Assembly (NCBI GenBank): GCA_016218085.1
Contig: JACREY010000012.1
Location: 1 to 64,000, forward strand
Origin: Ignavibacteriota bacterium
GTDB taxonomy: Bacteria > Bacteroidota > Ignavibacteria > Tepidaquicellales > Tepidaquicellaceae
Length of the DNA: 64,000 bases
Direction: 5' to 3'
Shown piece by piece: positions 1 to 64,000 of this stretch. Positions within the stretch are counted from its first letter, which is position 1; each line of letters starts with the position of its first letter. The notes under the pieces were generated by a model. That model worked only from the letters and a program-made list of their open reading frames with translations, was not told the DNA's origin and made no database searches. The position numbers and the translations under genes are program-made.

Positions 1-828
1 ATAATATACTCCGCTGGATAAATCCGAAGCGTTGAACTCTGTGATGTAGTTCCCTGCTTTTTTGTAATCATTTACCAAATCAGCGACCTGCCTGCCGAGC
101 ATATCGAATACCTTTATGGAGACAAATCCCGCCTTCGGAAGCGAATAGCTTATCCTTGTTTCGGGATTGAAAGGATTCGGGTAGTTCTGCGACAACGAAT
201 ATTTCTGAGGAACGTTTCCGGTATTTGCTATTCCCGTGAGCGGAGTGAAGTAAAGGTTAATATTCGGGCGTCTCTGCTGAACTGCTCCCGTAATTAAATC
301 TGTACATCCGCTTCCGTTTGGAAGGTCCTGATAAACTCCGTAAGTTTTTCCCGGCTTTACGGTGGAGCGCACAGTCGAAAACCAGGTGTACCTGTTGTTG
401 TTATAGCAGACTTCTATTATCACATTCGTTCCGCCGTTCCAGCCGAAATTCTGGTTGAAATAAACAGTCTGCCAGCCGGTATTTTGCACCTTGAATGTGC
501 CGCTGTAAACCACATCCCAGCTCTGATTGAACCCGGTGAGCGAAGTGTCGGATGTATTTGCCATTTTTATGTTAAAGCCGTTCATCGTAAGCGTGTCCAC
601 GTGATTGACATAAAAAGCAATTCCGGTAAAATATCCCGGACTGCCGCCTGCGGCAATAATTTCATCGGCAAGGTAGAGCATATCTGTTCTGCCGTCCATC
701 CAGTAAGTGGTGAGCGGGTAATTTGAAGAAAGCGTATCTGTCCCTATGTATAAATTCTGCCCCCGGGCATTTACATAGATTGAGATTAGAAAAACAGTTA
801 AGAATAAGTGTAATATAGTTTTTTTCAT
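1..828 (-). CDS. Secreted type IX cargo protein, 3' end cut by window edge
   Basis: The reading frame is open from an ATG at 828 to the left edge (276 codons), so the last ~20 residues are missing. It begins with a Lys-rich n-region and a hydrophobic core ending near residue 24, a Sec signal peptide. The middle is a Gly/Asn/Thr-rich beta protein that I cannot assign to a named family. The last ~60 visible residues are a type IX secretion C-terminal domain: NYPNPFNPET, then a strand ISYSLP, then VSIKVFDMLGR and SSGVYY. It is therefore expected to be exported through the T9SS and attached to or released from the cell surface. Function beyond this is unknown. The next gene starts 708 bp away on the same strand and looks independently transcribed. 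Confidence 0.85.
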   Translation of the reverse strand, partial: MKKTILHLFLTVFLISIYVNARGQNLYIGTDTLSSNYPLTTYWMDGRTDMLYLADEIIAAGGSPGYFTGIAFYVNHVDTLTMNGFNIKMANTSDTSLTGFNQSWDVVYSGTFKVQNTGWQTVYFNQNFGWNGGTNVIIEVCYNNNRYTWFSTVRSTVKPGKTYGVYQDLPNGSGCTDLITGAVQQRRPNINLYFTPLTGIANTGNVPQKYSLSQNYPNPFNPETRISYSLPKAGFVSIKVFDMLGRQVADLVNDYKKAGNYITEFNASDLSSGVYY

Positions 829-909
829 AACGGAAATGTTAATTTATTTAAATGTAATACTATTTTTAAATAAAACAAATGAACAAATGAAATTTGAAAA
901 AAGCTGAAT

Positions 910-1536
910 TTAATCGAAAAACGGCATATAAATAATGCCTATACCCAAAGACAGGTCTGTAACATCAGACTGGCTCCGGTCGAACATAAATGTATGCCTC
1001 AGCTTGATGTATGGATTCACGGAGAATTTCTGGTCAAAGAACAGTAGTCCGCCAAGCGTAACCTGCGGAAATGCTCCGCTTTTCTTAAAGTCTGTAAAAT
1101 AACCTCCTCCTATCCCTGTAGTCAGAGCGACAAAGTCTTCTGCCTCCAGCGGAATCTCTACACTGAAAAAACTTCTCAAATGATGGTTTCTTTCATCCCT
1201 GAAAATGTAGGAATATTCTGCTCCCACCCTGCACACGGTTCCGAATTTTGAAAATCTTATAAAGGGAAAAAGCACAGATGCTTCTTTTGTCAGTCCGAAG
1301 TTCACTTTTTTGTTTTCATAAACCAGCATAGGGTTTATCAGCATGGCGGTTATTATCATTGCATTTCCGAACCAGAATTCATCCTGAATCCGCATATTGC
1401 TTATCTTCGAACCGGGATTATGTTTTTTAAGGTCAGTTTTCAGTGAAAAAGTGTTTTTCCCGCTAAAAAAATCCTGCGGAAAGGAGATTTCCGCCGCAAG
1501 CATAAAAACAATAACAATAATAAAAATGCGCCTCAT
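910..1536 (-). CDS. Small outer-membrane beta-barrel-like protein
   Basis: 208 residues from the ATG at 1536, which has a GGGAG ribosome-binding site 5 bp upstream; a longer TTG frame starts at 1560 but has no such site. The protein opens with MRR and a hydrophobic signal peptide ending near residue 20. The rest alternates polar and hydrophobic residues in short strands rich in Phe and Tyr, and it ends in IYMPFFD, with a C-terminal Phe near the end. That is the look of an 8-12-strand outer-membrane barrel, with strand pairs such as the VNPYIKLRHTFMF stretch near residue 175. No catalytic motif is visible and no named family was recognised. It lies alone between a type IX cargo gene and the REP/RAYT region. 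Confidence 0.7.
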   Translation of the reverse strand: MRRIFIIVIVFMLAAEISFPQDFFSGKNTFSLKTDLKKHNPGSKISNMRIQDEFWFGNAMIITAMLINPMLVYENKKVNFGLTKEASVLFPFIRFSKFGTVCRVGAEYSYIFRDERNHHLRSFFSVEIPLEAEDFVALTTGIGGGYFTDFKKSGAFPQVTLGGLLFFDQKFSVNPYIKLRHTFMFDRSQSDVTDLSLGIGIIYMPFFD

Positions 1537-1660
1537 TATACTCCCTTTGTTTTTCGTCAATATGTTTAAAATTTAGCTTTTATTGCAATACAAAAAAATT
1601 ATCATTAATCAGTCATTTCCCCACTTACCTCCGCCGGAAATGAAAAATATTTTTATTCTT

Positions 1661-1708
1661 CGTTCCAAACAGCCTGTCCCGAAACATCGGGATCCCCGTT
1701 GGGAACGA
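1661..1708. repeat. REP-like two-tier hairpin, copy A
   Basis: A 48-bp palindromic unit with outer arms CGTTCCAAAC and GTTGGGAACG and an inner hairpin CCCGA-aaca-TCGGG. It is nearly identical to the copy at 1728-1775. It lies 76 bp downstream of the transposase stop codon. It fits the REP elements mobilised by RAYT transposases. Confidence 0.85.
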
Positions 1709-1727
1709 CGTATATGTCTTTGCTCCT

Positions 1728-1775
1728 CGTTCCCAACAGCCTGTCCCGAAACATCGGGATCCCCGTTGGGAACGA
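1728..1775. repeat. REP-like two-tier hairpin, copy B
   Basis: The best-formed copy, with perfect 10-bp outer arms CGTTCCCAAC/GTTGGGAACG and the inner stem CCCGA/TCGGG. It ends 8 bp before the stop codon of the transposase at 1784. Copies A and B are in the same orientation, 67 bp apart. Confidence 0.9.
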
Positions 1776-1783
1776 CCCGTTAT

Positions 1784-2314
1784 TCAGTCCAAATCAAGCG
1801 ACAGTACACCTGCCTTATTTTTTACGTAATATTCTGCCGAACTGTATTTCCATTCTGTCGGATCTGTTACCAGTTCAAGCTTTACCGGATTAAAATGTAT
1901 ATAATTTATTTTCTGAGAATACATATATTCACTCATAATTGTTTTTGGTTGGAATCCTTCCTGCCACACCTGATATGTCCTTCCTGTTTTGTATTCTTTT
2001 TTATTTTCTTTTAATAATTTCAAAATACTCTCTTTTCCGTCGGATTTAAGCTGTCTGATTTTCTGCTTTGCTGAATACGATTTAATTAATTTCATAACAT
2101 TACAGAGTTCATCGCTTTGCAAAAGCAGGTGAAAATGATCCGGCAGAAAAACATACGCAACTAATCTTAGGCGTTTTTGTTTTTGATAAAATTTAATCGA
2201 ATCAGTCAGAATATTATAATATTTATCTTCGGTGAAAATTTTTATCCAGTTTACAGTTGTGGAAGTGACGAAGTGTAATGCCTCCGGATTTAATATTTTA
2301 TATCTGGTTCGCAT
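1784..2314 (-). CDS. REP-associated tyrosine transposase (RAYT, Y1_Tnp family)
   Basis: 176 residues, a normal length for this family. Y1 transposases nick single-stranded hairpin DNA through a catalytic tyrosine and a metal-binding HUH pair. Here the HUH pair is H60-F-H62 in LPDHFHLLL. The likely nucleophile is Y138 in the characteristic NYIHFNPV block. The N-terminus HFVTSTTVN is the usual first strand. RAYTs are domesticated IS200/IS605 relatives that mobilise REP palindromes in trans, not themselves. Four palindromes with matching arms lie at 1661, 1728, 2325 and 2578, so protein and substrate are together. The frame is intact and both active-site motifs are present, so the enzyme may still work. 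Copy C of the palindrome sits only 10 bp upstream of the ATG, in the likely leader of the mRNA. Confidence 0.93.
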   Translation of the reverse strand: MRTRYKILNPEALHFVTSTTVNWIKIFTEDKYYNILTDSIKFYQKQKRLRLVAYVFLPDHFHLLLQSDELCNVMKLIKSYSAKQKIRQLKSDGKESILKLLKENKKEYKTGRTYQVWQEGFQPKTIMSEYMYSQKINYIHFNPVKLELVTDPTEWKYSSAEYYVKNKAGVLSLDLD

Positions 2315-2324
2315 AACATTTTCT

Positions 2325-2350
2325 CGTTCCCAACGGGGACGTTGGGAACG
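2325..2350. repeat. REP-like hairpin, copy C (short form)
   Basis: A 26-bp palindrome with arms CGTTCCCAAC and GTTGGGAACG around a GGGGAC centre. It lacks the inner hairpin of copies A and B. It lies immediately upstream of the transposase start codon. Confidence 0.85.
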
Positions 2351-2793
2351 AGGGTGTGGTTTTATTTTTTATTTGAGTTTATTGTTCAAAAATCAAAATA
2401 CATTTATATTGTTATTAGCAAGTCTGTTTTATACGTTTTTAAGTAAATTTAAATACAAATTAATTTATATTCAAGTTTATCATATATTTCTATAATTATA
2501 AATCACTTATGCTGCGTCTCCTGCTATACACGAAAATATATTATCCTCCCACTTCGTTTCCTATCCGGTTTACTCCTCGTTCCCCAAGCCTGTCCTGAAA
2601 CATCGGGATCCCCTTTGGGAACGGCGAATCGTTTTTTCCCGCCTCTTCCACATTCCCAATTGGCCTGTGAAATCTTTTTCAATACAAAAATATTTTCATC
2701 AAAAAGGAAAATTGTTCCTTTACAAAATGCTTTATAATAATTAACTTGAACTACTGCTTTTTAAAAACTCCAAATTATTTACAGCGAAGCGAA
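2351..2793. other. AT-rich gap between the transposase and dnaE
   Basis: About 440 bp without a convincing gene. It holds the hairpin at 2578-2623 and AT-rich DNA either side. The short ORFs here have no ribosome-binding sites and overlap the repeats. The dnaE promoter should be near 2690-2790, but I cannot pick clear boxes. Confidence 0.6.
2578..2623. repeat. REP-like two-tier hairpin, copy D
   Basis: A diverged copy with outer arms CGTTCCCCAA and TTTGGGAACG. The inner CATCGGGATC stretch is conserved, but the opposing CCCGA has become CCTGA. It is an older copy of the same family as 1661 and 1728. Confidence 0.8.
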
Positions 2794-5700
2794 TTGAAAG
2801 AATTTATACATTTACATAACCATACGCATTATTCACTGCTGGATGCTATCTGCACGGTGGATGGTCTCGTGAATGCCGCTGTAGAAAACAATATGCCTGC
2901 CGTCGCGCTGACCGACCACGGCGTGATGTACGGAGCTATGGAGTTTTACAAGAAGTGCAGGCAGCGCGGCATCAAGCCGATTGTCGGTTTTGAAACATAC
3001 GTAGCGCAAACCGGCTCAAGATTCGACCGCGGTACTAAAATAAACACAAAAGCCGCAACTGCTGAAATCATCGATGCCGAAACAGACGAAAAGCTTTCAA
3101 CCGCAAATATAAACTATGCTCACCTGATTCTGCTCGCAAAAAATGAAACGGGTTACAGAAACCTTATTAAAATAAATTCAATCGGGCATACGGAAGGATA
3201 TTATTACAAGCCGAGAGTTGATTTGGAAGTACTTGAAAAATACAAAGAAGGCATTGTTGCCCTCTCCGCATGCGCCCACGGCGTGATTTCCTGCCACATA
3301 GTCAGAGACGACCTCCGCACAGCGAAGAAAATGGCGGAGATTTACAAACAAATTTACGGAGAGGATTTTTATCTCGAGCTTCAGAATCACCTGTCGCTGG
3401 ATTCCGAGAAAAAAGTCCTCCGCGAAATGCCGCGCATTGCAAAAGAGCTCGGCATAAAGCTGATTGCAACGAACGATGTGCATTACATAAAGCGCGAGCA
3501 CGCAATTGCCCATAACATCTACCTGCACATCAGCGCAAAGCAGAATAAGTCATCCGAACAGCTCGACCTTACGCAGAACTTAAGATATGGCACAGACCAG
3601 ATTTATTTCAAGTCCGCAAAGGAAATGATTGATCTTTTCAAAGATTATCCTGAGGCGATAGAAACAACTCTCGAAGTGGCGGAGAAGTGCAATCTCGAGC
3701 TTGACCTCTCGGTAAAGCATATGCCGGCTTATAAAATTCCGGAAGGCGACGATGCAAAGACTCTCGATGATTATCTCGAAAAAATTTCCTGGGAAGGATT
3801 AAGGAAAAAATATTCCGAAGTAACTCCAGAAGCAGAAGAGAGACTGAAATACGAACTCGCCGTTATCAAAAAAATGAACTTCCCGGGATATTTCCTTATA
3901 GTGCAGGATTTTATCAATACCGCCAAGTCACGCGGGATACTCGTCGGTCCGGGGCGCGGAAGCGCTGCGGGAAGCCTTGTCTGCTACTGTATCGGAATCA
4001 CGAGCGTTGACCCGCTGAAATATAATTTGCTCTTCGAAAGATTCCTAAACCCTGAAAGAATCTCGATGCCCGATATAGATATCGATTTTCAGGACGACAG
4101 GCGCGATGAGGTTATCCAGTATGCAAAGGAAACATACGGCGATAATTCCGTTGCACAGATTGTTACTTTCAATCGCCTTGCTCCCCGCGGTGTTTTGAAA
4201 GATGTAGGAAGGGTTCTGAATTTTCCGTTCCAGGAAATCAACGAACTTACAAAGCTCATACCGATTCTTTTCGGAAAAGTAAAACCACTTGCGGAATGCA
4301 TGAATGAAGTGCCCGAATTCAAGCAGTACTTCAACGACAAAACCGCAAAGCTCAACAGGAAAGAGCTTTTTAATTATGCAAACACGCTTGAAAACCTGAA
4401 CAAGAATTCCTCTATTCACGCATCAGGCGTGGTTATTGCGCCTTCGGATGTAATTGATTATGTCCCGCTTGCAAAGGTTACGGGCGAGGATAGTGTATTC
4501 TGCACGCAGTACGATATGAACCAGCTCGAAGATGCGGGATTGATTAAAATTGATTTTCTCGGGCTGAAGGAACTGAAGGTAATCAGCAAAACATTAGAGC
4601 TTGTAAATAAAAGATTCAACAAAACGCTTACATTGGATACAATTCCTCTCGACGATGAAAAAACTTTCAAACTTTTCGGGGCGGGAGCAACAACGGGAAT
4701 ATTCCAGTTTTCAAAAGACAAGATGAAGGAATACCTTTCCAAGATGAAACCGCTGAACATCAACGACCTTGCAATTATGAACGCGCTCAATCGTCCGGGT
4801 CCGATGAAGCTGATACCTGACCTGATAGACAAGCGCTTCGGACGCAAGCCGATTACATACATGCATCCGAAAATGGAAAATGCGCTGAAAGAAACATACG
4901 GCATTATCATATACCAGGAGCAGGTAATGCAGATTGCACGCGAGGTTGCGGGATTCACTATGGCGCAGGCGGATAATATGAGAAAGGCGATGGGCAAGAA
5001 GATTAAGGAAAAGATGAAACAGGTAAGGGAAGACTTTATAAAGGGCGCAGAGAAAAACGGACTAAAGAAAAAACTTGCCGAAGACATCTTTGCATTGATT
5101 CTGGATTTTGCGGATTACGGATTCAATAAATCGCACGCTGTTGCTTATTCGTTTGTATCATTCTATACCGCTTTTCTGAAAGCGAATTTCCCGGTAGAGT
5201 TTCTTGCTGTTTCGATGGAATGCAGAAAAGATGATGAAACGGAATTGCAGTTCCTTGCCGAAGAATGCCAGAGAATGAAGATTAAAGTAAAACAGCCCGA
5301 TGTGAACCTCAGCGAGCTCGGTTTCAAGGTGTTTTACAATAACGACGAAGATGAAACAGGTGAAATTATATACGGCTTAAGCGCAATCAAGAATGTTGGA
5401 GAGAAAGCCGCTGATAATATCATAAAAGAAAGAGAACTAAACGGGGAATATAAAAGTTTTACCGATTTCCTTATCAGGGTTGATTTAAGGCTTGTTAACA
5501 AAAAGACCATCGAGGGACTCATTCAGGCAGGGGCTTTCGACTGCATAGAGCCGAACAGGCGCAAGCTGTTCTATAACCTCGAGCGGGCAACAATCTATGC
5601 TCAGCGTTACAAGGAAATGCCCGAATCAAAAGGACAGGAAGGGCTTTTCATTGCAGCGCCGGGAAATAATTCCGCCGGGCTCGGCGACCTTAAACTGCAG

Positions 5701-6354
5701 GATTATGATGAGTTTCCGGAAATAGAAAAATTCAATCTCGAAAGAGCCGCAATCGGATTTTATGTTACCGGACACCCGCTGGGTAAGTACAGGAAGGATA
5801 TTAAGAACCACGTAAATCTCAGTTTCGGAAGCGATAAGAGCGAAGAGGAAATTGACAAGATGGGCACAGCTAAAATGTGCGGGGTGATAAGCGACCTGCA
5901 GATACGAGCTTCGAAGAGGGGAAATAAATTTGTCGTATTTAACCTGATGGACTTATACGGCACGGGCGAATGCATTGCTTTCAGCAATCTCTTTGAATCA
6001 AAAACCTACCTTTTTAAAAACGACAACATGGTATATGTGGAAGGCAAGGCGGAAAAAAACGGAGAGAAAATAAAACTCGTGGTGGATAATATTTTCCCGA
6101 TAGAAAGAATTCACGAATACAAAGGGCAGAACCTGACAATTAACATAAACGAAGGCAGAACGGGAATAGAAGAGCTGAGGCAGATAAGGGAAGTTGTGGA
6201 TTTGCACCCGGGAAGCTGTTATTTGTTTTTTAATGTCACAGGAAATGGAACTAAAAAGATTTTTAAATCGAAGGAATTCAAGGTAAATCCTTCTTCGGAA
6301 TTAATTTCGAACTTGAAACAAATAGTTGGAGAACATAATTTGAATATTAATTAA
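2794..6354 (+). CDS. dnaE: DNA polymerase III subunit alpha
   Basis: The replicative polymerase of the C family. From the TTG at 2794 the protein is 1186 residues and begins MKEFIHLHNHTHYS, exactly where DnaE proteins normally start. An upstream TTG at 2746 would add 16 unrelated residues; neither start has a strong ribosome-binding site. Visible domains in order: PHP domain (HxHxH near residues 6-10), polymerase palm with PDIDIDF near 426-432 carrying two catalytic aspartates, fingers, a (HhH)2 segment near 850-900, and an OB-fold near 1010-1090. The C-terminal tail past the OB-fold is short. It is alone with trxA downstream (42-bp gap). This is the DnaE1-type essential enzyme rather than the mutagenic DnaE2/ImuC. 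Confidence 0.97.
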   Translation: MKEFIHLHNHTHYSLLDAICTVDGLVNAAVENNMPAVALTDHGVMYGAMEFYKKCRQRGIKPIVGFETYVAQTGSRFDRGTKINTKAATAEIIDAETDEKLSTANINYAHLILLAKNETGYRNLIKINSIGHTEGYYYKPRVDLEVLEKYKEGIVALSACAHGVISCHIVRDDLRTAKKMAEIYKQIYGEDFYLELQNHLSLDSEKKVLREMPRIAKELGIKLIATNDVHYIKREHAIAHNIYLHISAKQNKSSEQLDLTQNLRYGTDQIYFKSAKEMIDLFKDYPEAIETTLEVAEKCNLELDLSVKHMPAYKIPEGDDAKTLDDYLEKISWEGLRKKYSEVTPEAEERLKYELAVIKKMNFPGYFLIVQDFINTAKSRGILVGPGRGSAAGSLVCYCIGITSVDPLKYNLLFERFLNPERISMPDIDIDFQDDRRDEVIQYAKETYGDNSVAQIVTFNRLAPRGVLKDVGRVLNFPFQEINELTKLIPILFGKVKPLAECMNEVPEFKQYFNDKTAKLNRKELFNYANTLENLNKNSSIHASGVVIAPSDVIDYVPLAKVTGEDSVFCTQYDMNQLEDAGLIKIDFLGLKELKVISKTLELVNKRFNKTLTLDTIPLDDEKTFKLFGAGATTGIFQFSKDKMKEYLSKMKPLNINDLAIMNALNRPGPMKLIPDLIDKRFGRKPITYMHPKMENALKETYGIIIYQEQVMQIAREVAGFTMAQADNMRKAMGKKIKEKMKQVREDFIKGAEKNGLKKKLAEDIFALILDFADYGFNKSHAVAYSFVSFYTAFLKANFPVEFLAVSMECRKDDETELQFLAEECQRMKIKVKQPDVNLSELGFKVFYNNDEDETGEIIYGLSAIKNVGEKAADNIIKERELNGEYKSFTDFLIRVDLRLVNKKTIEGLIQAGAFDCIEPNRRKLFYNLERATIYAQRYKEMPESKGQEGLFIAAPGNNSAGLGDLKLQDYDEFPEIEKFNLERAAIGFYVTGHPLGKYRKDIKNHVNLSFGSDKSEEEIDKMGTAKMCGVISDLQIRASKRGNKFVVFNLMDLYGTGECIAFSNLFESKTYLFKNDNMVYVEGKAEKNGEKIKLVVDNIFPIERIHEYKGQNLTININEGRTGIEELRQIREVVDLHPGSCYLFFNVTGNGTKKIFKSKEFKVNPSSELISNLKQIVGEHNLNIN

Positions 6355-6395
6355 TCAACCAAAAGATAAACCATTAAAAATAGAAAGGAAATAAA

Positions 6396-6716
6396 ATGCA
6401 TCCATTAGAATTTACAGATGCTAATTTTGCAACAGAAGTAGAACAGTCTGATATACCGGTACTGGTGGACTTCTGGGCGGTATGGTGCGGTCCCTGCAGG
6501 ATGATTGCGCCGATAGTGGAAGAGCTCGCGGGTGAATACCAGGGCAAGGCAAAGATAGGAAAACTCGACGTGGACAACAATCCCGGAGTTGCAACAAAAT
6601 TCGGAATCAGAAGCATTCCGACGATTTTGATTTTCAAGGGAGGAAAACTTGCAGACCAGATAGTGGGTGCTGTTCCTAAAGGAGTTATCGTGGAAAAGTT
6701 AAACGCTCAGTTTTAA
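6396..6716 (+). CDS. trxA: Thioredoxin
   Basis: 106 residues, the normal size for thioredoxin. It reduces protein disulphides in the cytoplasm using electrons from thioredoxin reductase. The redox motif is WCGPC with Cys31 and Cys34, preceded by VDFWAVW. The cis-proline is in RSIPT near residue 76. There is no signal peptide. A GGAAA-type ribosome-binding site precedes the ATG. It is followed by a strong terminator at 6738-6771. Confidence 0.97.
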   Translation: MHPLEFTDANFATEVEQSDIPVLVDFWAVWCGPCRMIAPIVEELAGEYQGKAKIGKLDVDNNPGVATKFGIRSIPTILIFKGGKLADQIVGAVPKGVIVEKLNAQF

Positions 6717-6737
6717 TTTTTTCTCTGATTTTTCTGT

Positions 6738-6771
6738 AAAGCCCGTTCATTTTTTTGAACGGGCTTTTTTT
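6738..6771 (+). terminator. Rho-independent terminator after trxA
   Basis: A perfect 9-bp stem, GCCCGTTCA / TGAACGGGC, with a T6 loop, followed by a run of T. The run of A on the left side makes it a plausible bidirectional terminator serving the convergent yjbQ-like gene as well. Confidence 0.92.
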
Positions 6772-7186
6772 AATCCCCGATTATCTTCACAAGAACTCTT
6801 TTTTCCCGCTTGCCGTCGAACTCTCCGTAGAAAATCTGCTCCCACGGACCGAAATCGAGTTTTCCCCCCGTCACAGCCGCAACAATTTCCCTTCCCATAA
6901 TGGTCCGCTTTAAATGCGCATCAGCATTATCTTCAAATCCGTTGTGAGCGTACTGCGAATAAGGCTTTTCGGGCGCGAGCTTCTCCAGCCATTTTTCGTA
7001 ATCGCTGTGAAGCCCTGATTCATCGTCGTTTATGAAAACACTTGCCGTGATGTGCATTGCGTTGCAGAGTAGCAGCCCCTCTCTAATGCCGCTTTCGGCA
7101 AGGCATTGCTCCACTTCGGGAGTGATGTTTATCAGTTCTCTGCGCTTTTTTGTGTTAAACCACAGTTCTTTCCTGAAAGATTTCAT
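6770..7186 (-). CDS. yjbQ: YjbQ-family protein (UPF0047)
   Basis: 138 residues, full length for the UPF0047/YjbQ family. Conserved family blocks are visible: [19 protein letters not shown] near 41-60, [13 protein letters not shown] near 86-98 and [13 protein letters not shown] near 112-124. Some members have thiamine-phosphate synthase activity, but the physiological role is uncertain. The His residues in MHITAS and DAHLK are candidate active-site residues. It converges on trxA across the terminator at 6738-6771. Confidence 0.9.
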
Positions 7187-7268
7187 TAACTTTTCGTATT
7201 AAAATTTTGTTTATAATATTGAGATTAGTATTCATATTAAATGTAAATATTAAGGAAAGAAAACAGCT

Positions 7269-8501
7269 ATGAAGAAGAAAATAGTAGTTTTGGGAACCGG
7301 CTTTTCAGCGTTTAGTTTTATGAAAAAAATAAACCGTAATAAATACGACATTACGGTAGTCAGCCCGCGCAATCATTTTCTCTTTACCCCTTTACTGCCA
7401 AGCACCACGGTTGGTACAATTGAATTCAGAAGCATAATTGAACCGATAAGGAATCTGGATAATATAGTTTATCACCAGGCATACTGCCTGAATGCCGATA
7501 CGGAAAATAAAACCGTTACCTGCAAAGACGGTGATACGGGTAAAATTTTCAGTCTCTGCTACGATTATCTTGTAATAGCTGTAGGCGAGGTTACAAACAC
7601 TTATAATATTGAAGGGGTTAAAGATTACGCCCTTTTTCTCAAAGAACTATCCGATGCAAGAAAAATCAGAACAAAAGTCATAGATTGTTTTGAAAATGCT
7701 TCACTTCCGGAACTTACGGAGGAAGAAAAAAGGAGTTATCTTAGATTTGTCGTGTGCGGGGGTGGACCTACCGGAGTTGAATTTGCGGCGGAGCTTCACG
7801 ATTTTCTCGAAGATGATGTAAGAAAAAAATACAGAGACCTTGTAAAATTTACAGAGGTTGTTTTAATAGAAGCAGGTGAAACCGTTCTTGCCACTTTTGA
7901 CAAAAAGTTGAGCGAATACACAATGAAGGTTTTCAGGCGACAAAAAATTTCGTTGAAAATAAATTCATTCATAAGCAGGGTTACCGAAAGAAAAATATAC
8001 CTGAAAGACGGAAGTAATATGAATTACGGAGTGCTGGTCTGGGCTACGGGGAATAAACCGACAGACTTCATAAGAAATTCGGGCTTTGTGACCGATAAAA
8101 AAGGAAGACTGACAGTAGATATGTTTTTCAGACTTAAAAAGGATGAAAACAGTATTTATGAAAACATTTTTGCCGCAGGGGACTGCACGCGATTGGAAAC
8201 AGGCGAACTGCCCGCAACCGCGCAGGTTGCTCAGCAGCAGGGAATCTTTCTTGCAAAGTATTTTAACAGGGAAATGAATGTGAAGGATTCTTTTAAATTC
8301 AAAAACCTCGGAATGCTTGCGTACATTGGCGGACACAAAGCCCTTGCCGATACGCCGCAGTTCAAAGGAACAGGTTTCAAAACTTTTGTATTCTGGCGAA
8401 GCGCATATCTTACAAGACTTGTAAGCTTTAAAAATAAACTGCTTGTGATTTTCGACTGGACTAAAACCTTTCTGTTCGGAAGGGATGTAAGTAATTTCTG
8501 A
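7269..8501 (+). CDS. ndh: Type II NADH dehydrogenase (NDH-2), FAD-dependent
   Basis: 410 residues. NDH-2 passes electrons from NADH to membrane quinone without pumping protons. The N-terminal FAD Rossmann motif is GTGFSAF near residues 9-15; the active region has RNHFLFTPLLP near 36-46. The second Rossmann (NADH) motif is CGGGPTGVEFAAEL near 162-175, and the second FAD-contact motif is FAAGDCTR near 302. The C-terminal part has the amphipathic helix region that anchors these enzymes to the membrane (YLTRLVSFKNKLLVIFDW). Preceded by an AAGGAAAG-type ribosome-binding site. It ends one base before the convergent DUF4159 gene. Confidence 0.93.
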   Translation: MKKKIVVLGTGFSAFSFMKKINRNKYDITVVSPRNHFLFTPLLPSTTVGTIEFRSIIEPIRNLDNIVYHQAYCLNADTENKTVTCKDGDTGKIFSLCYDYLVIAVGEVTNTYNIEGVKDYALFLKELSDARKIRTKVIDCFENASLPELTEEEKRSYLRFVVCGGGPTGVEFAAELHDFLEDDVRKKYRDLVKFTEVVLIEAGETVLATFDKKLSEYTMKVFRRQKISLKINSFISRVTERKIYLKDGSNMNYGVLVWATGNKPTDFIRNSGFVTDKKGRLTVDMFFRLKKDENSIYENIFAAGDCTRLETGELPATAQVAQQQGIFLAKYFNREMNVKDSFKFKNLGMLAYIGGHKALADTPQFKGTGFKTFVFWRSAYLTRLVSFKNKLLVIFDWTKTFLFGRDVSNF

Positions 8502-9179
8502 TTAATTGCTCAGCGCGTAAACTATAATGTTCGTACCCATCTTGAATGCCTCCTCGCGCTTTTCCGGCGGATCCTGATGTTCTTTTGTATCTGCCCATCC
8601 GTCGGATATGTTCGTTTCGTAAGTATAGTAAACGCAGAGTCTTCCGTTATGAAATATTCCGAATCCCTGCGGCGGCTTTCCGTCGTGCTCGTGAATTTTC
8701 GGCAGCCCGTTTGGAAATGAAAAATGCGCATTGTAAATTTTATGATTGAAAGGAAGTTCCTGCATCTGCTTATCGGGAAAAACTTTTTTTATTTCGCGCC
8801 TGAAAGCTGTATCCATTCCGTAATCATCATCCGCATAGAGAAATCCTCCCGATTCGCAATATTTCTTCAGCCTCGAAACTTCGTTTTGAGAGAATTCTAA
8901 ATTTCCGTGCCCGGTGATTAAAATAAAAGGATAATCAAAAATTTCATCGGAAGCGATATCCACTGTATAGAATTTCGGAACGTCAACATCTATTGTAGTA
9001 TTTTTTTTCAGGTATTCCATCATATTTACTTCAGCCGAAGGGTCATTGTACCAGTCGCCTCCTCCCGAATATTTAAGGCGTGCTATTCTGAATTTCGAAC
9101 CCGGACTGTCTTTATGCTGAGCAAAAATCATAAGAGGAGAAAGTAAAACAATCAGTGATATTATTAAGAATTTTTTCAT
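8502..9179 (-). CDS. Exported DUF4159 protein
   Basis: 225 residues. A signal peptide (MKKFLIISLIVLLSPLMIFAQ) is followed by a DUF4159 domain over nearly the whole protein. DUF4159 proteins resemble glutamine amidotransferase-like or Rossmann-type domains; here FILITGHGNLEFS and GGFLYADDDYG are the conserved blocks. Their function is not established; in many genomes they accompany gliding and secretion genes. The ATG overlaps the hisA stop (ATGA), so it is translationally coupled to hisA as the last gene of a three-gene operon. Confidence 0.87.
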   Translation of the reverse strand: MKKFLIISLIVLLSPLMIFAQHKDSPGSKFRIARLKYSGGGDWYNDPSAEVNMMEYLKKNTTIDVDVPKFYTVDIASDEIFDYPFILITGHGNLEFSQNEVSRLKKYCESGGFLYADDDYGMDTAFRREIKKVFPDKQMQELPFNHKIYNAHFSFPNGLPKIHEHDGKPPQGFGIFHNGRLCVYYTYETNISDGWADTKEHQDPPEKREEAFKMGTNIIVYALSN

Positions 9180-9940
9180 TTTATTTTGGGAAGCTCCAGA
9201 GAAGTATCCGTTCTTTCAATGTCGCGCCAGATTGCCTGGCAGGGGAATCGGTTTTCGTAAAGCGAGCGTGAAATCATTACCGAGTCTATGCTTGGATGCT
9301 TAAGGTCAACAAGGGTCTTCAGGTGTGAATAGTTTCCTATTCCCCCTGCTGCTGTTATTTTCAGTTTTGTCGCATTGGCAATCTCCACTAATCTTTCCAG
9401 GAAAGGTCCGGAGAAATTCCCGACCCGCGTAACATCCTGGTATATGATTCTTTTTACACCGTTGCTTTCCATCAGTTTTGCAAAATCAAGAGGAGTGATA
9501 TCTGCGAAGTTAATCCATCCGTCGGTTACCACGTTGTTAAGTTTTTCGTCTATGCAGATAACAAGCTTCGAAGGTGAAAATTCGCTTGTGATTTTTGCTA
9601 CAAGGTCAGGATTTTGTATCGCCGCTGTTCCCAGCACTATTCTGTATACTCCGAGCTCTTCAATTATGTGCTTTGCCGTTTCGAAATCCCTTATGCCGCC
9701 GCCCAGCTGAACGGGTATATCCACTGACTTTACGATTTCCCGGATAATCGGATAATTGCGCATCTCGCCGGATATTGCTCCGTCAAGGTCGGTGATGTGA
9801 ATAGCTTTGAAATTTTCTTTTCTGAAGAGCCTAGCCACATTTACGGGGCTGTCGCAGTAGTAATGTGTTTCCTCTTCGAGGTCGTTTATAGACCTGACGC
9901 ATTTGCCGTCTTTAATATCTATTACAGGTATTACAAGCAT
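9176..9940 (-). CDS. hisA: HisA-type phosphoribosyl isomerase
   Basis: 254-residue TIM barrel of the HisA/HisF family. HisA isomerises ProFAR to PRFAR in histidine synthesis. The expected acid/base residues are visible: Asp8 in VIDIKDG, Asp131 in VICID, and Thr171 in QDVTRVG. Phosphate-binding glycines are in QLGGGIRD near 78-85 and TAAGGIGN near 196-203. The tail is unlike textbook HisA: after SVMISRSLYE it continues FPCQAIWRD with a charged extension. No other his gene is in the window; it is between a PorZ-like gene (4-bp gap upstream) and DUF4159 (4-bp overlap downstream). It is either an ordinary isolated hisA or a HisA homologue with another substrate. Confidence 0.87.
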   Translation of the reverse strand: MLVIPVIDIKDGKCVRSINDLEEETHYYCDSPVNVARLFRKENFKAIHITDLDGAISGEMRNYPIIREIVKSVDIPVQLGGGIRDFETAKHIIEELGVYRIVLGTAAIQNPDLVAKITSEFSPSKLVICIDEKLNNVVTDGWINFADITPLDFAKLMESNGVKRIIYQDVTRVGNFSGPFLERLVEIANATKLKITAAGGIGNYSHLKTLVDLKHPSIDSVMISRSLYENRFPCQAIWRDIERTDTSLELPKIK

Positions 9941-9944
9941 AAAT

Positions 9945-12227
9945 CTATTTTCTTATGATTGCTAATTTTCCCGCCCCGACTTTTGTTCCGTCTTTGTTGT
10001 ATGCAACAACAATGTAAATCCCGGTCGGCACGTAGTTTCCTTTTTTATCCCTGCCGTTCCACTGGTCGTCTATCTTTCCCTGCCTTGCAGTGTATTCGGC
10101 AACAACCTCACCGTTTAAGGTAATTATTTTTATAATCGAGTTTTCAACAAGCCCTTCTATCAAAAGTGTCGGGTTCTTTACCGAAGGCAGAACGTACGGA
10201 TTCGGCTTGCAGATAATCTTATCGAAGTTTTCCACGGGCTGGATTGCATTTGTCTGAACCGATGAAAGACCGTACAGCGTTCCGAAATATGCTTTTCCCG
10301 ATTTTGCGCTTACGACAATGGAGTTTATTGTATTTGATAAAAGAGGGCTGTTAGTCGTGTTAAAAGTTTCTATCAGCGTGGAGCCGTCTTCAGAAAGATG
10401 AAATACACCATTTGATTCCGTTCCAATCCATTTCTCGTTGAGCACATCCACCGCTATGGTTGTACTGCTTTCGGTGAAAGGCACTCTCAGGTTACCCGAA
10501 ATAATTCCGACCTTCTGAGGTGCGGGAGGATGAGTCGGGTCTTGCACGGCGCGAAGCGGGTCATCTATCGTAAATACTCCGTTGTTTGTCGCAATCCAGA
10601 TTACATTTTTTCTGTCAATGGTTACATAATTTATTGCCTGTACCTGAAAATCGCTTACCACATCATACTTGCCGTAAATATCATCCGTCGGGTCCAGTAT
10701 CGTTCCGTTTTCGTTGTAAAAATATAATCCTTTAGGTGAATTAAATTTGCTCAAAACCACCCACTTTGTATTGAAATTGTCTATCACCATATTTTCATAA
10801 AACGCTCCCGTGACTATCGAAGGGTCTGAATATCCCGTCCAGGCCGAATCCTCCGTTTTTGCATATATGCTTTTTCCCGAACTTGTTCTGTAAAACGCTG
10901 CCCATAAAATTCCGCTGTTGTCGTAAGCCAGCCCGCTTGGAACGCAGAATGTATTTCCCCCCGGAATACCCGGAAGGTTTGTATTGAAAGCGTTATAAAG
11001 CCTAACACCCGTATCTGCAATGTTTGCAAGTCCGTTTCCGAAATTCAGCGCCCAGACAGTATTGTTGCCGCAAAACATAATCCTGAAATTATTCGAGTTT
11101 CCGAGTGCGGGATAATATTGGTTTGTGTAAGTAGTCCAGCCGGTACCGTCGAATTTGTAAAAACCCCCGTCGCCAAGTCCGCTTGCACCCCATATGTTTC
11201 CGTTGTGGTCTTCGGCAACAGAGTTAAACGAGCTCCTGTTCGGACAGTTCGGTGCTACATAATTTCCCGAATTGTACAATCCCTTCTCGTAAATTCCAAG
11301 CAGGGGGTTCTGGTTCTTGTCCTGCGAAACCACATTGCAGTTATCGGATATGTTGTAATCAAATACAACGGAAAGGTTGCTCTTCGATGCATAAAAAGCT
11401 TTATTGTCGGCAATAAAGTAAAGCCTGTCGCTGATTGCAGCAATGCTTTTTACGGGTACGCTGTCATAAACATTGTTCGGATACAGGTTCCAGCCGCTCC
11501 CGTCGAAATACATAAATCCAGTGCCCGAGCCTGCAAAAATTTTATTGTCGAATGCCCTGATAGATTTTACATTTCCGTTCAGCCTTAGCCCGGAGTAATT
11601 TGTCCAGGACGCAGGACTGTTAAGGTTTGAAGTTACATAGTTGGCATAAGCCACGCCTGAGGCGGTTGCCGCATATATATAGTTATTCAGCAGGGTAATG
11701 TCGGTGACTTTGGTTTTCAGGTTAAAGCTCCCCAGCTGGTAATAAGGGGCGTCTATGAAATTCAGAGTCGTTGTAGAGATTTTAATAATGCCGAATCCTG
11801 TTGCTACGAATACGTTGCCGTTATAAAACACAAACCCGTTTACACTCTTATCGTTTTCCGTAGAGTTTTTTATATCGAAAAGATATTTGAATGAAGAGTT
11901 ATTAAAATCCAGGATGCAAATTGAGCCGTCCAAAGCGCCTATCCAGAGCCGGTCTGAATTATCCACCGCAAGTGCCGTGATGTTGTTATTTATCAGACCT
12001 TCTATGTTTGTGTATTTTTTTAAAATTGAATTATTGTTCAGGTCAACCACGAATAATCCGCCCGTCGTGCCGCAGTATGCAATCTGGCTGATTCTGTCAG
12101 AAGCTATGCATGTAACGTTTTTTAAATCCGTGTAATTATTCCATTTCTTTTGCGCAAATGTGAAGTTTGCAAAAAATAGGAATACCGCTAAAAGAATAAC
12201 GGTGATGACACTGCCTGGTTTTCTCAT
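9945..12227 (-). CDS. PorZ-like secreted beta-propeller protein
   Basis: 760 residues. An N-terminal signal peptide (MRKPGSVITVILLAVFLFFANFTFAQ) precedes WNNYTDLKNVTCIA and many ~40-residue propeller blades of the two-component-regulator type (repeated NITALAVDNSDRLWIGALDG-like units). The C-terminus, from about residue 670, is a FlgD-like/type IX sorting Ig fold (KPNPYV, then WNGRDKKGNYVPTGIYI). Length, propeller and C-terminal fold match PorZ, the T9SS surface component that works with the PorU sortase; a generic propeller cargo protein would look similar. First gene of the operon with hisA and DUF4159. Domain calls are strong, the PorZ identity is a hypothesis. Confidence 0.75.
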   Translation of the reverse strand: MRKPGSVITVILLAVFLFFANFTFAQKKWNNYTDLKNVTCIASDRISQIAYCGTTGGLFVVDLNNNSILKKYTNIEGLINNNITALAVDNSDRLWIGALDGSICILDFNNSSFKYLFDIKNSTENDKSVNGFVFYNGNVFVATGFGIIKISTTTLNFIDAPYYQLGSFNLKTKVTDITLLNNYIYAATASGVAYANYVTSNLNSPASWTNYSGLRLNGNVKSIRAFDNKIFAGSGTGFMYFDGSGWNLYPNNVYDSVPVKSIAAISDRLYFIADNKAFYASKSNLSVVFDYNISDNCNVVSQDKNQNPLLGIYEKGLYNSGNYVAPNCPNRSSFNSVAEDHNGNIWGASGLGDGGFYKFDGTGWTTYTNQYYPALGNSNNFRIMFCGNNTVWALNFGNGLANIADTGVRLYNAFNTNLPGIPGGNTFCVPSGLAYDNSGILWAAFYRTSSGKSIYAKTEDSAWTGYSDPSIVTGAFYENMVIDNFNTKWVVLSKFNSPKGLYFYNENGTILDPTDDIYGKYDVVSDFQVQAINYVTIDRKNVIWIATNNGVFTIDDPLRAVQDPTHPPAPQKVGIISGNLRVPFTESSTTIAVDVLNEKWIGTESNGVFHLSEDGSTLIETFNTTNSPLLSNTINSIVVSAKSGKAYFGTLYGLSSVQTNAIQPVENFDKIICKPNPYVLPSVKNPTLLIEGLVENSIIKIITLNGEVVAEYTARQGKIDDQWNGRDKKGNYVPTGIYIVVAYNKDGTKVGAGKLAIIRK

Positions 12228-12394
12228 TGTATATGATTTTATTTCCGAAAAAATGTAGAGAATAATCGATAGTTCACATAATTATTGTAACAATATGAAT
12301 TTTTTTATTTATAAAGTCAATTACTTTGTAAAGTGTCGAAAGCCCCGCTCCCGACGGATAAAATACATTGTAAACGGTAATTTAAACTGTAAAT

Positions 12395-13618
12395 TTAATC
12401 TTTATTGACCTGAATTTTGATTATTTGAGTGAAGACGTAAAGAATTACGGCAAAAAGCAGCGGATAAACCAGCGCTGTGTATCTTGCCACCGCCGCCGCA
12501 AGCGATATGCCGCCTATATATATCAGAGAAAACAATATCATAAACGAATATTCGAACGGAAATTTTTTCCTTTGCTTTATTAATATGCCGATTGATATAA
12601 AAAGAAATGAAAACAAAAACATATTCGGCAGGACGTAAAAATATACATCGGGCTTTTGCAAAGAATATGAAAACGGAAAATTGAACATCAGCCGCCCAAG
12701 CCCAGTAAACCAGTTATAAAAAAATTTCTTCGGATTGTTTTTCAGGTGCTCGATGCCAAGCTCTTTAAACTTTTCGTCTTTCTCGATTGCCTTCATATTC
12801 TTTGTCTGCTCCAGTGCGTCCTTGTGATTTTGCATTGCCTGCGGATTGTCGAGGTAGATATTGTAACCGAACCAGTCTCCGTATTCACCCGCGAACGGTG
12901 TTGTCGAGTGGTAAATATTAACCCCGCCCCTATTCGACCAGAAGAATACTTTTCCCGTTATGCTGTATGTGTAAAACAGATACGGCAGGCAGAAAGTAAA
13001 AGCAATCAATAGTGTGATGATTGATGTTTTTGCTTTCTCTTTGTGCTTTGTGAAAATTAAAAATATTCCAAGCAGAATTATGCACGCGGCAATCGTGTAT
13101 CCGAAAATCGCCTTCGTCAGCGCCAGGTAAGCCATTGCGGCGGCGAGCAGAAAAACCTGTTTATAGCTTTTGTTCCTGTAAACCTGTATTGAATAATAAA
13201 ATATCACGCACATAAGGAAGCAGGAAAGCGCCTCGCTGTTTGCATAAGCCATCTGCCTGATGTAAGGCGGCCACAAGCCAAGTATGAATGTGAATATTAC
13301 GGATTTCTTTTCATCGAGAAAAGAGCTGATGATTTTAAAAAATAAAATCATTCCCGCAAAAAAGAAAGCCGTATTGAACAGTTTCATAGCAATTGCAGGC
13401 AGGTGAATAATTTTGAACAGCGCAAGCAAAAGCGGATAGCCCGGCTCCCACCAGATATTTACATCATTGCTTTCAGTGTAAAATCCGTGTGTGATGTTGT
13501 TTGCATAATATTCATATCCCGCCTCATCACCGATGAAATTATTGCTTGCAAATACAAGAATAATTATTATGTATAATACAGGAAGAACATATAATATTGG
13601 CGGAAATTTCCGGTTCAT
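12395..13618 (-). CDS. Polytopic GT-C-type glycosyltransferase (PMT/ArnT-like)
   Basis: 407 residues with about ten to eleven hydrophobic segments. The first periplasmic loop carries IGDEAGYEYYANNI near 28-41; GT-C enzymes of the GT39/ArnT/PMT group have an acidic metal- or lipid-binding site at that place. A second marker is WWEPGYPLLLALF near 55-67, typical of the ArnT-like superfamily. These enzymes transfer sugars from polyprenyl-phosphate donors on the outer face of the inner membrane. The polyprenyl-phosphate GT2 encoded at 14379 could make its donor, although the two are separated by the repeat field and are divergently oriented. The acceptor is unknown. Confidence 0.8.
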   Translation of the reverse strand: MNRKFPPILYVLPVLYIIIILVFASNNFIGDEAGYEYYANNITHGFYTESNDVNIWWEPGYPLLLALFKIIHLPAIAMKLFNTAFFFAGMILFFKIISSFLDEKKSVIFTFILGLWPPYIRQMAYANSEALSCFLMCVIFYYSIQVYRNKSYKQVFLLAAAMAYLALTKAIFGYTIAACIILLGIFLIFTKHKEKAKTSIITLLIAFTFCLPYLFYTYSITGKVFFWSNRGGVNIYHSTTPFAGEYGDWFGYNIYLDNPQAMQNHKDALEQTKNMKAIEKDEKFKELGIEHLKNNPKKFFYNWFTGLGRLMFNFPFSYSLQKPDVYFYVLPNMFLFSFLFISIGILIKQRKKFPFEYSFMILFSLIYIGGISLAAAVARYTALVYPLLFAVILYVFTQIIKIQVNKD

Positions 13619-13737
13619 TGTAAAATAAATAGTTTAACAATAATAATACCGCTGAAAAATATTTGCAATGTCAATAAAAAAGTACGTTTGCAGATTTTAA
13701 AACCCGCAGGGTGGTTTTGTCTAACGCTCTTTCCCCT

Positions 13738-13762
13738 CGTTCCCAACGTTCCGTTGGTAACG
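13738..13762. repeat. REP-like hairpin, copy E
   Basis: Arms CGTTCCCAAC and GTTGGTAACG around a GTTCC centre. It has the same arms as the hairpins next to the transposase at 1784, 11 kb away, with one arm base changed. Confidence 0.8.
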
Positions 13763-13785
13763 CATACTGCGCTCTTGCTCTTCAA

Positions 13786-13923
13786 TGTAGCCCACGGCTT
13801 CAGCCGTGGGAAAGAAAAATCGAAACAAAACAAAAACCGTTTCAACGGTTTATAGATGGTAAACCATTGAAATGGTTTGGTGTGTTTTCGTATCCCTATC
13901 CATGGCTGAAGCCATGGGCTACA
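13786..13923. repeat. Composite element with inverted hairpin ends
   Basis: A 138-bp unit that starts TGTAGCCCA and ends TGGGCTACA. Each end is a hairpin: CCCACGGCT-tc-AGCCGTGGG at the left and CCATGGCT-ga-AGCCATGG at the right. Two more hairpins lie inside: AACCGT-ttca-ACGGTT and AAACCATT-ga-AATGGTTT. Two palindromes in opposite orientation with a spacer is the layout of a BIME. Confidence 0.85.
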
Positions 13924-14378
13924 AATAAGAACATAAAAACCCGCGGAGCGGGTTTCCTGTTAATAGAAAAAATAAAACAGAAAAGAACAACCCCGTAGGT
14001 CTCGGACTCGCCGTGGCGAGGGTTGCCCCAAAACGTAACAGGAAACCCCTACGGGGTTTTATATCGTCTGACTCAACTTCTATTAACAGGAAACTCCTAC
14101 GGAGTTTCTGTTCTCGTTACAAGGTTTATAATCCAATTTGCTCAATAGCCACTAGCTTTGCGCTCTTTGCATCTCGAAGATCCGCCTGGGTGGACGCCGT
14201 GGTGGATAGCTGACGGATAAAAAGATATTGGGATTGCAAATTTTACAAATTTTATAAATCTTAAGAATCTTATGAATCTTTAAATCCATTTGATTTTCAA
14301 TATAAGTTAAATAATGAAATTACTATATTATTAGGTTTGATGCGATAAAACGGTAAAAAACGATAAATTTATAAGAAA

Positions 14379-15446
14379 ATGCCGAACCCGGAAGAAAAAA
14401 ACAAGAAGTTCAAACGCAGATTCTTCTATAAAAAGAAAATGCGCAACCGCGACGGATTCAAGGACAGACAGGGAGAATCCGAATCCGACTATCAGGAACT
14501 GAGAAAGCTTATTCCCGCCGAGCAGATGCTCTCGGTTGTGATTCCGCTTTACAACGAAGATGAATCGCTTATGGAGCTTTCACTCGCTTTGAAGAAAGTT
14601 TTCGATGGACTCAGGTGCAACTATGAAGTGATTTTCATTGATGACGGCAGTACAGACGGCTCATTCGAAAAACTGAAAGAGATTAACAAGCGCAACAGCC
14701 GCTATCACTGCATCAAACTGCGAAGAAATTACGGTAAGTCAGCCGCGCTCTCAATAGGATTCAGGGAAGCAAAAGGCGACTTTGTGATTACTATGGACGC
14801 TGACCTTCAGGATGACCCGAATGAAATTCCCGATTTAATCAAAGTACTGAACTCGGGCTATGACCTGGTTTCGGGATGGAAAAAAGTGAGATACGACCCG
14901 TTTATAAAACGCCACACATCAAAAATATTTAATTACTTTACTTCAAAAGTATCGGGAGTCAGGCTTCACGATTTCAACTGCGGGCTGAAAGCTTACAGAA
15001 AAGACGTTATCAAATCTGTAAAGGTTTATGGTGAAATGCACCGCTACATCCCGGCACTTGCGCACCTGATGGGGTTCAAGGTTACGGAAAAAGTCGTAAA
15101 GCATCACGCGAGGAAATTCGGAGTGACGAAGTTCGGCGCCAACAGGTTCCTTAACGGTTTCTTCGATTTGCTTACTGTTGCATTCACGAATAAATTTATA
15201 AAAAAACCTCTTCATCTTTTTGGCACTCTCGGGATATTATTTTCGATGCTCGGATTCGGAGTTACGCTCTATCTAACGATTCTGAAATTCTTCGGGAATG
15301 AATCCATCAGCAACCGTCCGCTCTTCCTTGTCGGAATATTGATGATTATAGTCGGATTCCAGTCGTTCTCTCTCGGACTGATTGCGGAAATGATTACAAA
15401 ATCGAGCCACAGGGATGATGATGTTTTTATTGAAACAACTTTATAA
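14379..15446 (+). CDS. Polyprenyl-phosphate glycosyltransferase (GT2, DPM1/GtrB-like)
   Basis: 355 residues. After a very basic ~48-residue N-terminal extension (Lys/Arg-rich) comes a GT-A domain: VVIPLYNEDESL near 53, DDGSTDG near 88 and DADLQDDP near 140, the last holding the metal-binding Asp. Two transmembrane helices follow near 265-345, the layout of GtrB/ArnC-type enzymes, which transfer a sugar from UDP or GDP to undecaprenyl phosphate. It starts an operon with lpxA 21 bp downstream, which points to outer-membrane glycolipid assembly. The basic extension is unusual and could bind the membrane surface. The sugar cannot be deduced. Confidence 0.9.
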   Translation: MPNPEEKNKKFKRRFFYKKKMRNRDGFKDRQGESESDYQELRKLIPAEQMLSVVIPLYNEDESLMELSLALKKVFDGLRCNYEVIFIDDGSTDGSFEKLKEINKRNSRYHCIKLRRNYGKSAALSIGFREAKGDFVITMDADLQDDPNEIPDLIKVLNSGYDLVSGWKKVRYDPFIKRHTSKIFNYFTSKVSGVRLHDFNCGLKAYRKDVIKSVKVYGEMHRYIPALAHLMGFKVTEKVVKHHARKFGVTKFGANRFLNGFFDLLTVAFTNKFIKKPLHLFGTLGILFSMLGFGVTLYLTILKFFGNESISNRPLFLVGILMIIVGFQSFSLGLIAEMITKSSHRDDDVFIETTL

Positions 15447-15467
15447 CATTTTAATACACATTTCAGG

Positions 15468-16226
15468 TTGAACACAGTCAGCAAAAAAGCTAAAATCGGG
15501 AATAATGTTATTATCGGGGATTACACTGTAATAAAAGACGATGTAGTAATCGGCGATAATGTTGATATCAGCTCGAACGTATTAATCGATAACGGAGCAA
15601 GAATTTCTTCGGGCGTAAAGCTTCATCACGGCGCAGTGATATCGAGCATTCCGCAGGATTTGAAATTCAGGGGCGAAGTAACCACTCTGGAAATCGGCGA
15701 AGGCACCGTAGTCCGCGAATATGCAACCCTTAACCGCGGCACGTCTTACAGCAATAAAACAATAATCGGAAAGAACTGCCTGATAATGGCTTATGCGCAC
15801 GTTGCGCACGACTGCATTCTCGGCGACCACGTAATAATGGCAAACAGTGCGAACCTTGGCGGACACGTGGAAATCGGTGACTGGGCTGTAATCGGCGGTA
15901 TGACCGGAGTGCACCAGTTCAGTAAAATCGGAAAACACGTTATCATTGCCACAAATTCAAGAGTCTCGAAAGACGTTCCCCCTTATATCACTGCGGGAAA
16001 CCAGCCGCTGAAATTCGAAGGACTGAATTTAATCGGTTTACGCAGAAGAGGATTCACAAACGGACAGATAAATTCTATAGATTCGGTCTATAACACGCTT
16101 TATAAATCGGGTAAGAACATCACTCAGGCACTGGAAGAACTTAAAAAACAAAAAAACCTTACAGAAGAAGCAAAAGTAATAGTTGAGTTTGTAAGCGCAA
16201 GCACAAGAGGAATAATTCAGGATTAA
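15468..16226 (+). CDS. lpxA: UDP-GlcNAc acyltransferase LpxA
   Basis: 252 residues, close to the 255-265 of the family. LpxA adds the first acyl chain to UDP-GlcNAc in lipid A synthesis. The N-terminal two thirds are left-handed beta-helix hexapeptide repeats (I-G-x-x-x-x). AYAHVAHDC carries His114, equivalent to the catalytic His125 of E. coli. QPLKFEGLNLIGLRRRGF is the family-specific block leading to the helical C-terminus. The start is a TTG; no better ATG is available. Downstream is the CYTH gene with a 2-bp gap. Its presence shows a lipid A-bearing outer membrane. Confidence 0.96.
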   Translation: MNTVSKKAKIGNNVIIGDYTVIKDDVVIGDNVDISSNVLIDNGARISSGVKLHHGAVISSIPQDLKFRGEVTTLEIGEGTVVREYATLNRGTSYSNKTIIGKNCLIMAYAHVAHDCILGDHVIMANSANLGGHVEIGDWAVIGGMTGVHQFSKIGKHVIIATNSRVSKDVPPYITAGNQPLKFEGLNLIGLRRRGFTNGQINSIDSVYNTLYKSGKNITQALEELKKQKNLTEEAKVIVEFVSASTRGIIQD

Positions 16227-16228
16227 CA

Positions 16229-16756
16229 ATGAGAAAAAATTACGAATTGAAAGTAAGACTGCATAACTACGACGTTGCAAAGTGGAAAGCTATAAGCTAT
16301 GTAAGAAAATTCAAAGACAAACAGCACAATCTCGAAAAACAGAAAGATATATATTATTACAAGGTAGGCGGACAGCGCCTGAAATTAAGGATTATAAACG
16401 GTAAGACCGGGCACCTCGTCTATTACGACAGAAAAGACCATACAGAAAAGCGCGTATCAAAATATTTATTATCCGATACGGGCAGCCCCCAGGAGCTGGA
16501 TAAGATATTAAGAAAGTTTTTCAAGGTACAGCTCATTGTCGATAAAACCCGCGAAATATTCACGGCGAAAAATCTCCGTATCCATCTCGACAGGATTAAA
16601 GGTGTAGGAATATTTCTCGAGTTCGAAATAATTTATGACTCGCTCGGCGATGCAAAAGATTTGATGCAGGATTTGATGAAACATTTTCAATTTAAAAAAT
16701 CGGATTTCATAAAAGAATCTTATTCCGATTTAGTCTTAAAGAAAAAAACAAAATAA
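16229..16756 (+). CDS. CYTH-domain protein (class IV adenylate cyclase-like)
   Basis: 175 residues, one CYTH (triphosphate tunnel) domain. Members bind triphosphates or polyphosphate in an eight-strand tunnel lined with basic and acidic residues. The N-terminal signature is NYELKVRL, the N-x-E-x-K form used by the CyaB/class IV subgroup instead of E-x-E-x-K. The following blocks LKLRII, LVYYDRKD and IHLDRIKGVGIFLEFE supply the Arg/Lys/Glu strands. The substrate could be ATP, thiamine triphosphate or tripolyphosphate. It is tightly packed between lpxA and panB. Confidence 0.83.
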   Translation: MRKNYELKVRLHNYDVAKWKAISYVRKFKDKQHNLEKQKDIYYYKVGGQRLKLRIINGKTGHLVYYDRKDHTEKRVSKYLLSDTGSPQELDKILRKFFKVQLIVDKTREIFTAKNLRIHLDRIKGVGIFLEFEIIYDSLGDAKDLMQDLMKHFQFKKSDFIKESYSDLVLKKKTK

Positions 16757-16757
16757 T

Positions 16758-17582
16758 ATGCCATCAACAGTCAGACAGGACGAATTCAGGCACATAACAA
16801 CCAAAGTGCTATACATGATGAAACAAACGGGCGAGAAAATCACGATGCTCACCGCATACGATTATCTCACCGGGAAATTTCTGGATGCTGCGGGAATAGA
16901 GCTTATACTCGTCGGAGATTCGCTCAGCAACGTGATTCAGGGAAATGAAACTACCCTGCCCGTAACCCTCGACCAGATGATTTACCATACTAAGATTGTA
17001 AAAAAAGCAGTCGAGCGTGCAATGGTGGTTGCCGATATGACATTTATGAGCTATCAGGTCGGCGTGAACGAAGCCGTGCAGAACTGCGGACGCGTGATGA
17101 AGGAAACCGGTTGTGATGCAGTAAAAATGGAGGGCGGAAAGTATCTCTCCGAAACCATTAAACGCCTTGTTGAAATCGGCATACCCGTGATGGGTCACCT
17201 CGGACTTACTCCCCAGTCAATCAATAAATTCGGAAGCTACAAAACCCGCGGAACTGATAAAGACGAAGCTCAGCAGATATTCGAAGATGCTCTCGCACTC
17301 GAGCAGGCGGGGTGTTTTTCCATCGTGCTTGAAAAAATTCCGTCTTCACTCGGAAAGAAAGTTTCCAAAGCATTGAAAATACCTACTATCGGAATCGGCG
17401 CTGGACCTTATTGCGACGGTCAGGTGCTTGTTACTCACGATATGCTCGGAATGATAGAAGAGTTCAAGCCCCGCTTCGTCAGGAAATATATGAACCTCGC
17501 CGCCGATATGAAAGACGCATTCAGAAGATACATAAAAGACGTAAAGGAAGATAAATTTCCCGTAAAGGACGAGAGCTACTGA
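16758..17582 (+). CDS. panB: 3-methyl-2-oxobutanoate hydroxymethyltransferase
   Basis: 274 residues, full length. PanB makes ketopantoate from ketoisovalerate and methylene-THF in pantothenate/CoA synthesis. Family blocks are clear: KITMLTAYDYLTGKFLD near 26-42, LVGDSLSNVIQGNETTLPVTL near 52-72, VVADMTFMSY, VKMEGG, VMGHLGLTPQS near 150, and IPTIGIGAGPYCDGQVLV near 210-227. Metal ligands Asp in GDS and Asp in ADM and the catalytic Glu in VLEKIP are present. It follows the CYTH gene by one base. Confidence 0.97.
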   Translation: MPSTVRQDEFRHITTKVLYMMKQTGEKITMLTAYDYLTGKFLDAAGIELILVGDSLSNVIQGNETTLPVTLDQMIYHTKIVKKAVERAMVVADMTFMSYQVGVNEAVQNCGRVMKETGCDAVKMEGGKYLSETIKRLVEIGIPVMGHLGLTPQSINKFGSYKTRGTDKDEAQQIFEDALALEQAGCFSIVLEKIPSSLGKKVSKALKIPTIGIGAGPYCDGQVLVTHDMLGMIEEFKPRFVRKYMNLAADMKDAFRRYIKDVKEDKFPVKDESY

Positions 17583-17672
17583 TTAATTTTTTAAGATTTG
17601 TAAGATTCAAAAAATTTAATTATTTTCTTCTAATTACAATTTTCTTTTTTCTATTTTCCTTTTTCACGAACT

Positions 17673-18506
17673 ATGGATTTACTTGACCGTACACTTTTTC
17701 ACATCGGGGACTCTTCCGTAACATTTCTCTCGCTTATTGCATTCGGTGTGATTCTCATTGTTACTGTAATCGTATCGCTCGGACTGAAGAAGCTTCTGCT
17801 GAAAAGGGTTTTTCCTAAGCATAACATTTCAGAGGGAATAGCAAAGGCGTATTCGAGCATAATCTATTATGTGATTTTTATTACCGGATTTCTGATTGCG
17901 CTTAATTCGGCAGGCATCAACATCTCCATTCTCTTCGCAGGCGGCGCGGCACTTCTGGTGGGAATTGGTTTCGGCATACAGAACATCACGAATAATTTTA
18001 TCAGCGGTATAATCCTTCTCTTCGAAAGACCGATTAAGGAAGGGGACTTCATCGAAGTTGACGGAATACTCGGGACCGTGGTTTCCATCTCCGCAAGAAG
18101 CACAAAAGTTCGCACGAATTCAGACGTGATGATAATCGTGCCGAATTCAAAATTCCTCGAAAACAAAATAATTAACCGCAGCTACATCGAGCATACTCAG
18201 ATAGACGTGCCATTGAACATTGCATTCGATACAAAACTGGAAAAAATAACTCCCATACTCACAAGAATTGCGCTCGAACACCCGAAAGTACTGAAAGAAC
18301 CCGCTCCCGCAGTAAGCGTTTCCGACATAGAGGAAAATTTTATCAAAGTCAGGCTGTGGGTAACCATTTCGGAGAATAAGCTGTTCGGAGTTATCAGGTC
18401 TGATTTATACAAGCGCATACTGGAAGAATTTGCAAAGGAAGGAATAGAATTCCCCGTGGCAAGAAGGGAAGTGAGAACCGTGTCAGGAAGCGCAGATAGC
18501 GATTAG
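17673..18506 (+). CDS. mscS: Small-conductance mechanosensitive channel (MscS family)
   Basis: 277 residues, about E. coli MscS size. Three predicted TM helices: 16-37, 61-83 and the pore helix near 86-118. The pore helix contains AGGAALLVGIGFGIQN with the small-residue spacing needed for packing, and is followed by FISGIILLFERPIKEGDFIEVDG, the canonical start of the cytoplasmic beta domain. STKVRTNSDVMIIVPNSKFLEN is the next conserved block. It releases solutes during hypo-osmotic shock. It is 90 bp after panB in the same direction. Confidence 0.94.
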   Translation: MDLLDRTLFHIGDSSVTFLSLIAFGVILIVTVIVSLGLKKLLLKRVFPKHNISEGIAKAYSSIIYYVIFITGFLIALNSAGINISILFAGGAALLVGIGFGIQNITNNFISGIILLFERPIKEGDFIEVDGILGTVVSISARSTKVRTNSDVMIIVPNSKFLENKIINRSYIEHTQIDVPLNIAFDTKLEKITPILTRIALEHPKVLKEPAPAVSVSDIEENFIKVRLWVTISENKLFGVIRSDLYKRILEEFAKEGIEFPVARREVRTVSGSADSD

Positions 18507-18533
18507 GTCTTTTTTAAATTTTAATCTGAAATT

Positions 18534-19046
18534 TTGAAAGAGCGGATTTCAATAGTAACAGGCGATATCACAACGCAGGAAACCGATGCAATCGTAAACG
18601 CCGCAAATACAAGTCTGCTCGGCGGGGGCGGGGTTGACGGCGCAATCCACAGAGCCGCAGGAAAACAATTACTCGAAGAATGCAGAACTCTTGGCGGCTG
18701 CGAAACAGGCGGCGCGAAAATCACGAAGGGATATAATCTTAAAGCAAAATATGTAATCCATACAGTCGGACCCGTGTGGAACGGCGGCAAATACGGCGAA
18801 CGGGAAAAACTGGCTGGCTGTTATAAAAATTCGCTTGCTCTTGCGGAAAAGCATAAAGTAAAATCAATCGCATTTCCGTCAATAAGCACGGGCATTTACA
18901 GGTTTCCGATAGAAGAAGCCTGCAGGATTGCACTTAAAGAAATTAAAAGCTTTTTAAAAAATAACAATATAATGGAAAAAGTTGTTATAGTATGCTTTGA
19001 TAAAAATACTTATGAAGAATACGAAAAAGCAAATTATGAAAAATAA
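18534..19046 (+). CDS. Macrodomain protein (O-acetyl-ADP-ribose deacetylase-like)
   Basis: 170 residues, a single macrodomain of the YmdB/MacroD type. [22 protein letters not shown] near residues 18-39 is the hallmark loop that binds ADP-ribose and holds the catalytic Asn and Asp. [20 protein letters not shown] and [12 protein letters not shown] are the other two pocket-forming blocks. Such enzymes remove ADP-ribose from proteins or deacetylate O-acetyl-ADP-ribose. The start is a TTG. It is 27 bp after the mscS gene and 13 bp before a PPP-type phosphatase. No ADP-ribosyltransferase gene is nearby. Confidence 0.94.
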
Positions 19047-19059
19047 ATTTTCTTTTTAA

Positions 19060-19713
19060 ATGTCCGGCAATGATATAATAGGGATAATCGGCGATATTCA
19101 CGGATGCCTGAAAACGCTCAGGTCTGTTTACAGAAAGCTTGCGCGATATACAGAGGATATTTACACCGTCGGAGACCTTATTGACCGTGGACCCGACTCG
19201 AAAGACGTAGTGCAATTCTGCATAGATAACGGCGTTAAATCCACACGCGGAAACCACGAGGATATGATGCTGAATGCCATAGAGCACCCCACCGATTACA
19301 ATATTTTCATGCATATGCAGAACGGCGGAAAGCATACTGCAAAATCCTATACGGGCAGGCCTGATTCAAAAGACTATGATTTTTATTTCAACAGGGTTAA
19401 GCTTCTCGGGCATTTTGATTACCTGAAGCATCTTCCGCTGTCATACGAATTTCCGAAGGTCATAATATCCCACGCAGGAATAATCGAAGGCGGCGACAGG
19501 GAAACAATCCTCTGGAATAAAACCATTCTACCGCAAAAGTTGGAAAAACTTCAGGTTATAGGACACACACCTTACAGAAGCTATATTTACCACGAGGATT
19601 ATTACGCCAATATAGATACGGGCTGCGTCTATGACAATAAACTCACGGGCATCATCGTGGATATCCATTCGGGAAAAGTATTGAATGTAGCGGAAGAATA
19701 CTGTAAGGATTAG
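19060..19713 (+). CDS. PPP-family metallophosphatase (Ser/Thr phosphatase-like)
   Basis: 217 residues, similar in size to phage lambda phosphatase and bacterial PrpA/B. All PPP motifs are present: GDIHG at 12-16, GDLIDRGPDS at 39-48 and GNHE near 66-69, supplying the two-metal ligands. A histidine in ISHAG and one in GHTPYR complete the site. Likely acts on phosphoproteins or on dinucleotide polyphosphates; the sequence does not say which. Last gene of the run from 14379 and ends 4 bp before a convergent type IX cargo gene. Confidence 0.92.
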   Translation: MSGNDIIGIIGDIHGCLKTLRSVYRKLARYTEDIYTVGDLIDRGPDSKDVVQFCIDNGVKSTRGNHEDMMLNAIEHPTDYNIFMHMQNGGKHTAKSYTGRPDSKDYDFYFNRVKLLGHFDYLKHLPLSYEFPKVIISHAGIIEGGDRETILWNKTILPQKLEKLQVIGHTPYRSYIYHEDYYANIDTGCVYDNKLTGIIVDIHSGKVLNVAEEYCKD

Positions 19714-19717
19714 TGAA

Positions 19718-21025
19718 TTACTTTGATACTATAAATTTTTTCGTATCTTTTATTTCACCATCCGAATAAAGACTGTATAAATAAATTCCGCTTGACAGGT
19801 TAAACAATTTATATCCCGCTTCATAAGTACCCGCTTTCTGTCTTTCGTTTACTAAAATATAAATTTCCCTTCCCAGTATATCAAAAATCTTTAAAGTTAT
19901 TAATGCTGATTTTGGGACATTATATTTTATTATCGTGGTTGAATTAAAAGGATTAGGATAATTTTGGAATAACTCGAATCCGGAAGGAGTTTCAACAGAT
20001 ATATTATTAATAAATACACCGCTGTTTGTAGTTCTATAAAGTCTTTCGGCTACATTACTGAAACCGGTATTTTTGTTCAGGAAACAGATAAAATTTTGCC
20101 CGAAATTTGTAGAAGGTAAAATCATACTTATCCATGTCCATCCGCAATTCGTTGACTTTATAATTTCACCGCCCTCCAATCCGACGTAAATAGTTGAATC
20201 ATTTGTTAATTCAAGAGCTTTTGCATACCAGTATTCCGGTAAAACAAGTATGCTCTTCCAGCTAATTCCTCCATTTGTGGTTTTGAAGATTGCCGATTGA
20301 TAAGGATTTATTCTGTCGCTGGTTATATATCCCGTAAGGCTATTGGCAAATTTTATCTTATTCAGCCCGTAATTAAAATGTGCCGGTGTGGTATCGCTGA
20401 GAATATTGAATGTTATAGTTGCACCCCCATCGGTAGTTTTGTAAACCTTGCTGTTGCTGCAAGTAAAGAATCCGGTATTATCGTTAATGAAAAATATGTC
20501 TTTAATATCTGAATAAACTGTATCAAAAGTGAACCAGTTTAAACCACCGTTAGTCGTTTTTCCAAAAATGCCGTATCTGCCGGCTAAATATCCGGTCTGT
20601 TCATTAAAAAATTTTATTGCCGTGTGAATAGTGTAGCAGGATATTTGCGGTCCCTCAATATCGCTCCACGTTACACCGCCGTCGGTAGTCTTGAAAATAT
20701 GATTATTTATGCTTAGCCAATAATTCCAGCCTATTACATACCCCGTGTAAGCATTTATAAAATCCAATCCTAGAAGAAACATATTCATATACTGCGGAAC
20801 AGACAGTGTAACCCAGTTATTTCCGCCGTTTGTTGTTTTATATATAAAACTATTTGTATCGTATTTTGTCGTTTTTGATGAAAGTAAATAACCGGTATTT
20901 GAATTTCCGAATTTTATGGATACGAAAGGAAATTCGTTATTTGTAGATAACTGATGAATCCATTGAGAAGAGAGTTGGCTGCATAAAGATATTACTATTA
21001 TAAAAATAAAAGTAATTTTTTTCAT
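19718..21025 (-). CDS. Secreted type IX cargo protein with YCF48/BNR-like propeller
   Basis: 435 residues. Signal peptide (MKKITFIFIIVISLCSQLSSQ), then about seven blades of the Ycf48-like/sialidase-type propeller, each with a phrase such as TTNGGNNWVT or TTDGGVTWSD and an Asp-box look. The end is a type IX sorting domain: FQNYPNPFNSTT, ITLKIFDILGRE, NLSSGIYLYSL, KKFIVSK. The role is extracellular and unknown; many such genes in this phylum are cargo of unknown purpose. Confidence 0.88.
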   Translation of the reverse strand: MKKITFIFIIVISLCSQLSSQWIHQLSTNNEFPFVSIKFGNSNTGYLLSSKTTKYDTNSFIYKTTNGGNNWVTLSVPQYMNMFLLGLDFINAYTGYVIGWNYWLSINNHIFKTTDGGVTWSDIEGPQISCYTIHTAIKFFNEQTGYLAGRYGIFGKTTNGGLNWFTFDTVYSDIKDIFFINDNTGFFTCSNSKVYKTTDGGATITFNILSDTTPAHFNYGLNKIKFANSLTGYITSDRINPYQSAIFKTTNGGISWKSILVLPEYWYAKALELTNDSTIYVGLEGGEIIKSTNCGWTWISMILPSTNFGQNFICFLNKNTGFSNVAERLYRTTNSGVFINNISVETPSGFELFQNYPNPFNSTTIIKYNVPKSALITLKIFDILGREIYILVNERQKAGTYEAGYKLFNLSSGIYLYSLYSDGEIKDTKKFIVSK

Positions 21026-21108
21026 ATCTATAAAAAACTTTGTTGTGAATCATTTTATAATGATTCACATAAAACTATAAACATTAATAAAAGAAATCAA
21101 GTATTATA

Positions 21109-22563
21109 TTACGGCAGTACCGTTTCTCTCTTATACTCCCCGTTTGCAACGTTCAGCACAGTGAGGTATGCCAGCTTTGTTATTTTCTCGAAAAGATTCC
21201 TGTTCAGCGTCTCAGGCAAATCCGAAGGCAGGTGCAAATGCTTGTAGCTGTTTGTTGTTACGAAGTACAGGCACGGAATTCCTTTCTGGTGAAAAGGCGT
21301 TGCATCCGCTCCGCCGCCGTTCCAGGTATGCATAACCATTTGTTTAGTGTAGAGGGAATCCAATCCGCGAGTAATTTTCCAGAGTTCGGGCGCGCTCTTT
21401 CCGTTTCCAATGTGAATGCTGTCGCCGAATCCTACACAATCCATATTAAGCATAGCAGTAACTTTTTCAAGCGGCACAGGCGGATTCTCCGAAAAATAAT
21501 TTGCACCGTTCAGTCCTGATTCCTCATTAGAGAAAAGAACAAATATTATAGAGCGCTTTGGCTTTATTTTTGAATTTACAAATGTACGTGCAATCTCCAG
21601 CACTGCAGAAGAGCCCGAAGCATTATCATTTGCGCCGGGATAATAAATTTCATCTGCCTGCCCGCCTACGTGGTCAAGGTGCGCCCCGAGTATTATATAT
21701 TCATCCGTTTCGCCCTCCAGCATTCCGACAACGTTCATCGTATTTCTTTCTTTTTCGTATATTGCGTTTATGTTAAGCTGTGCGCCGGTGGTCAGCTCGA
21801 GCGGCTTTGGTTGCTTCAGCGAATCTATTAACGTCTGAAGTTCCTTCAGTGTATAAGGACTGCCTTTTAGAAAATCGTCCGCCGCAGAGATGTCAATCTG
21901 AAGCATCGGGAATGACTCTATGTAGCTTCCCTCGCCGTCCATCACGCTGCCTATTGGTTTTTGCGGGTTTGCATCATTTGGTTTTGAAACAAAAAGAATT
22001 CCAAGCGCTCCTTTCTTAAATGCTGCATCCTGCCTGTACCTTAAAGAGGAATTCCAGTTCTTGTCTCCGTTTTTCCAGTTCGGCACCTGCTTGAACATCA
22101 TTACAACTTTTCCCTTCACATCCAGCCCCGCATAATCATCATATCCTTCTTCCGAAAATCCGTATCCCGCAAACACAACCGGTGCCGTAAAATTCCCTGA
22201 GCCCGTAAATCCGCGGCACGCAAAATCTTTTCCGAGCTCATAGTTCTTTATGGTTTTTCCGTTTTCAACAAGCGCAAATTTGCACGGTGCGGTTATTTCG
22301 TTGTACTCGATTTTGAAATTCTGGAAGTAGTTTTTATTCCCGAGCGGTTTCAGCCCGATTTTCGAAAATTCCGAAGCGATAAATTCCGCAGCTTTATAAT
22401 ATTCCCTGCTTCCGCTGAGCCGGCCTTTAAGCTCCTTCGAGGCAAGATAGGTATCAGTTTTCATTAGGTTTTTTTCAGAAATGAACCATACTCCGCTCGT
22501 ATCCTGCGGATAAACTGTATTTAATGCAAAAAATGCCGATAAAACGAGAATAATATACTTCAT
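21109..22563 (-). CDS. Secreted M28-family zinc aminopeptidase with PA domain
   Basis: 484 residues. Signal peptide ends near residue 19. A PA insert (VVFAGYGFSEEGYDDY to GILFVSK, near 128-205) follows the first part. The M28 core carries the expected two-zinc ligands: His in GAHLDHVG, Asp in GANDNASG, Glu-Glu in FSNEESG, Asp in LNMDCVG and His in YKHLHLPSD. Similar enzymes cleave N-terminal residues from peptides outside the cytoplasm. No type IX sorting domain is visible, so it is probably periplasmic or lipid-independent. It is divergent from aat, with a short AT-rich gap. Confidence 0.93.
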   Translation of the reverse strand: MKYIILVLSAFFALNTVYPQDTSGVWFISEKNLMKTDTYLASKELKGRLSGSREYYKAAEFIASEFSKIGLKPLGNKNYFQNFKIEYNEITAPCKFALVENGKTIKNYELGKDFACRGFTGSGNFTAPVVFAGYGFSEEGYDDYAGLDVKGKVVMMFKQVPNWKNGDKNWNSSLRYRQDAAFKKGALGILFVSKPNDANPQKPIGSVMDGEGSYIESFPMLQIDISAADDFLKGSPYTLKELQTLIDSLKQPKPLELTTGAQLNINAIYEKERNTMNVVGMLEGETDEYIILGAHLDHVGGQADEIYYPGANDNASGSSAVLEIARTFVNSKIKPKRSIIFVLFSNEESGLNGANYFSENPPVPLEKVTAMLNMDCVGFGDSIHIGNGKSAPELWKITRGLDSLYTKQMVMHTWNGGGADATPFHQKGIPCLYFVTTNSYKHLHLPSDLPETLNRNLFEKITKLAYLTVLNVANGEYKRETVLP

Positions 22564-22614
22564 AAATTTCTATTTTAAGCAAAATATATTTTTTATATTT
22601 TAATAACAATTGTT

Positions 22615-23226
22615 ATGCAGGAACAAAAGAAAAAAATATTTTCTCTCACACCCGTTGAAGTGCTTGCGGGATATGCAAACGGAGTATTTCCGATGGGTGA
22701 TTCGAAAAATACCGTTGACTGGTACGAAGCCGACCCGCGCGCTGTATTACCTGTTAAAAACCCGGATGACGGTCTGAAAATTACGCGCTCTCTGAAACAA
22801 GTTCTGAAAAAAAACATATTTGAGATAAAAATAAATACCGCATTCGGAGAAGTGATTCATTTCTGCTCTCGGAGAAATGAAACCTGGATTAATAAAACGA
22901 TTATCGATGCATATACCGAGTTAAATAAACTCGGCTATGCCCACAGCATTGAAGCCTGGCGGGAAGGGAAACTCGCAGGTGGTTTATACGGTGTGGCTTT
23001 GCGCGGAGCATTTTTCGGCGAATCAATGTTTTATAAAGAGCCTTACGCTTCGAAAGTGTGCGTTGTAAAGCTGTATGACCTGCTGAAAAAAAACAGGTAC
23101 AGGCTTTTTGATATCCAGATGATTACCCCCGTGTTTAAATCTTTCGGAGCAGTGCACATTTCCAAAAAAGAATACCTCGCCGAACTGAAAGATGCAATGC
23201 ACGCAGACGGAAAATTTGAGTATTAA
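22615..23226 (+). CDS. aat: Leucyl/phenylalanyl-tRNA-protein transferase
   Basis: 203 residues. Aat attaches Leu or Phe to the N-terminus of proteins with basic N-terminal residues so that ClpS-ClpAP degrades them. The family start YANGVFPMGD near 19-28 is present, with the diagnostic FPMG. Further blocks: FCSRRNETWIN near 82-92, AHSIEAWREGKLAGGLYGVALRGAFFGESMF near 107-138, and DIQMITPVFKSFGAV. Nothing is missing. Confidence 0.96.
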   Translation: MQEQKKKIFSLTPVEVLAGYANGVFPMGDSKNTVDWYEADPRAVLPVKNPDDGLKITRSLKQVLKKNIFEIKINTAFGEVIHFCSRRNETWINKTIIDAYTELNKLGYAHSIEAWREGKLAGGLYGVALRGAFFGESMFYKEPYASKVCVVKLYDLLKKNRYRLFDIQMITPVFKSFGAVHISKKEYLAELKDAMHADGKFEY

Positions 23227-23288
23227 TGTAAAACAAAATCTGCTTAATTTTAAAGATATAAAAGTTATTTTATGAATAAACAGCAAAC

Positions 23289-23810
23289 ATGGAAAAGGAT
23301 TTAGGTAATTTATTTTCTTTACTAAAAGAGCTTGCCGGAGCATCGGTACATTATGTTGTATGCGGCGGGGTAGCTTGTGTCTTGCAGGGTGTCGAGCGCT
23401 CAACTTACGATCTGGATTTGGCGGTTTCCTTCGAAAAAGAAAACCTGGAAAAACTTATTGAAATAACAAAAAAATTTGATTTGATTCCAAGAATTCCTGA
23501 ACCGGTCGAAAATCTATTTGACGAAAAAAAGAGAAAACAGTGGATTGAAGAAAAAAATGCCGTAGTTTACACATTTGTTTCAAGAAAAGGACCGTTACAG
23601 CTGGATATTTTTTTATCTTATCCGGGTTCATTTGATGATTTATTTAAGAATGTAAATATTATTCAAATTGAAAATATAAACGTTCTTGTTTCTACAAAAG
23701 AGGAATTGCTCTTTGCAAAAAGAAATATTATTCCTCCCAGAAAAAAAGACTTGCTTGATATTGAAGAATTGGAAAAATTACTCGATGATGAAAAGAAAAA
23801 TAAAAATTAA
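23289..23810 (+). CDS. Nucleotidyltransferase-fold protein (AbiEii/MNT-like)
   Basis: 173 residues. The N-terminal half has the nucleotidyltransferase pattern GGVACVLQGVERSTYDLDLAV near residues 24-45: GG, then RxTxDLDL with two catalytic aspartates. A third acidic residue is in LDIFLSYPG near 104. The C-terminal half (TKEELLFAKRN, RKKDLLDIEELEKLL) resembles the helical part of AbiEii/DUF6036 proteins, some of which are toxins of toxin-antitoxin pairs. The reading frame overlaps a small gene by 26 bp. Whether it is a toxin or a housekeeping transferase is not determined by sequence. Confidence 0.75.
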   Translation: MEKDLGNLFSLLKELAGASVHYVVCGGVACVLQGVERSTYDLDLAVSFEKENLEKLIEITKKFDLIPRIPEPVENLFDEKKRKQWIEEKNAVVYTFVSRKGPLQLDIFLSYPGSFDDLFKNVNIIQIENINVLVSTKEELLFAKRNIIPPRKKDLLDIEELEKLLDDEKKNKN

Positions 23811-23946
23811 CAAGAAACCGGATAAAATGTTTGACGGGCACCTTGAAAAACCGGTTTCGAAAATGACACCAAAGGAAAAAATCGATTACATTTGGGTTAT
23901 GATGGAGTTTAAATATAAAATCAGAAACAGAAAAATAATTAAATAA
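23785..23946 (+). CDS. Small basic protein overlapping the nucleotidyltransferase gene
   Basis: 53 residues from an ATGATG at 23785 inside the 3' end of the preceding gene, in another frame. A longer frame with ATG at 23686 is a shadow of that gene. The protein is basic and helical: MMKRKIKINKKPD, then MTPKEKIDYIWVMMEFKYKIRNRKIIK. It also ends 3 bp before the DUF3127 gene, so three genes are packed together. No family recognised. It could be the partner (antitoxin-like) of the nucleotidyltransferase. Confidence 0.55.
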   Translation: MMKRKIKINKKPDKMFDGHLEKPVSKMTPKEKIDYIWVMMEFKYKIRNRKIIK

Positions 23947-23949
23947 CAA

Positions 23950-24300
23950 ATGAACATAAAAGGAAAACTGTACGAAATCTACCAGACCAAGCAGGTCACG
24001 GGGACGTTTCAGAAAAGAGAGTTTATTGTCGAATATGCGGATAACCCCAAATACCCGCAGTTTATAAAGTTCGATCTCGCTCAGGATAACTGCGTACTGA
24101 TAGACCAGTTCCAAAAAGGCGAACTTATTGAAGTGTCCTTCGACTTAACCGGCAGACCGTGGACAAACCCAAAAGGAGAAACCACTTACTTCAATTCTTT
24201 GCGTGTGTGGAAAATTGAAAAAGCAGGTGAGGAAAACCACGGAAAGGACATGGAGGACTTTATTCCGCCTGAAATAGACGATTTCCAGACCCCGTTTTAG
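23950..24300 (+). CDS. DUF3127 protein, OB-fold-like
   Basis: 116 residues, matching the DUF3127 family of Bacteroidota-Chlorobi. It begins MNIKGKLYEIYQTKQVTGTFQKREF, as usual, and contains FIKFDLAQDNC and LTGRPWTNPKGETTYFNSLRVWKIE, giving about five strands that resemble a single-strand-binding OB-fold. The C-terminus is short and acidic (MEDFIPPEIDDFQTPF), similar to the protein-binding tails of SSB. A role in DNA transactions is possible but unproven. Confidence 0.88.
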   Translation: MNIKGKLYEIYQTKQVTGTFQKREFIVEYADNPKYPQFIKFDLAQDNCVLIDQFQKGELIEVSFDLTGRPWTNPKGETTYFNSLRVWKIEKAGEENHGKDMEDFIPPEIDDFQTPF

Positions 24301-24456
24301 AGCAGTTGAAAGTTCATAAAGTTTATAAAGTCCATCAAGTTAAGAGCTTTTGCTCTTATGCTTTTTCTTTATACTTTATAAACTTTATGCGCTCTTTGCA
24401 TCCGCCGTGGCGGACAAACTTTATGCGCTCTTTGCATCCGCCGTGGCGGACAAACT
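24301..24456. repeat. Inverted word array with central hairpin and duplicated cassette
   Basis: Between two convergent genes. Left arm: AGAGCAGT followed by AAAGTTTATA-type 9-bp words. Centre: hairpin AAGAGC-tttt-GCTCTT. Right arm: the reverse complement words (CTTTATAAACTTTAT). The right arm is interrupted by two tandem copies of a 36-bp unit (about 24385-24456) that reads TGCGCTCTTTGCAT + CCGCCGTGGCGGA + CAAACTTTA. The central hairpin could terminate transcription from both sides. Confidence 0.8.
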
Positions 24457-24903
24457 TTATAAACTTTTAACTCTGTTATAGTCATCGCTCCTCGGGAAAT
24501 TCAAAATAATCATTGCGGCAGCAAGTAAAAATCCCGCCGAGGCATAAATTATATTACTGTTTACAAAAAGATTCGTCGCTATGCAAAACAGTCCCCCGAG
24601 GTCGCACATTGCAAAGGGTATTATGTGCGCATTGAAATACTTATTCATAAAATTCTTTCCGTTAAGGTCCTTCATCAGCATCTTTTTTATAAACACGGAG
24701 GGAATGCAAAGCACAGCACAAATAATAAAAGAAATCAGGTTAAACGCGGCAAGCTCCTGATTCACGTAGTTTCCCAGAACCGTAAGCCCGAATCCGTATA
24801 TCAGCACAATCCCCAGCAGTATTGCTATTCCAAGTATCCTTATTTTCCTTGCCATAAAAACTATATCCACTTCCTTCACCAGCTCGCTTTTGTTGTTTTC
24901 CAT
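24457..24903 (-). CDS. Four-TM inner-membrane protein, unknown
   Basis: 148 residues from the ATG at 24903; the longer frame uses a TTG at 24924. Hydrophobic segments near 24-45, 50-72, 96-114 and 118-140 make a four-helix membrane protein with a basic loop (KKMLMKDLNGKNFMNKY) between the second and third. No motif of a known transporter or enzyme is visible. It faces DUF3127 convergently across a repeat array. Confidence 0.7.
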   Translation of the reverse strand: MENNKSELVKEVDIVFMARKIRILGIAILLGIVLIYGFGLTVLGNYVNQELAAFNLISFIICAVLCIPSVFIKKMLMKDLNGKNFMNKYFNAHIIPFAMCDLGGLFCIATNLFVNSNIIYASAGFLLAAAMIILNFPRSDDYNRVKSL

Positions 24904-25038
24904 AATATTATTTGTTTTGTTCAAAATTAATCATATTATTAATTAAATTTTATATAAAAACATACACCTTAATCTGTGAATCTGTGGCAGACGGAAGGAC
25001 TTTTAACCAATAATAGTTTTTAATATCTTTACGCTAAT

Positions 25039-26070
25039 ATGAAAACCCGAGACAGCATAAGCACCCCCGACGTACTGCCCGAAGACGAAAAGGACTTCAC
25101 CTCGCTCATTCGTCCCAAAGACTTTTCCGAATTTGTCGGACAGGCAAAGGTAAAAGAAAACCTGAAAGTCTTTATCGAAAGCTCCATAAAGCTCGGCGAA
25201 TCGCTCGACCACGTCCTCTTCACAGGTCCCCCCGGACTCGGAAAAACCACGCTTGCAAACATAATCGCAAACGAACTTAACGCAGAAATCATCACTACAT
25301 CAGGACCCATTATCGAAAAACCCGGCGACCTCGCGGGAATGCTTACGAAACTCAAAAACGGGCAAATCCTTTTCATAGATGAAATCCACAGGATTCCGAA
25401 AGTTGTGGAGGAGTTTCTCTACTCCGCAATGGAAGAATACAAACTCGATATTATGATAGACTCCGGACCTGCCGCGCGCAGCATCCCCATTAAACTTGAA
25501 AAATTTACTTTAATCGGGGCAACGACAAGACAGGGATTGATTTCCTCCCCTATGCTCGACCGCTTCGGCATCACCTGCCATCTGGATTATTACACCGCCG
25601 ATAACCTCGTTGATATCATAAAACGCTCCGCTAAAATTATGAAAATAAAAATCTCCGAAGACGGCGCAAAGGAAATAGCGAAGCGCAGCCGCGCCACTCC
25701 GCGTATTGCAAACCGCCTTCTCCGCCGCACGCGCGATTTTGCAATCGTAAAAGGTGACGGCACGATTAATAAGGAAATTTCCGACTACGCCCTCGCATCG
25801 CTCGGAGTGGATGAATTCGGACTCGATAAAATTGACAAGAAAATTCTCGAAACCATAATACTCAAGCACGCAGGAGGACCCGTCGGCCTCTCCACCATCG
25901 CCGCATCCGTCAGCGAAGACCCGGGCACGGTTGAAGATGTCTATGAACCGTTTTTATTGATAGAAGGATTCATCCGCCGCACCCCGAAAGGCCGCGAAGC
26001 CACACCGCTCGCCTATAAACACCTGGGGATTACAAAAAAGAAATCCGGCGAAGCCAATACGCTTTTCTGA
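25039..26070 (+). CDS. ruvB: Holliday junction branch-migration ATPase RuvB
   Basis: 343 residues, normal for RuvB. It drives branch migration of Holliday junctions with RuvA. Family blocks: LIRPKDFSEFVGQ near 25-37, Walker A GPPGLGKT near 64-71, Walker B FIDEIHRI near 113-120, sensor 1 IGATTRQGLISSPMLDRFG near 158-176, and RSRATPRIANRLLRRTRDF near 215 (arginine sensor region). The C-terminal winged helix ends with KHLGI. No ruvA or ruvC lies beside it. An 8-unit 9-bp tandem repeat follows the stop codon. Confidence 0.98.
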   Translation: MKTRDSISTPDVLPEDEKDFTSLIRPKDFSEFVGQAKVKENLKVFIESSIKLGESLDHVLFTGPPGLGKTTLANIIANELNAEIITTSGPIIEKPGDLAGMLTKLKNGQILFIDEIHRIPKVVEEFLYSAMEEYKLDIMIDSGPAARSIPIKLEKFTLIGATTRQGLISSPMLDRFGITCHLDYYTADNLVDIIKRSAKIMKIKISEDGAKEIAKRSRATPRIANRLLRRTRDFAIVKGDGTINKEISDYALASLGVDEFGLDKIDKKILETIILKHAGGPVGLSTIAASVSEDPGTVEDVYEPFLLIEGFIRRTPKGREATPLAYKHLGITKKKSGEANTLF

Positions 26071-26075
26071 CCCCG

Positions 26076-26147
26076 TTCATACTCCACACACTCTATCCAC
26101 TCTACATACTCAACATACTCTACACACTCAATACACTCTATTCACTC
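26076..26147. repeat. Eight tandem 9-bp words ending in CTC
   Basis: Eight consecutive 9-bp units, each ending in ACTC: ttcatactc, cacacactc, tatccactc, tacatactc, aacatactc, tacacactc, aatacactc, tattcactc. They start 5 bp after the ruvB stop. The units differ from one another but keep the CTC end in register. Confidence 0.85.
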
Positions 26148-26200
26148 TCTCATTTTTATTTATTTGATTATTTCTTAAATTGTAAAATATCCAAATGTGT

Positions 26201-26239
26201 CGGAGAGTCTCTCCGATGATTTTTATCGGAGGACTCTCG
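26201..26239. repeat. GAGTC-CCGAT hairpin repeat, copy 1
   Basis: A 39-bp imperfect palindrome (CGGAGAGTC ... CTCTCG outside, CCGAT ... ATCGG inside). It lies 26 bp before an AT-rich gene. A copy in the same orientation is 12 bp or more after the other end of that gene, at 27051. Confidence 0.85.
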
Positions 26240-26264
26240 ACTATAAAAAGGGGGAATTGTATCG

Positions 26265-27026
26265 ATGAAAAAAAGAATAATAAAGAAATTTCTGTATGTA
26301 GCAATTATCACATCTTTACCAATCTTGATTAGTCTATTTATTTTTTGCTTAAATAATAATGAAAAACAAGATTTATGGGATATTTTATTGGTAATAGGTA
26401 CTATTTATTTAGGTTTATTAGCTGCATTTCAAGATTTTGTTCGTGGATTGTTTTACAGACCTGAATTAGATTGTGAACTTATTCTAGAACCCCCTCATTG
26501 TCATCTCTTGGAAAATAATCTTACATATTATATAAGATTTAAAATTCTTAACAATGGAAATGTCAGCGCAAATAACGTAGAAGTATTTCTAAAAAGTGTA
26601 ATCGATAAAAATAATAAATATGTTAGTCTATCAGCCAGTAACTTATTATGGAGCTCAATTAAATTGGAAAGATTAGAAAAAGAAAATCCATTTTCTTCAT
26701 ATAGGATGTATTGGGATTATCTTTCTCCAAATACATATCAATATTGTAATCTAGGAGAAATTAGTCAACCATTACTTCCCGAACAAGATAGAAGTGGACT
26801 CAGTGCAGAGCAAAGACTTTCATATAAGTTCAATTTATCTTTATATTGGAAAGCTAATGATGGATCTTTTTCACTTTTACCGGGGAAATATACTTTTGAG
26901 CTTATAATAGCTGCATCAAATGCAAAACCAATAAGTAAAATTTATGAAATAGAATTTACAGGCGTATGGAATAAAAACGAAAAAATCATGTTTTCAGAAA
27001 GTATAAAATTATTAAAAAATGAATAA
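26265..27026 (+). CDS. AT-rich orphan protein with two TM helices and a beta-rich domain
   Basis: 253 residues with a GGGGG-type ribosome-binding site. Two hydrophobic segments near 10-28 and 40-56 are followed by a basic RGLFYRPELDCEL link and a beta-sandwich-like domain (KILNNGNVSANNVEVFLKS, LLPGKYTFELIIAA). This resembles membrane-anchored proteins with a CARDB-like extracellular domain, but I do not recognise a family. The codon use is distinctly AT-rich compared with ruvB and ispF on either side. It is flanked by two direct copies of a hairpin repeat. That suggests it was acquired or moved as a cassette. Confidence 0.7.
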   Translation: MKKRIIKKFLYVAIITSLPILISLFIFCLNNNEKQDLWDILLVIGTIYLGLLAAFQDFVRGLFYRPELDCELILEPPHCHLLENNLTYYIRFKILNNGNVSANNVEVFLKSVIDKNNKYVSLSASNLLWSSIKLERLEKENPFSSYRMYWDYLSPNTYQYCNLGEISQPLLPEQDRSGLSAEQRLSYKFNLSLYWKANDGSFSLLPGKYTFELIIAASNAKPISKIYEIEFTGVWNKNEKIMFSESIKLLKNE

Positions 27027-27470
27027 ATTAGAAAAATAAATTTCCTGTCGCGGGGAGTCTCTCCGATGATTTGTATCGGAGGACTCCCGTAAAAAAATAT
27101 TTCACCCCTTCGGGGTTTCCGCTCTTAACTCTCAAAAGCTTAGCGTCTTTGTGTCTTAGTTTGAAAGCTCTTCGCTCTTCATTCAGAATTCATAATTTGC
27201 GTTCTTTGCATACCGATTTATCGGGACATAATTCAGAATTTTAAATTGCTCTAACGCTCTTTGTTCTTTGAAAAATCTTTGTATTCTTAGTGCCTTAATG
27301 GTGAAAGGCTCTTAGCTCTTAACCCTGAAAAAAATCGGCTCTTATCTGCACAAATCCTCGCTCTTTGAGCTCGCCGTGGCGGGAGCGTTATCTGCGTTCA
27401 AAAGATTTTGCTCTTCCTCCGTCTACTGTTTTCCGTTGTTTTAATAATCAAAAAATTTTAAGTTATCCAT
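27027..27470. other. Repeat-filled gap before ispF
   Basis: About 440 bp without a gene. It holds the second GAGTC-CCGAT hairpin, a CACCCCTTCGGGGTTTCC hairpin near 27104-27120, and many short word repeats (CTCTTAACTCT, TTCTTAGTGCCTTAATGGTG). Cassettes headed GCGTTCTTTGCAT (about 27204) and CGCTCTTTGAG + CTCGCCGTGGCGGGAG (about 27359) interrupt the word DNA. No promoter could be singled out. Confidence 0.75.
27051..27089. repeat. GAGTC-CCGAT hairpin repeat, copy 2
   Basis: A 39-bp palindrome in the same orientation as copy 1, closer to the minus-strand copies at 38445 and 38721. It continues into the AAATATTTCACCCCTTCGG block that is also found, inverted, next to the copy at 38445. Confidence 0.85.
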
Positions 27471-27950
27471 ATGAACAGAACAAACTTCAAAATCGGCTAC
27501 GGATACGACGTGCACCGCCTTGCAAAAGGCAGAAAGCTTATTCTCGGCGGAGTGGAAATTCCTCATAAGGTCGGACTCGACGGACACTCCGATGCAGACG
27601 TTTTACTGCACGCAGTATGCGATGCACTGCTCGGCGCGGCGGGATTCGAAGATATCGGACACCGGTTTCCCAATACAGACCCGAAGTATAAGAACATTTC
27701 CAGCCTGATTTTGCTGAAAGAAACAATGAAACTGCTTTCATTAAAAAAGTGGAAAGTCGGAAACATAGACTGTATGCTGATACTCGAAGAACCGAAAATT
27801 TACAAACATATCGCTCAAATGAAAAAAAATATTTCCGCAATTATAAAAACTAAAGAAATCTCAATCAAGGCAACAACTTCCGAAGGCCTTGGGTTTGTCG
27901 GACAAAAAAAAGGGTGTGTCTGCTCCGCAGTTGCATTAATTTATAAATAA
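27471..27950 (+). CDS. ispF: 2-C-methyl-D-erythritol 2,4-cyclodiphosphate synthase
   Basis: 159 residues, the normal size for IspF of the MEP isoprenoid pathway. The zinc and active-site blocks are complete: GYDVHRL (Asp13, His15), [22 protein letters not shown] near 44-65, and [11 protein letters not shown] near 66-76. The terminal [11 protein letters not shown] near 131-141 forms the CDP site and subunit contact. It is followed 6 bp later by a PAP2 gene and then lnt, an envelope-oriented group. Confidence 0.97.
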
Positions 27951-27955
27951 GTCAG

Positions 27956-28504
27956 GTGAATATATTACAATCAATAGATAATTCGGTTTTTTATTTTATA
28001 AACGGCACACTTGCAAATCCGCTTACGGATGTACTTATGCCGTTCATCACCGTGGAAAAGCACTGGTTCGTTTTTTATGCAATAATGTGGCTCTACCTGA
28101 TGATAGCCGGAGGCAAAAAAGGCCGAACGGTTGCACTGCTGGCGATATTTCTTGTTGCAGTCACGGACCAGGCAAGCAGCCATTTTCTTAAGGACTGGAT
28201 CCAGAGAGTCCGCCCTTGTCACGTTCTTCCGGGCGTTCACCTGCTTGTCGGTTGCACGGATTCGTTCTCGTTCCCTTCTTCCCATGCGGTGAATAATTTT
28301 GCAGGAGCGTTTTTCTTTGCGCATTTTTACCCGAAGATGAAATATGCTTTTTATACGGGAGCATTCCTGATGGCTATCTCGAGGGTATTCTGCGGAGTGC
28401 ATTATCCGTCTGATATTCTCGGCGGTTCCATTATCGGAATCCTGATTGCCTGGGGAATAACCGTTTTATGGGATAAAATAAATTCTCGGATAAAGCTTAC
28501 CTGA
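27956..28504 (+). CDS. PAP2-family membrane phosphatase
   Basis: 182 residues, five to six TM helices. The three catalytic motifs of PAP2/BacA-alternative phosphatases are visible: KDWIQRVRP near 80-88, PSSHAVNNF near 105-113 and SRVFCGVHYPSD near 142-153. The likely role is dephosphorylation of undecaprenyl diphosphate or of a lipid-A or phosphatidyl phosphate outside the membrane. The start codon is GTG. Its stop overlaps the next gene by a base, so translation with lnt is probably coupled. Confidence 0.92.
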   Translation: MNILQSIDNSVFYFINGTLANPLTDVLMPFITVEKHWFVFYAIMWLYLMIAGGKKGRTVALLAIFLVAVTDQASSHFLKDWIQRVRPCHVLPGVHLLVGCTDSFSFPSSHAVNNFAGAFFFAHFYPKMKYAFYTGAFLMAISRVFCGVHYPSDILGGSIIGILIAWGITVLWDKINSRIKLT

Positions 28505-30147
28505 TGAAAATAAAGAATATTCTTCTATATTTGGTTACAGGTTTATTGCTCGGACTGGCATATCCGCCTGTTGATTTTTACCTGCTGATTTTTGCGGGGT
28601 ATGCAATGCTGATTCATTTAATAGAAACCTCATCCGGATATAAGGAGTTATTAAAGAGAATTTATTTTTCGGTAATTTTCTTCGAGCTTTTTGCAACATC
28701 CTGGGTTGCCCTGAGCGGTATGCGCGAATCTGCGGACAGGTTCTTGATTGCAGGCGGTGTTTTCGTGATTTTTTTTCATCCCGTGTTTTTTCTTTTCCCG
28801 TCTGTATTTTATTATTCAGTAGTCAGGAATCTGAAATCGGAAAAATATCCGAATTTGCATCTTATTGCGTTCCCGTTTATCTTCACTGCATTAGAATACC
28901 TGCAGACCTTAACAGAGGTCACCTTCCCGTGGCTGTTTGCAGGAAATGCATTTTCCAACAATCTTGATAAAATCCAGTACATAGATTATACCGGTGTTTA
29001 CGGAGTTTCTTTCTGGGCGCTGGTTTTGAGTGCATTGGTGTATTATGTTTTCAAAACATTTAATTCTTCGGAAGGCAGCATTTTCGACGCGCTGAAGAAA
29101 GGGAAGATAAAAATTATTCTTGTGCTGATAGTTTTAATATACATTCTCCCGAATATTTACACGGGCATTTCGTCGCCTTCAAAGAAGTATTTAAATAATT
29201 CAGATGAGAAAATTTCAGTCGGAGTTATTCAGCCGAATGTAGGCGCGTGGGTGAAGTGGGGAGCAAACCAGAAAATTCTGGTTGATGATTATTCGAAAAT
29301 GGTAAAAGAGGTTTCCGCAAAAAAACAAAATTTGAAGCTGATAGTACTGCCCGAAACCGCAATGCCTTTCTTTTTATTATATGATGTCTATTATGATTTA
29401 TTTAAAATATTCAAAAATGCCTGCGACAGTTCAGGAACAAACGTTCTTACCGGAACACCGGATATAAAAATTTACGAAAATCAATCGCTTGCAAAAGTTG
29501 ATTCCAAAATTTTTTCTTCCAGAGGACAGTATTATGATTCATACAACTCCGCAGTTCTCCTCGAGAAAGGAAAAGATAAACTTCATTACCAGAAATTCAA
29601 CAAGATTAAGCTCGTTACCGGAAGCGAAAGAATGCCGTACCAGAAAAATATTCCTTTTCTTAAAGACATAATAAAGTGGGGCGTGGGATTAAGCTCTTAC
29701 CAGCTTGGCGAGGACACAACGATTTTCACGATAGACAACAAGTACAAATTCAACACTGCGATTTGCTTTGAATCCGTATTTCCGGGTTTCTTCTCGGATT
29801 TCATAGAAAAGGGTGCGCAGTTTTCCGTGATAATTACAAATGACGCATGGTGGGGAAAATTTCCGGGAACCTTTCAGCATAACAGGTATGCAGTTTTCCG
29901 CGCTGTCGAGAACAGACGCTGGATAGTAAGATGCGCCAATACAGGCGTATCCTGCATCATAGACCCGTGCGGAAATATGCTTAATGAAACCGGGGTAAAT
30001 GAGAGGGCTTTATTTACCGGTGAAATCGGAATTCGTAATGAAAAAACTTTCTATACAAAATACGGAGATGTGTTTTCAGTTGCCGTTATGATTATTGCCG
30101 GTATTTTCTTTCTCGGTGGAATTATCTCAAGAAAAATTAAAGCTTAG
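28504..30147 (+). CDS. lnt: Apolipoprotein N-acyltransferase
   Basis: 547 residues. Lnt transfers an acyl chain from phospholipid to the N-terminal cysteine of lipoproteins. Several TM helices in the first ~230 residues are followed by a periplasmic nitrilase-like domain. The Glu-Lys-Cys triad lies in LPETAMP near 285, the YQKFNKIKL block near 363, and TAICFESVFPG near 420. A short C-terminal TM ends the protein. The last 11 bp overlap the convergent HU-SPOR gene. Confidence 0.95.
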   Translation: MKIKNILLYLVTGLLLGLAYPPVDFYLLIFAGYAMLIHLIETSSGYKELLKRIYFSVIFFELFATSWVALSGMRESADRFLIAGGVFVIFFHPVFFLFPSVFYYSVVRNLKSEKYPNLHLIAFPFIFTALEYLQTLTEVTFPWLFAGNAFSNNLDKIQYIDYTGVYGVSFWALVLSALVYYVFKTFNSSEGSIFDALKKGKIKIILVLIVLIYILPNIYTGISSPSKKYLNNSDEKISVGVIQPNVGAWVKWGANQKILVDDYSKMVKEVSAKKQNLKLIVLPETAMPFFLLYDVYYDLFKIFKNACDSSGTNVLTGTPDIKIYENQSLAKVDSKIFSSRGQYYDSYNSAVLLEKGKDKLHYQKFNKIKLVTGSERMPYQKNIPFLKDIIKWGVGLSSYQLGEDTTIFTIDNKYKFNTAICFESVFPGFFSDFIEKGAQFSVIITNDAWWGKFPGTFQHNRYAVFRAVENRRWIVRCANTGVSCIIDPCGNMLNETGVNERALFTGEIGIRNEKTFYTKYGDVFSVAVMIIAGIFFLGGIISRKIKA

Positions 30148-32419
30148 ACAGAATGTTCTTTGCTTCTTTAAGGGAGTTGTATGGACCAAGTTTCATAATG
30201 TAATATGTCCTTCCTTCTGATTTCACTTCTTCGTAGCCGGGCGTTATACCTTTATCTTTAAGCGCTTTGATTTCCTTTGCAAGTACAAACTGGTTATCAT
30301 ACTCGCCAAACTCAATGTAGAATCCTTTGGAAGTTTCTTTTATTACCTTGTCGTCTTTTTCAAAAACGGTTTCAGCTTCTTCTTGTACGGCCGTTTTGTT
30401 TGTGTCTGCATAGATTACACTGTCGCTGCCTTTTGTCAGGGTTGAATCCGCAGGATGCGGAACGGGAATCTGCATATTCTGCTCCGGGGATTTGTTCACA
30501 AATCTCTGGTATAGAACCACAAAGACGATTATTGCAATTAATAATGTCACCATTACTATTGTCATTCTTACTGCGGGAGTAATTTTCTTCTTCGGTGATT
30601 CCGGTTTTTCCACTGTCTGCTCTTCTGTCTTTTTTTCTCTGTCTGCATCTATAAGATTTGTAATATCATCGTAAGTTTTAATTGTTTCTGTTTTTTCCTG
30701 AATTTCTGGGGGTTCGCTTTCGGCAGGTTTTTCCGAAACATTCTTCTCTTCGTCTGATTCGGTTTTAAAATTTCTGAACATTTCTTCAAGCTCGCTGAAA
30801 GATGTTAACCCGTTTTCATCTTTTTCAGGTTTTTCTTCTGCGGAAGGGATTATAGGCTCATCAAGCAGCCTGTCAAAAATTTTCATTTCTGCATTAAACG
30901 ACGAAACTTTTATTTCTTCGGATTCCGGAACTATCTGTTCCTCTGCCGGTTTACCGAATAAATCTTCAAAAACATTATCCGGATTCGTTAATCCGGCATC
31001 CTGCTCGGGAATTATATCTTCCTGTTTTTCCTCGGATTCGGATTCTTTCTTTTCCTCCTCTTCGTGTTTAATGTCTTCTTTTTCTTCCTGAATGAAACTC
31101 TCCGATGTAATACCTTTTTGTTCAGCGGGGATTTCTACGGGTCCTGTCGTGTCTGTTTTACCTTCGTCTGAAATAAGCCCGAGCAATTCTTCAAGTATTT
31201 TCCCTTCATCATCAGCAAAAACGTTCTGCCGTGGCCGGTCCAGCGTACTTTCGTCGTGAAGCTTCGGCTTTTCTTCTTCGTCAATTGTTTTTGGTCCCGA
31301 AATATCCACAACATCATCTTCGTCTGATTTTTCAAGCCTGCTGATTTCCTCCAGTATCTTCTTTCTTTCTTCCAGCATCTGAAGCAACTCTGCCTCAAGC
31401 TCAAGGCTCGTTTTCGGGAAGTCTTCTTTTTGCTGTACGGTAATTATATCTTCACTTTCTTCCTCTGTAAAAATTTCTTGCTTTGGCTCGCCAGGGATTT
31501 CGACTTCCGGTGTGTCGGCTGAATCTGGTGTTTCCTCCGAAGGAATATTTTCTTCTCGTATTTCTTCCGTTATGAATGCTTTCAGCTGCTCTATTTCATC
31601 TTCAATTTTATCCGTTAAGGATTTTTTGTTTTCGCACTTTTCTTCTTTGATATATACCGTTGCATCACGGGAAATTGTTTTTGCGGCTGATTTAAATTCT
31701 TTTGTTCCCTTTGCAGTAAATTCAAGTATTCTTTCCGGGAATTTAACCGAATTAAGCACTTCGATAATCCTTGCCTTTTCGCCTTCTATGTTATTTGGCT
31801 TAACTTCTTCGTCCGACATCACCTTAAGTTCAGCATTAATTTCTTCTGGAATTCTTTCTGTGTAAATTTCGGCTTGCGGCTTTTCGGGTATCAGAATTTC
31901 TTCTTTTCTTTCCTCTGTTTTTAAGGTAGGAATTTCAGGCTTGTCAGATTCGGGTATCAGGATTTTTTCTTTCAGCTTTTCGGTTTCAAGTACGGGAACT
32001 TCCGGTCCGGAATCCTCGTGAATTAAAACCTCTGCGTTTTCAGTGGAAGAAAAAGCGTTGTCTTCAAAATCAATCAGAAGAATTTCTTCTGTTTCCTCCC
32101 CTGATTCAATGCTATGGTATTCCGGGGAAACGGCAGAGTCAAGAAGCCTTATCTGTACGGGTTTCAACTCTCCGAAATTATAGTTTATGTCTTCTGCAAA
32201 TTTCCTTACCGGAGAGAAAAGTACTGTTTTTTTCTGTTCCCCCTCTTCGTCTGTCTTTTTCTTTACACTGAATTTTCCGAATTCGCTTATGTTCACATTC
32301 TTGTCTTTAATAAATGCCGCTGCAAGGGTTTCGAAAATACCGTCGAAATACTCCGAAACTTTTATTTCGTCAACATTAAACTCCGAGGCAATCTGCTTTA
32401 TTAAAAAATCTTTCTTCAT
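30137..32419 (-). CDS. Membrane-anchored HU-SPOR fusion protein
   Basis: 760 residues in three parts. Residues 1-85 are HU/IHF-like (FLIKQIASEFNVDEIKVSEYFDGIFETLAAAF, then VNISEFGKFSVKKK). Residues ~90-615 are a very acidic, Glu/Pro/Ser-rich linker of low complexity. A TM helix lies at ~620-640 (MTIVMVTLLIAIIVFVVLYQRF), and the periplasmic tail ends in a SPOR domain near 690-760 (FYIEFGEYDNQFVLAKEIKALK ... YYIMKLGPYNSLKEA). SPOR domains bind denuded glycan at the division site. The layout suggests DNA or nucleoid contact inside and septal peptidoglycan contact outside; Bacteroidota have similar HU-CCDC81-SPOR proteins. A separate HU gene is directly upstream. Confidence 0.88.
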   Translation of the reverse strand: MKKDFLIKQIASEFNVDEIKVSEYFDGIFETLAAAFIKDKNVNISEFGKFSVKKKTDEEGEQKKTVLFSPVRKFAEDINYNFGELKPVQIRLLDSAVSPEYHSIESGEETEEILLIDFEDNAFSSTENAEVLIHEDSGPEVPVLETEKLKEKILIPESDKPEIPTLKTEERKEEILIPEKPQAEIYTERIPEEINAELKVMSDEEVKPNNIEGEKARIIEVLNSVKFPERILEFTAKGTKEFKSAAKTISRDATVYIKEEKCENKKSLTDKIEDEIEQLKAFITEEIREENIPSEETPDSADTPEVEIPGEPKQEIFTEEESEDIITVQQKEDFPKTSLELEAELLQMLEERKKILEEISRLEKSDEDDVVDISGPKTIDEEEKPKLHDESTLDRPRQNVFADDEGKILEELLGLISDEGKTDTTGPVEIPAEQKGITSESFIQEEKEDIKHEEEEKKESESEEKQEDIIPEQDAGLTNPDNVFEDLFGKPAEEQIVPESEEIKVSSFNAEMKIFDRLLDEPIIPSAEEKPEKDENGLTSFSELEEMFRNFKTESDEEKNVSEKPAESEPPEIQEKTETIKTYDDITNLIDADREKKTEEQTVEKPESPKKKITPAVRMTIVMVTLLIAIIVFVVLYQRFVNKSPEQNMQIPVPHPADSTLTKGSDSVIYADTNKTAVQEEAETVFEKDDKVIKETSKGFYIEFGEYDNQFVLAKEIKALKDKGITPGYEEVKSEGRTYYIMKLGPYNSLKEAKNILSKL

Positions 32420-32697
32420 TCGTCCTCGTTTATTCTTTTTACCAGTTTCTTTGATGGCTTAAATGTGATTTTATCCTTCGGGGGCAGAAGAACTTCGGCC
32501 TTTCTCTTGTAATCAGTAACGGTTTTTGCTTCACGCCTTTCGATTGTGAACTTGCCGAATCCTTTTATTTTTACTTTTTTTCCCTCTGTGATTGATTCTT
32601 TTAACAACTCAATCGTTCGGTTGAATATATTTATGCTGTCTTCCTTTCCGAAGGGACTCTTTATGTATACTTTATTTATCAGGCTCTTTTTGTTCAT
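32416..32697 (-). CDS. HU/IHF-family DNA-binding protein
   Basis: 93 residues, the size of HU. It has the expected pattern: helical N-terminus (SLINKVYIKSPFGKEDSINIFNRTIELLKESI), a beta arm region (GKKVKIKGFGKFTIERREAKT) and TFKPSKKLVKRIN at the end. The consensus arm proline is replaced by a Lys-rich stretch (VTDYKRKAEVLLPPKD), so it is a divergent HU. It is between msrC and the HU-SPOR gene; the stop overlaps the latter's start by 4 bp. Confidence 0.9.
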   Translation of the reverse strand: MNKKSLINKVYIKSPFGKEDSINIFNRTIELLKESITEGKKVKIKGFGKFTIERREAKTVTDYKRKAEVLLPPKDKITFKPSKKLVKRINEDE

Positions 32698-32699
32698 TG

Positions 32700-33203
32700 T
32701 TAAAAGAGATATTCTGTTTTTTTAATTAATTCTTCGAGATACTTTTTATCCGTATCGTCAAATGCTCCTGAAATCCCGCTGTCAATATCCAGCACCGCTG
32801 CGGTTCTCCCTTTTTTTATAACAGGAACCACAATTTCCGATTTCGACTCCGTATCGCAGAAGATGTGTCCCGGAAAAAGGTTTACGTCTTCCACTACAAT
32901 TGTTTCTTTTCTCTCCGCCGCAGTTCCGCAGACTCCATTTCCGAATTTAAGCCTGGTGCAGGCAACTTTTCCCTGAAAAGGCCCGAGCACCAGTTCATCT
33001 TTTCTTTGCTCATCAGTTAAATAAAATCCTGCCCACAAATAATAATCGAACGTATATTTTAAAACAGAAACTATATTAGCCAGGTTCGCTGTTTTGTTTT
33101 CTTCTCCTTTTATAAGAGAAGAAATCTGCGGCAGTACCGCCCTGTATTTTTCTTCTTTTGATAAATCCGTTAATTCCCTGAAATCTATTTCCCCTGACAT
33201 CAT
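32700..33203 (-). CDS. msrC: Free methionine-(R)-sulfoxide reductase (fRMsr, GAF fold)
   Basis: 167 residues, one GAF domain. The family signature is complete: LVLGPFQGKVACTRLKFGNG near 72-91, VCGTAAERKET, VEDVNLFPGHIFCDTESKSEIVVPV near 104-128. The three cysteines in VACT, VCGT and FCDT match the resolving and catalytic Cys of E. coli MsrC. It reduces free Met-R-O using thioredoxin; trxA is in this window. The ATG overlaps the upstream TPR-SPOR stop (ATGA), with GGTGG just before, so the two are coupled. Confidence 0.92.
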   Translation of the reverse strand: MMSGEIDFRELTDLSKEEKYRAVLPQISSLIKGEENKTANLANIVSVLKYTFDYYLWAGFYLTDEQRKDELVLGPFQGKVACTRLKFGNGVCGTAAERKETIVVEDVNLFPGHIFCDTESKSEIVVPVIKKGRTAAVLDIDSGISGAFDDTDKKYLEELIKKTEYLF

Positions 33204-35026
33204 TCCACCTTGTTTGCAGCTGTTTTTGCTTCGTCTATTGTTTTGAACGGACCAATCCTGACTCTGTAATATTTTCCTTTTGCTCCCAGGTCTGCTTCCG
33301 TTACACTTGCATTTATACCTTTCTTTTTTATATAGGTTGCCTTGCTGTCGGCTGAATTTTTATCCTTAAGCGAAGCTACCTGAAGGTATATACCGTCCCT
33401 GTCTTTTATCACAACGAAATTCTTAATCATTGTGACCTCTGGCTGAGTTTGTTTGTCGGTTTTTTCTTCGGGTTTTTTAACTTCTTCTTTAACCTCTTTT
33501 TTTTCTTTTTGCCCGGTAATAGTGTCTTTAATCTGCGTACTGTCGATGTTGCCTTTTTGCTTTACTGTATCGTTAATTTCCTGTGCTGATTCCTGCTTTG
33601 TCGTCTGAACTCGTTTTCCTATGTATTTATTATACGCAAAATAAGCGGCAACAGATAATACACCCAATACAAGAAAAATCAGGGGTATTACCAGCCAGGG
33701 CGATTTCATCAGGTTTCTTCTTTCATCATCCTGAAAAACAGGATTTGACATTCCTCCTGATTCAGGGGCAACCGGCTTAGTGTTCGGTTCTTCCGGCAGT
33801 AAAATTTCCCTGGGCTTTCTTGTGGGAACGGTTTCTTCCTGTTGGGGCAATTCCCCGGGCTTTTCTTCCGGTAGAATGCCGGTTTCGATTTCATTGTGAA
33901 GCTGTTTAACTTCTTCAGGTATTATTATTTCATTTTTATCTTTCTGTTCATAAATCAACTCAAAAATTTCAGTAAGAGGTTTTATGTCATCTTCGTTTTC
34001 TGCTTCGGTTTCTTTTTCTTCGTCCCTGAACATCGATTTAAAATCAATCTCGGGAATTTCTATATCCTCAGCCGTATTTTCTTTTACCTGTTCTTCCTTA
34101 ATGTCTTCTTCCCGGAGTTCTTCTGCTTTTTCTTCTTCGGGCCTTTCCTGCTTTTCTTCGGCAACATGTTCGCCGGGTTTTTGTTCTTCGGGTTCTTTGT
34201 GCTCTTCCTGTCCGTAAATTTCAAGAACGGGTTCACTGTGTTCGTCTTCTTTTACAACAGTTGTTTCGGTTACTGGTTCTTTGTGCTCTTCTTCCTTTAC
34301 AAGACTCATCGATTCAGACAGCTCTTTTCCCTCTGTTGGCTCCAGTGCCGTATTTATCTTTTCAATTTTTTCTTTTAACTCTTTTTCGTAAGAAGGATTA
34401 AGCTTAATTACTTTCTGCCAGTCGCTTCTTGCTTCGGACAATCTGTTTTGCAGGTAATAATACGCTATCCCGCGGTTGTAATATGCTCCGGCGTAATTCG
34501 GATTGATTTCTATTGCTTTTGAGTAATCCCTTACCGCCTCACTGTCTTTTGAAAAGAGATAATAAATATTACCCCTGTTGTTATAGGCTTCTGCAAAGTC
34601 CTCCTTGTATTCTATTGCTCTGTTGCACTGCTCGAGGGCTTCATCATATTTCTCGAGTTTTCTGTATGCATTGCCGCAGTTATTATAAGCTTCCGCGAAG
34701 TCGTGCTTGTATTCTATTGCCTTCTTAAAATCACTGATTGCCTCATTGTAAAGATTCAGTTTCAGCCGTGCGTATCCGCGCCTGTTGTAAATTGAAGCAA
34801 TATTTGCCTTTGACTTTGAATCTGTTATGGTAAGGAATCCGATAGCATCGGTATAGCTCTGTATTGCAGTGACCAGGCTTCCCGTTTCAAGGTAGCAGTT
34901 TCCGCGTATTTCGTAGAAAACGTGATTTTTGGGAAACCGCTCAATTAACTGATTACAATAATTTATTGCCTCGTAATAGTTCCTTTGTTCAAGTTCCTTT
35001 ATGACACTGTCAATAAGATTTTGCAT
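33200..35026 (-). CDS. TPR-SPOR membrane protein
   Basis: 608 residues. About five to six TPR units occupy residues 1-225, with clear consensus phrases such as AYNNCGNAYRKLEKYDEALEQC and AYYNRGIAYYYL. A Glu-rich low-complexity linker runs to ~435, then a TM helix (SPWLVIPLIFLVLGVLSVAAYFAY, near 442-465) and another charged linker. A SPOR domain ends the protein (GIYLQVASLKDKNSADSKATYIKKK ... YYRVRIGPFKTIDEAKTAA). The cytoplasmic TPR part should recruit partners; the SPOR part reads septal peptidoglycan. First gene of the operon with msrC, HU and HU-SPOR. Confidence 0.9.
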   Translation of the reverse strand: MQNLIDSVIKELEQRNYYEAINYCNQLIERFPKNHVFYEIRGNCYLETGSLVTAIQSYTDAIGFLTITDSKSKANIASIYNRRGYARLKLNLYNEAISDFKKAIEYKHDFAEAYNNCGNAYRKLEKYDEALEQCNRAIEYKEDFAEAYNNRGNIYYLFSKDSEAVRDYSKAIEINPNYAGAYYNRGIAYYYLQNRLSEARSDWQKVIKLNPSYEKELKEKIEKINTALEPTEGKELSESMSLVKEEEHKEPVTETTVVKEDEHSEPVLEIYGQEEHKEPEEQKPGEHVAEEKQERPEEEKAEELREEDIKEEQVKENTAEDIEIPEIDFKSMFRDEEKETEAENEDDIKPLTEIFELIYEQKDKNEIIIPEEVKQLHNEIETGILPEEKPGELPQQEETVPTRKPREILLPEEPNTKPVAPESGGMSNPVFQDDERRNLMKSPWLVIPLIFLVLGVLSVAAYFAYNKYIGKRVQTTKQESAQEINDTVKQKGNIDSTQIKDTITGQKEKKEVKEEVKKPEEKTDKQTQPEVTMIKNFVVIKDRDGIYLQVASLKDKNSADSKATYIKKKGINASVTEADLGAKGKYYRVRIGPFKTIDEAKTAANKVE

Positions 35027-35154
35027 AAATAAAATTTACCCGATATTAAGGTTAAATTTAATTTTTTATTATTTAATAAAAAACTTAAAAAAGAAGGTTT
35101 CTTTGTAATGACTTTAAGATTAAAAATATTAGATTTAAGTTCTGATTCTCTTAT

Positions 35155-36480
35155 ATGTCAGACAGGAAACTAATATTGTCCCTTGCAGTACCAGCAGTTC
35201 TTCAGACTGTGGTGAAATCCCTTTTTGCCATAGTAGATGCTTTCTGGGTCGGGAAAATGGGAAGCCTCGAGCTGGCTTCGATAACCGTGGCAACTTTTAT
35301 GGTGTGGGGAATACTTGCGCTCGGGGAAATTATAGCAACGGGTACCAATTCTATGATTGCCCATTCGACGGGAGCGGAAAAGCACGAGCTCTCAAAAGAA
35401 ATAGGTTCGCTGAACATAGTTAATACATTTTTTCATACGATAATACTGGCGGTCGTTCTGATACCTCTGCTTCCCCTATTTTATTACATTATGAATCTAT
35501 CCGCTGAACAGTCAAAGCTTGCAGGAGAATATCTCGTAACTCTGATAATCGGATTCCCGTGCATCACTCTACTCTCTACAGTAACTGCGATTTTCAGGGG
35601 ATACGGTGACACGAAGACCCCCTTTTACCTTCTGATACTTGCCATAGTCCTTAACATATTTCTTGCACCTCTTTTAATTTTCGGAATAAGCGGTCATTTT
35701 GCATTCGGAATGAAAGGGGCTGCGGCTTCTTCGCTGGTTTCCTATTTTATTTCATTCGTAATCGGATACAGGTTGCTGAGAAAAAGAGATTTAACCAGCA
35801 AAATAAACCATTATAAATTCGATTTTAAGATTTTAAAAGAAACATTGCGGATTGGAATGCCCGTTGCGCTTAACGGCATAGCGTTTTCGCTTATTTATAT
35901 TTTTGTTTCAAGGTTCGTTGCGGATTACGGTACCGTGGGTTTTGCGTCTCTGGGAATAGGGCACAGGTCTGAATCTCTTGCTTACCAGATTACCGTAGGG
36001 TTCGGACTTGCCTCCACAATACTCGTCGGACAGAGCATGGGCGCAAAGAACACTCCGAAAGCAGAAAGGCTCGCCTGGAAAATATTCGGAGTTGCCGCAT
36101 TCGCAATTATAATTTATTCTGCGGCACTTTTCATATTCAGCAGGGAAATTGCAATGATTTTTTCATCCGATGCGGATGTAATTAAAACCGCATCGACATA
36201 CAACCGAATTGCGGCAATTGTGCAGATATTCTCTGCGGCGGAAGTGATATTCGGCGGGGCTTTTGCCGGAGCGGGCGATACTCTGCCTACTGCGGTAATA
36301 GGATTTCCGCTGAACTTTTTAAGGATTCCTCTGGCGGCTTATTTTTCATACCTGTGGGGACTGAACGGCATCTGGATTGCTATATGCCTCTCGGTGGTTT
36401 TAAAAGGAATATTAACGGTAATTTGGTTTAATACGGGCAGGTGGAAGAAGAGAAAAACGCTGGTGGAAAGTATAAAGTAG
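35155..36480 (+). CDS. MATE-family efflux transporter
   Basis: 441 residues, twelve TM helices in two pseudo-symmetric bundles. It fits the MATE family: KLILSLAVPAVLQTVVKSLFAIVDAFWVGKMG near the N-terminus, IATGTNSMIAHSTGA, and GLASTILVGQSMGAKN in the second half. These exchange H+ or Na+ for cationic drugs or metabolites. The last codons (ESIK-stop) lie in a tandem word array that continues past the stop codon. Divergent from the TPR-SPOR operon. Confidence 0.93.
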   Translation: MSDRKLILSLAVPAVLQTVVKSLFAIVDAFWVGKMGSLELASITVATFMVWGILALGEIIATGTNSMIAHSTGAEKHELSKEIGSLNIVNTFFHTIILAVVLIPLLPLFYYIMNLSAEQSKLAGEYLVTLIIGFPCITLLSTVTAIFRGYGDTKTPFYLLILAIVLNIFLAPLLIFGISGHFAFGMKGAAASSLVSYFISFVIGYRLLRKRDLTSKINHYKFDFKILKETLRIGMPVALNGIAFSLIYIFVSRFVADYGTVGFASLGIGHRSESLAYQITVGFGLASTILVGQSMGAKNTPKAERLAWKIFGVAAFAIIIYSAALFIFSREIAMIFSSDADVIKTASTYNRIAAIVQIFSAAEVIFGGAFAGAGDTLPTAVIGFPLNFLRIPLAAYFSYLWGLNGIWIAICLSVVLKGILTVIWFNTGRWKKRKTLVESIK

Positions 36481-36580
36481 AAAGTATAAAGTAGAAAGCG
36501 GAAGGCAGAAAGCATAAAAAAAGAGATTGGGGAGTATCCTCAATCTCTTAATGCTTTATACTTTTTACTTTATTCCGCTT
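36467..36580. repeat. Inverted 14-bp word array with hairpin between convergent genes
   Basis: The 14-bp word AAAGTATAAAGTAG occurs at 36467-36480 (coding the end of the MATE protein) and 36481-36494, with a degraded third unit. The reverse complement (ATGCTTTATACTTTTTACTTTA) follows at 36550-36572. Between the arms sits the hairpin AAGAGATTG/CAATCTCTT (36521-36549). Confidence 0.85.
36521..36549. terminator. Bidirectional hairpin between MATE and DUF1573 genes
   Basis: A 9-bp perfect stem AAGAGATTG / CAATCTCTT with extra GGA/TCC pairing in the loop, between two convergent genes. A-rich sequence on the left and TTA on the right make it a plausible terminator for both, though the T tract is weak on the plus strand. 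Confidence 0.7.
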
Positions 36581-37027
36581 TTATTCTCCAGGGTCAACAA
36601 TTTCGCATTTTACTTTCAGGTCTTTCTGAGGAGTTTCCGGGTCATTCGAAAAAATGGAAATTATTTTTTCCTGATGTCCGCTTCTGCCTTGAGTGTTGAA
36701 GGTTATTTTTATCTCGCCGCTTTCATTCTTTTTGTATTCGGTTTTTTCGCCGACAGTTGCACCCGTACATCCGCAGGAAGTCTGTACTCTTTCAATTTTC
36801 AGTACTGCGCTGCCTTTATTCGTAAACCTGAAATTATACTGAAGTTCGGGACCTCTCGGAACATTTCCGAAGTCGTGCACTTCTTCCTTGAATACAATTT
36901 TAGGTGCTCTGAGCGAGGCGGTTAATTTTGAGTTTGTAAGAACAACAAACATCATTGCCGTTATTATTATCATTCCGATAATAAAATAGCTTGTTTTAGC
37001 TGTTTTTGTCTGAATAAAATTTTTCAT
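36581..37027 (-). CDS. DUF1573 protein, membrane-anchored
   Basis: 148 residues. One TM helix near 11-33 (TSYFIIGMIIITAMMFVVLTNS) precedes a DUF1573 immunoglobulin-like domain: VHDFGNVPRGPELQYNFRFTNKGSAVLKIERVQTSCGCTG ending GEIKITFNTQGRSGHQEKIISIFSNDP. The SCGCTG Cys pair is typical of the family. Function is not known; these domains are usually periplasmic. Last gene of the operon with DoxX-like and rhodanese-like genes. Confidence 0.9.
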   Translation of the reverse strand: MKNFIQTKTAKTSYFIIGMIIITAMMFVVLTNSKLTASLRAPKIVFKEEVHDFGNVPRGPELQYNFRFTNKGSAVLKIERVQTSCGCTGATVGEKTEYKKNESGEIKITFNTQGRSGHQEKIISIFSNDPETPQKDLKVKCEIVDPGE

Positions 37028-37042
37028 TTTTTATAAATCTCC

Positions 37043-37531
37043 TTACGTTGTTTGATTTTCAATTTGCGGCACCGGTTCGGCGTCCTTTTTCTTATCGCCA
37101 AAGAGATAAATAATCACCACACCTAATAACATCAGAATATCCTGAAAAATTCTCACAAGCAAATCCGTTTTAGAGGATGCTTCCTGGGTTGTGGAGGTGA
37201 ATCCGCAACCGCAGTCGATATTAAGTCCCCTGGCATATGCAGAGGTCAGCGCGATTATAAAGACTACCAGTGTCAGTCCTAATATAACAGAACTTCCCTT
37301 TTTATAAAATCCAAATATCAAAAATAATCCGGCAAATAATTCTATATAAGGCAGTGTTATTGCAATAATATTAATAACCTGCAGAGGAAGCATGTCGTAG
37401 TTTTTTATTGCTTTGGCAAACTCCTCCGGATTTACAAGCTTATTCCATGCAACATATACATATATACCGCCGATAATAAGTCTTAATAAAATCTGTAAAT
37501 ATTTATTTGATAAAATTTCTTTCATTTTCAT
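37043..37531 (-). CDS. DoxX/MauE-like four-TM membrane protein
   Basis: 162 residues with four TM helices and a C-terminal charged tail. It resembles the DoxX/MauE family: LRLIIGGIYVYVAWNKLVNPEEFAKAIKNY near the start, ITLPYIELFAGLFLIFGF in the middle. The third loop carries LNIDCGCGFTST with a CxC pair, as in MauE-like proteins with a thiol site. Such proteins couple quinone or thiol redox at the membrane. Together with the neighbouring rhodanese and DUF1573 genes it suggests a sulphur or thiol redox unit. Confidence 0.88.
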   Translation of the reverse strand: MKMKEILSNKYLQILLRLIIGGIYVYVAWNKLVNPEEFAKAIKNYDMLPLQVINIIAITLPYIELFAGLFLIFGFYKKGSSVILGLTLVVFIIALTSAYARGLNIDCGCGFTSTTQEASSKTDLLVRIFQDILMLLGVVIIYLFGDKKKDAEPVPQIENQTT

Positions 37532-37536
37532 TTAAT

Positions 37537-38106
37537 TTATTTTTCAACCGGGTAACCCGAGTGCTCCCACTCACCATATCCGCCGATATAGATATTGACG
37601 CTGTTGAATCCGAGTCTTGCAATATCGTAAGCAAGATCAATGCTGATTTCGCAGTCACCGCCCTTGCAGTAGCAGACAATGATACCGTTTTTATTAAGCC
37701 CTTTCAGCATTTCTGTTTTTTCTTCCTTTGTTTTATTATGAAAAACATCATAAGGAATATTGATTGCGCCTTTAATTCGGCCCTGTGCAAATTCTTCGGG
37801 TGTTCTTGCATCAATAAAAAGTGCTTTTTTATGATAAAGAATCTTTGCAAAGTCCAGCTTGATATTCTGCGGGTCAACAAAGCCGTCTTTGTTGAGTCGC
37901 GGGTTTTTTATAAGGGACTTTGTATTTTCCGTTGTGTCATAGGGATTATTAAGAAACTCTTCTTTAAGCTTGTCGCTCTGCTCTGTTGAGTATTTTGACA
38001 TATCCATTACGAGCGGAATGCCTTTGGGGTTAATCCAGTTAACAAGAAACGCCACGGCAATGCTTAAAACGGTAATTATTAATATTTGTTTAAATATTTT
38101 AGCCAT
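37537..38106 (-). CDS. Membrane-anchored rhodanese-domain protein
   Basis: 189 residues from the ATG at 38106; an upstream TTG frame to 38145 adds 13 unlikely residues. One TM helix at the start (IFKQILIITVLSIAVAFLVNWI) holds a periplasmic rhodanese domain: ALFIDARTPEEFAQGRIKGAINIPYDVF and GIIVCYCKGGDCEISIDLAYDIARLGF. The active-site cysteine is in CYCKGGDC, a loop with three cysteines. Likely moves sulphur or reads the redox state outside the cytoplasm. It starts a three-gene operon. Confidence 0.88.
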   Translation of the reverse strand: MAKIFKQILIITVLSIAVAFLVNWINPKGIPLVMDMSKYSTEQSDKLKEEFLNNPYDTTENTKSLIKNPRLNKDGFVDPQNIKLDFAKILYHKKALFIDARTPEEFAQGRIKGAINIPYDVFHNKTKEEKTEMLKGLNKNGIIVCYCKGGDCEISIDLAYDIARLGFNSVNIYIGGYGEWEHSGYPVEK

Positions 38107-38444
38107 ACATAAAATTATAAAAAAATGCATCCTTAAAAAACACAAAAAAAAATATCCAAAGAGCAGTTTGTAAAGTTTATAAAGTTTATAAAGTTTATAA
38201 AGTAAGAACGGAGAGCAAGAGCTTTCACCACTGAGGCATCAGCCACGGCGGATCTCCAACACGGGCACTAAGTTTTTTGAGGGTAAGAGCTGAGAGTATT
38301 TGCCACAGATTACGCAGATTAAACGGATTTCCACTTCCGCCACGGCGGGCTCCCCGGCGACTCTTTGAGGCTCAAAGAGCGAGAGCTATGCACACGGAAA
38401 GAGCGGAAACCCCGAAGGGGTGAAATATTCCGGTTTTATTTACA

Positions 38445-38483
38445 CGGGAGTCCTCCGATACAAATCATCGGAGAGACTCCCCG
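38445..38483. repeat. GAGTC-CCGAT hairpin repeat, copy 3 (inverted)
   Basis: Reverse-complement relative to copies 1 and 2. Its neighbour GGAAACCCCGAAGGGGTGAAATATT (about 38405-38429) matches, inverted, the block that follows copy 2 at 27095-27120, so a longer unit of about 90 bp is shared between the two sites 11 kb apart. Confidence 0.85.
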
Positions 38484-38661
38484 CGACAGCGGAAAGAACG
38501 AGATCCCCGCCTAAAACATGCGCAGATGACAACGGGTTGGGGAGCAAGAGCGTCTCACCATCCACCCAGGCGGACGCCCACCTATGCTGGTCTTCGACAA
38601 AAAGTACGCTAAGGCATCCGCCACGGCATATTTATGACACGGGTACTAAGATTTTATTTTG

Positions 38662-38687
38662 CGTTACCAAGCCGGAGCTTGGTAACG
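38662..38687. repeat. REP-like hairpin, copy F (diverged)
   Basis: Arms CGTTACCAAG and CTTGGTAACG around CCGGAG. It shares layout with the transposase-linked hairpins but has TTACC in place of TTCCC, so it may be a sister family. Confidence 0.7.
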
Positions 38688-38720
38688 AGGTAATAGATTT
38701 TTTATAATTTTTTATTCGTG

Positions 38721-38759
38721 CGGGAGTCCATCGATACAAATCATCGGAGAGACTCCCCG
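38721..38759. repeat. GAGTC-CCGAT hairpin repeat, copy 4 (inverted)
   Basis: Same 39-bp palindrome as copy 3 with a few changes (TCCATCGAT in place of TCCTCCGAT). Confidence 0.8.
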
Positions 38760-39043
38760 TGACAGCGGAGAAGAAGAGCTAAAAGCGTCTCACCACTAAG
38801 GGGACTTAGAATACTAAGATTCCTTAATGTTAAGAGCGAAGAGCATGAGCGAGACCCCTGCATAAGGCTTGCAGGGGTGACAGGGGGGATGGAGAGTGGA
38901 GAGCATTTCATGAAGGCACACGATGGTTTCATGAAGTTGCACGAAGGCATATGAAATTTCACAGAGTTTCACGGAGCAGCACAGAGAAGACACATAACAT
39001 GTCTCTCTGCGCATTTTCCGTGTTTCTTCGTGGCAGAAGATTT

Positions 39044-40264
39044 TTATACAGCTAAACCAAGTCTTATAATCGATTCCCCGTATTTGTATTTCAGTTTATC
39101 CATTTCGCGGTAGGGGAAATTTATTTTCTTGTCGAAGAGCTCGAGGTTTTCCCTGCGCGGGTCGGCGTGCAGGTCGAACACGGTCATTCCGAACATTCTT
39201 GCCTTGTGTTTTTCGCTGGGACGGGGGAAGCGCCTGAAAAGTCGGAGCGCTGTTTCGAATATTTCCCTGTCGTCGTTTGTAGGCTGCTTCAGCCGCGCAT
39301 CGTATCCCGCATATTTTAAATTGTCATACCTGATTACGAGATAGAGGTGTCCGGCTACAAGCTCTTTATCACGCAGTTTGCGGCAGACATATTCGCCCAC
39401 ACGGCGGATTTCTTTTTTGATGTCTTCTTCCGTATAGATGTTGTGTTGCATTGTGTGGTGGTGGTTCAGGCATTTTTCCTTTGCGGTTTTTTTGAAAATT
39501 CCCGATGTATCTTCTCCGCGCGCCATTTTCTGAAAGACTATTCCGTTAATTCCGAATTCTTTTCTCAGCGCTGCGGGATTCGCCTTTGCAAGGTCGCCGA
39601 GCGTGAGTATATTCAGTGCGCCGAGCCGCCGCTCTATGCGATGTCCGATTCCCCATAGTTTTTTCGTGCGCATCGGGTAGATTACGGATTCCCTGTCCTG
39701 CTGTGTTACCACGGAAAGCCCGTCCGGTTTCTGAAACTTCGTTGCCATTTTAGCATAGCTTTTATTATATGAGAGGCCTATCGAGCAGGTGAGGTCTTCG
39801 AGGTCGCGGACTTTCTGCTTGATTTTTTCCCCGACTTCACGCGCCTGGTCGAAGTTTTTGACTATCGGTGTTATGTCAACGAAGACTTCATCCACGCTGT
39901 ACTGTTCGATGCAGTCATCGGGTACGAATGTTTTCAGTCCGCGCATAAGGCTTTGTGTTACGCTTTCGTATTTCGGTCCGTAGCACGGCACGGAGATAAG
40001 CTGGGGGCAGATTCTTTTTGCTTCCCAGGCGCTCATTCCCGTTTCGATTCCGAATGCGCGGGCTTCGTATGAAGCCGTCATCACGATTCCTTTTTCGCCT
40101 GTGGTACTGCCGACTGAGACAGGTCTGCCGCGGAGATTAGGATTATCGCGCTGCTCCACCTGCGCGAAGAATGCATCGAAGTCCAGGTGAATGAAGAAGC
40201 GGTTTTTGAGCTCGGTGATTTTCAGGTTGAAATCCTTAAAATGCGGGAAGGAGTACAGGGGCAT
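39044..40264 (-). CDS. dinB: DNA polymerase IV (Y family)
   Basis: 406 residues from the ATG at 40264, which has an AGGCGGG sequence 8 bp upstream; another ATG at 40342 and a longer open frame exist but have no such site. Y-family motifs: IHLDFDAFFAQVEQRDNP, the catalytic palm, then SYEARAFGIETGMSAWEAKRICP, and CIEQYSVDEVFVDI with the second acidic pair. A thumb HhH (LWGIGHRIERRLGALNI) and a little-finger region follow. It copies damaged DNA with low fidelity. The C-terminus continues past the usual little finger (DLHADPRRENLELFDKK). Confidence 0.93.
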   Translation of the reverse strand: MPLYSFPHFKDFNLKITELKNRFFIHLDFDAFFAQVEQRDNPNLRGRPVSVGSTTGEKGIVMTASYEARAFGIETGMSAWEAKRICPQLISVPCYGPKYESVTQSLMRGLKTFVPDDCIEQYSVDEVFVDITPIVKNFDQAREVGEKIKQKVRDLEDLTCSIGLSYNKSYAKMATKFQKPDGLSVVTQQDRESVIYPMRTKKLWGIGHRIERRLGALNILTLGDLAKANPAALRKEFGINGIVFQKMARGEDTSGIFKKTAKEKCLNHHHTMQHNIYTEEDIKKEIRRVGEYVCRKLRDKELVAGHLYLVIRYDNLKYAGYDARLKQPTNDDREIFETALRLFRRFPRPSEKHKARMFGMTVFDLHADPRRENLELFDKKINFPYREMDKLKYKYGESIIRLGLAV

Positions 40265-40404
40265 CAGTCTTACCCGCCTGAAGATGTCCGGCAGACCGTC
40301 CTCCTTCCGTTGTATAAAGAAAAAAGAGCTTAGTTTATCCATATAAATACCATATATATTTATGGCAATAATAATATATGGGAATTTAAAAGTCAAGTTC
40401 ATTA

Positions 40405-40566
40405 AAAAGTAGTTAGTAGATAGTAGTTAGTAGTCAGTAGAAAAGCTAAGCGTTTTCTTGCTGTTTTACGATGAACCCAACGAATCTTTGTCCTTATTCA
40501 CGGTTCACGATTGACTGCTCTTTCCGTTCTTGTGCTAACTACTATCTACTAACTACTAACTACTTC
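40405..40566. repeat. Large inverted word array upstream of the TrmB-like gene
   Basis: Left arm: GTAGTTAGTAGATAGTAGTTAGTAG; right arm: CTAACTACTATCTACTAACTACTAACTACTTC. Each is a run of GTAGTTAGTA-type words, reverse-complementary across about 90 bp. The spacer holds TTCACGGTTCACGATTGACTGCTCTTT, whose reverse complement matches the array at 48227. Lies in the divergent promoter region of dinB and the regulator. Confidence 0.85.
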
Positions 40567-40638
40567 TTCTTATTTAGTCCTTGATATTTACTAAAATTAC
40601 TTATAATTTGTAGTAGATTAAGTCTACAACATTTTAAA

Positions 40639-41487
40639 ATGAATGAGCTTATATCCAGATTAAAGACCCTCGGATTCACGGAATACGAATCGCGAATCTT
40701 TCTCGCCCTTCTGCAGGGGCATCTTATGTCTGCGACCGAAATTGCAGAATCCGCCAAAATCCGCCGCACGGATGTTTACAACGTACTCAAGTCATTTGTC
40801 GAAAAGGGCTACTGCAACGAAATCGAAACGAACACAATCCTCAAATATGAAATGATTGACCCCGACGTGGTTCTGGATAAAATCGAGCTTAAAATTCAAA
40901 ACGAAAGGGACAGGCAGATTGCTACATTTAAAGACACGTTTAAGGAATTAAAACCCCTCTACCGCTCGAAGGAAAACGAACGGGATAAAATCTCCAACAT
41001 CGAGCTTATACGCGGTTACAACCAGCACCGCGAGGAGAAATTCGTAAAACTGCTTAAGGGTGCAAAAAAAGAAATTCTGTTTATGATTCGCCTCGAAATG
41101 TACATTTCGGATGAAGTGGATAAGACTGCGGAGAAATTCATAAAGAGCGGTGGAGTAATCAAATCAATATATGAAGTCGGTACGAATTTCAAAGTAAAGA
41201 AAGACGGAAAATGGACGGACGGCAGCACAGCCGACCTGATAAAGATATTCTCGAAGTTCGAAAAATACGGTGAGCAGGTAAAGCTCAGCCGCTCGAAGAT
41301 TCCGAATTTCACTGTATTCGACCGCGAAACGGTTTTCGTGAACATAGTTGATAAATCCGTCCCGCGTTACAACGAAGCCGATATAATAGTAAAAAACAAG
41401 GACTATGCAGAAAGTATGACGGAGGTCTTCGATACTTTCTGGGAGAAATCATACACCTTAAAGGAGTATAAGAAAATTAAAAGTTAA
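40639..41487 (+). CDS. TrmB-family transcriptional regulator
   Basis: 282 residues. The N-terminal winged helix is of TrmB type: LISRLKTLGFTEYESRIFLALLQGHLMSATEIAESAKIRRTDVYNVLKSFVEKGY. A coiled linker near 90-120 leads to a phospholipase-D-like sensor domain (LKGAKKEILFMIRLEMYISDEV, FTVFDRETVFVNI). TrmB-type regulators bind sugars or other small molecules in such domains. It is 4 bp before three cargo genes in the same direction and may control them. The ligand is not known. Confidence 0.88.
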   Translation: MNELISRLKTLGFTEYESRIFLALLQGHLMSATEIAESAKIRRTDVYNVLKSFVEKGYCNEIETNTILKYEMIDPDVVLDKIELKIQNERDRQIATFKDTFKELKPLYRSKENERDKISNIELIRGYNQHREEKFVKLLKGAKKEILFMIRLEMYISDEVDKTAEKFIKSGGVIKSIYEVGTNFKVKKDGKWTDGSTADLIKIFSKFEKYGEQVKLSRSKIPNFTVFDRETVFVNIVDKSVPRYNEADIIVKNKDYAESMTEVFDTFWEKSYTLKEYKKIKS

Positions 41488-41491
41488 TTTT

Positions 41492-43381
41492 ATGAGAAAG
41501 CTATTTTTATTGCTGATAATTTTGTTGAGTTTTGCACGGACATCTTATCCGCAGGTTTGGGAACCTTTTGCAATCGGTTTAGATAACAGGGTAAATGCTT
41601 TAACGGTTTACGGAAATGAATTAATTGCAGGAGGGTGGTTTACCATAACTTCAGGTAAAGATATTTGCAGGGTGGGAAGATGGACAGGAACAAACTGGTC
41701 ACCTGTCGGTAGCTTGAGCCATTTAATAACTTCACTCTGTGAATACAAAGGCGCATTATATTCCGGAAGTGACTTCGGAATATTGAAGTGGAACGGAACA
41801 ACGTGGCTGACTCCCGGTTTGGGAGTGGATAACTCTGTTTATGCGCTCAAAGTATATAACAACGAGTTAATAGTTGGCGGAAATTTTATTATGGCGGGAT
41901 CTACCGCTTCAAATAATATTTCAAGATGGAATGACACTGCCTGGTCTCCGCTTGGCGCCGGGACCAGTGGTACCGTTTATGCGCTTACAGTTTTCAACAA
42001 TGAATTAGTTGTCGGAGGTAAATTTTCTGGCCCGGGAAACAATATAGCAAAATGGGACGGAACAACCTGGTCATACCTTAGCAGCGGTGTTAACGATACT
42101 GTTTTTGCTCTGACTGAGTATAATGGAAACTTAATTGCAGGAGGAAGTTTTTTTACAGCCGGAGGCACCACCGCAAACAGAATTGCAAAGTGGAACGGAA
42201 CAAACTGGTCTTCTGTTGACTTTGGAATTACAGGTGTTTCGGTGTATGCCCTCACAACCCTTAATAACCAGTTAATTGCAGGCGGGAATTTCACGATGGC
42301 AGGAGGCTTTTCTGTCAATAACATTGCAAAATGGAGCGGAATGTCCTGGTCCACTCTCGGTAGTGGAATGAGTAATGCAGTCAGAAGTTTAACAATTTAT
42401 AACAATGAGCTCATTGCCGGAGGAGACTTCATAACAGCCGGAGGTGTTACCGTTAACCGTATAGCAAAATGGAAAACCAATTTCACAATATCGGGATATG
42501 CCCGCTACGCAGATAATAACCTGCCGGCGACAAACGGTAGTGTAAAAGTCATCAAAGTTGACAGGAATACAGGAAATATTATTATTTATGATTCAACACA
42601 AATCAACCCTGATGGAAGTTATACTTTGACCAAAGTTCCGCAGGACTCTGTTGATATTGGTGTTTATCCGAACTCATCAACTCAAAACGACTGGGTAATG
42701 ACTTATTACCCCTCGACCATATACTGGCAGAATGCTGTAACCCTTTATCCGACAGGAAATCTTACGAATATTAACATCGGAGTATTCAGGTTATTTGCGG
42801 TTACATCAGCCAACTCCGTTAACGGAAAAGTAAGAAGTATTAATCCCTCCGGAAACCTGAAGGATGCAATACTCTATGCAAAAATCGGAAATTCGTTTGT
42901 AAGAAGCACTACATCGGATGCAAACGGAGTATATCACCTTGTATCGCTTCCTACAGGTACGATGAAGATAATTGTTAACAGGATGGGATATTCAGGCGAC
43001 AGTACGAATGTTACCCTTACACCGACAAGCAATATTGATTCGGTGAATTTTGTCCTGAGCAGGATTACTATCGGTATAAGGAAAATCGAAAACACTATCC
43101 CTACGGAATACAAGCTGTTTCAGAACTATCCCAATCCGTTTAATCCAACAACAAATATCAAATATTCCATTCCGTCAAACGTGAATCGTCAATCGTCAAA
43201 TGTAAAACTTGTTGTATTTGATATTCTTGGTAAAGTAGTTGCAACACTTGTAAACGAAAATCAGTCACCGGGGGTTTATGAAGTCTCATTCAACGCAGGC
43301 AGTCTGCCGTCGGGTGTGTATTTTTATAAGCTGACGGCGGGGGATTATACGGAAGTAAAAAAATTGGTTCTGCTTAAATAG
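41492..43381 (+). CDS. Secreted type IX cargo protein with delta-60-like repeats
   Basis: 629 residues. Signal peptide ends near residue 21 (SYPQ). Residues ~25-330 are six to eight repeats with NELIAGGNFTMAGG and IAKWNGTNWSSV phrases, a propeller-like arrangement. Two carboxypeptidase-regulatory-like Ig domains follow (ISGYARYADNNLPATNGSVKVIKVDRNTGNI near 332; VNGKVRSINPSGNLKDAILYAK near 445). The C-terminus is a sorting domain (FQNYPNPFNPTTNIKYSIP, VVFDILGKVVATLVNEN, GVYFYKL, VKKLVLLK). First of three adjacent cargo genes. An unusual NVNRQSSNVKL insert sits in the sorting domain. Confidence 0.9.
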   Translation: MRKLFLLLIILLSFARTSYPQVWEPFAIGLDNRVNALTVYGNELIAGGWFTITSGKDICRVGRWTGTNWSPVGSLSHLITSLCEYKGALYSGSDFGILKWNGTTWLTPGLGVDNSVYALKVYNNELIVGGNFIMAGSTASNNISRWNDTAWSPLGAGTSGTVYALTVFNNELVVGGKFSGPGNNIAKWDGTTWSYLSSGVNDTVFALTEYNGNLIAGGSFFTAGGTTANRIAKWNGTNWSSVDFGITGVSVYALTTLNNQLIAGGNFTMAGGFSVNNIAKWSGMSWSTLGSGMSNAVRSLTIYNNELIAGGDFITAGGVTVNRIAKWKTNFTISGYARYADNNLPATNGSVKVIKVDRNTGNIIIYDSTQINPDGSYTLTKVPQDSVDIGVYPNSSTQNDWVMTYYPSTIYWQNAVTLYPTGNLTNINIGVFRLFAVTSANSVNGKVRSINPSGNLKDAILYAKIGNSFVRSTTSDANGVYHLVSLPTGTMKIIVNRMGYSGDSTNVTLTPTSNIDSVNFVLSRITIGIRKIENTIPTEYKLFQNYPNPFNPTTNIKYSIPSNVNRQSSNVKLVVFDILGKVVATLVNENQSPGVYEVSFNAGSLPSGVYFYKLTAGDYTEVKKLVLLK

Positions 43382-43392
43382 CATATTATTTC

Positions 43393-44598
43393 ATGAAAAA
43401 AGTAATCGCATTACTCGCTTTTGCCTTTTTTACTGCAAATTGTTTCTCTCAGTGGGAACAAAAATCAAACGGTATGGGAACAAATAAAATTGTCTGGTCC
43501 ATGGCAGCAAGCGGAAATAATATTTTTGCCGGTACAAGCAATGGGATTTATCTGTCGACAAACAACGGTGATAATTGGACAATTTCCTTAAACGGTCAAT
43601 CCGGGAATTCAATGTTTATAAACGGGAGCAATTTTTGGCTTGGTACAGACCACGGAGTTTTTTTGTCTACTAACCTTGGTACAAACTGGGTTCAAACGGG
43701 TTTAACCACAGGTAGTGTATGGGAACTTACAGTTAAAGATAATTATATTTTTGTAGGGACATCAGGTTCTGGTATATATATCTCTTCGAATAATGGTGTA
43801 AATTGGACACATACTGTTCCAGATCTTTTTATTAGTTCTTTGGCAGTTTCCGGAAATTATATTTTTGCAGGTAATTGGGCTTATCCTATTGTTTATGTTT
43901 CAACTGACAATGGTCTTAACTGGATACCGAGACAAACAGGCGGGATCGGAACCGACGTTATACTTGCGTTGCTGATTAAGGATAATATTTTGTTTGCAGG
44001 AGTAGATAATTCAGGAATATTTCAGTCAACAAATAATGGTTTAAATTGGAGTCACAGTGTTTTGAATCACGGGGGGATTTGCTGTTATTCCGTAAAAGAT
44101 AATTATATATTTGCAGGTGATTTCCTGACTAATGAATTATACATGACATCTAATAACGGAATAACCTGGATACCAAAAGGACGGGGAATAGGTAGTTCGC
44201 TTTCCGTTTGGTCTTTAACCATAAACAATCAATACATATTTGCAGGAACAGATTCGTCTGTATGGAGGCGTCCGTATTCGGAAGTTATTGGAATCAATAA
44301 TATAAGCTCTTTTGTTCCTGAAGAATTTGAGTTGTATCAGAACTATCCGAATCCGTTTAATCCAACAACAAATATCAAATATTCCATTCCGTCAAACGTG
44401 AATCGTCAATCGTCAAATGTAAAACTTGTTGTATTTGATATTCTTGGTAAAGTAGTTGCAACATTTGTAAATGAAAAACAGTCACCGGGGGTGTATGAAG
44501 TTACATTCGATGGAAGTGCTCTTCCGTCGGGGATTTATTTTTATGTTTTAACTTCAGGAGAATTTGAAGTAACAAAAAAATTGGTACTTATAAAATAA
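43393..44598 (+). CDS. Secreted type IX cargo protein with propeller repeats
   Basis: 401 residues. Signal peptide (MKKVIALLAFAFFTANCFSQ), then about six propeller blades of the Ycf48 type (IYLSTNNGDNWTIS, VFLSTNLGTNWVQT, IYISSNNGVNWTHT, VYVSTDNGLNWIP). A type IX sorting domain ends it and carries the same NVNRQSSNVKL insert as the gene upstream. Starts 11 bp after it. Between the two sorting domains 114 bp are identical (43133-43246 and 44350-44463). Confidence 0.9.
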   Translation: MKKVIALLAFAFFTANCFSQWEQKSNGMGTNKIVWSMAASGNNIFAGTSNGIYLSTNNGDNWTISLNGQSGNSMFINGSNFWLGTDHGVFLSTNLGTNWVQTGLTTGSVWELTVKDNYIFVGTSGSGIYISSNNGVNWTHTVPDLFISSLAVSGNYIFAGNWAYPIVYVSTDNGLNWIPRQTGGIGTDVILALLIKDNILFAGVDNSGIFQSTNNGLNWSHSVLNHGGICCYSVKDNYIFAGDFLTNELYMTSNNGITWIPKGRGIGSSLSVWSLTINNQYIFAGTDSSVWRRPYSEVIGINNISSFVPEEFELYQNYPNPFNPTTNIKYSIPSNVNRQSSNVKLVVFDILGKVVATFVNEKQSPGVYEVTFDGSALPSGIYFYVLTSGEFEVTKKLVLIK

Positions 44599-44611
44599 TT
44601 AATTACATTTT

Positions 44612-47137
44612 ATGAAAAAGATTATTCTGCTATTCACACTGTTAATGTTTTTCAGTAATTGTTTTTCGCAAAATCCTAATTTCTCAAAGACAATAAAAAT
44701 ATATGACCCGGATTCTGCAAGCGTTTATAAGTTCTTTAAGATAAACACCCCGCAGCCGGGATACAAAAATCTTTACATTCAGCTGATGGGATATTTTCAG
44801 GGATATGTTTTTGACCCGCGATACAAGAATGTATACAGATTAAATTACTTGACCGGTTCCATCCAGGGCAATCTTCATCATGGTATTTTGAACAGTGTGT
44901 TTCAATTTGGCACATATGGCTGGGAAGTGGGTTATCTGCTGGATTTTGCGGTTTCTCAGACAGATACAAATCTGCTTCTTTGCGGCTCAACAATTGCATT
45001 CTGGGAGCCGATGTCAAATGTTTTCTACACAAAAAATAACGGCGATTCTATACGTCAGCTTTTTTCATCATCAATGTCAATTAGTTTTATGGGAGCGGCA
45101 ATAGACCCTGTTAACGATTCAATTATGTATTTAGGATATCCGACGTATAATAACACGGCAAACGTTTTCAAAACCACAAACCGCGGCGTAAACTGGCTTG
45201 CAACCGACACCATAAGCTCACCTGCAATGGAAGGGAAAATGTATATAAATCCGATGAACAGAAATGTGATTTTTTTAATTAATAATTCCATATTATACAG
45301 AAGCACATCTGCGGGATATGATTTTCAGCCTCTTCTAACGGATACTATAGCAGGAAGCAGGATGGCTTTTTATGTTCCCGACAACGCCCTTTATTTAATC
45401 TGCCCGACTGTAAAAGGGATATTAAAGTCAACTAATAACGGAAATAACTGGACCCGTATATTCAATAAGCCAAGCAATGATCTGGAAATTGACCCGGTGG
45501 ATGCAAATATCTTTTATGCGGGAACGGGAGAAGGTATTTTTAAAAGCACGAACAAGGGCTCGACGTGGTTTTTGTACAATAATACTTTCACCCCTTCAAA
45601 AAACATTCTTGGATTAATTAAAAATCCGAATTCGGGGGATACTCTCTATGCCGCAACGGGCAAAGGGGTTTATAAAGTTTTCGGACAGGTGGTTATGGAT
45701 ACGGCTTCCCCGAAATTTTTTCCGCTTGCGGTAGGTAATATTTTTGTTTATACCTGGTTATACAACGGATTCCCGAATGCCAGCGGGACCGCAAAAGTAA
45801 AAATAGTAAAAGATTCCATTATTAACGATAAAAAATATTTTAAAACATACGGTAATTTCCCGACTTTCTATACTTCCACAGGTCTGGTCAGAGTTGACTC
45901 TCTAACAGGTTGCATATATGAATATATTGGCAGCGGAGGATGCGGATATAATCCAACCGAACGATTAATGGACAGTTTAAGGGCAAGAAAACTTGATACA
46001 GCTAAAACGTGCGGTATGTTTGATAGGAAGTGCTATGACACTTCCGTGGTTACGGTTTTTGGAACACAGACTGTAAGAAAGGATTATAACAACCTATTGA
46101 TTCTGACAGCCGCAGGCAGGTCTTACGGGAAAAACTTCGGTTTGCTAAGCGCAACCGAGGGAGACCCGTTTATAACATCGTATGGTTTAAAAGGTTGTGT
46201 TATTAACGGAACAGTTTACGGAGACACAACAGCCCCTGCGGATTTATATACAATTTCAGGAAATGTACTTTACTCCGACAACAACCTTCCTGCTACGGAC
46301 GGTTATGTAAAAGCAATCAAGCTCGATAAAGCAACGGGAAATATAATTACATTTGATTCTGTTCAGATTCAGGCGAACGGAAATTATACTTTAACAAATA
46401 TCCCGCAGGATTCTGTTGATATAGGCGTTTATCCGAATTCGTCCACACAAAACGACTGGGTGATGACTTATTATCCTTCGACAATATACTGGCAAAGCGC
46501 AGCCACGCTTTATCCTACGGGAAATTTAACGAACATAAATGTAGGGGCAATAAGGTTGAGCTCTACTGCCAACAACAATTCCGTGAACGGAAAAATTATG
46601 AGGTTAACGGATAATTCTTTGGGTAACCTTAAAGACGCAGTGCTGTATGCAAAATACGGAAGTATATTTGTGCGGTGCGGCATCAGCGATGCAAACGGTG
46701 TTTATCATCTGCCGCATTTACCGGCAGTCAGTTTAAAGATAATAGTCAACCGCCTTGGCTTTACAAATGACAGCACAACTGTTAATCTAACAGCCACAAG
46801 CAATATTGACTCGGTAAATTTTTATCTTTATAAAACTTTTACGGGAATAAAGCAGATAGAAAATGTTCTGCTTTCCGAATATAAACTTTATCAGAATTAT
46901 CCGAATCCGTTTAATCCCTCTACAAATATCAGATACCAGATAACAAATAACAAATATGTTTCGCTGAAAGTCTATAATATTTTGGGGAAGGAAGTTGCTA
47001 CACTTGTAAATGAAAAGCAGACCCCGGGGGTGTATGAAGTTACATTCGATGCCGGAGGTCTGCCGTCGGGGATTTATTTTTATAAATTGCAGGCGGGGGA
47101 TTTCAGCGAAGTAAAACGAATGGTGTTAGTTAAATAA
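44612..47137 (+). CDS. Secreted type IX cargo protein, propeller plus Ig-like domains
   Basis: 841 residues. Signal peptide ends near residue 20. The first ~380 residues contain Ycf48-like repeats (TTNRGVNWLATD, STNNGNNWTRIF, STNKGSTWFLYN). A Cys-rich insert follows (YEYIGSGGCGYNPTERL, AKTCGMFDRKCYD). Two regulatory-type Ig domains near 550-720 match those of the cargo gene at 41492, including the phrase SVDIGVYPNSSTQNDWVMTYY. The sorting domain (YPNPFNPSTNIRYQITNNKY) has a different insert in the same loop. The DNA of the shared Ig region has diverged at many synonymous sites. Confidence 0.9.
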   Translation: MKKIILLFTLLMFFSNCFSQNPNFSKTIKIYDPDSASVYKFFKINTPQPGYKNLYIQLMGYFQGYVFDPRYKNVYRLNYLTGSIQGNLHHGILNSVFQFGTYGWEVGYLLDFAVSQTDTNLLLCGSTIAFWEPMSNVFYTKNNGDSIRQLFSSSMSISFMGAAIDPVNDSIMYLGYPTYNNTANVFKTTNRGVNWLATDTISSPAMEGKMYINPMNRNVIFLINNSILYRSTSAGYDFQPLLTDTIAGSRMAFYVPDNALYLICPTVKGILKSTNNGNNWTRIFNKPSNDLEIDPVDANIFYAGTGEGIFKSTNKGSTWFLYNNTFTPSKNILGLIKNPNSGDTLYAATGKGVYKVFGQVVMDTASPKFFPLAVGNIFVYTWLYNGFPNASGTAKVKIVKDSIINDKKYFKTYGNFPTFYTSTGLVRVDSLTGCIYEYIGSGGCGYNPTERLMDSLRARKLDTAKTCGMFDRKCYDTSVVTVFGTQTVRKDYNNLLILTAAGRSYGKNFGLLSATEGDPFITSYGLKGCVINGTVYGDTTAPADLYTISGNVLYSDNNLPATDGYVKAIKLDKATGNIITFDSVQIQANGNYTLTNIPQDSVDIGVYPNSSTQNDWVMTYYPSTIYWQSAATLYPTGNLTNINVGAIRLSSTANNNSVNGKIMRLTDNSLGNLKDAVLYAKYGSIFVRCGISDANGVYHLPHLPAVSLKIIVNRLGFTNDSTTVNLTATSNIDSVNFYLYKTFTGIKQIENVLLSEYKLYQNYPNPFNPSTNIRYQITNNKYVSLKVYNILGKEVATLVNEKQTPGVYEVTFDAGGLPSGIYFYKLQAGDFSEVKRMVLVK

Positions 47138-47200
47138 AAAAATATTATATAAAAAACACTTGTATAACTTTAACCAAAACCCAAATCATAATCTCTATTT

Positions 47201-48226
47201 ATGGAAACAAAGCTGTTGTTAAAGTTTTACGGAATAATAGACCTCGGCAACTTCTGGCCGAATTCAAAAGAAGTTGACAGTAAGGTAGTTTACGGGCAGT
47301 GCAGTGCGGATACAATAAAAATCCTTATTGACAGGAAACAGGGCTTTCTAACCAAAAGCCATCCCTATGCCTCAGAAGAAAAAACAAAAATATTTAATCA
47401 TGTCCTTATCAGCGGGACTGAAATCCGGCCGCCTGTTGATTCGAAGGGATATGTAACTGTCCGGCTGCAGGGAGTGAGCGCTCCCGAGCTGCATTACAAG
47501 CCGGATATCAGGAAAGCAAAAATGCTGACACAGCATTTTGGACAAACCGCAGTGGTTGAACTTCAGCATATGCTCCGCAAGCATTCACTTAATAATAAAA
47601 TTAAATGTGTTGCCAAGACATACGTGGAAAAGCCCGAAGATGCCTTCGACTGCCGCGCAAGGTTCATCGGTGATGTAATTATTCTTAAAGATGACAGGGA
47701 GTTTCTCAATATCAATCACTGGCTTGCCGAGGAAGGGCTTGTCTATCCGTGTTTTTATACTTCAATGACAAACGGGGAAATACGAACCATACAACTTATG
47801 GTGAAAAGTGCAATATCGAAAAAAAACGTATTATGGGAGCACCACTATCATAAAAAACTCGAGCCGGTGGAAAATCTGTCATTCGAATTGAAAAGAGGGA
47901 GAAAAGTCCGCTACACACCAAGCAGGGATAAAAAACTTCCTGTTTATATGCCGAAGATTTTCAGAAGGCAGTATAAATATGAGCTTACTAAAAACGGAAA
48001 GAGCTTCAAATCCTTTTTACTCAGCCGGAAGGAACAGGACAGATGCTGCCTTCTCGATGATTTCTTCAAGGATGGAGCAAAAGAAAACAATATGATGCCA
48101 TTCGGAAATCTGTTCAGCAGCAATGGGGATATTCTTTTCAAACCGTGGGAAGTAGTCTTCGAAGAAGCGGAATCAAAACTGCTTGATGATAAAACAAAAA
48201 GGGTTATTAAGAATTTGGAATTCTGA
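47201..48226 (+). CDS. SNase-like (thermonuclease-fold) protein
   Basis: 341 residues. The first ~200 residues look like a staphylococcal-nuclease OB-fold: ADTIKILIDR near 36-45, VRLQGVSAPELHY near 87-99 (equivalent to RLIGIDAPE), RARFIGDVII near 150 and WLAEEGLVYP near 172-181. A strand that should carry the catalytic Asp and Arg is readable but diverged. The remaining ~140 residues are a basic segment of unknown fold with a Cys pair (DRCCLLDDFF). There is no signal peptide, so it may act inside the cell. Function as a nuclease is likely, not certain. Confidence 0.8.
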   Translation: METKLLLKFYGIIDLGNFWPNSKEVDSKVVYGQCSADTIKILIDRKQGFLTKSHPYASEEKTKIFNHVLISGTEIRPPVDSKGYVTVRLQGVSAPELHYKPDIRKAKMLTQHFGQTAVVELQHMLRKHSLNNKIKCVAKTYVEKPEDAFDCRARFIGDVIILKDDREFLNINHWLAEEGLVYPCFYTSMTNGEIRTIQLMVKSAISKKNVLWEHHYHKKLEPVENLSFELKRGRKVRYTPSRDKKLPVYMPKIFRRQYKYELTKNGKSFKSFLLSRKEQDRCCLLDDFFKDGAKENNMMPFGNLFSSNGDILFKPWEVVFEEAESKLLDDKTKRVIKNLEF

Positions 48227-48305
48227 AAGAGCAGTGAATCGTAAATCGTGAATTGTGAATATTAAATCACACTTTTTCTATTGACTATTCACGATTGACG
48301 GCTTT
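48227..48305. repeat. Inverted GTGAATCGT word array between convergent genes
   Basis: AAAGAGCAGTGAATCGTAAATCGTGAATTGTGAATA runs rightward, and CTATTCACGATTGACGGC is its approximate reverse complement. The left part is AGAGCAGT plus GTGAATCGT-type words; the same words and head, inverted, occur at about 40496-40520. It can fold and could stop transcription from both sides. Confidence 0.8.
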
Positions 48306-49388
48306 TTACACTGCGCGGTATGTAAACGCATTTATATTCATTCCTGCGCCTACCGATGCAAAAACCAGGTTATCACCCGGATTGATAGTGTGATTTATCA
48401 GATTATCTTTCAGAATCAAATCGAGTAAAATGGGAAGCGTTGCAACGGAGCTGTTGCCGAGTTTATTTATTATCATCGGCATAACGTGCGGCGGAACTTC
48501 CTTCGATTCAAAAAGTCTGAAAACCCTCTGCAGTATTGCCTCGTCCATTTTTTCGTTTGCCTGATGAATTAAAACCTTGCTGATTTTATCGAGTGAAAGT
48601 TTTGCTTTTTCGATACAGTTCTTAACCAGCTGCGGAACTGTGCTGATTGCGTATTCGTAAAGTTTTCTTCCGTTCATTTTAAGGTAGAGCTGGTCTGTGG
48701 CATCTTTTGGATTAAAAGATTTATCCATTCCTAGCAGGTAAGCAAAATCAGCCGCGTCAGTTCTTGTTTCGTGCGACATAATTCCGATTGGTTCATTACT
48801 TTTTCTTCCTTCGAGTATTGTGGCTCCTGCGCCGTCGGAATATATCATGCTGTCGCGGTCAAACGGGTCTGAAACACGGGAAAGTGTTTCTGCTCCGATT
48901 ACAAGCGCTCGCTTTGCGTCACCCGATTTAATAAAATAGTTTGCCTGAATGATTCCCTGCAGCCAGCCCGGGCATCCGAATATTATATCATAAGCTACGG
49001 CGAACGGATTTTTAATTCCGAGTCTGTGCTTTACTCTCGAGGCAAGACTGGGAACTATGTCGGTTTTCCTGTTGTCTGATTTTACATCCCCGAAGTTATG
49101 CGCCACTATTACATAGTCGAGAGTTTCCCTGTCTATACCGGAAGACTCAAGCGCTCTTTCGGCGGCAACTGATGCTATATCGGATGATACAAGATTATCT
49201 TCGACATATCTTCTTTCGGCAATATTGGTAATTTTTTCAAATTTCCGTATAATTTCGGAATTCTGAATTTCGATTTTGGTGTCCTTGTTTTCGTAAAAGG
49301 TATTATTGAGAAAATCATCGTTATGCACAATTTTCTCGGGTATGTAACATCCTGTACCTGCTATTACTGAATAAATTTTTTCTTCCAT
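48306..49388 (-). CDS. Beta-ketoacyl-ACP synthase III-like protein (FabH family)
   Basis: 360 residues, thiolase fold. The Cys-His-Asn triad is intact: Cys in IIFGCPGWLQG near 140, His in IHQANEKMDE near 273 and Asn in LGNSSVATLP near 314. FabH condenses acetyl-CoA with malonyl-ACP; many paralogues load other acyl chains. The N-terminus (GTGCYIPEKIVHND) and the 360-residue length fit the broader family rather than textbook FabH (~320). No other fatty-acid genes adjoin it. It might be a specialised chain starter, which would be relevant to the lipid-type cluster 5 kb away; that is inference. Confidence 0.88.
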   Translation of the reverse strand: MEEKIYSVIAGTGCYIPEKIVHNDDFLNNTFYENKDTKIEIQNSEIIRKFEKITNIAERRYVEDNLVSSDIASVAAERALESSGIDRETLDYVIVAHNFGDVKSDNRKTDIVPSLASRVKHRLGIKNPFAVAYDIIFGCPGWLQGIIQANYFIKSGDAKRALVIGAETLSRVSDPFDRDSMIYSDGAGATILEGRKSNEPIGIMSHETRTDAADFAYLLGMDKSFNPKDATDQLYLKMNGRKLYEYAISTVPQLVKNCIEKAKLSLDKISKVLIHQANEKMDEAILQRVFRLFESKEVPPHVMPMIINKLGNSSVATLPILLDLILKDNLINHTINPGDNLVFASVGAGMNINAFTYRAV

Positions 49389-49692
49389 TATAATATAAGC
49401 CCTATAAGAAAACTCTTGTTGAAAAAAATTTTCTTTCGTAAATTAATAAATATTTTTCAAAGAAAGATGTGAAAATCAAAACTGAACCGAAAAATTCATG
49501 ACAGAACAGAAGTTTTTATTCTCCATCCTTGTAAAGCATAAAATAATCAATAAATTGTAAAGTTATAAGGGTAAAAAGAAATATTGAAGCTTTAAAGTTC
49601 CCAATATTGAATATCTGTTTAGACAACAGAAATCATTATTTATCATTTTCTTAATCGGGTAAAAGTTGTATTTTAAATCAGAATAAAACATT
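49389..49692. other. AT-rich divergent promoter region
   Basis: About 300 bp between the FabH-like gene and the kinase gene. Strongly AT-rich, no gene or repeat family recognised. It must contain divergent promoters, but no clear boxes stand out. Confidence 0.6.
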
Positions 49693-51768
49693 ATGGTATC
49701 CTTATATGCATTACCTGCAATAATTGCATTCACGATTAATATCTCTCTGACTATTATAATCATTCTTGATTCCCCGCAAAAAACGGAAAACAGGTTATTC
49801 TCACTTGCGCTTTTCTTTACTGCCCTATGGAATGCGGGTGAGGCATTGCTTATAAGTGCCGATAATATATCCTCTGCAAACTCAGGAATACTCCTGATGC
49901 AGTCAGGCATAGCCGCCACCCCGCTGCTTTTCCTTCTTCTGAGCTTTGTTTATCCGAGAAGGAAGTACCCTGCAAAGCTGAAATGGTACAAGGTAATTTT
50001 GCTTTCTGTTATTCCCGTAATACTCGCATTAAATTATCCGGGTTATGTACAGGTTGGTACATCGGAAGATATTTTGATGGGAACCGGAACAAGGTACTGG
50101 TTCACTTTAAACGGCGAATCTCCCTTTACATATCTGAAAGTGATTCAATCGTTTATTTATCTCGCCTGGGGCTGCTTTAATTTTTACAGGGCTTTTAAAA
50201 GCCTGAAAAGCCGCAGGGAAAAGGATTCCGCTCAGTATGTTATATACGGCATTGTGATTTTTACCGTACTTTTTCTTGCCTTGAACACACAGAAGGGCAG
50301 CGAAATCACACGTATGTTTCTTTCCAGCATTTTGCTTATGTGCGTAAGCATATTTTTTTCATATGCAATTTTAGAAAACAGATTCATAATATTAAAAAGA
50401 TATTTTCAGACAAGCCTGAGGGTTGCAGTTATTTCCGCAGTGATACTGACCCTTTATGTATTTGTGATTAAAACAACAGCAGAAATATTGTCTTCTTTTT
50501 ATACAGTCAACAGAATTGCTGCTGAGCTAATAATGATTTTTATCCTTTCGCTTCTTGTATATCCGTTTATCACGAGAATACAAAATCTGCTTTCCGAAAT
50601 ACTATCGCAGAACTATACACGTTTCAGGAGCAAGGTACTGAAATTTCTTCAGGACAGTTCAAATACTTTCTCTATCGAAGAACTTCTGAAAAATACGGAA
50701 GAATTCCTGATTGACCTTTTCGGAGTGAAGGATGCTTATGTTCTAATGCCGGATGCAGATAATAAAAACTTTGTATTCAAGGACGGAGATAAAACGGTTA
50801 AGATCTCTGTTGATTCGGATGTTATAAAGCATCTTTCCGAAACTTCCGTCACTTGCGAAGCGGATTACCTCATGGAAATATCGGGAAAGCAGGAAAGTAT
50901 TTTTCTGTCTGCGTTTTCCGGAGGGCTGATAGTCCCTCTCATGTCTGAAAACAAGCTGAAAGGACTTGTGATTCTCGAAAGCAAGAAAGGCGGACAGGTT
51001 TTTGCAACCGAAGAAATAGACGCCCTTATGCTTTTTTCGAATCCTATCTGCACACTGATAGAAAGAAACCAGACACTGCACAAGATTAAAGAAGAGGAGA
51101 TGAAATCCTCGCAGATGGAAAAATTTGCGGCTATCGGGCGAATGACGGCAGGCATCGCACATGAAATAAGAAATCCTATGAATATCATTTCCACAGCCGC
51201 AGAAACAATTTTGAAAAAACAGAATGACAGCGAAACGGTAAACAAACTTCTTTACTTCATAGTAGAAGAAGTTGACAGGATGAACAAGATTGTTTCGGAT
51301 TTTCTGCAGCTTTCGAAGCCTGTTTCTCTTAATATTGAAAAAAGGGATGTTGTTGCGTTCCTTAAAATAATTGCGGAGCAGCTCAAACTTGGATATAAGG
51401 ACTATAATGTCGATATTGAAGTAAAGAACACGGGGGAAGTATTTATAGAAACTGATTTTGACGCGCTGCGCCATATCGTGATGAATCTTTGCTCCAACTC
51501 GTTCGAAGCGATTCAGCAGAACGGAAAAATACTGCTTGGAATTGCGGAAGAGCCCGGTAAAACGGTAATAACAATTTCCGATACCGGGGGAGGCATTCCC
51601 GAAGAGAACAAAGATAAGGTATTCGATTTATTCTTCTCCACAAAGCAGACAGGTACAGGGCTTGGGCTTTCTATAGTACTCTCCCTTATTGAGAATCTAA
51701 AAGGGGAAATCATGTTCGAGAACTCCGGCAACGGAGCGGTTTTCACAATCAAATTACCAAAGAAATAA
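49693..51768 (+). CDS. Nine-TM sensor histidine kinase with GAF domain (PrsK-like)
   Basis: 691 residues. About nine TM helices (1-25, 34-53, 62-84, 98-115, 145-168, 180-200, 208-228, 243-265, 275-295) are followed by a GAF domain near 320-455. A HisKA domain has the phosphorylated His490 in GIAHEIRNPMNIIS. The HATPase block has MNLCSNSFEAIQQNG, ITISDTGGGIPE and TGTGLGLSIV. The layout of many TM helices, GAF and kinase matches PrsK, which works with the sigma-54 regulator PrsR. The response regulator gene starts 7 bp downstream, so the two form a pair. Confidence 0.9.
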   Translation: MVSLYALPAIIAFTINISLTIIIILDSPQKTENRLFSLALFFTALWNAGEALLISADNISSANSGILLMQSGIAATPLLFLLLSFVYPRRKYPAKLKWYKVILLSVIPVILALNYPGYVQVGTSEDILMGTGTRYWFTLNGESPFTYLKVIQSFIYLAWGCFNFYRAFKSLKSRREKDSAQYVIYGIVIFTVLFLALNTQKGSEITRMFLSSILLMCVSIFFSYAILENRFIILKRYFQTSLRVAVISAVILTLYVFVIKTTAEILSSFYTVNRIAAELIMIFILSLLVYPFITRIQNLLSEILSQNYTRFRSKVLKFLQDSSNTFSIEELLKNTEEFLIDLFGVKDAYVLMPDADNKNFVFKDGDKTVKISVDSDVIKHLSETSVTCEADYLMEISGKQESIFLSAFSGGLIVPLMSENKLKGLVILESKKGGQVFATEEIDALMLFSNPICTLIERNQTLHKIKEEEMKSSQMEKFAAIGRMTAGIAHEIRNPMNIISTAAETILKKQNDSETVNKLLYFIVEEVDRMNKIVSDFLQLSKPVSLNIEKRDVVAFLKIIAEQLKLGYKDYNVDIEVKNTGEVFIETDFDALRHIVMNLCSNSFEAIQQNGKILLGIAEEPGKTVITISDTGGGIPEENKDKVFDLFFSTKQTGTGLGLSIVLSLIENLKGEIMFENSGNGAVFTIKLPKK

Positions 51769-51775
51769 AAGAAGT

Positions 51776-53185
51776 ATGAATAAAAACAAGTTTAATGTTT
51801 TAATTGTTGACGACGAGGAAAAAACAAGAAACATTCTGGAGATAAATCTCAGGGAGAGATTTAATATTTTTACAGCAAAAGACGGAGAAAAAGCAATCGA
51901 TGTTCTGAAGGATTCATCGGTGCACCTCGTGCTTTCCGATTGGAAGATGCCCAATAAAGACGGACGTATTCTGCTGAAGGAAATTCAAAAAGACTTTCCC
52001 GATGTACCGGTGATAATTATGACTGCATACGGAAACATACAGAATGCGGTTGAAATGATGAAGGAAGGTGCATTCGATTTTATAGAAAAACCCATAAAAC
52101 TCAATGACCTCGAAGTTGTGCTGGACAGGGCGGAAAAAGTTATCGCCGTTATAGAGGAAAACAGAAAATTGAAGCAGGAACTTTACAGGCATAATATCGA
52201 AGATACTATAATTGCTACCGATGAAAAAATGCGTTCATTACTAAAGAGTGTGAAAGATATTGCAACTACCGATTTAACCGTTCTGGTTCAGGGAGAAACG
52301 GGAACGGGTAAGGAAATGATTGCAAAGGCAATTCATAATTACAGCAACAGGGCAGATAAAATATTTGTTGCACTTAACTGCGGTGCTATACCGCGCGAGC
52401 TTATCGAGAGCGAACTCTTCGGCAGTGAAAAGGGAGCATTCACGGGATCCGTATCCACGCGAATCGGGAAGTTCGAACTGGCGAACGAAGGTACCCTTTT
52501 CCTTGATGAAATCGGTGAGCTTCCCTCGGATATGCAGGTAAAACTTCTTAGAGTTCTCGAAGAAAGGGTAATCACAAAACTCGGAAGTAACCAGCAGATA
52601 AAAGTTGATGTAAGGATTATAGCTGCAACTAACAGGAATCTCTCGAAGCAGATTGAAGAAAATAAATTCAGAAGTGATTTGTATTACAGGCTTAATGTGA
52701 TTAATTTTAACATTCCACCGCTCCGCGAAAGAAAGGAAGATATATCCCTTCTTGCAATGCATTTTATTAACAAAAAGAACAGCTCGCTTAATAAGTGTAT
52801 TGAAGGTTTCGACAAGGGATTCATGGAATATCTTAAATCCTATCACTGGCCCGGAAACGTGAGGGAACTGGAAAATGTAATACTCCGCTCGATGGTCAGT
52901 GCAAAATCGAAGCTGCTGCAGGTCGAGGATATTCCCGGAGAGGTGAAACTGATGCTTGGAGATAACGAGAACTCCGTTCCGTCTGACTATCAGGAATTCC
53001 TGAAAGTCAAGCAGATGTTCAAGGAAAAATATATTAACGAACTGGAAACAAAATTCCTGCTCGAAGGACTCAGAAAAAATGAATGGAATATTTCCCGAAC
53101 TGCCCGCTACTTCAATATGGACAGGCGCCAGCTTCAGAATATGATAAAAGACAACAACCTGAAAGCTCCGGATAACAACGATTAG
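51776..53185 (+). CDS. Sigma-54-dependent response regulator (NtrC/PrsR family)
   Basis: 469 residues. Receiver domain with Asp55 in LVLSDWKMP as the phosphorylation site and DDEE near 12-15. AAA+ domain: Walker A GETGTGKE near 173, the sigma-54 contact loop GAFTG near 219, Walker B TLFLDEIGELP near 242. A C-terminal helix-turn-helix (WNISRTARYFNMDRRQLQNMI) binds enhancer DNA. It should activate promoters of the -24/-12 type. A candidate of this type lies at 53339, 150 bp downstream of its stop and just before the inositol-type operon. Confidence 0.94.
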   Translation: MNKNKFNVLIVDDEEKTRNILEINLRERFNIFTAKDGEKAIDVLKDSSVHLVLSDWKMPNKDGRILLKEIQKDFPDVPVIIMTAYGNIQNAVEMMKEGAFDFIEKPIKLNDLEVVLDRAEKVIAVIEENRKLKQELYRHNIEDTIIATDEKMRSLLKSVKDIATTDLTVLVQGETGTGKEMIAKAIHNYSNRADKIFVALNCGAIPRELIESELFGSEKGAFTGSVSTRIGKFELANEGTLFLDEIGELPSDMQVKLLRVLEERVITKLGSNQQIKVDVRIIAATNRNLSKQIEENKFRSDLYYRLNVINFNIPPLRERKEDISLLAMHFINKKNSSLNKCIEGFDKGFMEYLKSYHWPGNVRELENVILRSMVSAKSKLLQVEDIPGEVKLMLGDNENSVPSDYQEFLKVKQMFKEKYINELETKFLLEGLRKNEWNISRTARYFNMDRRQLQNMIKDNNLKAPDNND

Positions 53186-53190
53186 TACAA

Positions 53191-53211
53191 GTGCGACAAA
53201 AAATATCGCAC
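53191..53211 (+). terminator. Hairpin after the response regulator gene
   Basis: Stem GTGCGA / TCGCAC with a nine-base loop, followed by CTTTAATTT. It ends the kinase-regulator transcript plausibly. A second hairpin TGCGAG / CTCGCA follows at 53260-53278. Confidence 0.7.
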
Positions 53212-53259
53212 CTTTAATTTATTGATTATTAATATATTATTGTGTTACAATAGTATTGG

Positions 53260-53278
53260 TGCGAGGCTTATTCTCGCA
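53260..53278. promoter_or_regulatory. Small hairpin, possible operator or attenuator
   Basis: TGCGAG-gcttatt-CTCGCA, 61 bp upstream of the candidate sigma-54 promoter. An upstream activator site would lie in this range, and its arms share TGCGA with the terminator just before it. Function not shown. Confidence 0.35.
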
Positions 53279-53338
53279 TCTTACCAAAATTTACCTATCT
53301 ATTTCCTTTAAAATTACACAAATTTAAGTGTTTTATTC

Positions 53339-53354
53339 TGGCATGTTTTTTGAA
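53339..53354 (+). promoter_or_regulatory. Candidate sigma-54 (-24/-12) promoter
   Basis: TGGCATGTTTTTTGAA fits the consensus TGGCACG-N4-TTGC at most positions and has the right 10-bp spacing between the GG and the second dinucleotide. The second dinucleotide is GA instead of GC, which weakens it. It is 56 bp before the start codon at 53411. A TATAAT at 53376-53381 with TTGAAC 20 bp before it is a poorer sigma-70 alternative. Confidence 0.4.
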
Positions 53355-53410
53355 CATATATTTAGCAAAAGTCCATATAATAATTTATTAAAAATTAGTA
53401 AGTAATAAAT

Positions 53411-54115
53411 ATGAATCTAGGTGTAATAGCGGCAGGTGACGGACAGAGGTTAAAAGACGAAGGAATTGTGACTCCCAAGCCTCTTATTATTGTAAACGGA
53501 CAGACTTTACTGGAAAGGGTAATAGTTCTTTCAAAGAAATTCGGTTTCGAATCAATCAATATGATTATCAATTCAGCATTCAGAAAAGATGTTGAGGAAT
53601 CAGGGATTTTAGAAAAACACAGCGAAGTAAAGGGAAGCGTGATTTACGGCACCACACAAAGCTCTTTGCACAGCCTGAACAAACTGAAAAATACATTGTC
53701 AGATTCGAATTTTTGCCTGATGACAATAGACAGTATTTTTGACGATATTGAATTCGAATCTTTTCTTAAGCACGCAGAGGGGATAAACGGCTACGACGGA
53801 CTTATTGCTGTAACGGATTTTGTTGACGACGAAAAGCCGCTCTGGATAAAGACCGATGAAAACGGAATAATAAAAAAATTCAGCAGCGTGAAGGAAGGTG
53901 CGGATTATGTAACAGGCGGCATCTATTTTTTCAAGAAAGGCGTAATAGGGCTTACCGACAAGGCAATCGAAAAGGATATCAGCAAGCTCAGGAATTTTTT
54001 ACAGTATCTTGTTGATATAGGACTGAACCTGAAAGCGGTAAGCTTCAGCAAAATAATTGACCTTGACCACAAATCGGACATAGAAGAAGCCGAAAAATTT
54101 TTAAAGAAAAAGTAA
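53411..54115 (+). CDS. Sugar-phosphate/inositol-phosphate nucleotidyltransferase-like protein
   Basis: 234 residues, NTP-transferase fold. The nucleotide loop is IAAGDGQRLKDEGIVTPKPLIIVNG near 6-30, with G-x-G-x-R-L and the PKPL lysine. The metal-binding region is LMTIDSIFDD near 103-112, with the first Asp of the DxD-like pair. It closely matches the layout of sugar-1-phosphate and inositol-1-phosphate cytidylyltransferases. First gene of a seven-gene operon ending in inositol-3-phosphate synthase, so CDP-inositol or a CDP-polyol is a reasonable product. The nucleotide and substrate are not fixed by sequence. Confidence 0.85.
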   Translation: MNLGVIAAGDGQRLKDEGIVTPKPLIIVNGQTLLERVIVLSKKFGFESINMIINSAFRKDVEESGILEKHSEVKGSVIYGTTQSSLHSLNKLKNTLSDSNFCLMTIDSIFDDIEFESFLKHAEGINGYDGLIAVTDFVDDEKPLWIKTDENGIIKKFSSVKEGADYVTGGIYFFKKGVIGLTDKAIEKDISKLRNFLQYLVDIGLNLKAVSFSKIIDLDHKSDIEEAEKFLKKK

Positions 54116-54133
54116 AAAAAGTTTTTTATTAAA

Positions 54134-54943
54134 ATGATAGAAATAGCAGGAATAGCAAGAAAGACTGAGTTTTCACCGAATCACGTTCTGAATGATTATC
54201 TCATCATTCAGAAAACCGCCGAAGAGCTGAGGAAAATCGGAGCCAAGGTAAACGTGTACAGGGAGGAAAATATTTTTATTGAGGAAATAAGGGAAGATTT
54301 TGTATTCTCCATGGTGCAGAGTCCGGCCGGCTCGAAGCATCTGCTCGATATTGCAAAGAACAAGAAGTTCGTAATCAACTCTCCCGAAAGCGTAAGGAAC
54401 TGCTACAGATACAATATGAACAGGATAATGGAAGAGAACACTATACCATTCCCCAAAAGCATTATCGCGGATACGGGGACGACCGATTACAGTTTTCTGC
54501 ATTCGCTTGGTGAAAAGCTTTGGATTAAACGCGGTGACGCACACGCGGTTCAGAAAGAGGATGTGGTATTTATTGAAGATAAAAGCAGAGTGCCCGAAGC
54601 CGTGAAGACATTCGGCGAAAGGGGACTTAAAAGCTGTGCCATACAGAACCACATAGAAGGAGACACGATAAAATTCTATTCTATTCTGGGGAAAGATTTG
54701 TTTTACTGGTATACGACAGATCTGAAATACTGTGCCATATTCGACGAAGCAAAGCTCAAGCAGCTGGCGAATGATTCCGCAAAAGCGCTCGGACTGGAAA
54801 TCTTCGGCGGCGATGCAATTGTAACAAAAGATTCGGAAATATATATCGTGGATATTAACGACTGGCCGAGCTTTGCTCCCATAAGGGAAAAAGCCAGCAA
54901 GGTTATTGCGGATTTAATTTATCAGAAAGCAGTTAAATATTAA
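54134..54943 (+). CDS. ATP-grasp-fold protein
   Basis: 269 residues, ATP-grasp type (RimK/inositol-polyphosphate-kinase-like). An N-terminal domain up to ~100 leads to INSPESVRNCYRYNMNRIM near 95-113, the typical 'open the lid' helix. LWIKRGDAHAVQ near 135-146 supplies the ATP-binding Lys. IQNHIEGDTIKFYSILG near 176 is the hinge strand. FGGDAIVTKDSEIYIVDINDWPSFAP near 234-258 ends with the Mg-binding Asp/Asn (VDIND). Members either ligate an amino acid or phosphorylate inositol phosphates (ITPK). It is 18 bp after the nucleotidyltransferase gene. Substrate unknown. Confidence 0.8.
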   Translation: MIEIAGIARKTEFSPNHVLNDYLIIQKTAEELRKIGAKVNVYREENIFIEEIREDFVFSMVQSPAGSKHLLDIAKNKKFVINSPESVRNCYRYNMNRIMEENTIPFPKSIIADTGTTDYSFLHSLGEKLWIKRGDAHAVQKEDVVFIEDKSRVPEAVKTFGERGLKSCAIQNHIEGDTIKFYSILGKDLFYWYTTDLKYCAIFDEAKLKQLANDSAKALGLEIFGGDAIVTKDSEIYIVDINDWPSFAPIREKASKVIADLIYQKAVKY

Positions 54944-54957
54944 AATTCATTTACTAT

Positions 54958-56292
54958 ATGCACTCAAAAATCAAAACACAGATACCCGGACCGCTCTCGT
55001 TGAAATATTTTGAAATGGAGGAGAAATATATTTCTCCGGGCATTCAGACAATCGCAACATCTTCAAAAATAGTAATTGAAAAAGGAGAAGGCTGCATTAT
55101 AGAAGATGCAGATGGAAACAGGTTTATAGATTTTTTTGCAGGAGTCGGAGTTGCATCTATCGGGTACAACCACCCCAAGTATGTAAAGATGATGTCCGAA
55201 CAATATTCAAAGATTCACGTCGGTAGTTTCACTACCAAGAACAGAGCGGAGCTTTCGAAACTTCTTTCGGAAGTGGCAGTCGGTGATTTAAAAAGAACAC
55301 AATATTACAGCAGCGGAGCCGAAGCTGTTGAAGCCTCATTGAGGCTTGCAAAATCCTACACAAAGAAATCGGAGTTCATAGGTTTCTGGGAAGGCTTCCA
55401 CGGAAAAACACAGGGAGTGCTCGGATTGCTCGGTGATAATTTTAAAGCGCACCTTGGTCCTCTTCCGGTCGGAAGATATTTAACACCTTACGCGAACTGC
55501 AGCAGGTGTCCTTTTTTCCTGAAATTTCCCGATTGCAAATGGGCGTGTGTTGACCACATAAGGAAAAAAATACGGTACGAAACGACAAATGACGTAGCGG
55601 CAATTATCGTGGAGCCGATTCAAGGCACTGCAGGTAACATCGTTCCGCCAAAAGGATTCATGCTCGAACTTAAAAAACTCGCAGATGAAATCGGAGCACT
55701 GCTTATTGCGGATGAAATGATTACAGGATTCGGAAGAACGGGTAAGATGTTCGGATGTCAGCACGACGGAGTTGTTCCCGATATCATCACAATAGGAAAA
55801 GGCTTCGGCGGCGGTTTCCCGACGACGGGGCTGATGTCGAGAGAGGAAGTAATTTTTTCGAAGCCCTTTGCAAATCCGAGCGGAAGCTCGTCGAGCTACG
55901 GCGGAAACCCGATTGCATCCACAGGCGCTCTTGCCACACTTCGGATAATTCAGGAAGACGGACTTGTAGAGAATTCGGAAAAAGTCGGCGCATTTATGAT
56001 GAAGAAATTCCTCGAACTCAAAGAAAAATATCCTGTTATAGGAGAAGTGAGAGGAAAAGGACTTATGATAGGAGTTGAACTCGTAAAAGACAGAAAGACA
56101 AACGAAAAGCTCGACAAAAAATATACGCAAATGTTATTCAAAGAGGCACTTGACAGGGGACTTATAATGATGGGATATAATCCTGATATAAGAATAAATC
56201 CACCGCTCGTGATTACTCAGGAAGTTGCAGAAGAAGGAATTAACATAATGGAGGAAGCTTTAAAAGTTGTCTCAGGTAGAATCAACATATAA
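54958..56292 (+). CDS. Class-III PLP aminotransferase
   Basis: 444 residues. Class-III fold: NRFIDFFAGVGVASIGYNHPK near 52-72, the SSGAEAVEASLRLAK block, IVEPIQGTAG near 218, LLIADEMITGFGRTG near 245-259, and the Schiff-base lysine in IGKGFGGGFP near 280. The YANCSRCPF ... PDCKWAC Cys block near 180-200 is a common feature of this class and not by itself unusual. It would move an amino group onto a carbonyl, perhaps the product of the dehydrogenase two genes downstream. Its stop overlaps the CDP-alcohol transferase start by 26 bp. Confidence 0.92.
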   Translation: MHSKIKTQIPGPLSLKYFEMEEKYISPGIQTIATSSKIVIEKGEGCIIEDADGNRFIDFFAGVGVASIGYNHPKYVKMMSEQYSKIHVGSFTTKNRAELSKLLSEVAVGDLKRTQYYSSGAEAVEASLRLAKSYTKKSEFIGFWEGFHGKTQGVLGLLGDNFKAHLGPLPVGRYLTPYANCSRCPFFLKFPDCKWACVDHIRKKIRYETTNDVAAIIVEPIQGTAGNIVPPKGFMLELKKLADEIGALLIADEMITGFGRTGKMFGCQHDGVVPDIITIGKGFGGGFPTTGLMSREEVIFSKPFANPSGSSSSYGGNPIASTGALATLRIIQEDGLVENSEKVGAFMMKKFLELKEKYPVIGEVRGKGLMIGVELVKDRKTNEKLDKKYTQMLFKEALDRGLIMMGYNPDIRINPPLVITQEVAEEGINIMEEALKVVSGRINI

Positions 56293-57166
56293 GTCGAAAG
56301 ATACGGAAGAACTGCTCGACAGGTTTTTCTTCAGGCCTTTTGGATACGGCATTGCCGTGATTTCCAAAAAAGCGAAACTGACTCCAAATATGCTGACCAT
56401 ATTCAGCATTATACTTGGGGTAACAGCGGGGCATTTGTATTATTACAATTCGCTGTTGATAAATGTAACCGGAATAATGATTTACATTTTTGCCGATATA
56501 CTAGACAGCGCTGACGGCCAGCTTGCAAGGATGACCGGGCAGATTTCTAAAACAGGGCGCGTTTTCGACGGGGTTGCGACAAACCTGATTTCGATTTCAA
56601 TTTATATGCATTTGATTTTAAGGTCGATGAATAACGGTTTTGGCTGGTACATTTTTATAATAGCGGCAATTGCAGGCTCGAGCCACGTTATACAGGCAGC
56701 TGCAGCAGATTTGTACAGGCACGCATACCTTTATGTCGTATGCGGAAAAGAAAAATCCGAACTGGATACTTCGAAGAATATTCTCGAACAATTTAATAAG
56801 TTGACCTGGAAAGAGAATTTTATTGATAAACTTTTTCTTAAATTTTACTGGGATTATACACGCAGACAGGAATTTATTTCGGGTGATTTTTTAAACCTGA
56901 TAAAGCTGATAAACACAAAATACGAAGTTATTCCTGAATGGGTAAGAGAAGAATACAGAATATTATTCAGGAAGATGAATAAGTATTACAATTTCCTGAC
57001 TGTGAACTCGAGAACTTTTGCCGCGGCAGCAGCTGTATTACTGAATATTCCTGTATTATATTTTCTTTTTGAAATTTTCATCCTGAATAGTGTTCTAATT
57101 TATGTCTGGATGGCGCAAAAAAGCAAAAGCAAAAAACTTTACGAAAAAATCCTAAATGCTGATTAG
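56267..57166 (+). CDS. CDP-alcohol phosphatidyltransferase-family protein
   Basis: 299 residues with several TM helices. The family motif D-x2-D-G-x2-A-R-x8-G-x3-D-x3-D reads DSADGQLARMTG ... GRVFDGVAT near 85-111. All elements are present except the last aspartate, which is a threonine; that residue is the proposed catalytic base. The rest is longer than PgsA-type enzymes, with a large hydrophilic insert near 165-245 between TM segments. The start is a TTG within the aminotransferase stop region; no later ATG keeps the first helix. It would join a CMP-activated alcohol or inositol phosphate to a second alcohol. Confidence 0.88.
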   Translation: MSQVESTYKSKDTEELLDRFFFRPFGYGIAVISKKAKLTPNMLTIFSIILGVTAGHLYYYNSLLINVTGIMIYIFADILDSADGQLARMTGQISKTGRVFDGVATNLISISIYMHLILRSMNNGFGWYIFIIAAIAGSSHVIQAAAADLYRHAYLYVVCGKEKSELDTSKNILEQFNKLTWKENFIDKLFLKFYWDYTRRQEFISGDFLNLIKLINTKYEVIPEWVREEYRILFRKMNKYYNFLTVNSRTFAAAAAVLLNIPVLYFLFEIFILNSVLIYVWMAQKSKSKKLYEKILNAD

Positions 57167-57169
57167 ATT

Positions 57170-58177
57170 ATGCTGAAATGTGCAATAATAGGACTCGGAA
57201 AAATAGCGCAGACATCTCACGTTCCTGCATATCTAAGCAGACGCGTGAAAAAAAAGATTTCTGTTGTGGGTGGTGTTGATATTTCTGAAGAAAACAGCAA
57301 GGATTTTAAAAAACTCATTCCGGGAGCGGAAATATTTTCTAACACGGATGATTTATTTAAGAATCTTGATATAGATTTTGTTGATATTTGCGTCCCGCCG
57401 TCTCTGCATGCAAAATATCTGAATGCTGCTTTGAAATATAACGTTGGAATAATTTGTGAAAAGCCTTTTACAAAAGAATTAAAAGAAGCCGCATTGCTTA
57501 AAAGAAAATTACTTGAGAAAAAACCCGTATTCATTCCATGCCATCAATATAAATATTCACCGGTCTGGAAAAACTTCAAAAGTTTTTCGGATAAAACTAC
57601 CGGTGGAAACTTCCTGCAGTTCAATATTTTCAGAAATACGGCGGACCTGGGATATGATAAAAATAATCCGGGCTGGAGGACGGATAAAAAATTAAGCGGC
57701 GGCGGAATACTTTCCGACACAGGAACACATTACTTATATCTTTCATCCTGGATTCTCGATAAACCCATACAGGTAAGCGTTTTCAACGATACGCTTAAAC
57801 ATAATAAGTATAGCGTAGAAGATACTTCGGTCGTGATACTTAAATGCGAAAAAGGTATTGCGGAAATAAACCTGACCTGGGCAGCGGACAGAAGAGCAAA
57901 TAATGCATTTATATCAGACGGGAAACGAAGCATGAGCTACGACGGAAAGAAAATTTGTTTTTATGATAAAGATAAAGCAAAAGAAATACATGTACCGGAT
58001 GCTTCTGACAAAAGAACTTATCTTGCGTTTTACGAAGATCTCTTTCTGGATTTTGCAAATGCAATGAAGGCAAAAAAATTTGACAGGTCGCTTATCGAAG
58101 AATCGTATGAGTCTGTAAAACTTCTGGATCTGTGTTATAAGTCGGCAGAGAAAAAGAAAACATTAATTGTTAGTTAA
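57170..58177 (+). CDS. Gfo/Idh/MocA-family dehydrogenase
   Basis: 335 residues. N-terminal NAD(P) Rossmann fold with GLGKIAQTSHVPAY near 8-21 and VDICVPPSLHAKYL near 73-86. The EKP motif (CEKPF near 101) supplies the catalytic Lys, and GGGILSDTGTHYLYL near 172 has the Asp and His of the sugar-binding site. The family includes myo-inositol 2-dehydrogenase, and sugar and amino-sugar dehydrogenases. It is 3 bp after the CDP-alcohol gene. In the operon it is a natural source of a keto group for the aminotransferase. Substrate not fixed. Confidence 0.9.
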   Translation: MLKCAIIGLGKIAQTSHVPAYLSRRVKKKISVVGGVDISEENSKDFKKLIPGAEIFSNTDDLFKNLDIDFVDICVPPSLHAKYLNAALKYNVGIICEKPFTKELKEAALLKRKLLEKKPVFIPCHQYKYSPVWKNFKSFSDKTTGGNFLQFNIFRNTADLGYDKNNPGWRTDKKLSGGGILSDTGTHYLYLSSWILDKPIQVSVFNDTLKHNKYSVEDTSVVILKCEKGIAEINLTWAADRRANNAFISDGKRSMSYDGKKICFYDKDKAKEIHVPDASDKRTYLAFYEDLFLDFANAMKAKKFDRSLIEESYESVKLLDLCYKSAEKKKTLIVS

Positions 58178-58178
58178 A

Positions 58179-58859
58179 ATGAAAAAGGCGATTATTTTTG
58201 ATTTCGGCGGGACTATAGATACCGGGGGCATTCACTGGAGCGTGATGTTCGAAGATGCTTATAAAAAAGCGGGGTTAAATATACCGGAAGAAAAATTTAA
58301 CCGTGCATATGTTCAGGCAGACGATGATTTGAAAAAGATAGCGAAGGACGGTATAAAAAGTTATCCGGACTTGCTGAAAAAGCAGACAGAGCTCCAGTTC
58401 AAATATTTAGACAAAGAAAAGGAAAGAGAAACGATAAACAAAATTGCCGATTACATTGTTAAGGAAATGAATGACTCTGTTGAGATTTCAAAAAGTATTT
58501 TAACAGGTTTGAAAAAAAAATACAGTCTTGCACTCGTATCGAATTTTTATGGCAACCTTGAAGAAATGTGTGCAAGTATCGGATTATGCGAATTCTTCGA
58601 TGTATTGATTGATTCAGAAAAAGAAGGAATAGAAAAACCGCATCCGGGAATATTCTCGCTGGCTTTAAAAAAGATGAATGCAAACCCCGAAAACACCTAT
58701 GTGGTGGGGGATTCATACGAGCGAGATATTGTCCCCGCTAAAATTCTCGGATGCAAAACAATATGGCTTAAGAATAAAAGTTTTAAGGAAAATAAAGAAA
58801 CGGATTCGGCGGATTATATAATAGGAGACTTGAAAGAATTGAGCGGACGTCTTTCTTAA
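58179..58859 (+). CDS. HAD-superfamily hydrolase
   Basis: 226 residues from the ATG at 58179; a TTG at 58167 is inside the previous stop region. HAD motif I is FDFGGTIDTGG near 7-17, but the usual nucleophile pair D-x-D is D-F-G: the second Asp (general acid) is Gly. Motif II is SLALVSNFYGN near 113, motif III has KPHPGIFSLALKK near 153, and motif IV is VVGDSYERDIVPAK near 173. Proteins lacking the second Asp are often phosphotransferases or have other functions. In the operon, removal of a phosphate from an intermediate is a likely role. The start of the protein follows the dehydrogenase stop by one base. Confidence 0.88.
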   Translation: MKKAIIFDFGGTIDTGGIHWSVMFEDAYKKAGLNIPEEKFNRAYVQADDDLKKIAKDGIKSYPDLLKKQTELQFKYLDKEKERETINKIADYIVKEMNDSVEISKSILTGLKKKYSLALVSNFYGNLEEMCASIGLCEFFDVLIDSEKEGIEKPHPGIFSLALKKMNANPENTYVVGDSYERDIVPAKILGCKTIWLKNKSFKENKETDSADYIIGDLKELSGRLS

Positions 58860-58894
58860 ATTTAAAAATTATTTATCGTATTTAATTTAATATT

Positions 58895-60229
58895 ATGAAA
58901 CAATCAGGCAGTCCGGTGCCAGCACCGGAAGGAAAACTCGGAGTTCTGATAGTTGGTTTAAACGGAGCGGTTTCGACCACATTTCTTGCAGGAGTGCTAT
59001 CCATAGGAAAAAAGCTTGCAGTTCCGATTGGCTCATTAACGCAGATGGGAACAATAAGAATCGGCAAAAGAAGCGAAAATAATTTCCCGCTAATAAAAGA
59101 TTTTGTTCCCCTCGCAGAGTTAAATGATTTTATCTTCGGAGGCTGGGATATCAGGAATGAAAACTGCTACCAGTCTGCGCTTACCGCAGGTGTACTGAAA
59201 CACGAGCATATCGCACCCGTAAAGGAAGAGCTGGAAAGAATAAAACCGATGAAGGGAGTATTCGAACAGCATTACGTAAAGCGCCTCAGCGGCGAATGGA
59301 TAAAAGAAGGCGGAAGCAAATATGAAAAGATGATGATGATTCGTGAAGACATTAAAGACTTCAAAAAGAAAAACAAGCTTGACAGACTCGTTATGATATG
59401 GTGCGCGAGTACCGAGATTTTCATTCCCGTTAACGGAGTGCACCACGAACAGGATAAATTCGAAGATGCAATAAAAAATAATCACGCAGATATTTCTCCA
59501 AGCATGCTGTATGCATATGCCGCAATCCTGGAGGGCGTGCCGTTCATAAACGGAGCTCCTAATCTCTCCTGCGATGTACCGGCACTGATTGAACTTGCAA
59601 AGGAAAAAAATGTTCCGATTGCAGGAAAGGATTTCAAAACAGGCCAGACACTCGTTAAAACTGTAATTGCACCGATGCTTAAGGCAAAAATGCTGGGGCT
59701 GAGGGGCTGGTTCTCCAATAACATTTTAGGTAACCGGGACGGCGAGGTTCTCGATGACCCTGATTCTTTCAAGACAAAAGAGGAGAGCAAGCTGTCAGTT
59801 CTGGACAGCATACTTCAGCCGGATTTGTATCCCGAGCTCTATTCCGATTATTATCACAAAGTCAGAATTAACTACTATCCTCCGCGCGGCGACGATAAAG
59901 AAGGATGGGATAATATAGATATATTCGGATGGATGAATTACCCGATGCAGATTAAAATTGATTTTCTCTGCAAGGATTCAATTCTTGCTGCACCACTTGT
60001 GCTGGATTTAATCTTATTCGCAGACCTTGCTCAAAGAATTGGTATGACGGGAGTACAGGACTGGCTTTCGTTTTTCTTCAAGAGTCCGATTCACGAAGCG
60101 GATGCGGTGCCGGAGCACGATTTGTTTATACAGCAGATGAAACTGAAAAACACACTCAGAAAGATTATGAATATTGAGCCGGTGTCGCACATAGACTACG
60201 ACCCCGAGCTTGTTAACAGCCAGGCATAA
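58895..60229 (+). CDS. ino1: Myo-inositol-3-phosphate synthase
   Basis: 444 residues. This enzyme makes L-myo-inositol 1-phosphate from glucose 6-phosphate with bound NAD+. Rossmann start: VLIVGLNGAVSTTFLAGVLS near 17-36. Conserved blocks: GSLTQMG near 46, FGGWDIRNENCYQSAL near 80, MIWCASTEIF, GVPFINGAPNLSCDVPAL near 214, AGKDFKTGQTLVKTV near 237, and GWFSNNILGNRDGEVL near 266, followed by KVRINYYPPRGDDKEGWDNIDIFGW. The length and blocks match the Bacteroidota-type synthase. Last gene of the operon. It supplies the inositol backbone that explains the nucleotidyltransferase and the CDP-alcohol enzyme. Confidence 0.96.
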   Translation: MKQSGSPVPAPEGKLGVLIVGLNGAVSTTFLAGVLSIGKKLAVPIGSLTQMGTIRIGKRSENNFPLIKDFVPLAELNDFIFGGWDIRNENCYQSALTAGVLKHEHIAPVKEELERIKPMKGVFEQHYVKRLSGEWIKEGGSKYEKMMMIREDIKDFKKKNKLDRLVMIWCASTEIFIPVNGVHHEQDKFEDAIKNNHADISPSMLYAYAAILEGVPFINGAPNLSCDVPALIELAKEKNVPIAGKDFKTGQTLVKTVIAPMLKAKMLGLRGWFSNNILGNRDGEVLDDPDSFKTKEESKLSVLDSILQPDLYPELYSDYYHKVRINYYPPRGDDKEGWDNIDIFGWMNYPMQIKIDFLCKDSILAAPLVLDLILFADLAQRIGMTGVQDWLSFFFKSPIHEADAVPEHDLFIQQMKLKNTLRKIMNIEPVSHIDYDPELVNSQA

Positions 60230-60347
60230 AATACAGACCATTCAATCTTATGGCAGTTGTGTTTGTTTGATATGAACTGTCCATTTTATAAAATATTTTT
60301 GGAAATACTATTTTCTTATTTTGTGTATCATAATATCAGTTGTATCT

Positions 60348-60360
60348 ATCGTTATACGAT
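60348..60360. promoter_or_regulatory. Candidate PadR operator
   Basis: ATCGT-TAT-ACGAT, a perfect 13-bp palindrome 32 bp before the ATG of the padR-like gene. The surrounding DNA repeats the theme (ATTATA and TATAAT flank a further ACGAT). Autoregulation through such a site is usual for PadR proteins. Confidence 0.4.
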
Positions 60361-60391
60361 ATTATATTACGATATAATAAAAAACAAAATT

Positions 60392-60703
60392 ATGGATGAA
60401 CAGCTTTTAAAAGACTTGTTTCTCGGATTCATTAAAGTTCACATTCTTTATCATGCCGAAAAAGAATTAATTTTCGGGCAGGAGTTTCATAGTGAACTTC
60501 AGAGGCACGGGTATGAAATATCGTTTGGCACTCTGTACCCCATTTTGCATAAACTGGAAACACAGGGTTATCTTAAGTCTTATAAAGAAAAAGTCAACGG
60601 CAGAATAAGAAGATATTACGAAATAACAAAAACGGGTAGATTGATTTTAAAAAAGGCTAAGGTTCAGGCAAAAGAGCTTGTTGAAGAACTATATGAGGGG
60701 TAA
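60392..60703 (+). CDS. PadR-family transcriptional regulator
   Basis: 103 residues from the ATG at 60392. A longer TTG frame begins at 60257, but its first 45 residues are AT-rich and unlike PadR. The protein is a winged helix: FGQEFHSELQRHGYEISFGTLYPILHKLETQGYLKS and RRYYEITKTGRLIL. PadR proteins repress genes for stress, drug or phenolic-acid functions. The start of the iron-sulphur protein gene is 10 bp downstream, so regulator and target are probably in one operon. Confidence 0.92.
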   Translation: MDEQLLKDLFLGFIKVHILYHAEKELIFGQEFHSELQRHGYEISFGTLYPILHKLETQGYLKSYKEKVNGRIRRYYEITKTGRLILKKAKVQAKELVEELYEG

Positions 60704-60712
60704 TATCAGGAT

Positions 60713-62140
60713 TTGATTAAAAAAGAAAAACCCGCTGTTAAAATAAAGTTTGAGTTTGACTTATTGAATATTAAACCGCTTCGAAAATTAATTTTATGGA
60801 AGTGGTTTCCTTACATTTTTCAATTCTTTATTTTAATCATTTTTATTGTTTTAATAATTTTAGGATGGAATATTTTTACGCCAACAGGCATTCCGGATAA
60901 ACTTTTTGCAAAATCAAATTTGGTTACCTTGATTATCTGGGGTATCTGGTGGCCTCTTATGATAATTACTGCTGTGTTTTTCGGGAGACTGTGGTGTATG
61001 GTTTGTCCACTGGAACTTGTATCCAATCTTTCGGAACGAATTTCTAAAAAAATCGGAGTAAAGCAAAAATCGCTGCCCGGCTGGATTCAAAGCGGAGCTA
61101 TCATAGTAATCCTTTATTCTTTAATTCAGATTCTTGTTCCGGGAATACATCTACATCGAAATCCGGCTTTCACATCTTTTTTTCTTGCAGGTCTTTTATC
61201 AATATCGGTTTTTATTGGCGTAATATACAGGGATAGAGCATTTTGCAGAGGGTTCTGCCCGATTGGTATTCTGTTAAACGCATATGGACGGGGAAGTATT
61301 CTTGCCGTAAGAGCAAAATCAAAAAATATATGCAGTGATTGCAACCCAAAAGAATGCATTGTTTCCTGTAAGCGATACGAATTAGACAGAAGAAGTTGTC
61401 CGAGTTTACTAAACCCTCCAAAACTAAATTCTAATAAAGATTGCCTTATATGTGGACAATGTATAAAAACATGTGAATCTGAGAATATGCAATTGTTAAT
61501 AAGAGAACCGTTCAGCAAATCTGATTACAGAGAAAAAAAAACTAATTGGTCTTTAACGATATTTATAATTCTTGCCTCTGGATTTGTAACTTCCGAACTG
61601 ACTACTGAATGGAAATATATCAATGAGATATTTTTACTAATACCCAATTATATTAATGATTTTATAAAAATAAAAAATTTTATCGGTTTTATAGATGGTT
61701 TATGGATTTTATTTTTATTCCCGCTACTTTTATGGACGATTTTAGGTTTGGTTGCAATAACTTTGAAAATATCAAAATCCGTTTTTGATTTTTGGAGAAG
61801 TTTTGCATTAACTGCTGTTATAATAATATCTGCAGGACATATAATAAAAGCGGTTGCAAAGTTAAATAGCTGGATTGGTTTTCTGCCTCAAAGCTTAAAT
61901 GATCCGAACGGAATAAATTTGGCTGTTGGTATTAATAACAAATCAATTTTATCGCCCGGACTTCTTGTTGGAAATTATATCGTTTCCTTTTTCGGGATTA
62001 TTATATTATCTGTATTTTTGTTCTATTCTATATCTGCCGATTTCAGCAATGCCGAAAATCAGGGCTTTAAAAGCCACATACCAAAATATATTTTATATAT
62101 TTTATTCCTGCTGATTACAGCGGGTATAGGATTTCAGTAA
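60713..62140 (+). CDS. NapH/NosR-like membrane 4Fe-4S protein
   Basis: 475 residues with eight or nine TM helices. The cytoplasmic-facing Cys motifs are CMVCP near 98, CRGFCPIG near 178, then two 4Fe-4S clusters: CSDCNPKECIVSC near 207-219 and CLICGQCIKTC near 246-256. These resemble the ferredoxin part of NapH, NosR and CcoG/RdxA-type membrane proteins that carry electrons to or from the quinone pool. A further C-terminal membrane half (near 285-475) extends beyond NapH. The start is TTG with AGGA just before. Final electron partner not known. Confidence 0.87.
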   Translation: MIKKEKPAVKIKFEFDLLNIKPLRKLILWKWFPYIFQFFILIIFIVLIILGWNIFTPTGIPDKLFAKSNLVTLIIWGIWWPLMIITAVFFGRLWCMVCPLELVSNLSERISKKIGVKQKSLPGWIQSGAIIVILYSLIQILVPGIHLHRNPAFTSFFLAGLLSISVFIGVIYRDRAFCRGFCPIGILLNAYGRGSILAVRAKSKNICSDCNPKECIVSCKRYELDRRSCPSLLNPPKLNSNKDCLICGQCIKTCESENMQLLIREPFSKSDYREKKTNWSLTIFIILASGFVTSELTTEWKYINEIFLLIPNYINDFIKIKNFIGFIDGLWILFLFPLLLWTILGLVAITLKISKSVFDFWRSFALTAVIIISAGHIIKAVAKLNSWIGFLPQSLNDPNGINLAVGINNKSILSPGLLVGNYIVSFFGIIILSVFLFYSISADFSNAENQGFKSHIPKYILYILFLLITAGIGFQ

Positions 62141-62178
62141 TTCTAAATTAATTTATAATAACTTTTCGGATTTATAAT

Positions 62179-62577
62179 ATGAAAATTGATTATTTGCAAT
62201 GTAACACCTGCACACGCCTGCTTATTAAGAATGCATCTGAAAGATCGCAATTATTCCGTTATACACGAAATATCTTAAAGTATGTAATGCGCATTTGGGT
62301 AATTTTAAGAAGAATAGACTTATCTAATTATATTATTAAATCACCTTATTGCAAAAATTGCAACAGGGTTTATAAAAATGCCCTTAAAGATAATTCAAAA
62401 GTATTTTTAAAATTTAATAATATTATTAATCCTTATTTCGATTCTTACATTGAGAAAAAGCTTGGAAAAAGCAATATAGCCGAAGCAAAAATAAAAGCCC
62501 GTGAACTCAAGCAATTGAAAGAAATATACGAGTCGGTAAATATCAATACAGATATTACCAAATGGACAAAAATATAA
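62179..62577 (+). CDS. Small protein with two CxxC motifs, unknown
   Basis: 132 residues with no signal peptide. CNTC at 8-11 and CKNC near 58-61 could bind one zinc or an iron centre. The rest is basic and helical (KIKARELKQLKEIYESV at the end). I do not recognise a family. It follows the membrane iron-sulphur gene by 38 bp, so it may be its accessory or assembly factor. Confidence 0.6.
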   Translation: MKIDYLQCNTCTRLLIKNASERSQLFRYTRNILKYVMRIWVILRRIDLSNYIIKSPYCKNCNRVYKNALKDNSKVFLKFNNIINPYFDSYIEKKLGKSNIAEAKIKARELKQLKEIYESVNINTDITKWTKI

Positions 62578-62581
62578 TAAA

Positions 62582-62613
62582 AAAAACCCGCCACTCTAAA
62601 AGAGTGACGGGTC
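62582..62613 (-). terminator. Rho-independent terminator of the cytochrome gene
   Basis: CCCGCCACTCT / AGAGTGACGGG with an AAA loop; on the minus strand it is followed by TTTTTT. It lies 25 bp past the stop codon of the minus-strand multihaem gene, and on the plus strand 5 bp after the CxxC protein gene. Confidence 0.9.
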
Positions 62614-62638
62614 CGAGTATAATTTATTTATCAATAAA

Positions 62639-64000
62639 TTATTTAACCAATATCATCTTCTTTGTCATTGCGAAATCATTTGAAACCATTCTGTAAAAAT
62701 ACACTCCGCTTGAAACGTTTTCTCCAATATCGTTTATGCCGTTCCACTTAACGCTATATGTTCCAGCGTTTAATTTCTGGTTCAGCAGGTTATAAACTTC
62801 GCGGCCTGCAATATCATAAATCTTTATAGATACCAAATCATTTTTCGGAATCGAGAATCTTATTTCAGTAGACGGATTAAACGGATTCGGATAATTCTGC
62901 ATAAGTTCAAAGCCCGACGGAATATTAGAAGTAATATTCTGTACGCTCACTGTCCAGATTTGCCTGTTGAACCATCTGTTCAATGTGTCAGCGAGAAGCG
63001 AATCTGTTGTTTGTCTCCAATCTGTTAAAGTAGCATCCGTACCAACACCAAGAGTTGGCACATTTCCCGTCCCCGCAGAAGTGTTCGGATTTCTGTGACA
63101 GGATACCGCACAAGTATTCAGCATACCCAAAGTAGGTGATGACACTCCAAGTTTTTGTAATGTCTTAATAGGTCTTACAATTTTGAAATTGTGTGAAGCA
63201 ATATCATATGAATTTGCAGTAACAGCTACTTTTGTCATGTGGCATTTCACGCAATTTGAGGTTCCTCCGGAGCCGTTTGTATTTGCAGGGTCGTAGGAAT
63301 GTTTTGTGTGCTGAGTAATTTTTGCAATGTTTGGGTTCCCGACGGTTCCGAATGTTGTATGGCACTGCAGGCAAAGGTCATTGTTGGCATAGCTTTTTTT
63401 CAACTGATGAGGAAACGATGTCGGTGTGTGCGGGTCGTGACACTGTGTGTAGCAATTCATGAAGTTATTATGATTCGAATAACTCATATCCTGCCATTGC
63501 TGGTGATGTTGCCTTGCTGTCATTGTATCAGGCCAAACACCCGGTCCGCCAACTGCATTGAAGAATTGTTGCCAGGGTGCAATAAAATTTGATAAAACTA
63601 AACCCGGTCTGTAAATACTGTCGACTGATTCTTTCCATGGGTATTCATAGGTTTTACCTGTGCTTGAGCTTCTGATATGACATTGACCGCATACCTCTTG
63701 TTGTCTCTGTAATCCCGCCGCTGTCATATTTTGCGGACCGAAGATATTATTTTTATTTGGTCCCGAAATATGTGTGCTGCCAGCTCCATGGCAATTTTCG
63801 CAACCTACTTTATTGCTTAATGTATCATTGCTGTTTGCCCAACCTGATAACCATGTAGTATCTGAACCTGATACCTGCTTAACAGGCTTATATCCGACCA
63901 TATGACACCCAATACAGTTTTTTTCATATGATTTTGTTCTAAAAGCATTATTTATTGCTTTCAAAGTACCGTCTGCATTGAACCAATTTCCGGGATTATA
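62639..64000 (-). CDS. Secreted multihaem cytochrome c with type IX sorting domain, 5' end cut by window edge
   Basis: 454 codons are visible and the frame is open to the right edge, so the start is missing. Seven haem-binding motifs: CIGCH, CENCH, CGQCH, CYTQCH, CLQCH, CVKCH, CAVSCH. Two (CYTQCH, CAVSCH) are CX3CH instead of CX2CH. The C-terminal ~90 residues are a sorting domain (MQNYPNPFNPSTEIRFSIP, VSIKIYDIAGREV, SSGVYFYRM, TKKMILVK). The protein should be on the cell surface or outside the cell, carrying electrons, for example to extracellular acceptors. The membrane iron-sulphur protein at 60713 is a plausible partner. Confidence 0.92.
   Translation of the reverse strand, partial: YNPGNWFNADGTLKAINNAFRTKSYEKNCIGCHMVGYKPVKQVSGSDTTWLSGWANSNDTLSNKVGCENCHGAGSTHISGPNKNNIFGPQNMTAAGLQRQQEVCGQCHIRSSSTGKTYEYPWKESVDSIYRPGLVLSNFIAPWQQFFNAVGGPGVWPDTMTARQHHQQWQDMSYSNHNNFMNCYTQCHDPHTPTSFPHQLKKSYANNDLCLQCHTTFGTVGNPNIAKITQHTKHSYDPANTNGSGGTSNCVKCHMTKVAVTANSYDIASHNFKIVRPIKTLQKLGVSSPTLGMLNTCAVSCHRNPNTSAGTGNVPTLGVGTDATLTDWRQTTDSLLADTLNRWFNRQIWTVSVQNITSNIPSGFELMQNYPNPFNPSTEIRFSIPKNDLVSIKIYDIAGREVYNLLNQKLNAGTYSVKWNGINDIGENVSSGVYFYRMVSNDFAMTKKMILVK

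Follow-up and report, generated by a model that had tools for sequence, protein, structure and literature searches.

In this study, we analysed a stretch of 64,000 nucleotides from an Ignavibacteriota genome (hereafter the window) and describe a cassette of about 27–36 bp that we regard, with a probability of roughly 0.7, as a non-autonomous mobile DNA element of very small size, analogous to the Small Dispersed Repeats (SDRs) of cyanobacteria. What we observe is a defined unit with covarying structure and sharp boundaries. It is dispersed and nested, its sites are found both filled and empty, and it turns over. An earlier note on this DNA had pointed to small hairpin cassettes in word-repeat DNA, and their presence could be confirmed: TGCGCTCTTTGCAT occurs exactly at three sites of the window (14159, 24388 and 24424) and with one mismatch at 27198, while GCTCTTTGCAT with at most one mismatch is found eight times versus 1.44 expected, a count reached in 0 of 100 shuffles. 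The genome itself (G000, 3.3 Mb, 98% complete) was compared with its congener G001 and with G194 from the same family; the site positions in these two coincide with those on contigs of 'Ignavibacteriae bacterium fen_1279' and 'fen_1257', respectively.

The cassette consists of two adjoining hairpins, a head with a 3-bp stem and the 7-nt loop GYTCTTT, followed by TCCGCC-GT-GGCGGA or TCCCGA-N-TCGGGA, a second hairpin with a stem of 6–7 bp of the form T-CC...GG-A, in whose long form the head loop is often present too (TCCCGAT-GTTCTTT-ATCGGGA). Two cassettes of 27 bp lie at 24388–24450 in the spacer that separates a DUF3127 gene from an opposing ORF, within an array of 9-bp words and separated by one such word, CAAACTTTA (24415–24423, plus strand). 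The first carries the head TGC-GCTCTTT-GCA (24388–24400, plus strand), supported by covariation, and the second hairpin TCCGCC-GT-GGCGGA (24401–24414, plus strand), while the second cassette shows the same head sequence (24424–24436, plus strand) followed by TCCGCCGTGGCGGA (24437–24450, plus strand). In front of them, the host array (24309–24387) runs from AAAGTT.ATAAAG words over a terminator-like AAGAGCTTTTGCTCTT (24342–24357) to the inverse words ACTTTATAAACTTTA. The tandem period of 36 bp given in the earlier note holds, being the sum of a 27-bp cassette and a 9-bp word, and its assignment of ACA as the end of the unit had to be revised: because the trailing CA belongs to the word CAAACTTTA, the cassette comprises 27 bp and is made up of the head TGCGCTCTTTGCA and the hairpin TCCGCCGTGGCGGA, whose T and A pair. 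For tandem copies such as 24388/24424, local duplication can equally account for the arrangement.

The third cassette has its head at 14159–14171 (plus strand), in the centre of the degenerate palindrome CCACTAGCTT^TAGCTGACGG (the caret marks a junction), for which an intact empty palindrome, CCACGAGCTTTAGCTCGTGG at L256:16952 (minus strand), provides the model. Its second hairpin is split by a 21-bp cassette of a second type, TCGAAGATCCGCCTGGGTGGA (TCGAAGA plus TCCGCCTGGGTGGA, 14174–14194, plus strand), behind which the rest of the hairpin follows at 14195–14206 (plus strand). The palindrome thought to be changeable does vary among the other copies, but at 14159 it is the normal TC^CGCCGTGGTGGA hairpin that has been interrupted. 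A fourth cassette, TGC-GTTCTTT-GCA plus TACCGATTTATCGGGA, lies between ATTCATAATT and CATAATTCAGAATT words (27198–27226, plus strand), and a fifth displays another stem, CTC-GCTCTTT-GAG, with CTCGCCGTGGCGGG (27357–27383, plus strand). One further CTC-GCTCTTT-GAG head was seen on the minus strand at 38371–38383, followed by a complex GC-rich repeat. Degenerate tandem words of 7–9 bp (TTTATAAAC, TATTTGC, AATTCATAATTCAG) are abundant in intergenic DNA throughout the genome, e.g. at 24309–24387 and 27170–27330 of the window; heptamer direct-repeat arrays of another sequence have been published for Beggiatoaceae (PMC4679880).

The conservation initially ascribed to the head applies to its loop, while its sequence is not fixed, the head being a hairpin with a free stem which looked conserved because the copies compared were all TGC/GCA. 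Head stems change with compensation between TGC/GCA, CGC/GCG, CAC/GTG, CTC/GAG, CGT/ACG and TAC/GTA, and a perfect complementary 3-bp stem is present at 18 of 34 GYTCTTT sites preceding N3 and YYCS in 850 kb, where about 0.5–0.7 are expected. Covariation was counted on an arms-only alignment from which the second loop had been cut out; for its 29 distinct sequences, 98.5% of the cells of both stems are paired and the covariation score amounts to 0.612, while shuffles gave 0.237 and slid controls no more than 0.15. An independent whole-genome pattern search in eight genomes, in which all 16 YRC x GYR combinations were allowed, returned Watson-Crick head stems at 113 of 125 sites (49 expected if independent), with the chi-square value overstating the significance, as these sites are related sequences; its reversed-pattern control gave no matches. 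GTTCTTT ranks first of all 7-mers for hairpin enrichment at a p of 7e-6, which is marginal after correction for ~8,000 heptamers, and predicted DNA folding energies are only 1–1.4 sd below shuffles for the 27-mers and 5 sd below for the 34-mer. At L070:7173, L237 and L353:234, the second hairpin holds further inner hairpins or inserts within its loop, TCCCGATTAACTGCGACAGCAGTTCATCGGGA being one example.

The proposal that the cassette is an insertion is supported by exact restoration of the word period upon excision, by paralogous empty copies and by congeneric spacers lacking the cassette. Taking the cassette out brings the words back into phase or re-forms a known palindrome, exactly in either case. 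After the flanks had been rejoined by script, a junction-spanning word recurred locally in 9–13 of the 31 cases if the net change was zero, the number varying with word length, and at similar rates for shifts by whole words (7 or 9 bp), with few matches at most other net changes; these values refer to local exact matches, the 12-mer version with one mismatch being uninformative since 91% of random 12-mers pass it. Among palindromes, GTCATCCCCGCATG^ATTTTGGCGGGGATC is filled once, at L260:13148, and about nine empty copies of GTCATCCCCGCATG^NTTTARGCGGGGATC are found in the same 850 kb, one of which differs from the rejoined L260:13148 by a single base. An empty TCCTG^TTCTTTAGG at L248:17007 has its filled counterpart in G194, at L297:980. 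Within the window, AGCGTTATC^TGCGTTC (27384–27399, plus strand, junction at 27392) is the empty paralogue of L272:5225 on the minus strand, where AGCGTAATC^TGCGTTC is filled by CGTGTTCTTTACG plus CCCGCCGTGGCGGG. The cassette looks mobile, inserting cleanly and preserving its structure more than its sequence.

Comparison within the genus points to the same behaviour in both directions. The G001 spacer orthologous to 24388, flanked by proteins about 70–84% identical, contains the word array and no cassette. In the opposite direction, the aligned G000 spacer lacks a cassette that G001 carries at L237/L390, and in the alignable orthologous spacers of G000 and G001 no position is occupied by a cassette in both genomes. 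The target duplications which the earlier note had suggested looking for were not seen at cassette sites: palindrome-loop insertions show neither duplication nor deletion of the target, while a duplication of one word within an array would escape detection. No constant target bases were found at insertion sites. Dyad symmetry at the junctions is only slightly above that of neighbouring positions (6.6 versus 5.5 of 10), suggesting that hairpin loops represent one class of targets among others. At L272:13579 and 13534 (minus strand), two CAC-stem cassettes with different second hairpins are separated by two 9-bp words and share the same word phase, which suggests separate insertions or an old duplication.

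Copies were counted in 850 kb of G000 stretches and by additional genome searches. The 850 kb contain about 30 dispersed cassettes, from which roughly 110 per genome can be extrapolated, and these are intergenic with very few exceptions, though ORFs make up about 0.9 of this sequence; no orientation preference or sense bias relative to genes was found in this census. In a class-wide scan, exact heads were present in 13 of 294 genomes and concentrated in one family, with 30 in G194, 11 in G000 and 8 in G001. Head and palindrome thus occur as a unit outside the window, across many genomes, and they are more than a part of the repeated words, since the cassette also interrupts palindromes containing none of them. 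No cassettes with a TCCCGA/TCCGCC hairpin were detected on viral contigs, and GC skew was too weak for the replication strand to be assigned.

The cassette is not the only small hairpin unit in this DNA. Units of the second type, TCGAAGA plus hairpin, were observed at 14174–14194 within the type-1 cassette described above and, as a similar TCGAAGATGCGCCGTGGCGT unit, in the loop of a CGTC-type palindrome at L246:13501 and at L248:15250, where the two copies face opposite ways with respect to the palindrome. Beside the RAYT gene of the window, the palindrome CGTTCCCAAC...GTTGGGAACG is split by a third form, AGCCTGTCCCGAAACATCGGGATC. Several small hairpin units hence insert into the loops of other hairpins. 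At 1661–2640, three CGTTCCCAAC...GTTGGGAACG palindromes carry an inner AGCCTGTCCYGAAACATCGGGATC unit, while an empty palindrome is present nearby at the same locus.

In our reading, the element inserts precisely, without duplicating or deleting its target, where DNA readily turns single-stranded: in tandem words of 7–9 bp and in loops of palindromic repeats, other cassettes included. We propose that it would move as folded single-stranded DNA, with a cellular enzyme acting in trans to copy or paste it. The most plausible class for this enzyme is Y1/HUH, with other enzymes besides Y1 being possible movers. This mechanistic step, taken alone, is put forward tentatively, at somewhat below even odds. 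A candidate of this enzyme class is encoded in the window at 1784–2314 (minus strand); this Y1 transposase matches the REP-associated class NF047646 with 107 bits, and its neighbouring repeats are of a different palindrome family. G000 contains six Y1_Tnp (Y1/RAYT-type) matches, and among their flanks inspected none carried a cassette; several of these matches (L238–L243) are accompanied by a palindrome family of their own, e.g. CAACCCCTACGGGGTTG, AGCCCACGGTTTTAACCGTGGG or GCCCCGAAGGGGCGACCTG. In favour of single-stranded DNA over RNA, besides the six Y1_Tnp matches and the absence of RVT_1 genes from G000 and G001, Y1 counts are higher in cassette-bearing genomes, a weak excess at p of about 0.04 with phylogeny ignored; against a simple RAYT link, the inspected Y1 genes have other palindromes at their flanks and most cassette-free genomes also carry Y1 genes.

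The presence of RAYT-class genes raises the question whether the cassette could itself be a genuine REP element, in other words a palindrome that its cognate RAYT recognises and spreads. Being short, palindromic, intergenic and present in many copies, it shares with REP/REPIN elements (PMC3116915, PMC2817692) the short intergenic hairpins, the occurrence in genomes with Y1 transposases and the expected clean insertion. However, its consensus TGCGTTCTTTGCATCC... lacks the GTAG or CGTC tag tetranucleotide, no cassette lay next to the Y1 genes that were inspected, no cognate RAYT neighbour was found, and the cassette comprises two different hairpins whose stems are free, where a REP has a single conserved one. 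Furthermore, the GTCATCCCCGC...GCGGGGATC repeat of this genome resembles CGTC-tagged palindromic repeats (PMC3733652), which are likewise short intergenic palindromes, but constitutes the interrupted target and not the cassette. We therefore consider a REP origin improbable. Insertion into a palindromic repeat is also known for IS1397-type elements (cited in PMC3116915), though the insert there is an entire insertion sequence that encodes a transposase of its own, and not a 27-bp unit. The cassette is not a MITE either: the target-site duplication that would go with the terminal inverted repeats of a transposon was not seen in the palindrome-loop insertions, although a one-word duplication may be present within arrays.

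An RNA-mediated route, in which the transcribed cassette would be reverse-transcribed or reverse-spliced into DNA as suggested for SDRs, appears improbable to the same degree. A secondary structure that is kept while the sequence varies freely is a typical feature of RNA, and for the Nostoc SDRs Elhai et al. (2008) reportedly came to the same conclusion. In the present case, the RNA route is weakened by the absence of RVT_1 (reverse transcriptase) matches from G000, despite its completeness, and from G001, by their occurrence in only two of the eight cassette-bearing genomes (as set by the criterion of the pattern search) and by the missing sense-strand bias relative to genes. Still less probable is an origin without mobility, by replication slippage and intrastrand template switching at stalled forks, with quasipalindrome correction keeping the stems complementary. 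The location of cassettes in slippage-prone tandem words, the seemingly interchangeable loops and stems and the tandem duplication at 24388–24450 are in line with such a process, but the same 27–36 bp unit recurs in the same internal order at unrelated targets genome-wide and in other genera, and its fixed loop sequence goes beyond what local template switching can supply. That the cassette is a functional RNA or terminator kept at the 3' ends of genes is highly improbable, for although its hairpins stand between genes, as the window pair does between the DUF3127 gene and the opposing ORF, orientation is not tied to transcription, no T run follows the hairpin, congener spacers lack the cassette and neither position nor orientation is conserved at orthologous genes. 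Nor is it an intrinsic terminator, a G+C stem with a T run in sense orientation being absent, and no Rfam family matched in the window.

The mobile-element reading finds a close precedent for a structure that had seemed unfamiliar at first. Elhai et al. (2008) reportedly described SDRs of 21–27 nt in Nostoc, often situated within tandem heptamers, of which some are said to share a structure with compensatory changes and some to be nested, and reportedly proposed an RNA intermediate for their movement. The SDRs of Nostoc punctiforme and relatives resemble the cassette in size range, intergenic dispersal, tandem heptamer-like repeats as setting, shared structure with compensatory changes, precise insertion in a short target and nested copies. 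In contrast to them, the cassette belongs to another phylum, has the fixed loop GYTCTTT with free stems, includes palindrome loops among its targets and resides in a host for which no reverse transcriptase was detected. As far as the descriptions go, the cassette works like an SDR. For SDR5, PMC4390886 reports precise insertion between nucleotides 3 and 4 of HIP1, and PMC3116915 cites Elhai et al. for SDRs.

In the literature searched, no earlier description of the cassette in this lineage was found. Such mobile elements have been described before mainly in cyanobacteria, and the cassette appears to be among the smallest mobile DNA elements. To our knowledge, elements below 30 bp are known to move in very few places. 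A further-reaching reading, in which a ~27-bp element recognised by its shape (two hairpins and a fixed heptamer loop) moves as folded single-stranded DNA without reverse transcriptase, targets hairpin loops and direct repeats and forms a class independent of both REP/RAYT pairs and retro-elements, seems rather unlikely to us. The set presented here combines covarying structure in eight genomes, exact filled and empty pairs and a host without detected reverse transcriptase, and this combination makes the question of RNA versus DNA testable. The cassettes further show how elements of this kind build mosaic, nested intergenic repeats in Ignavibacteria-related genomes.
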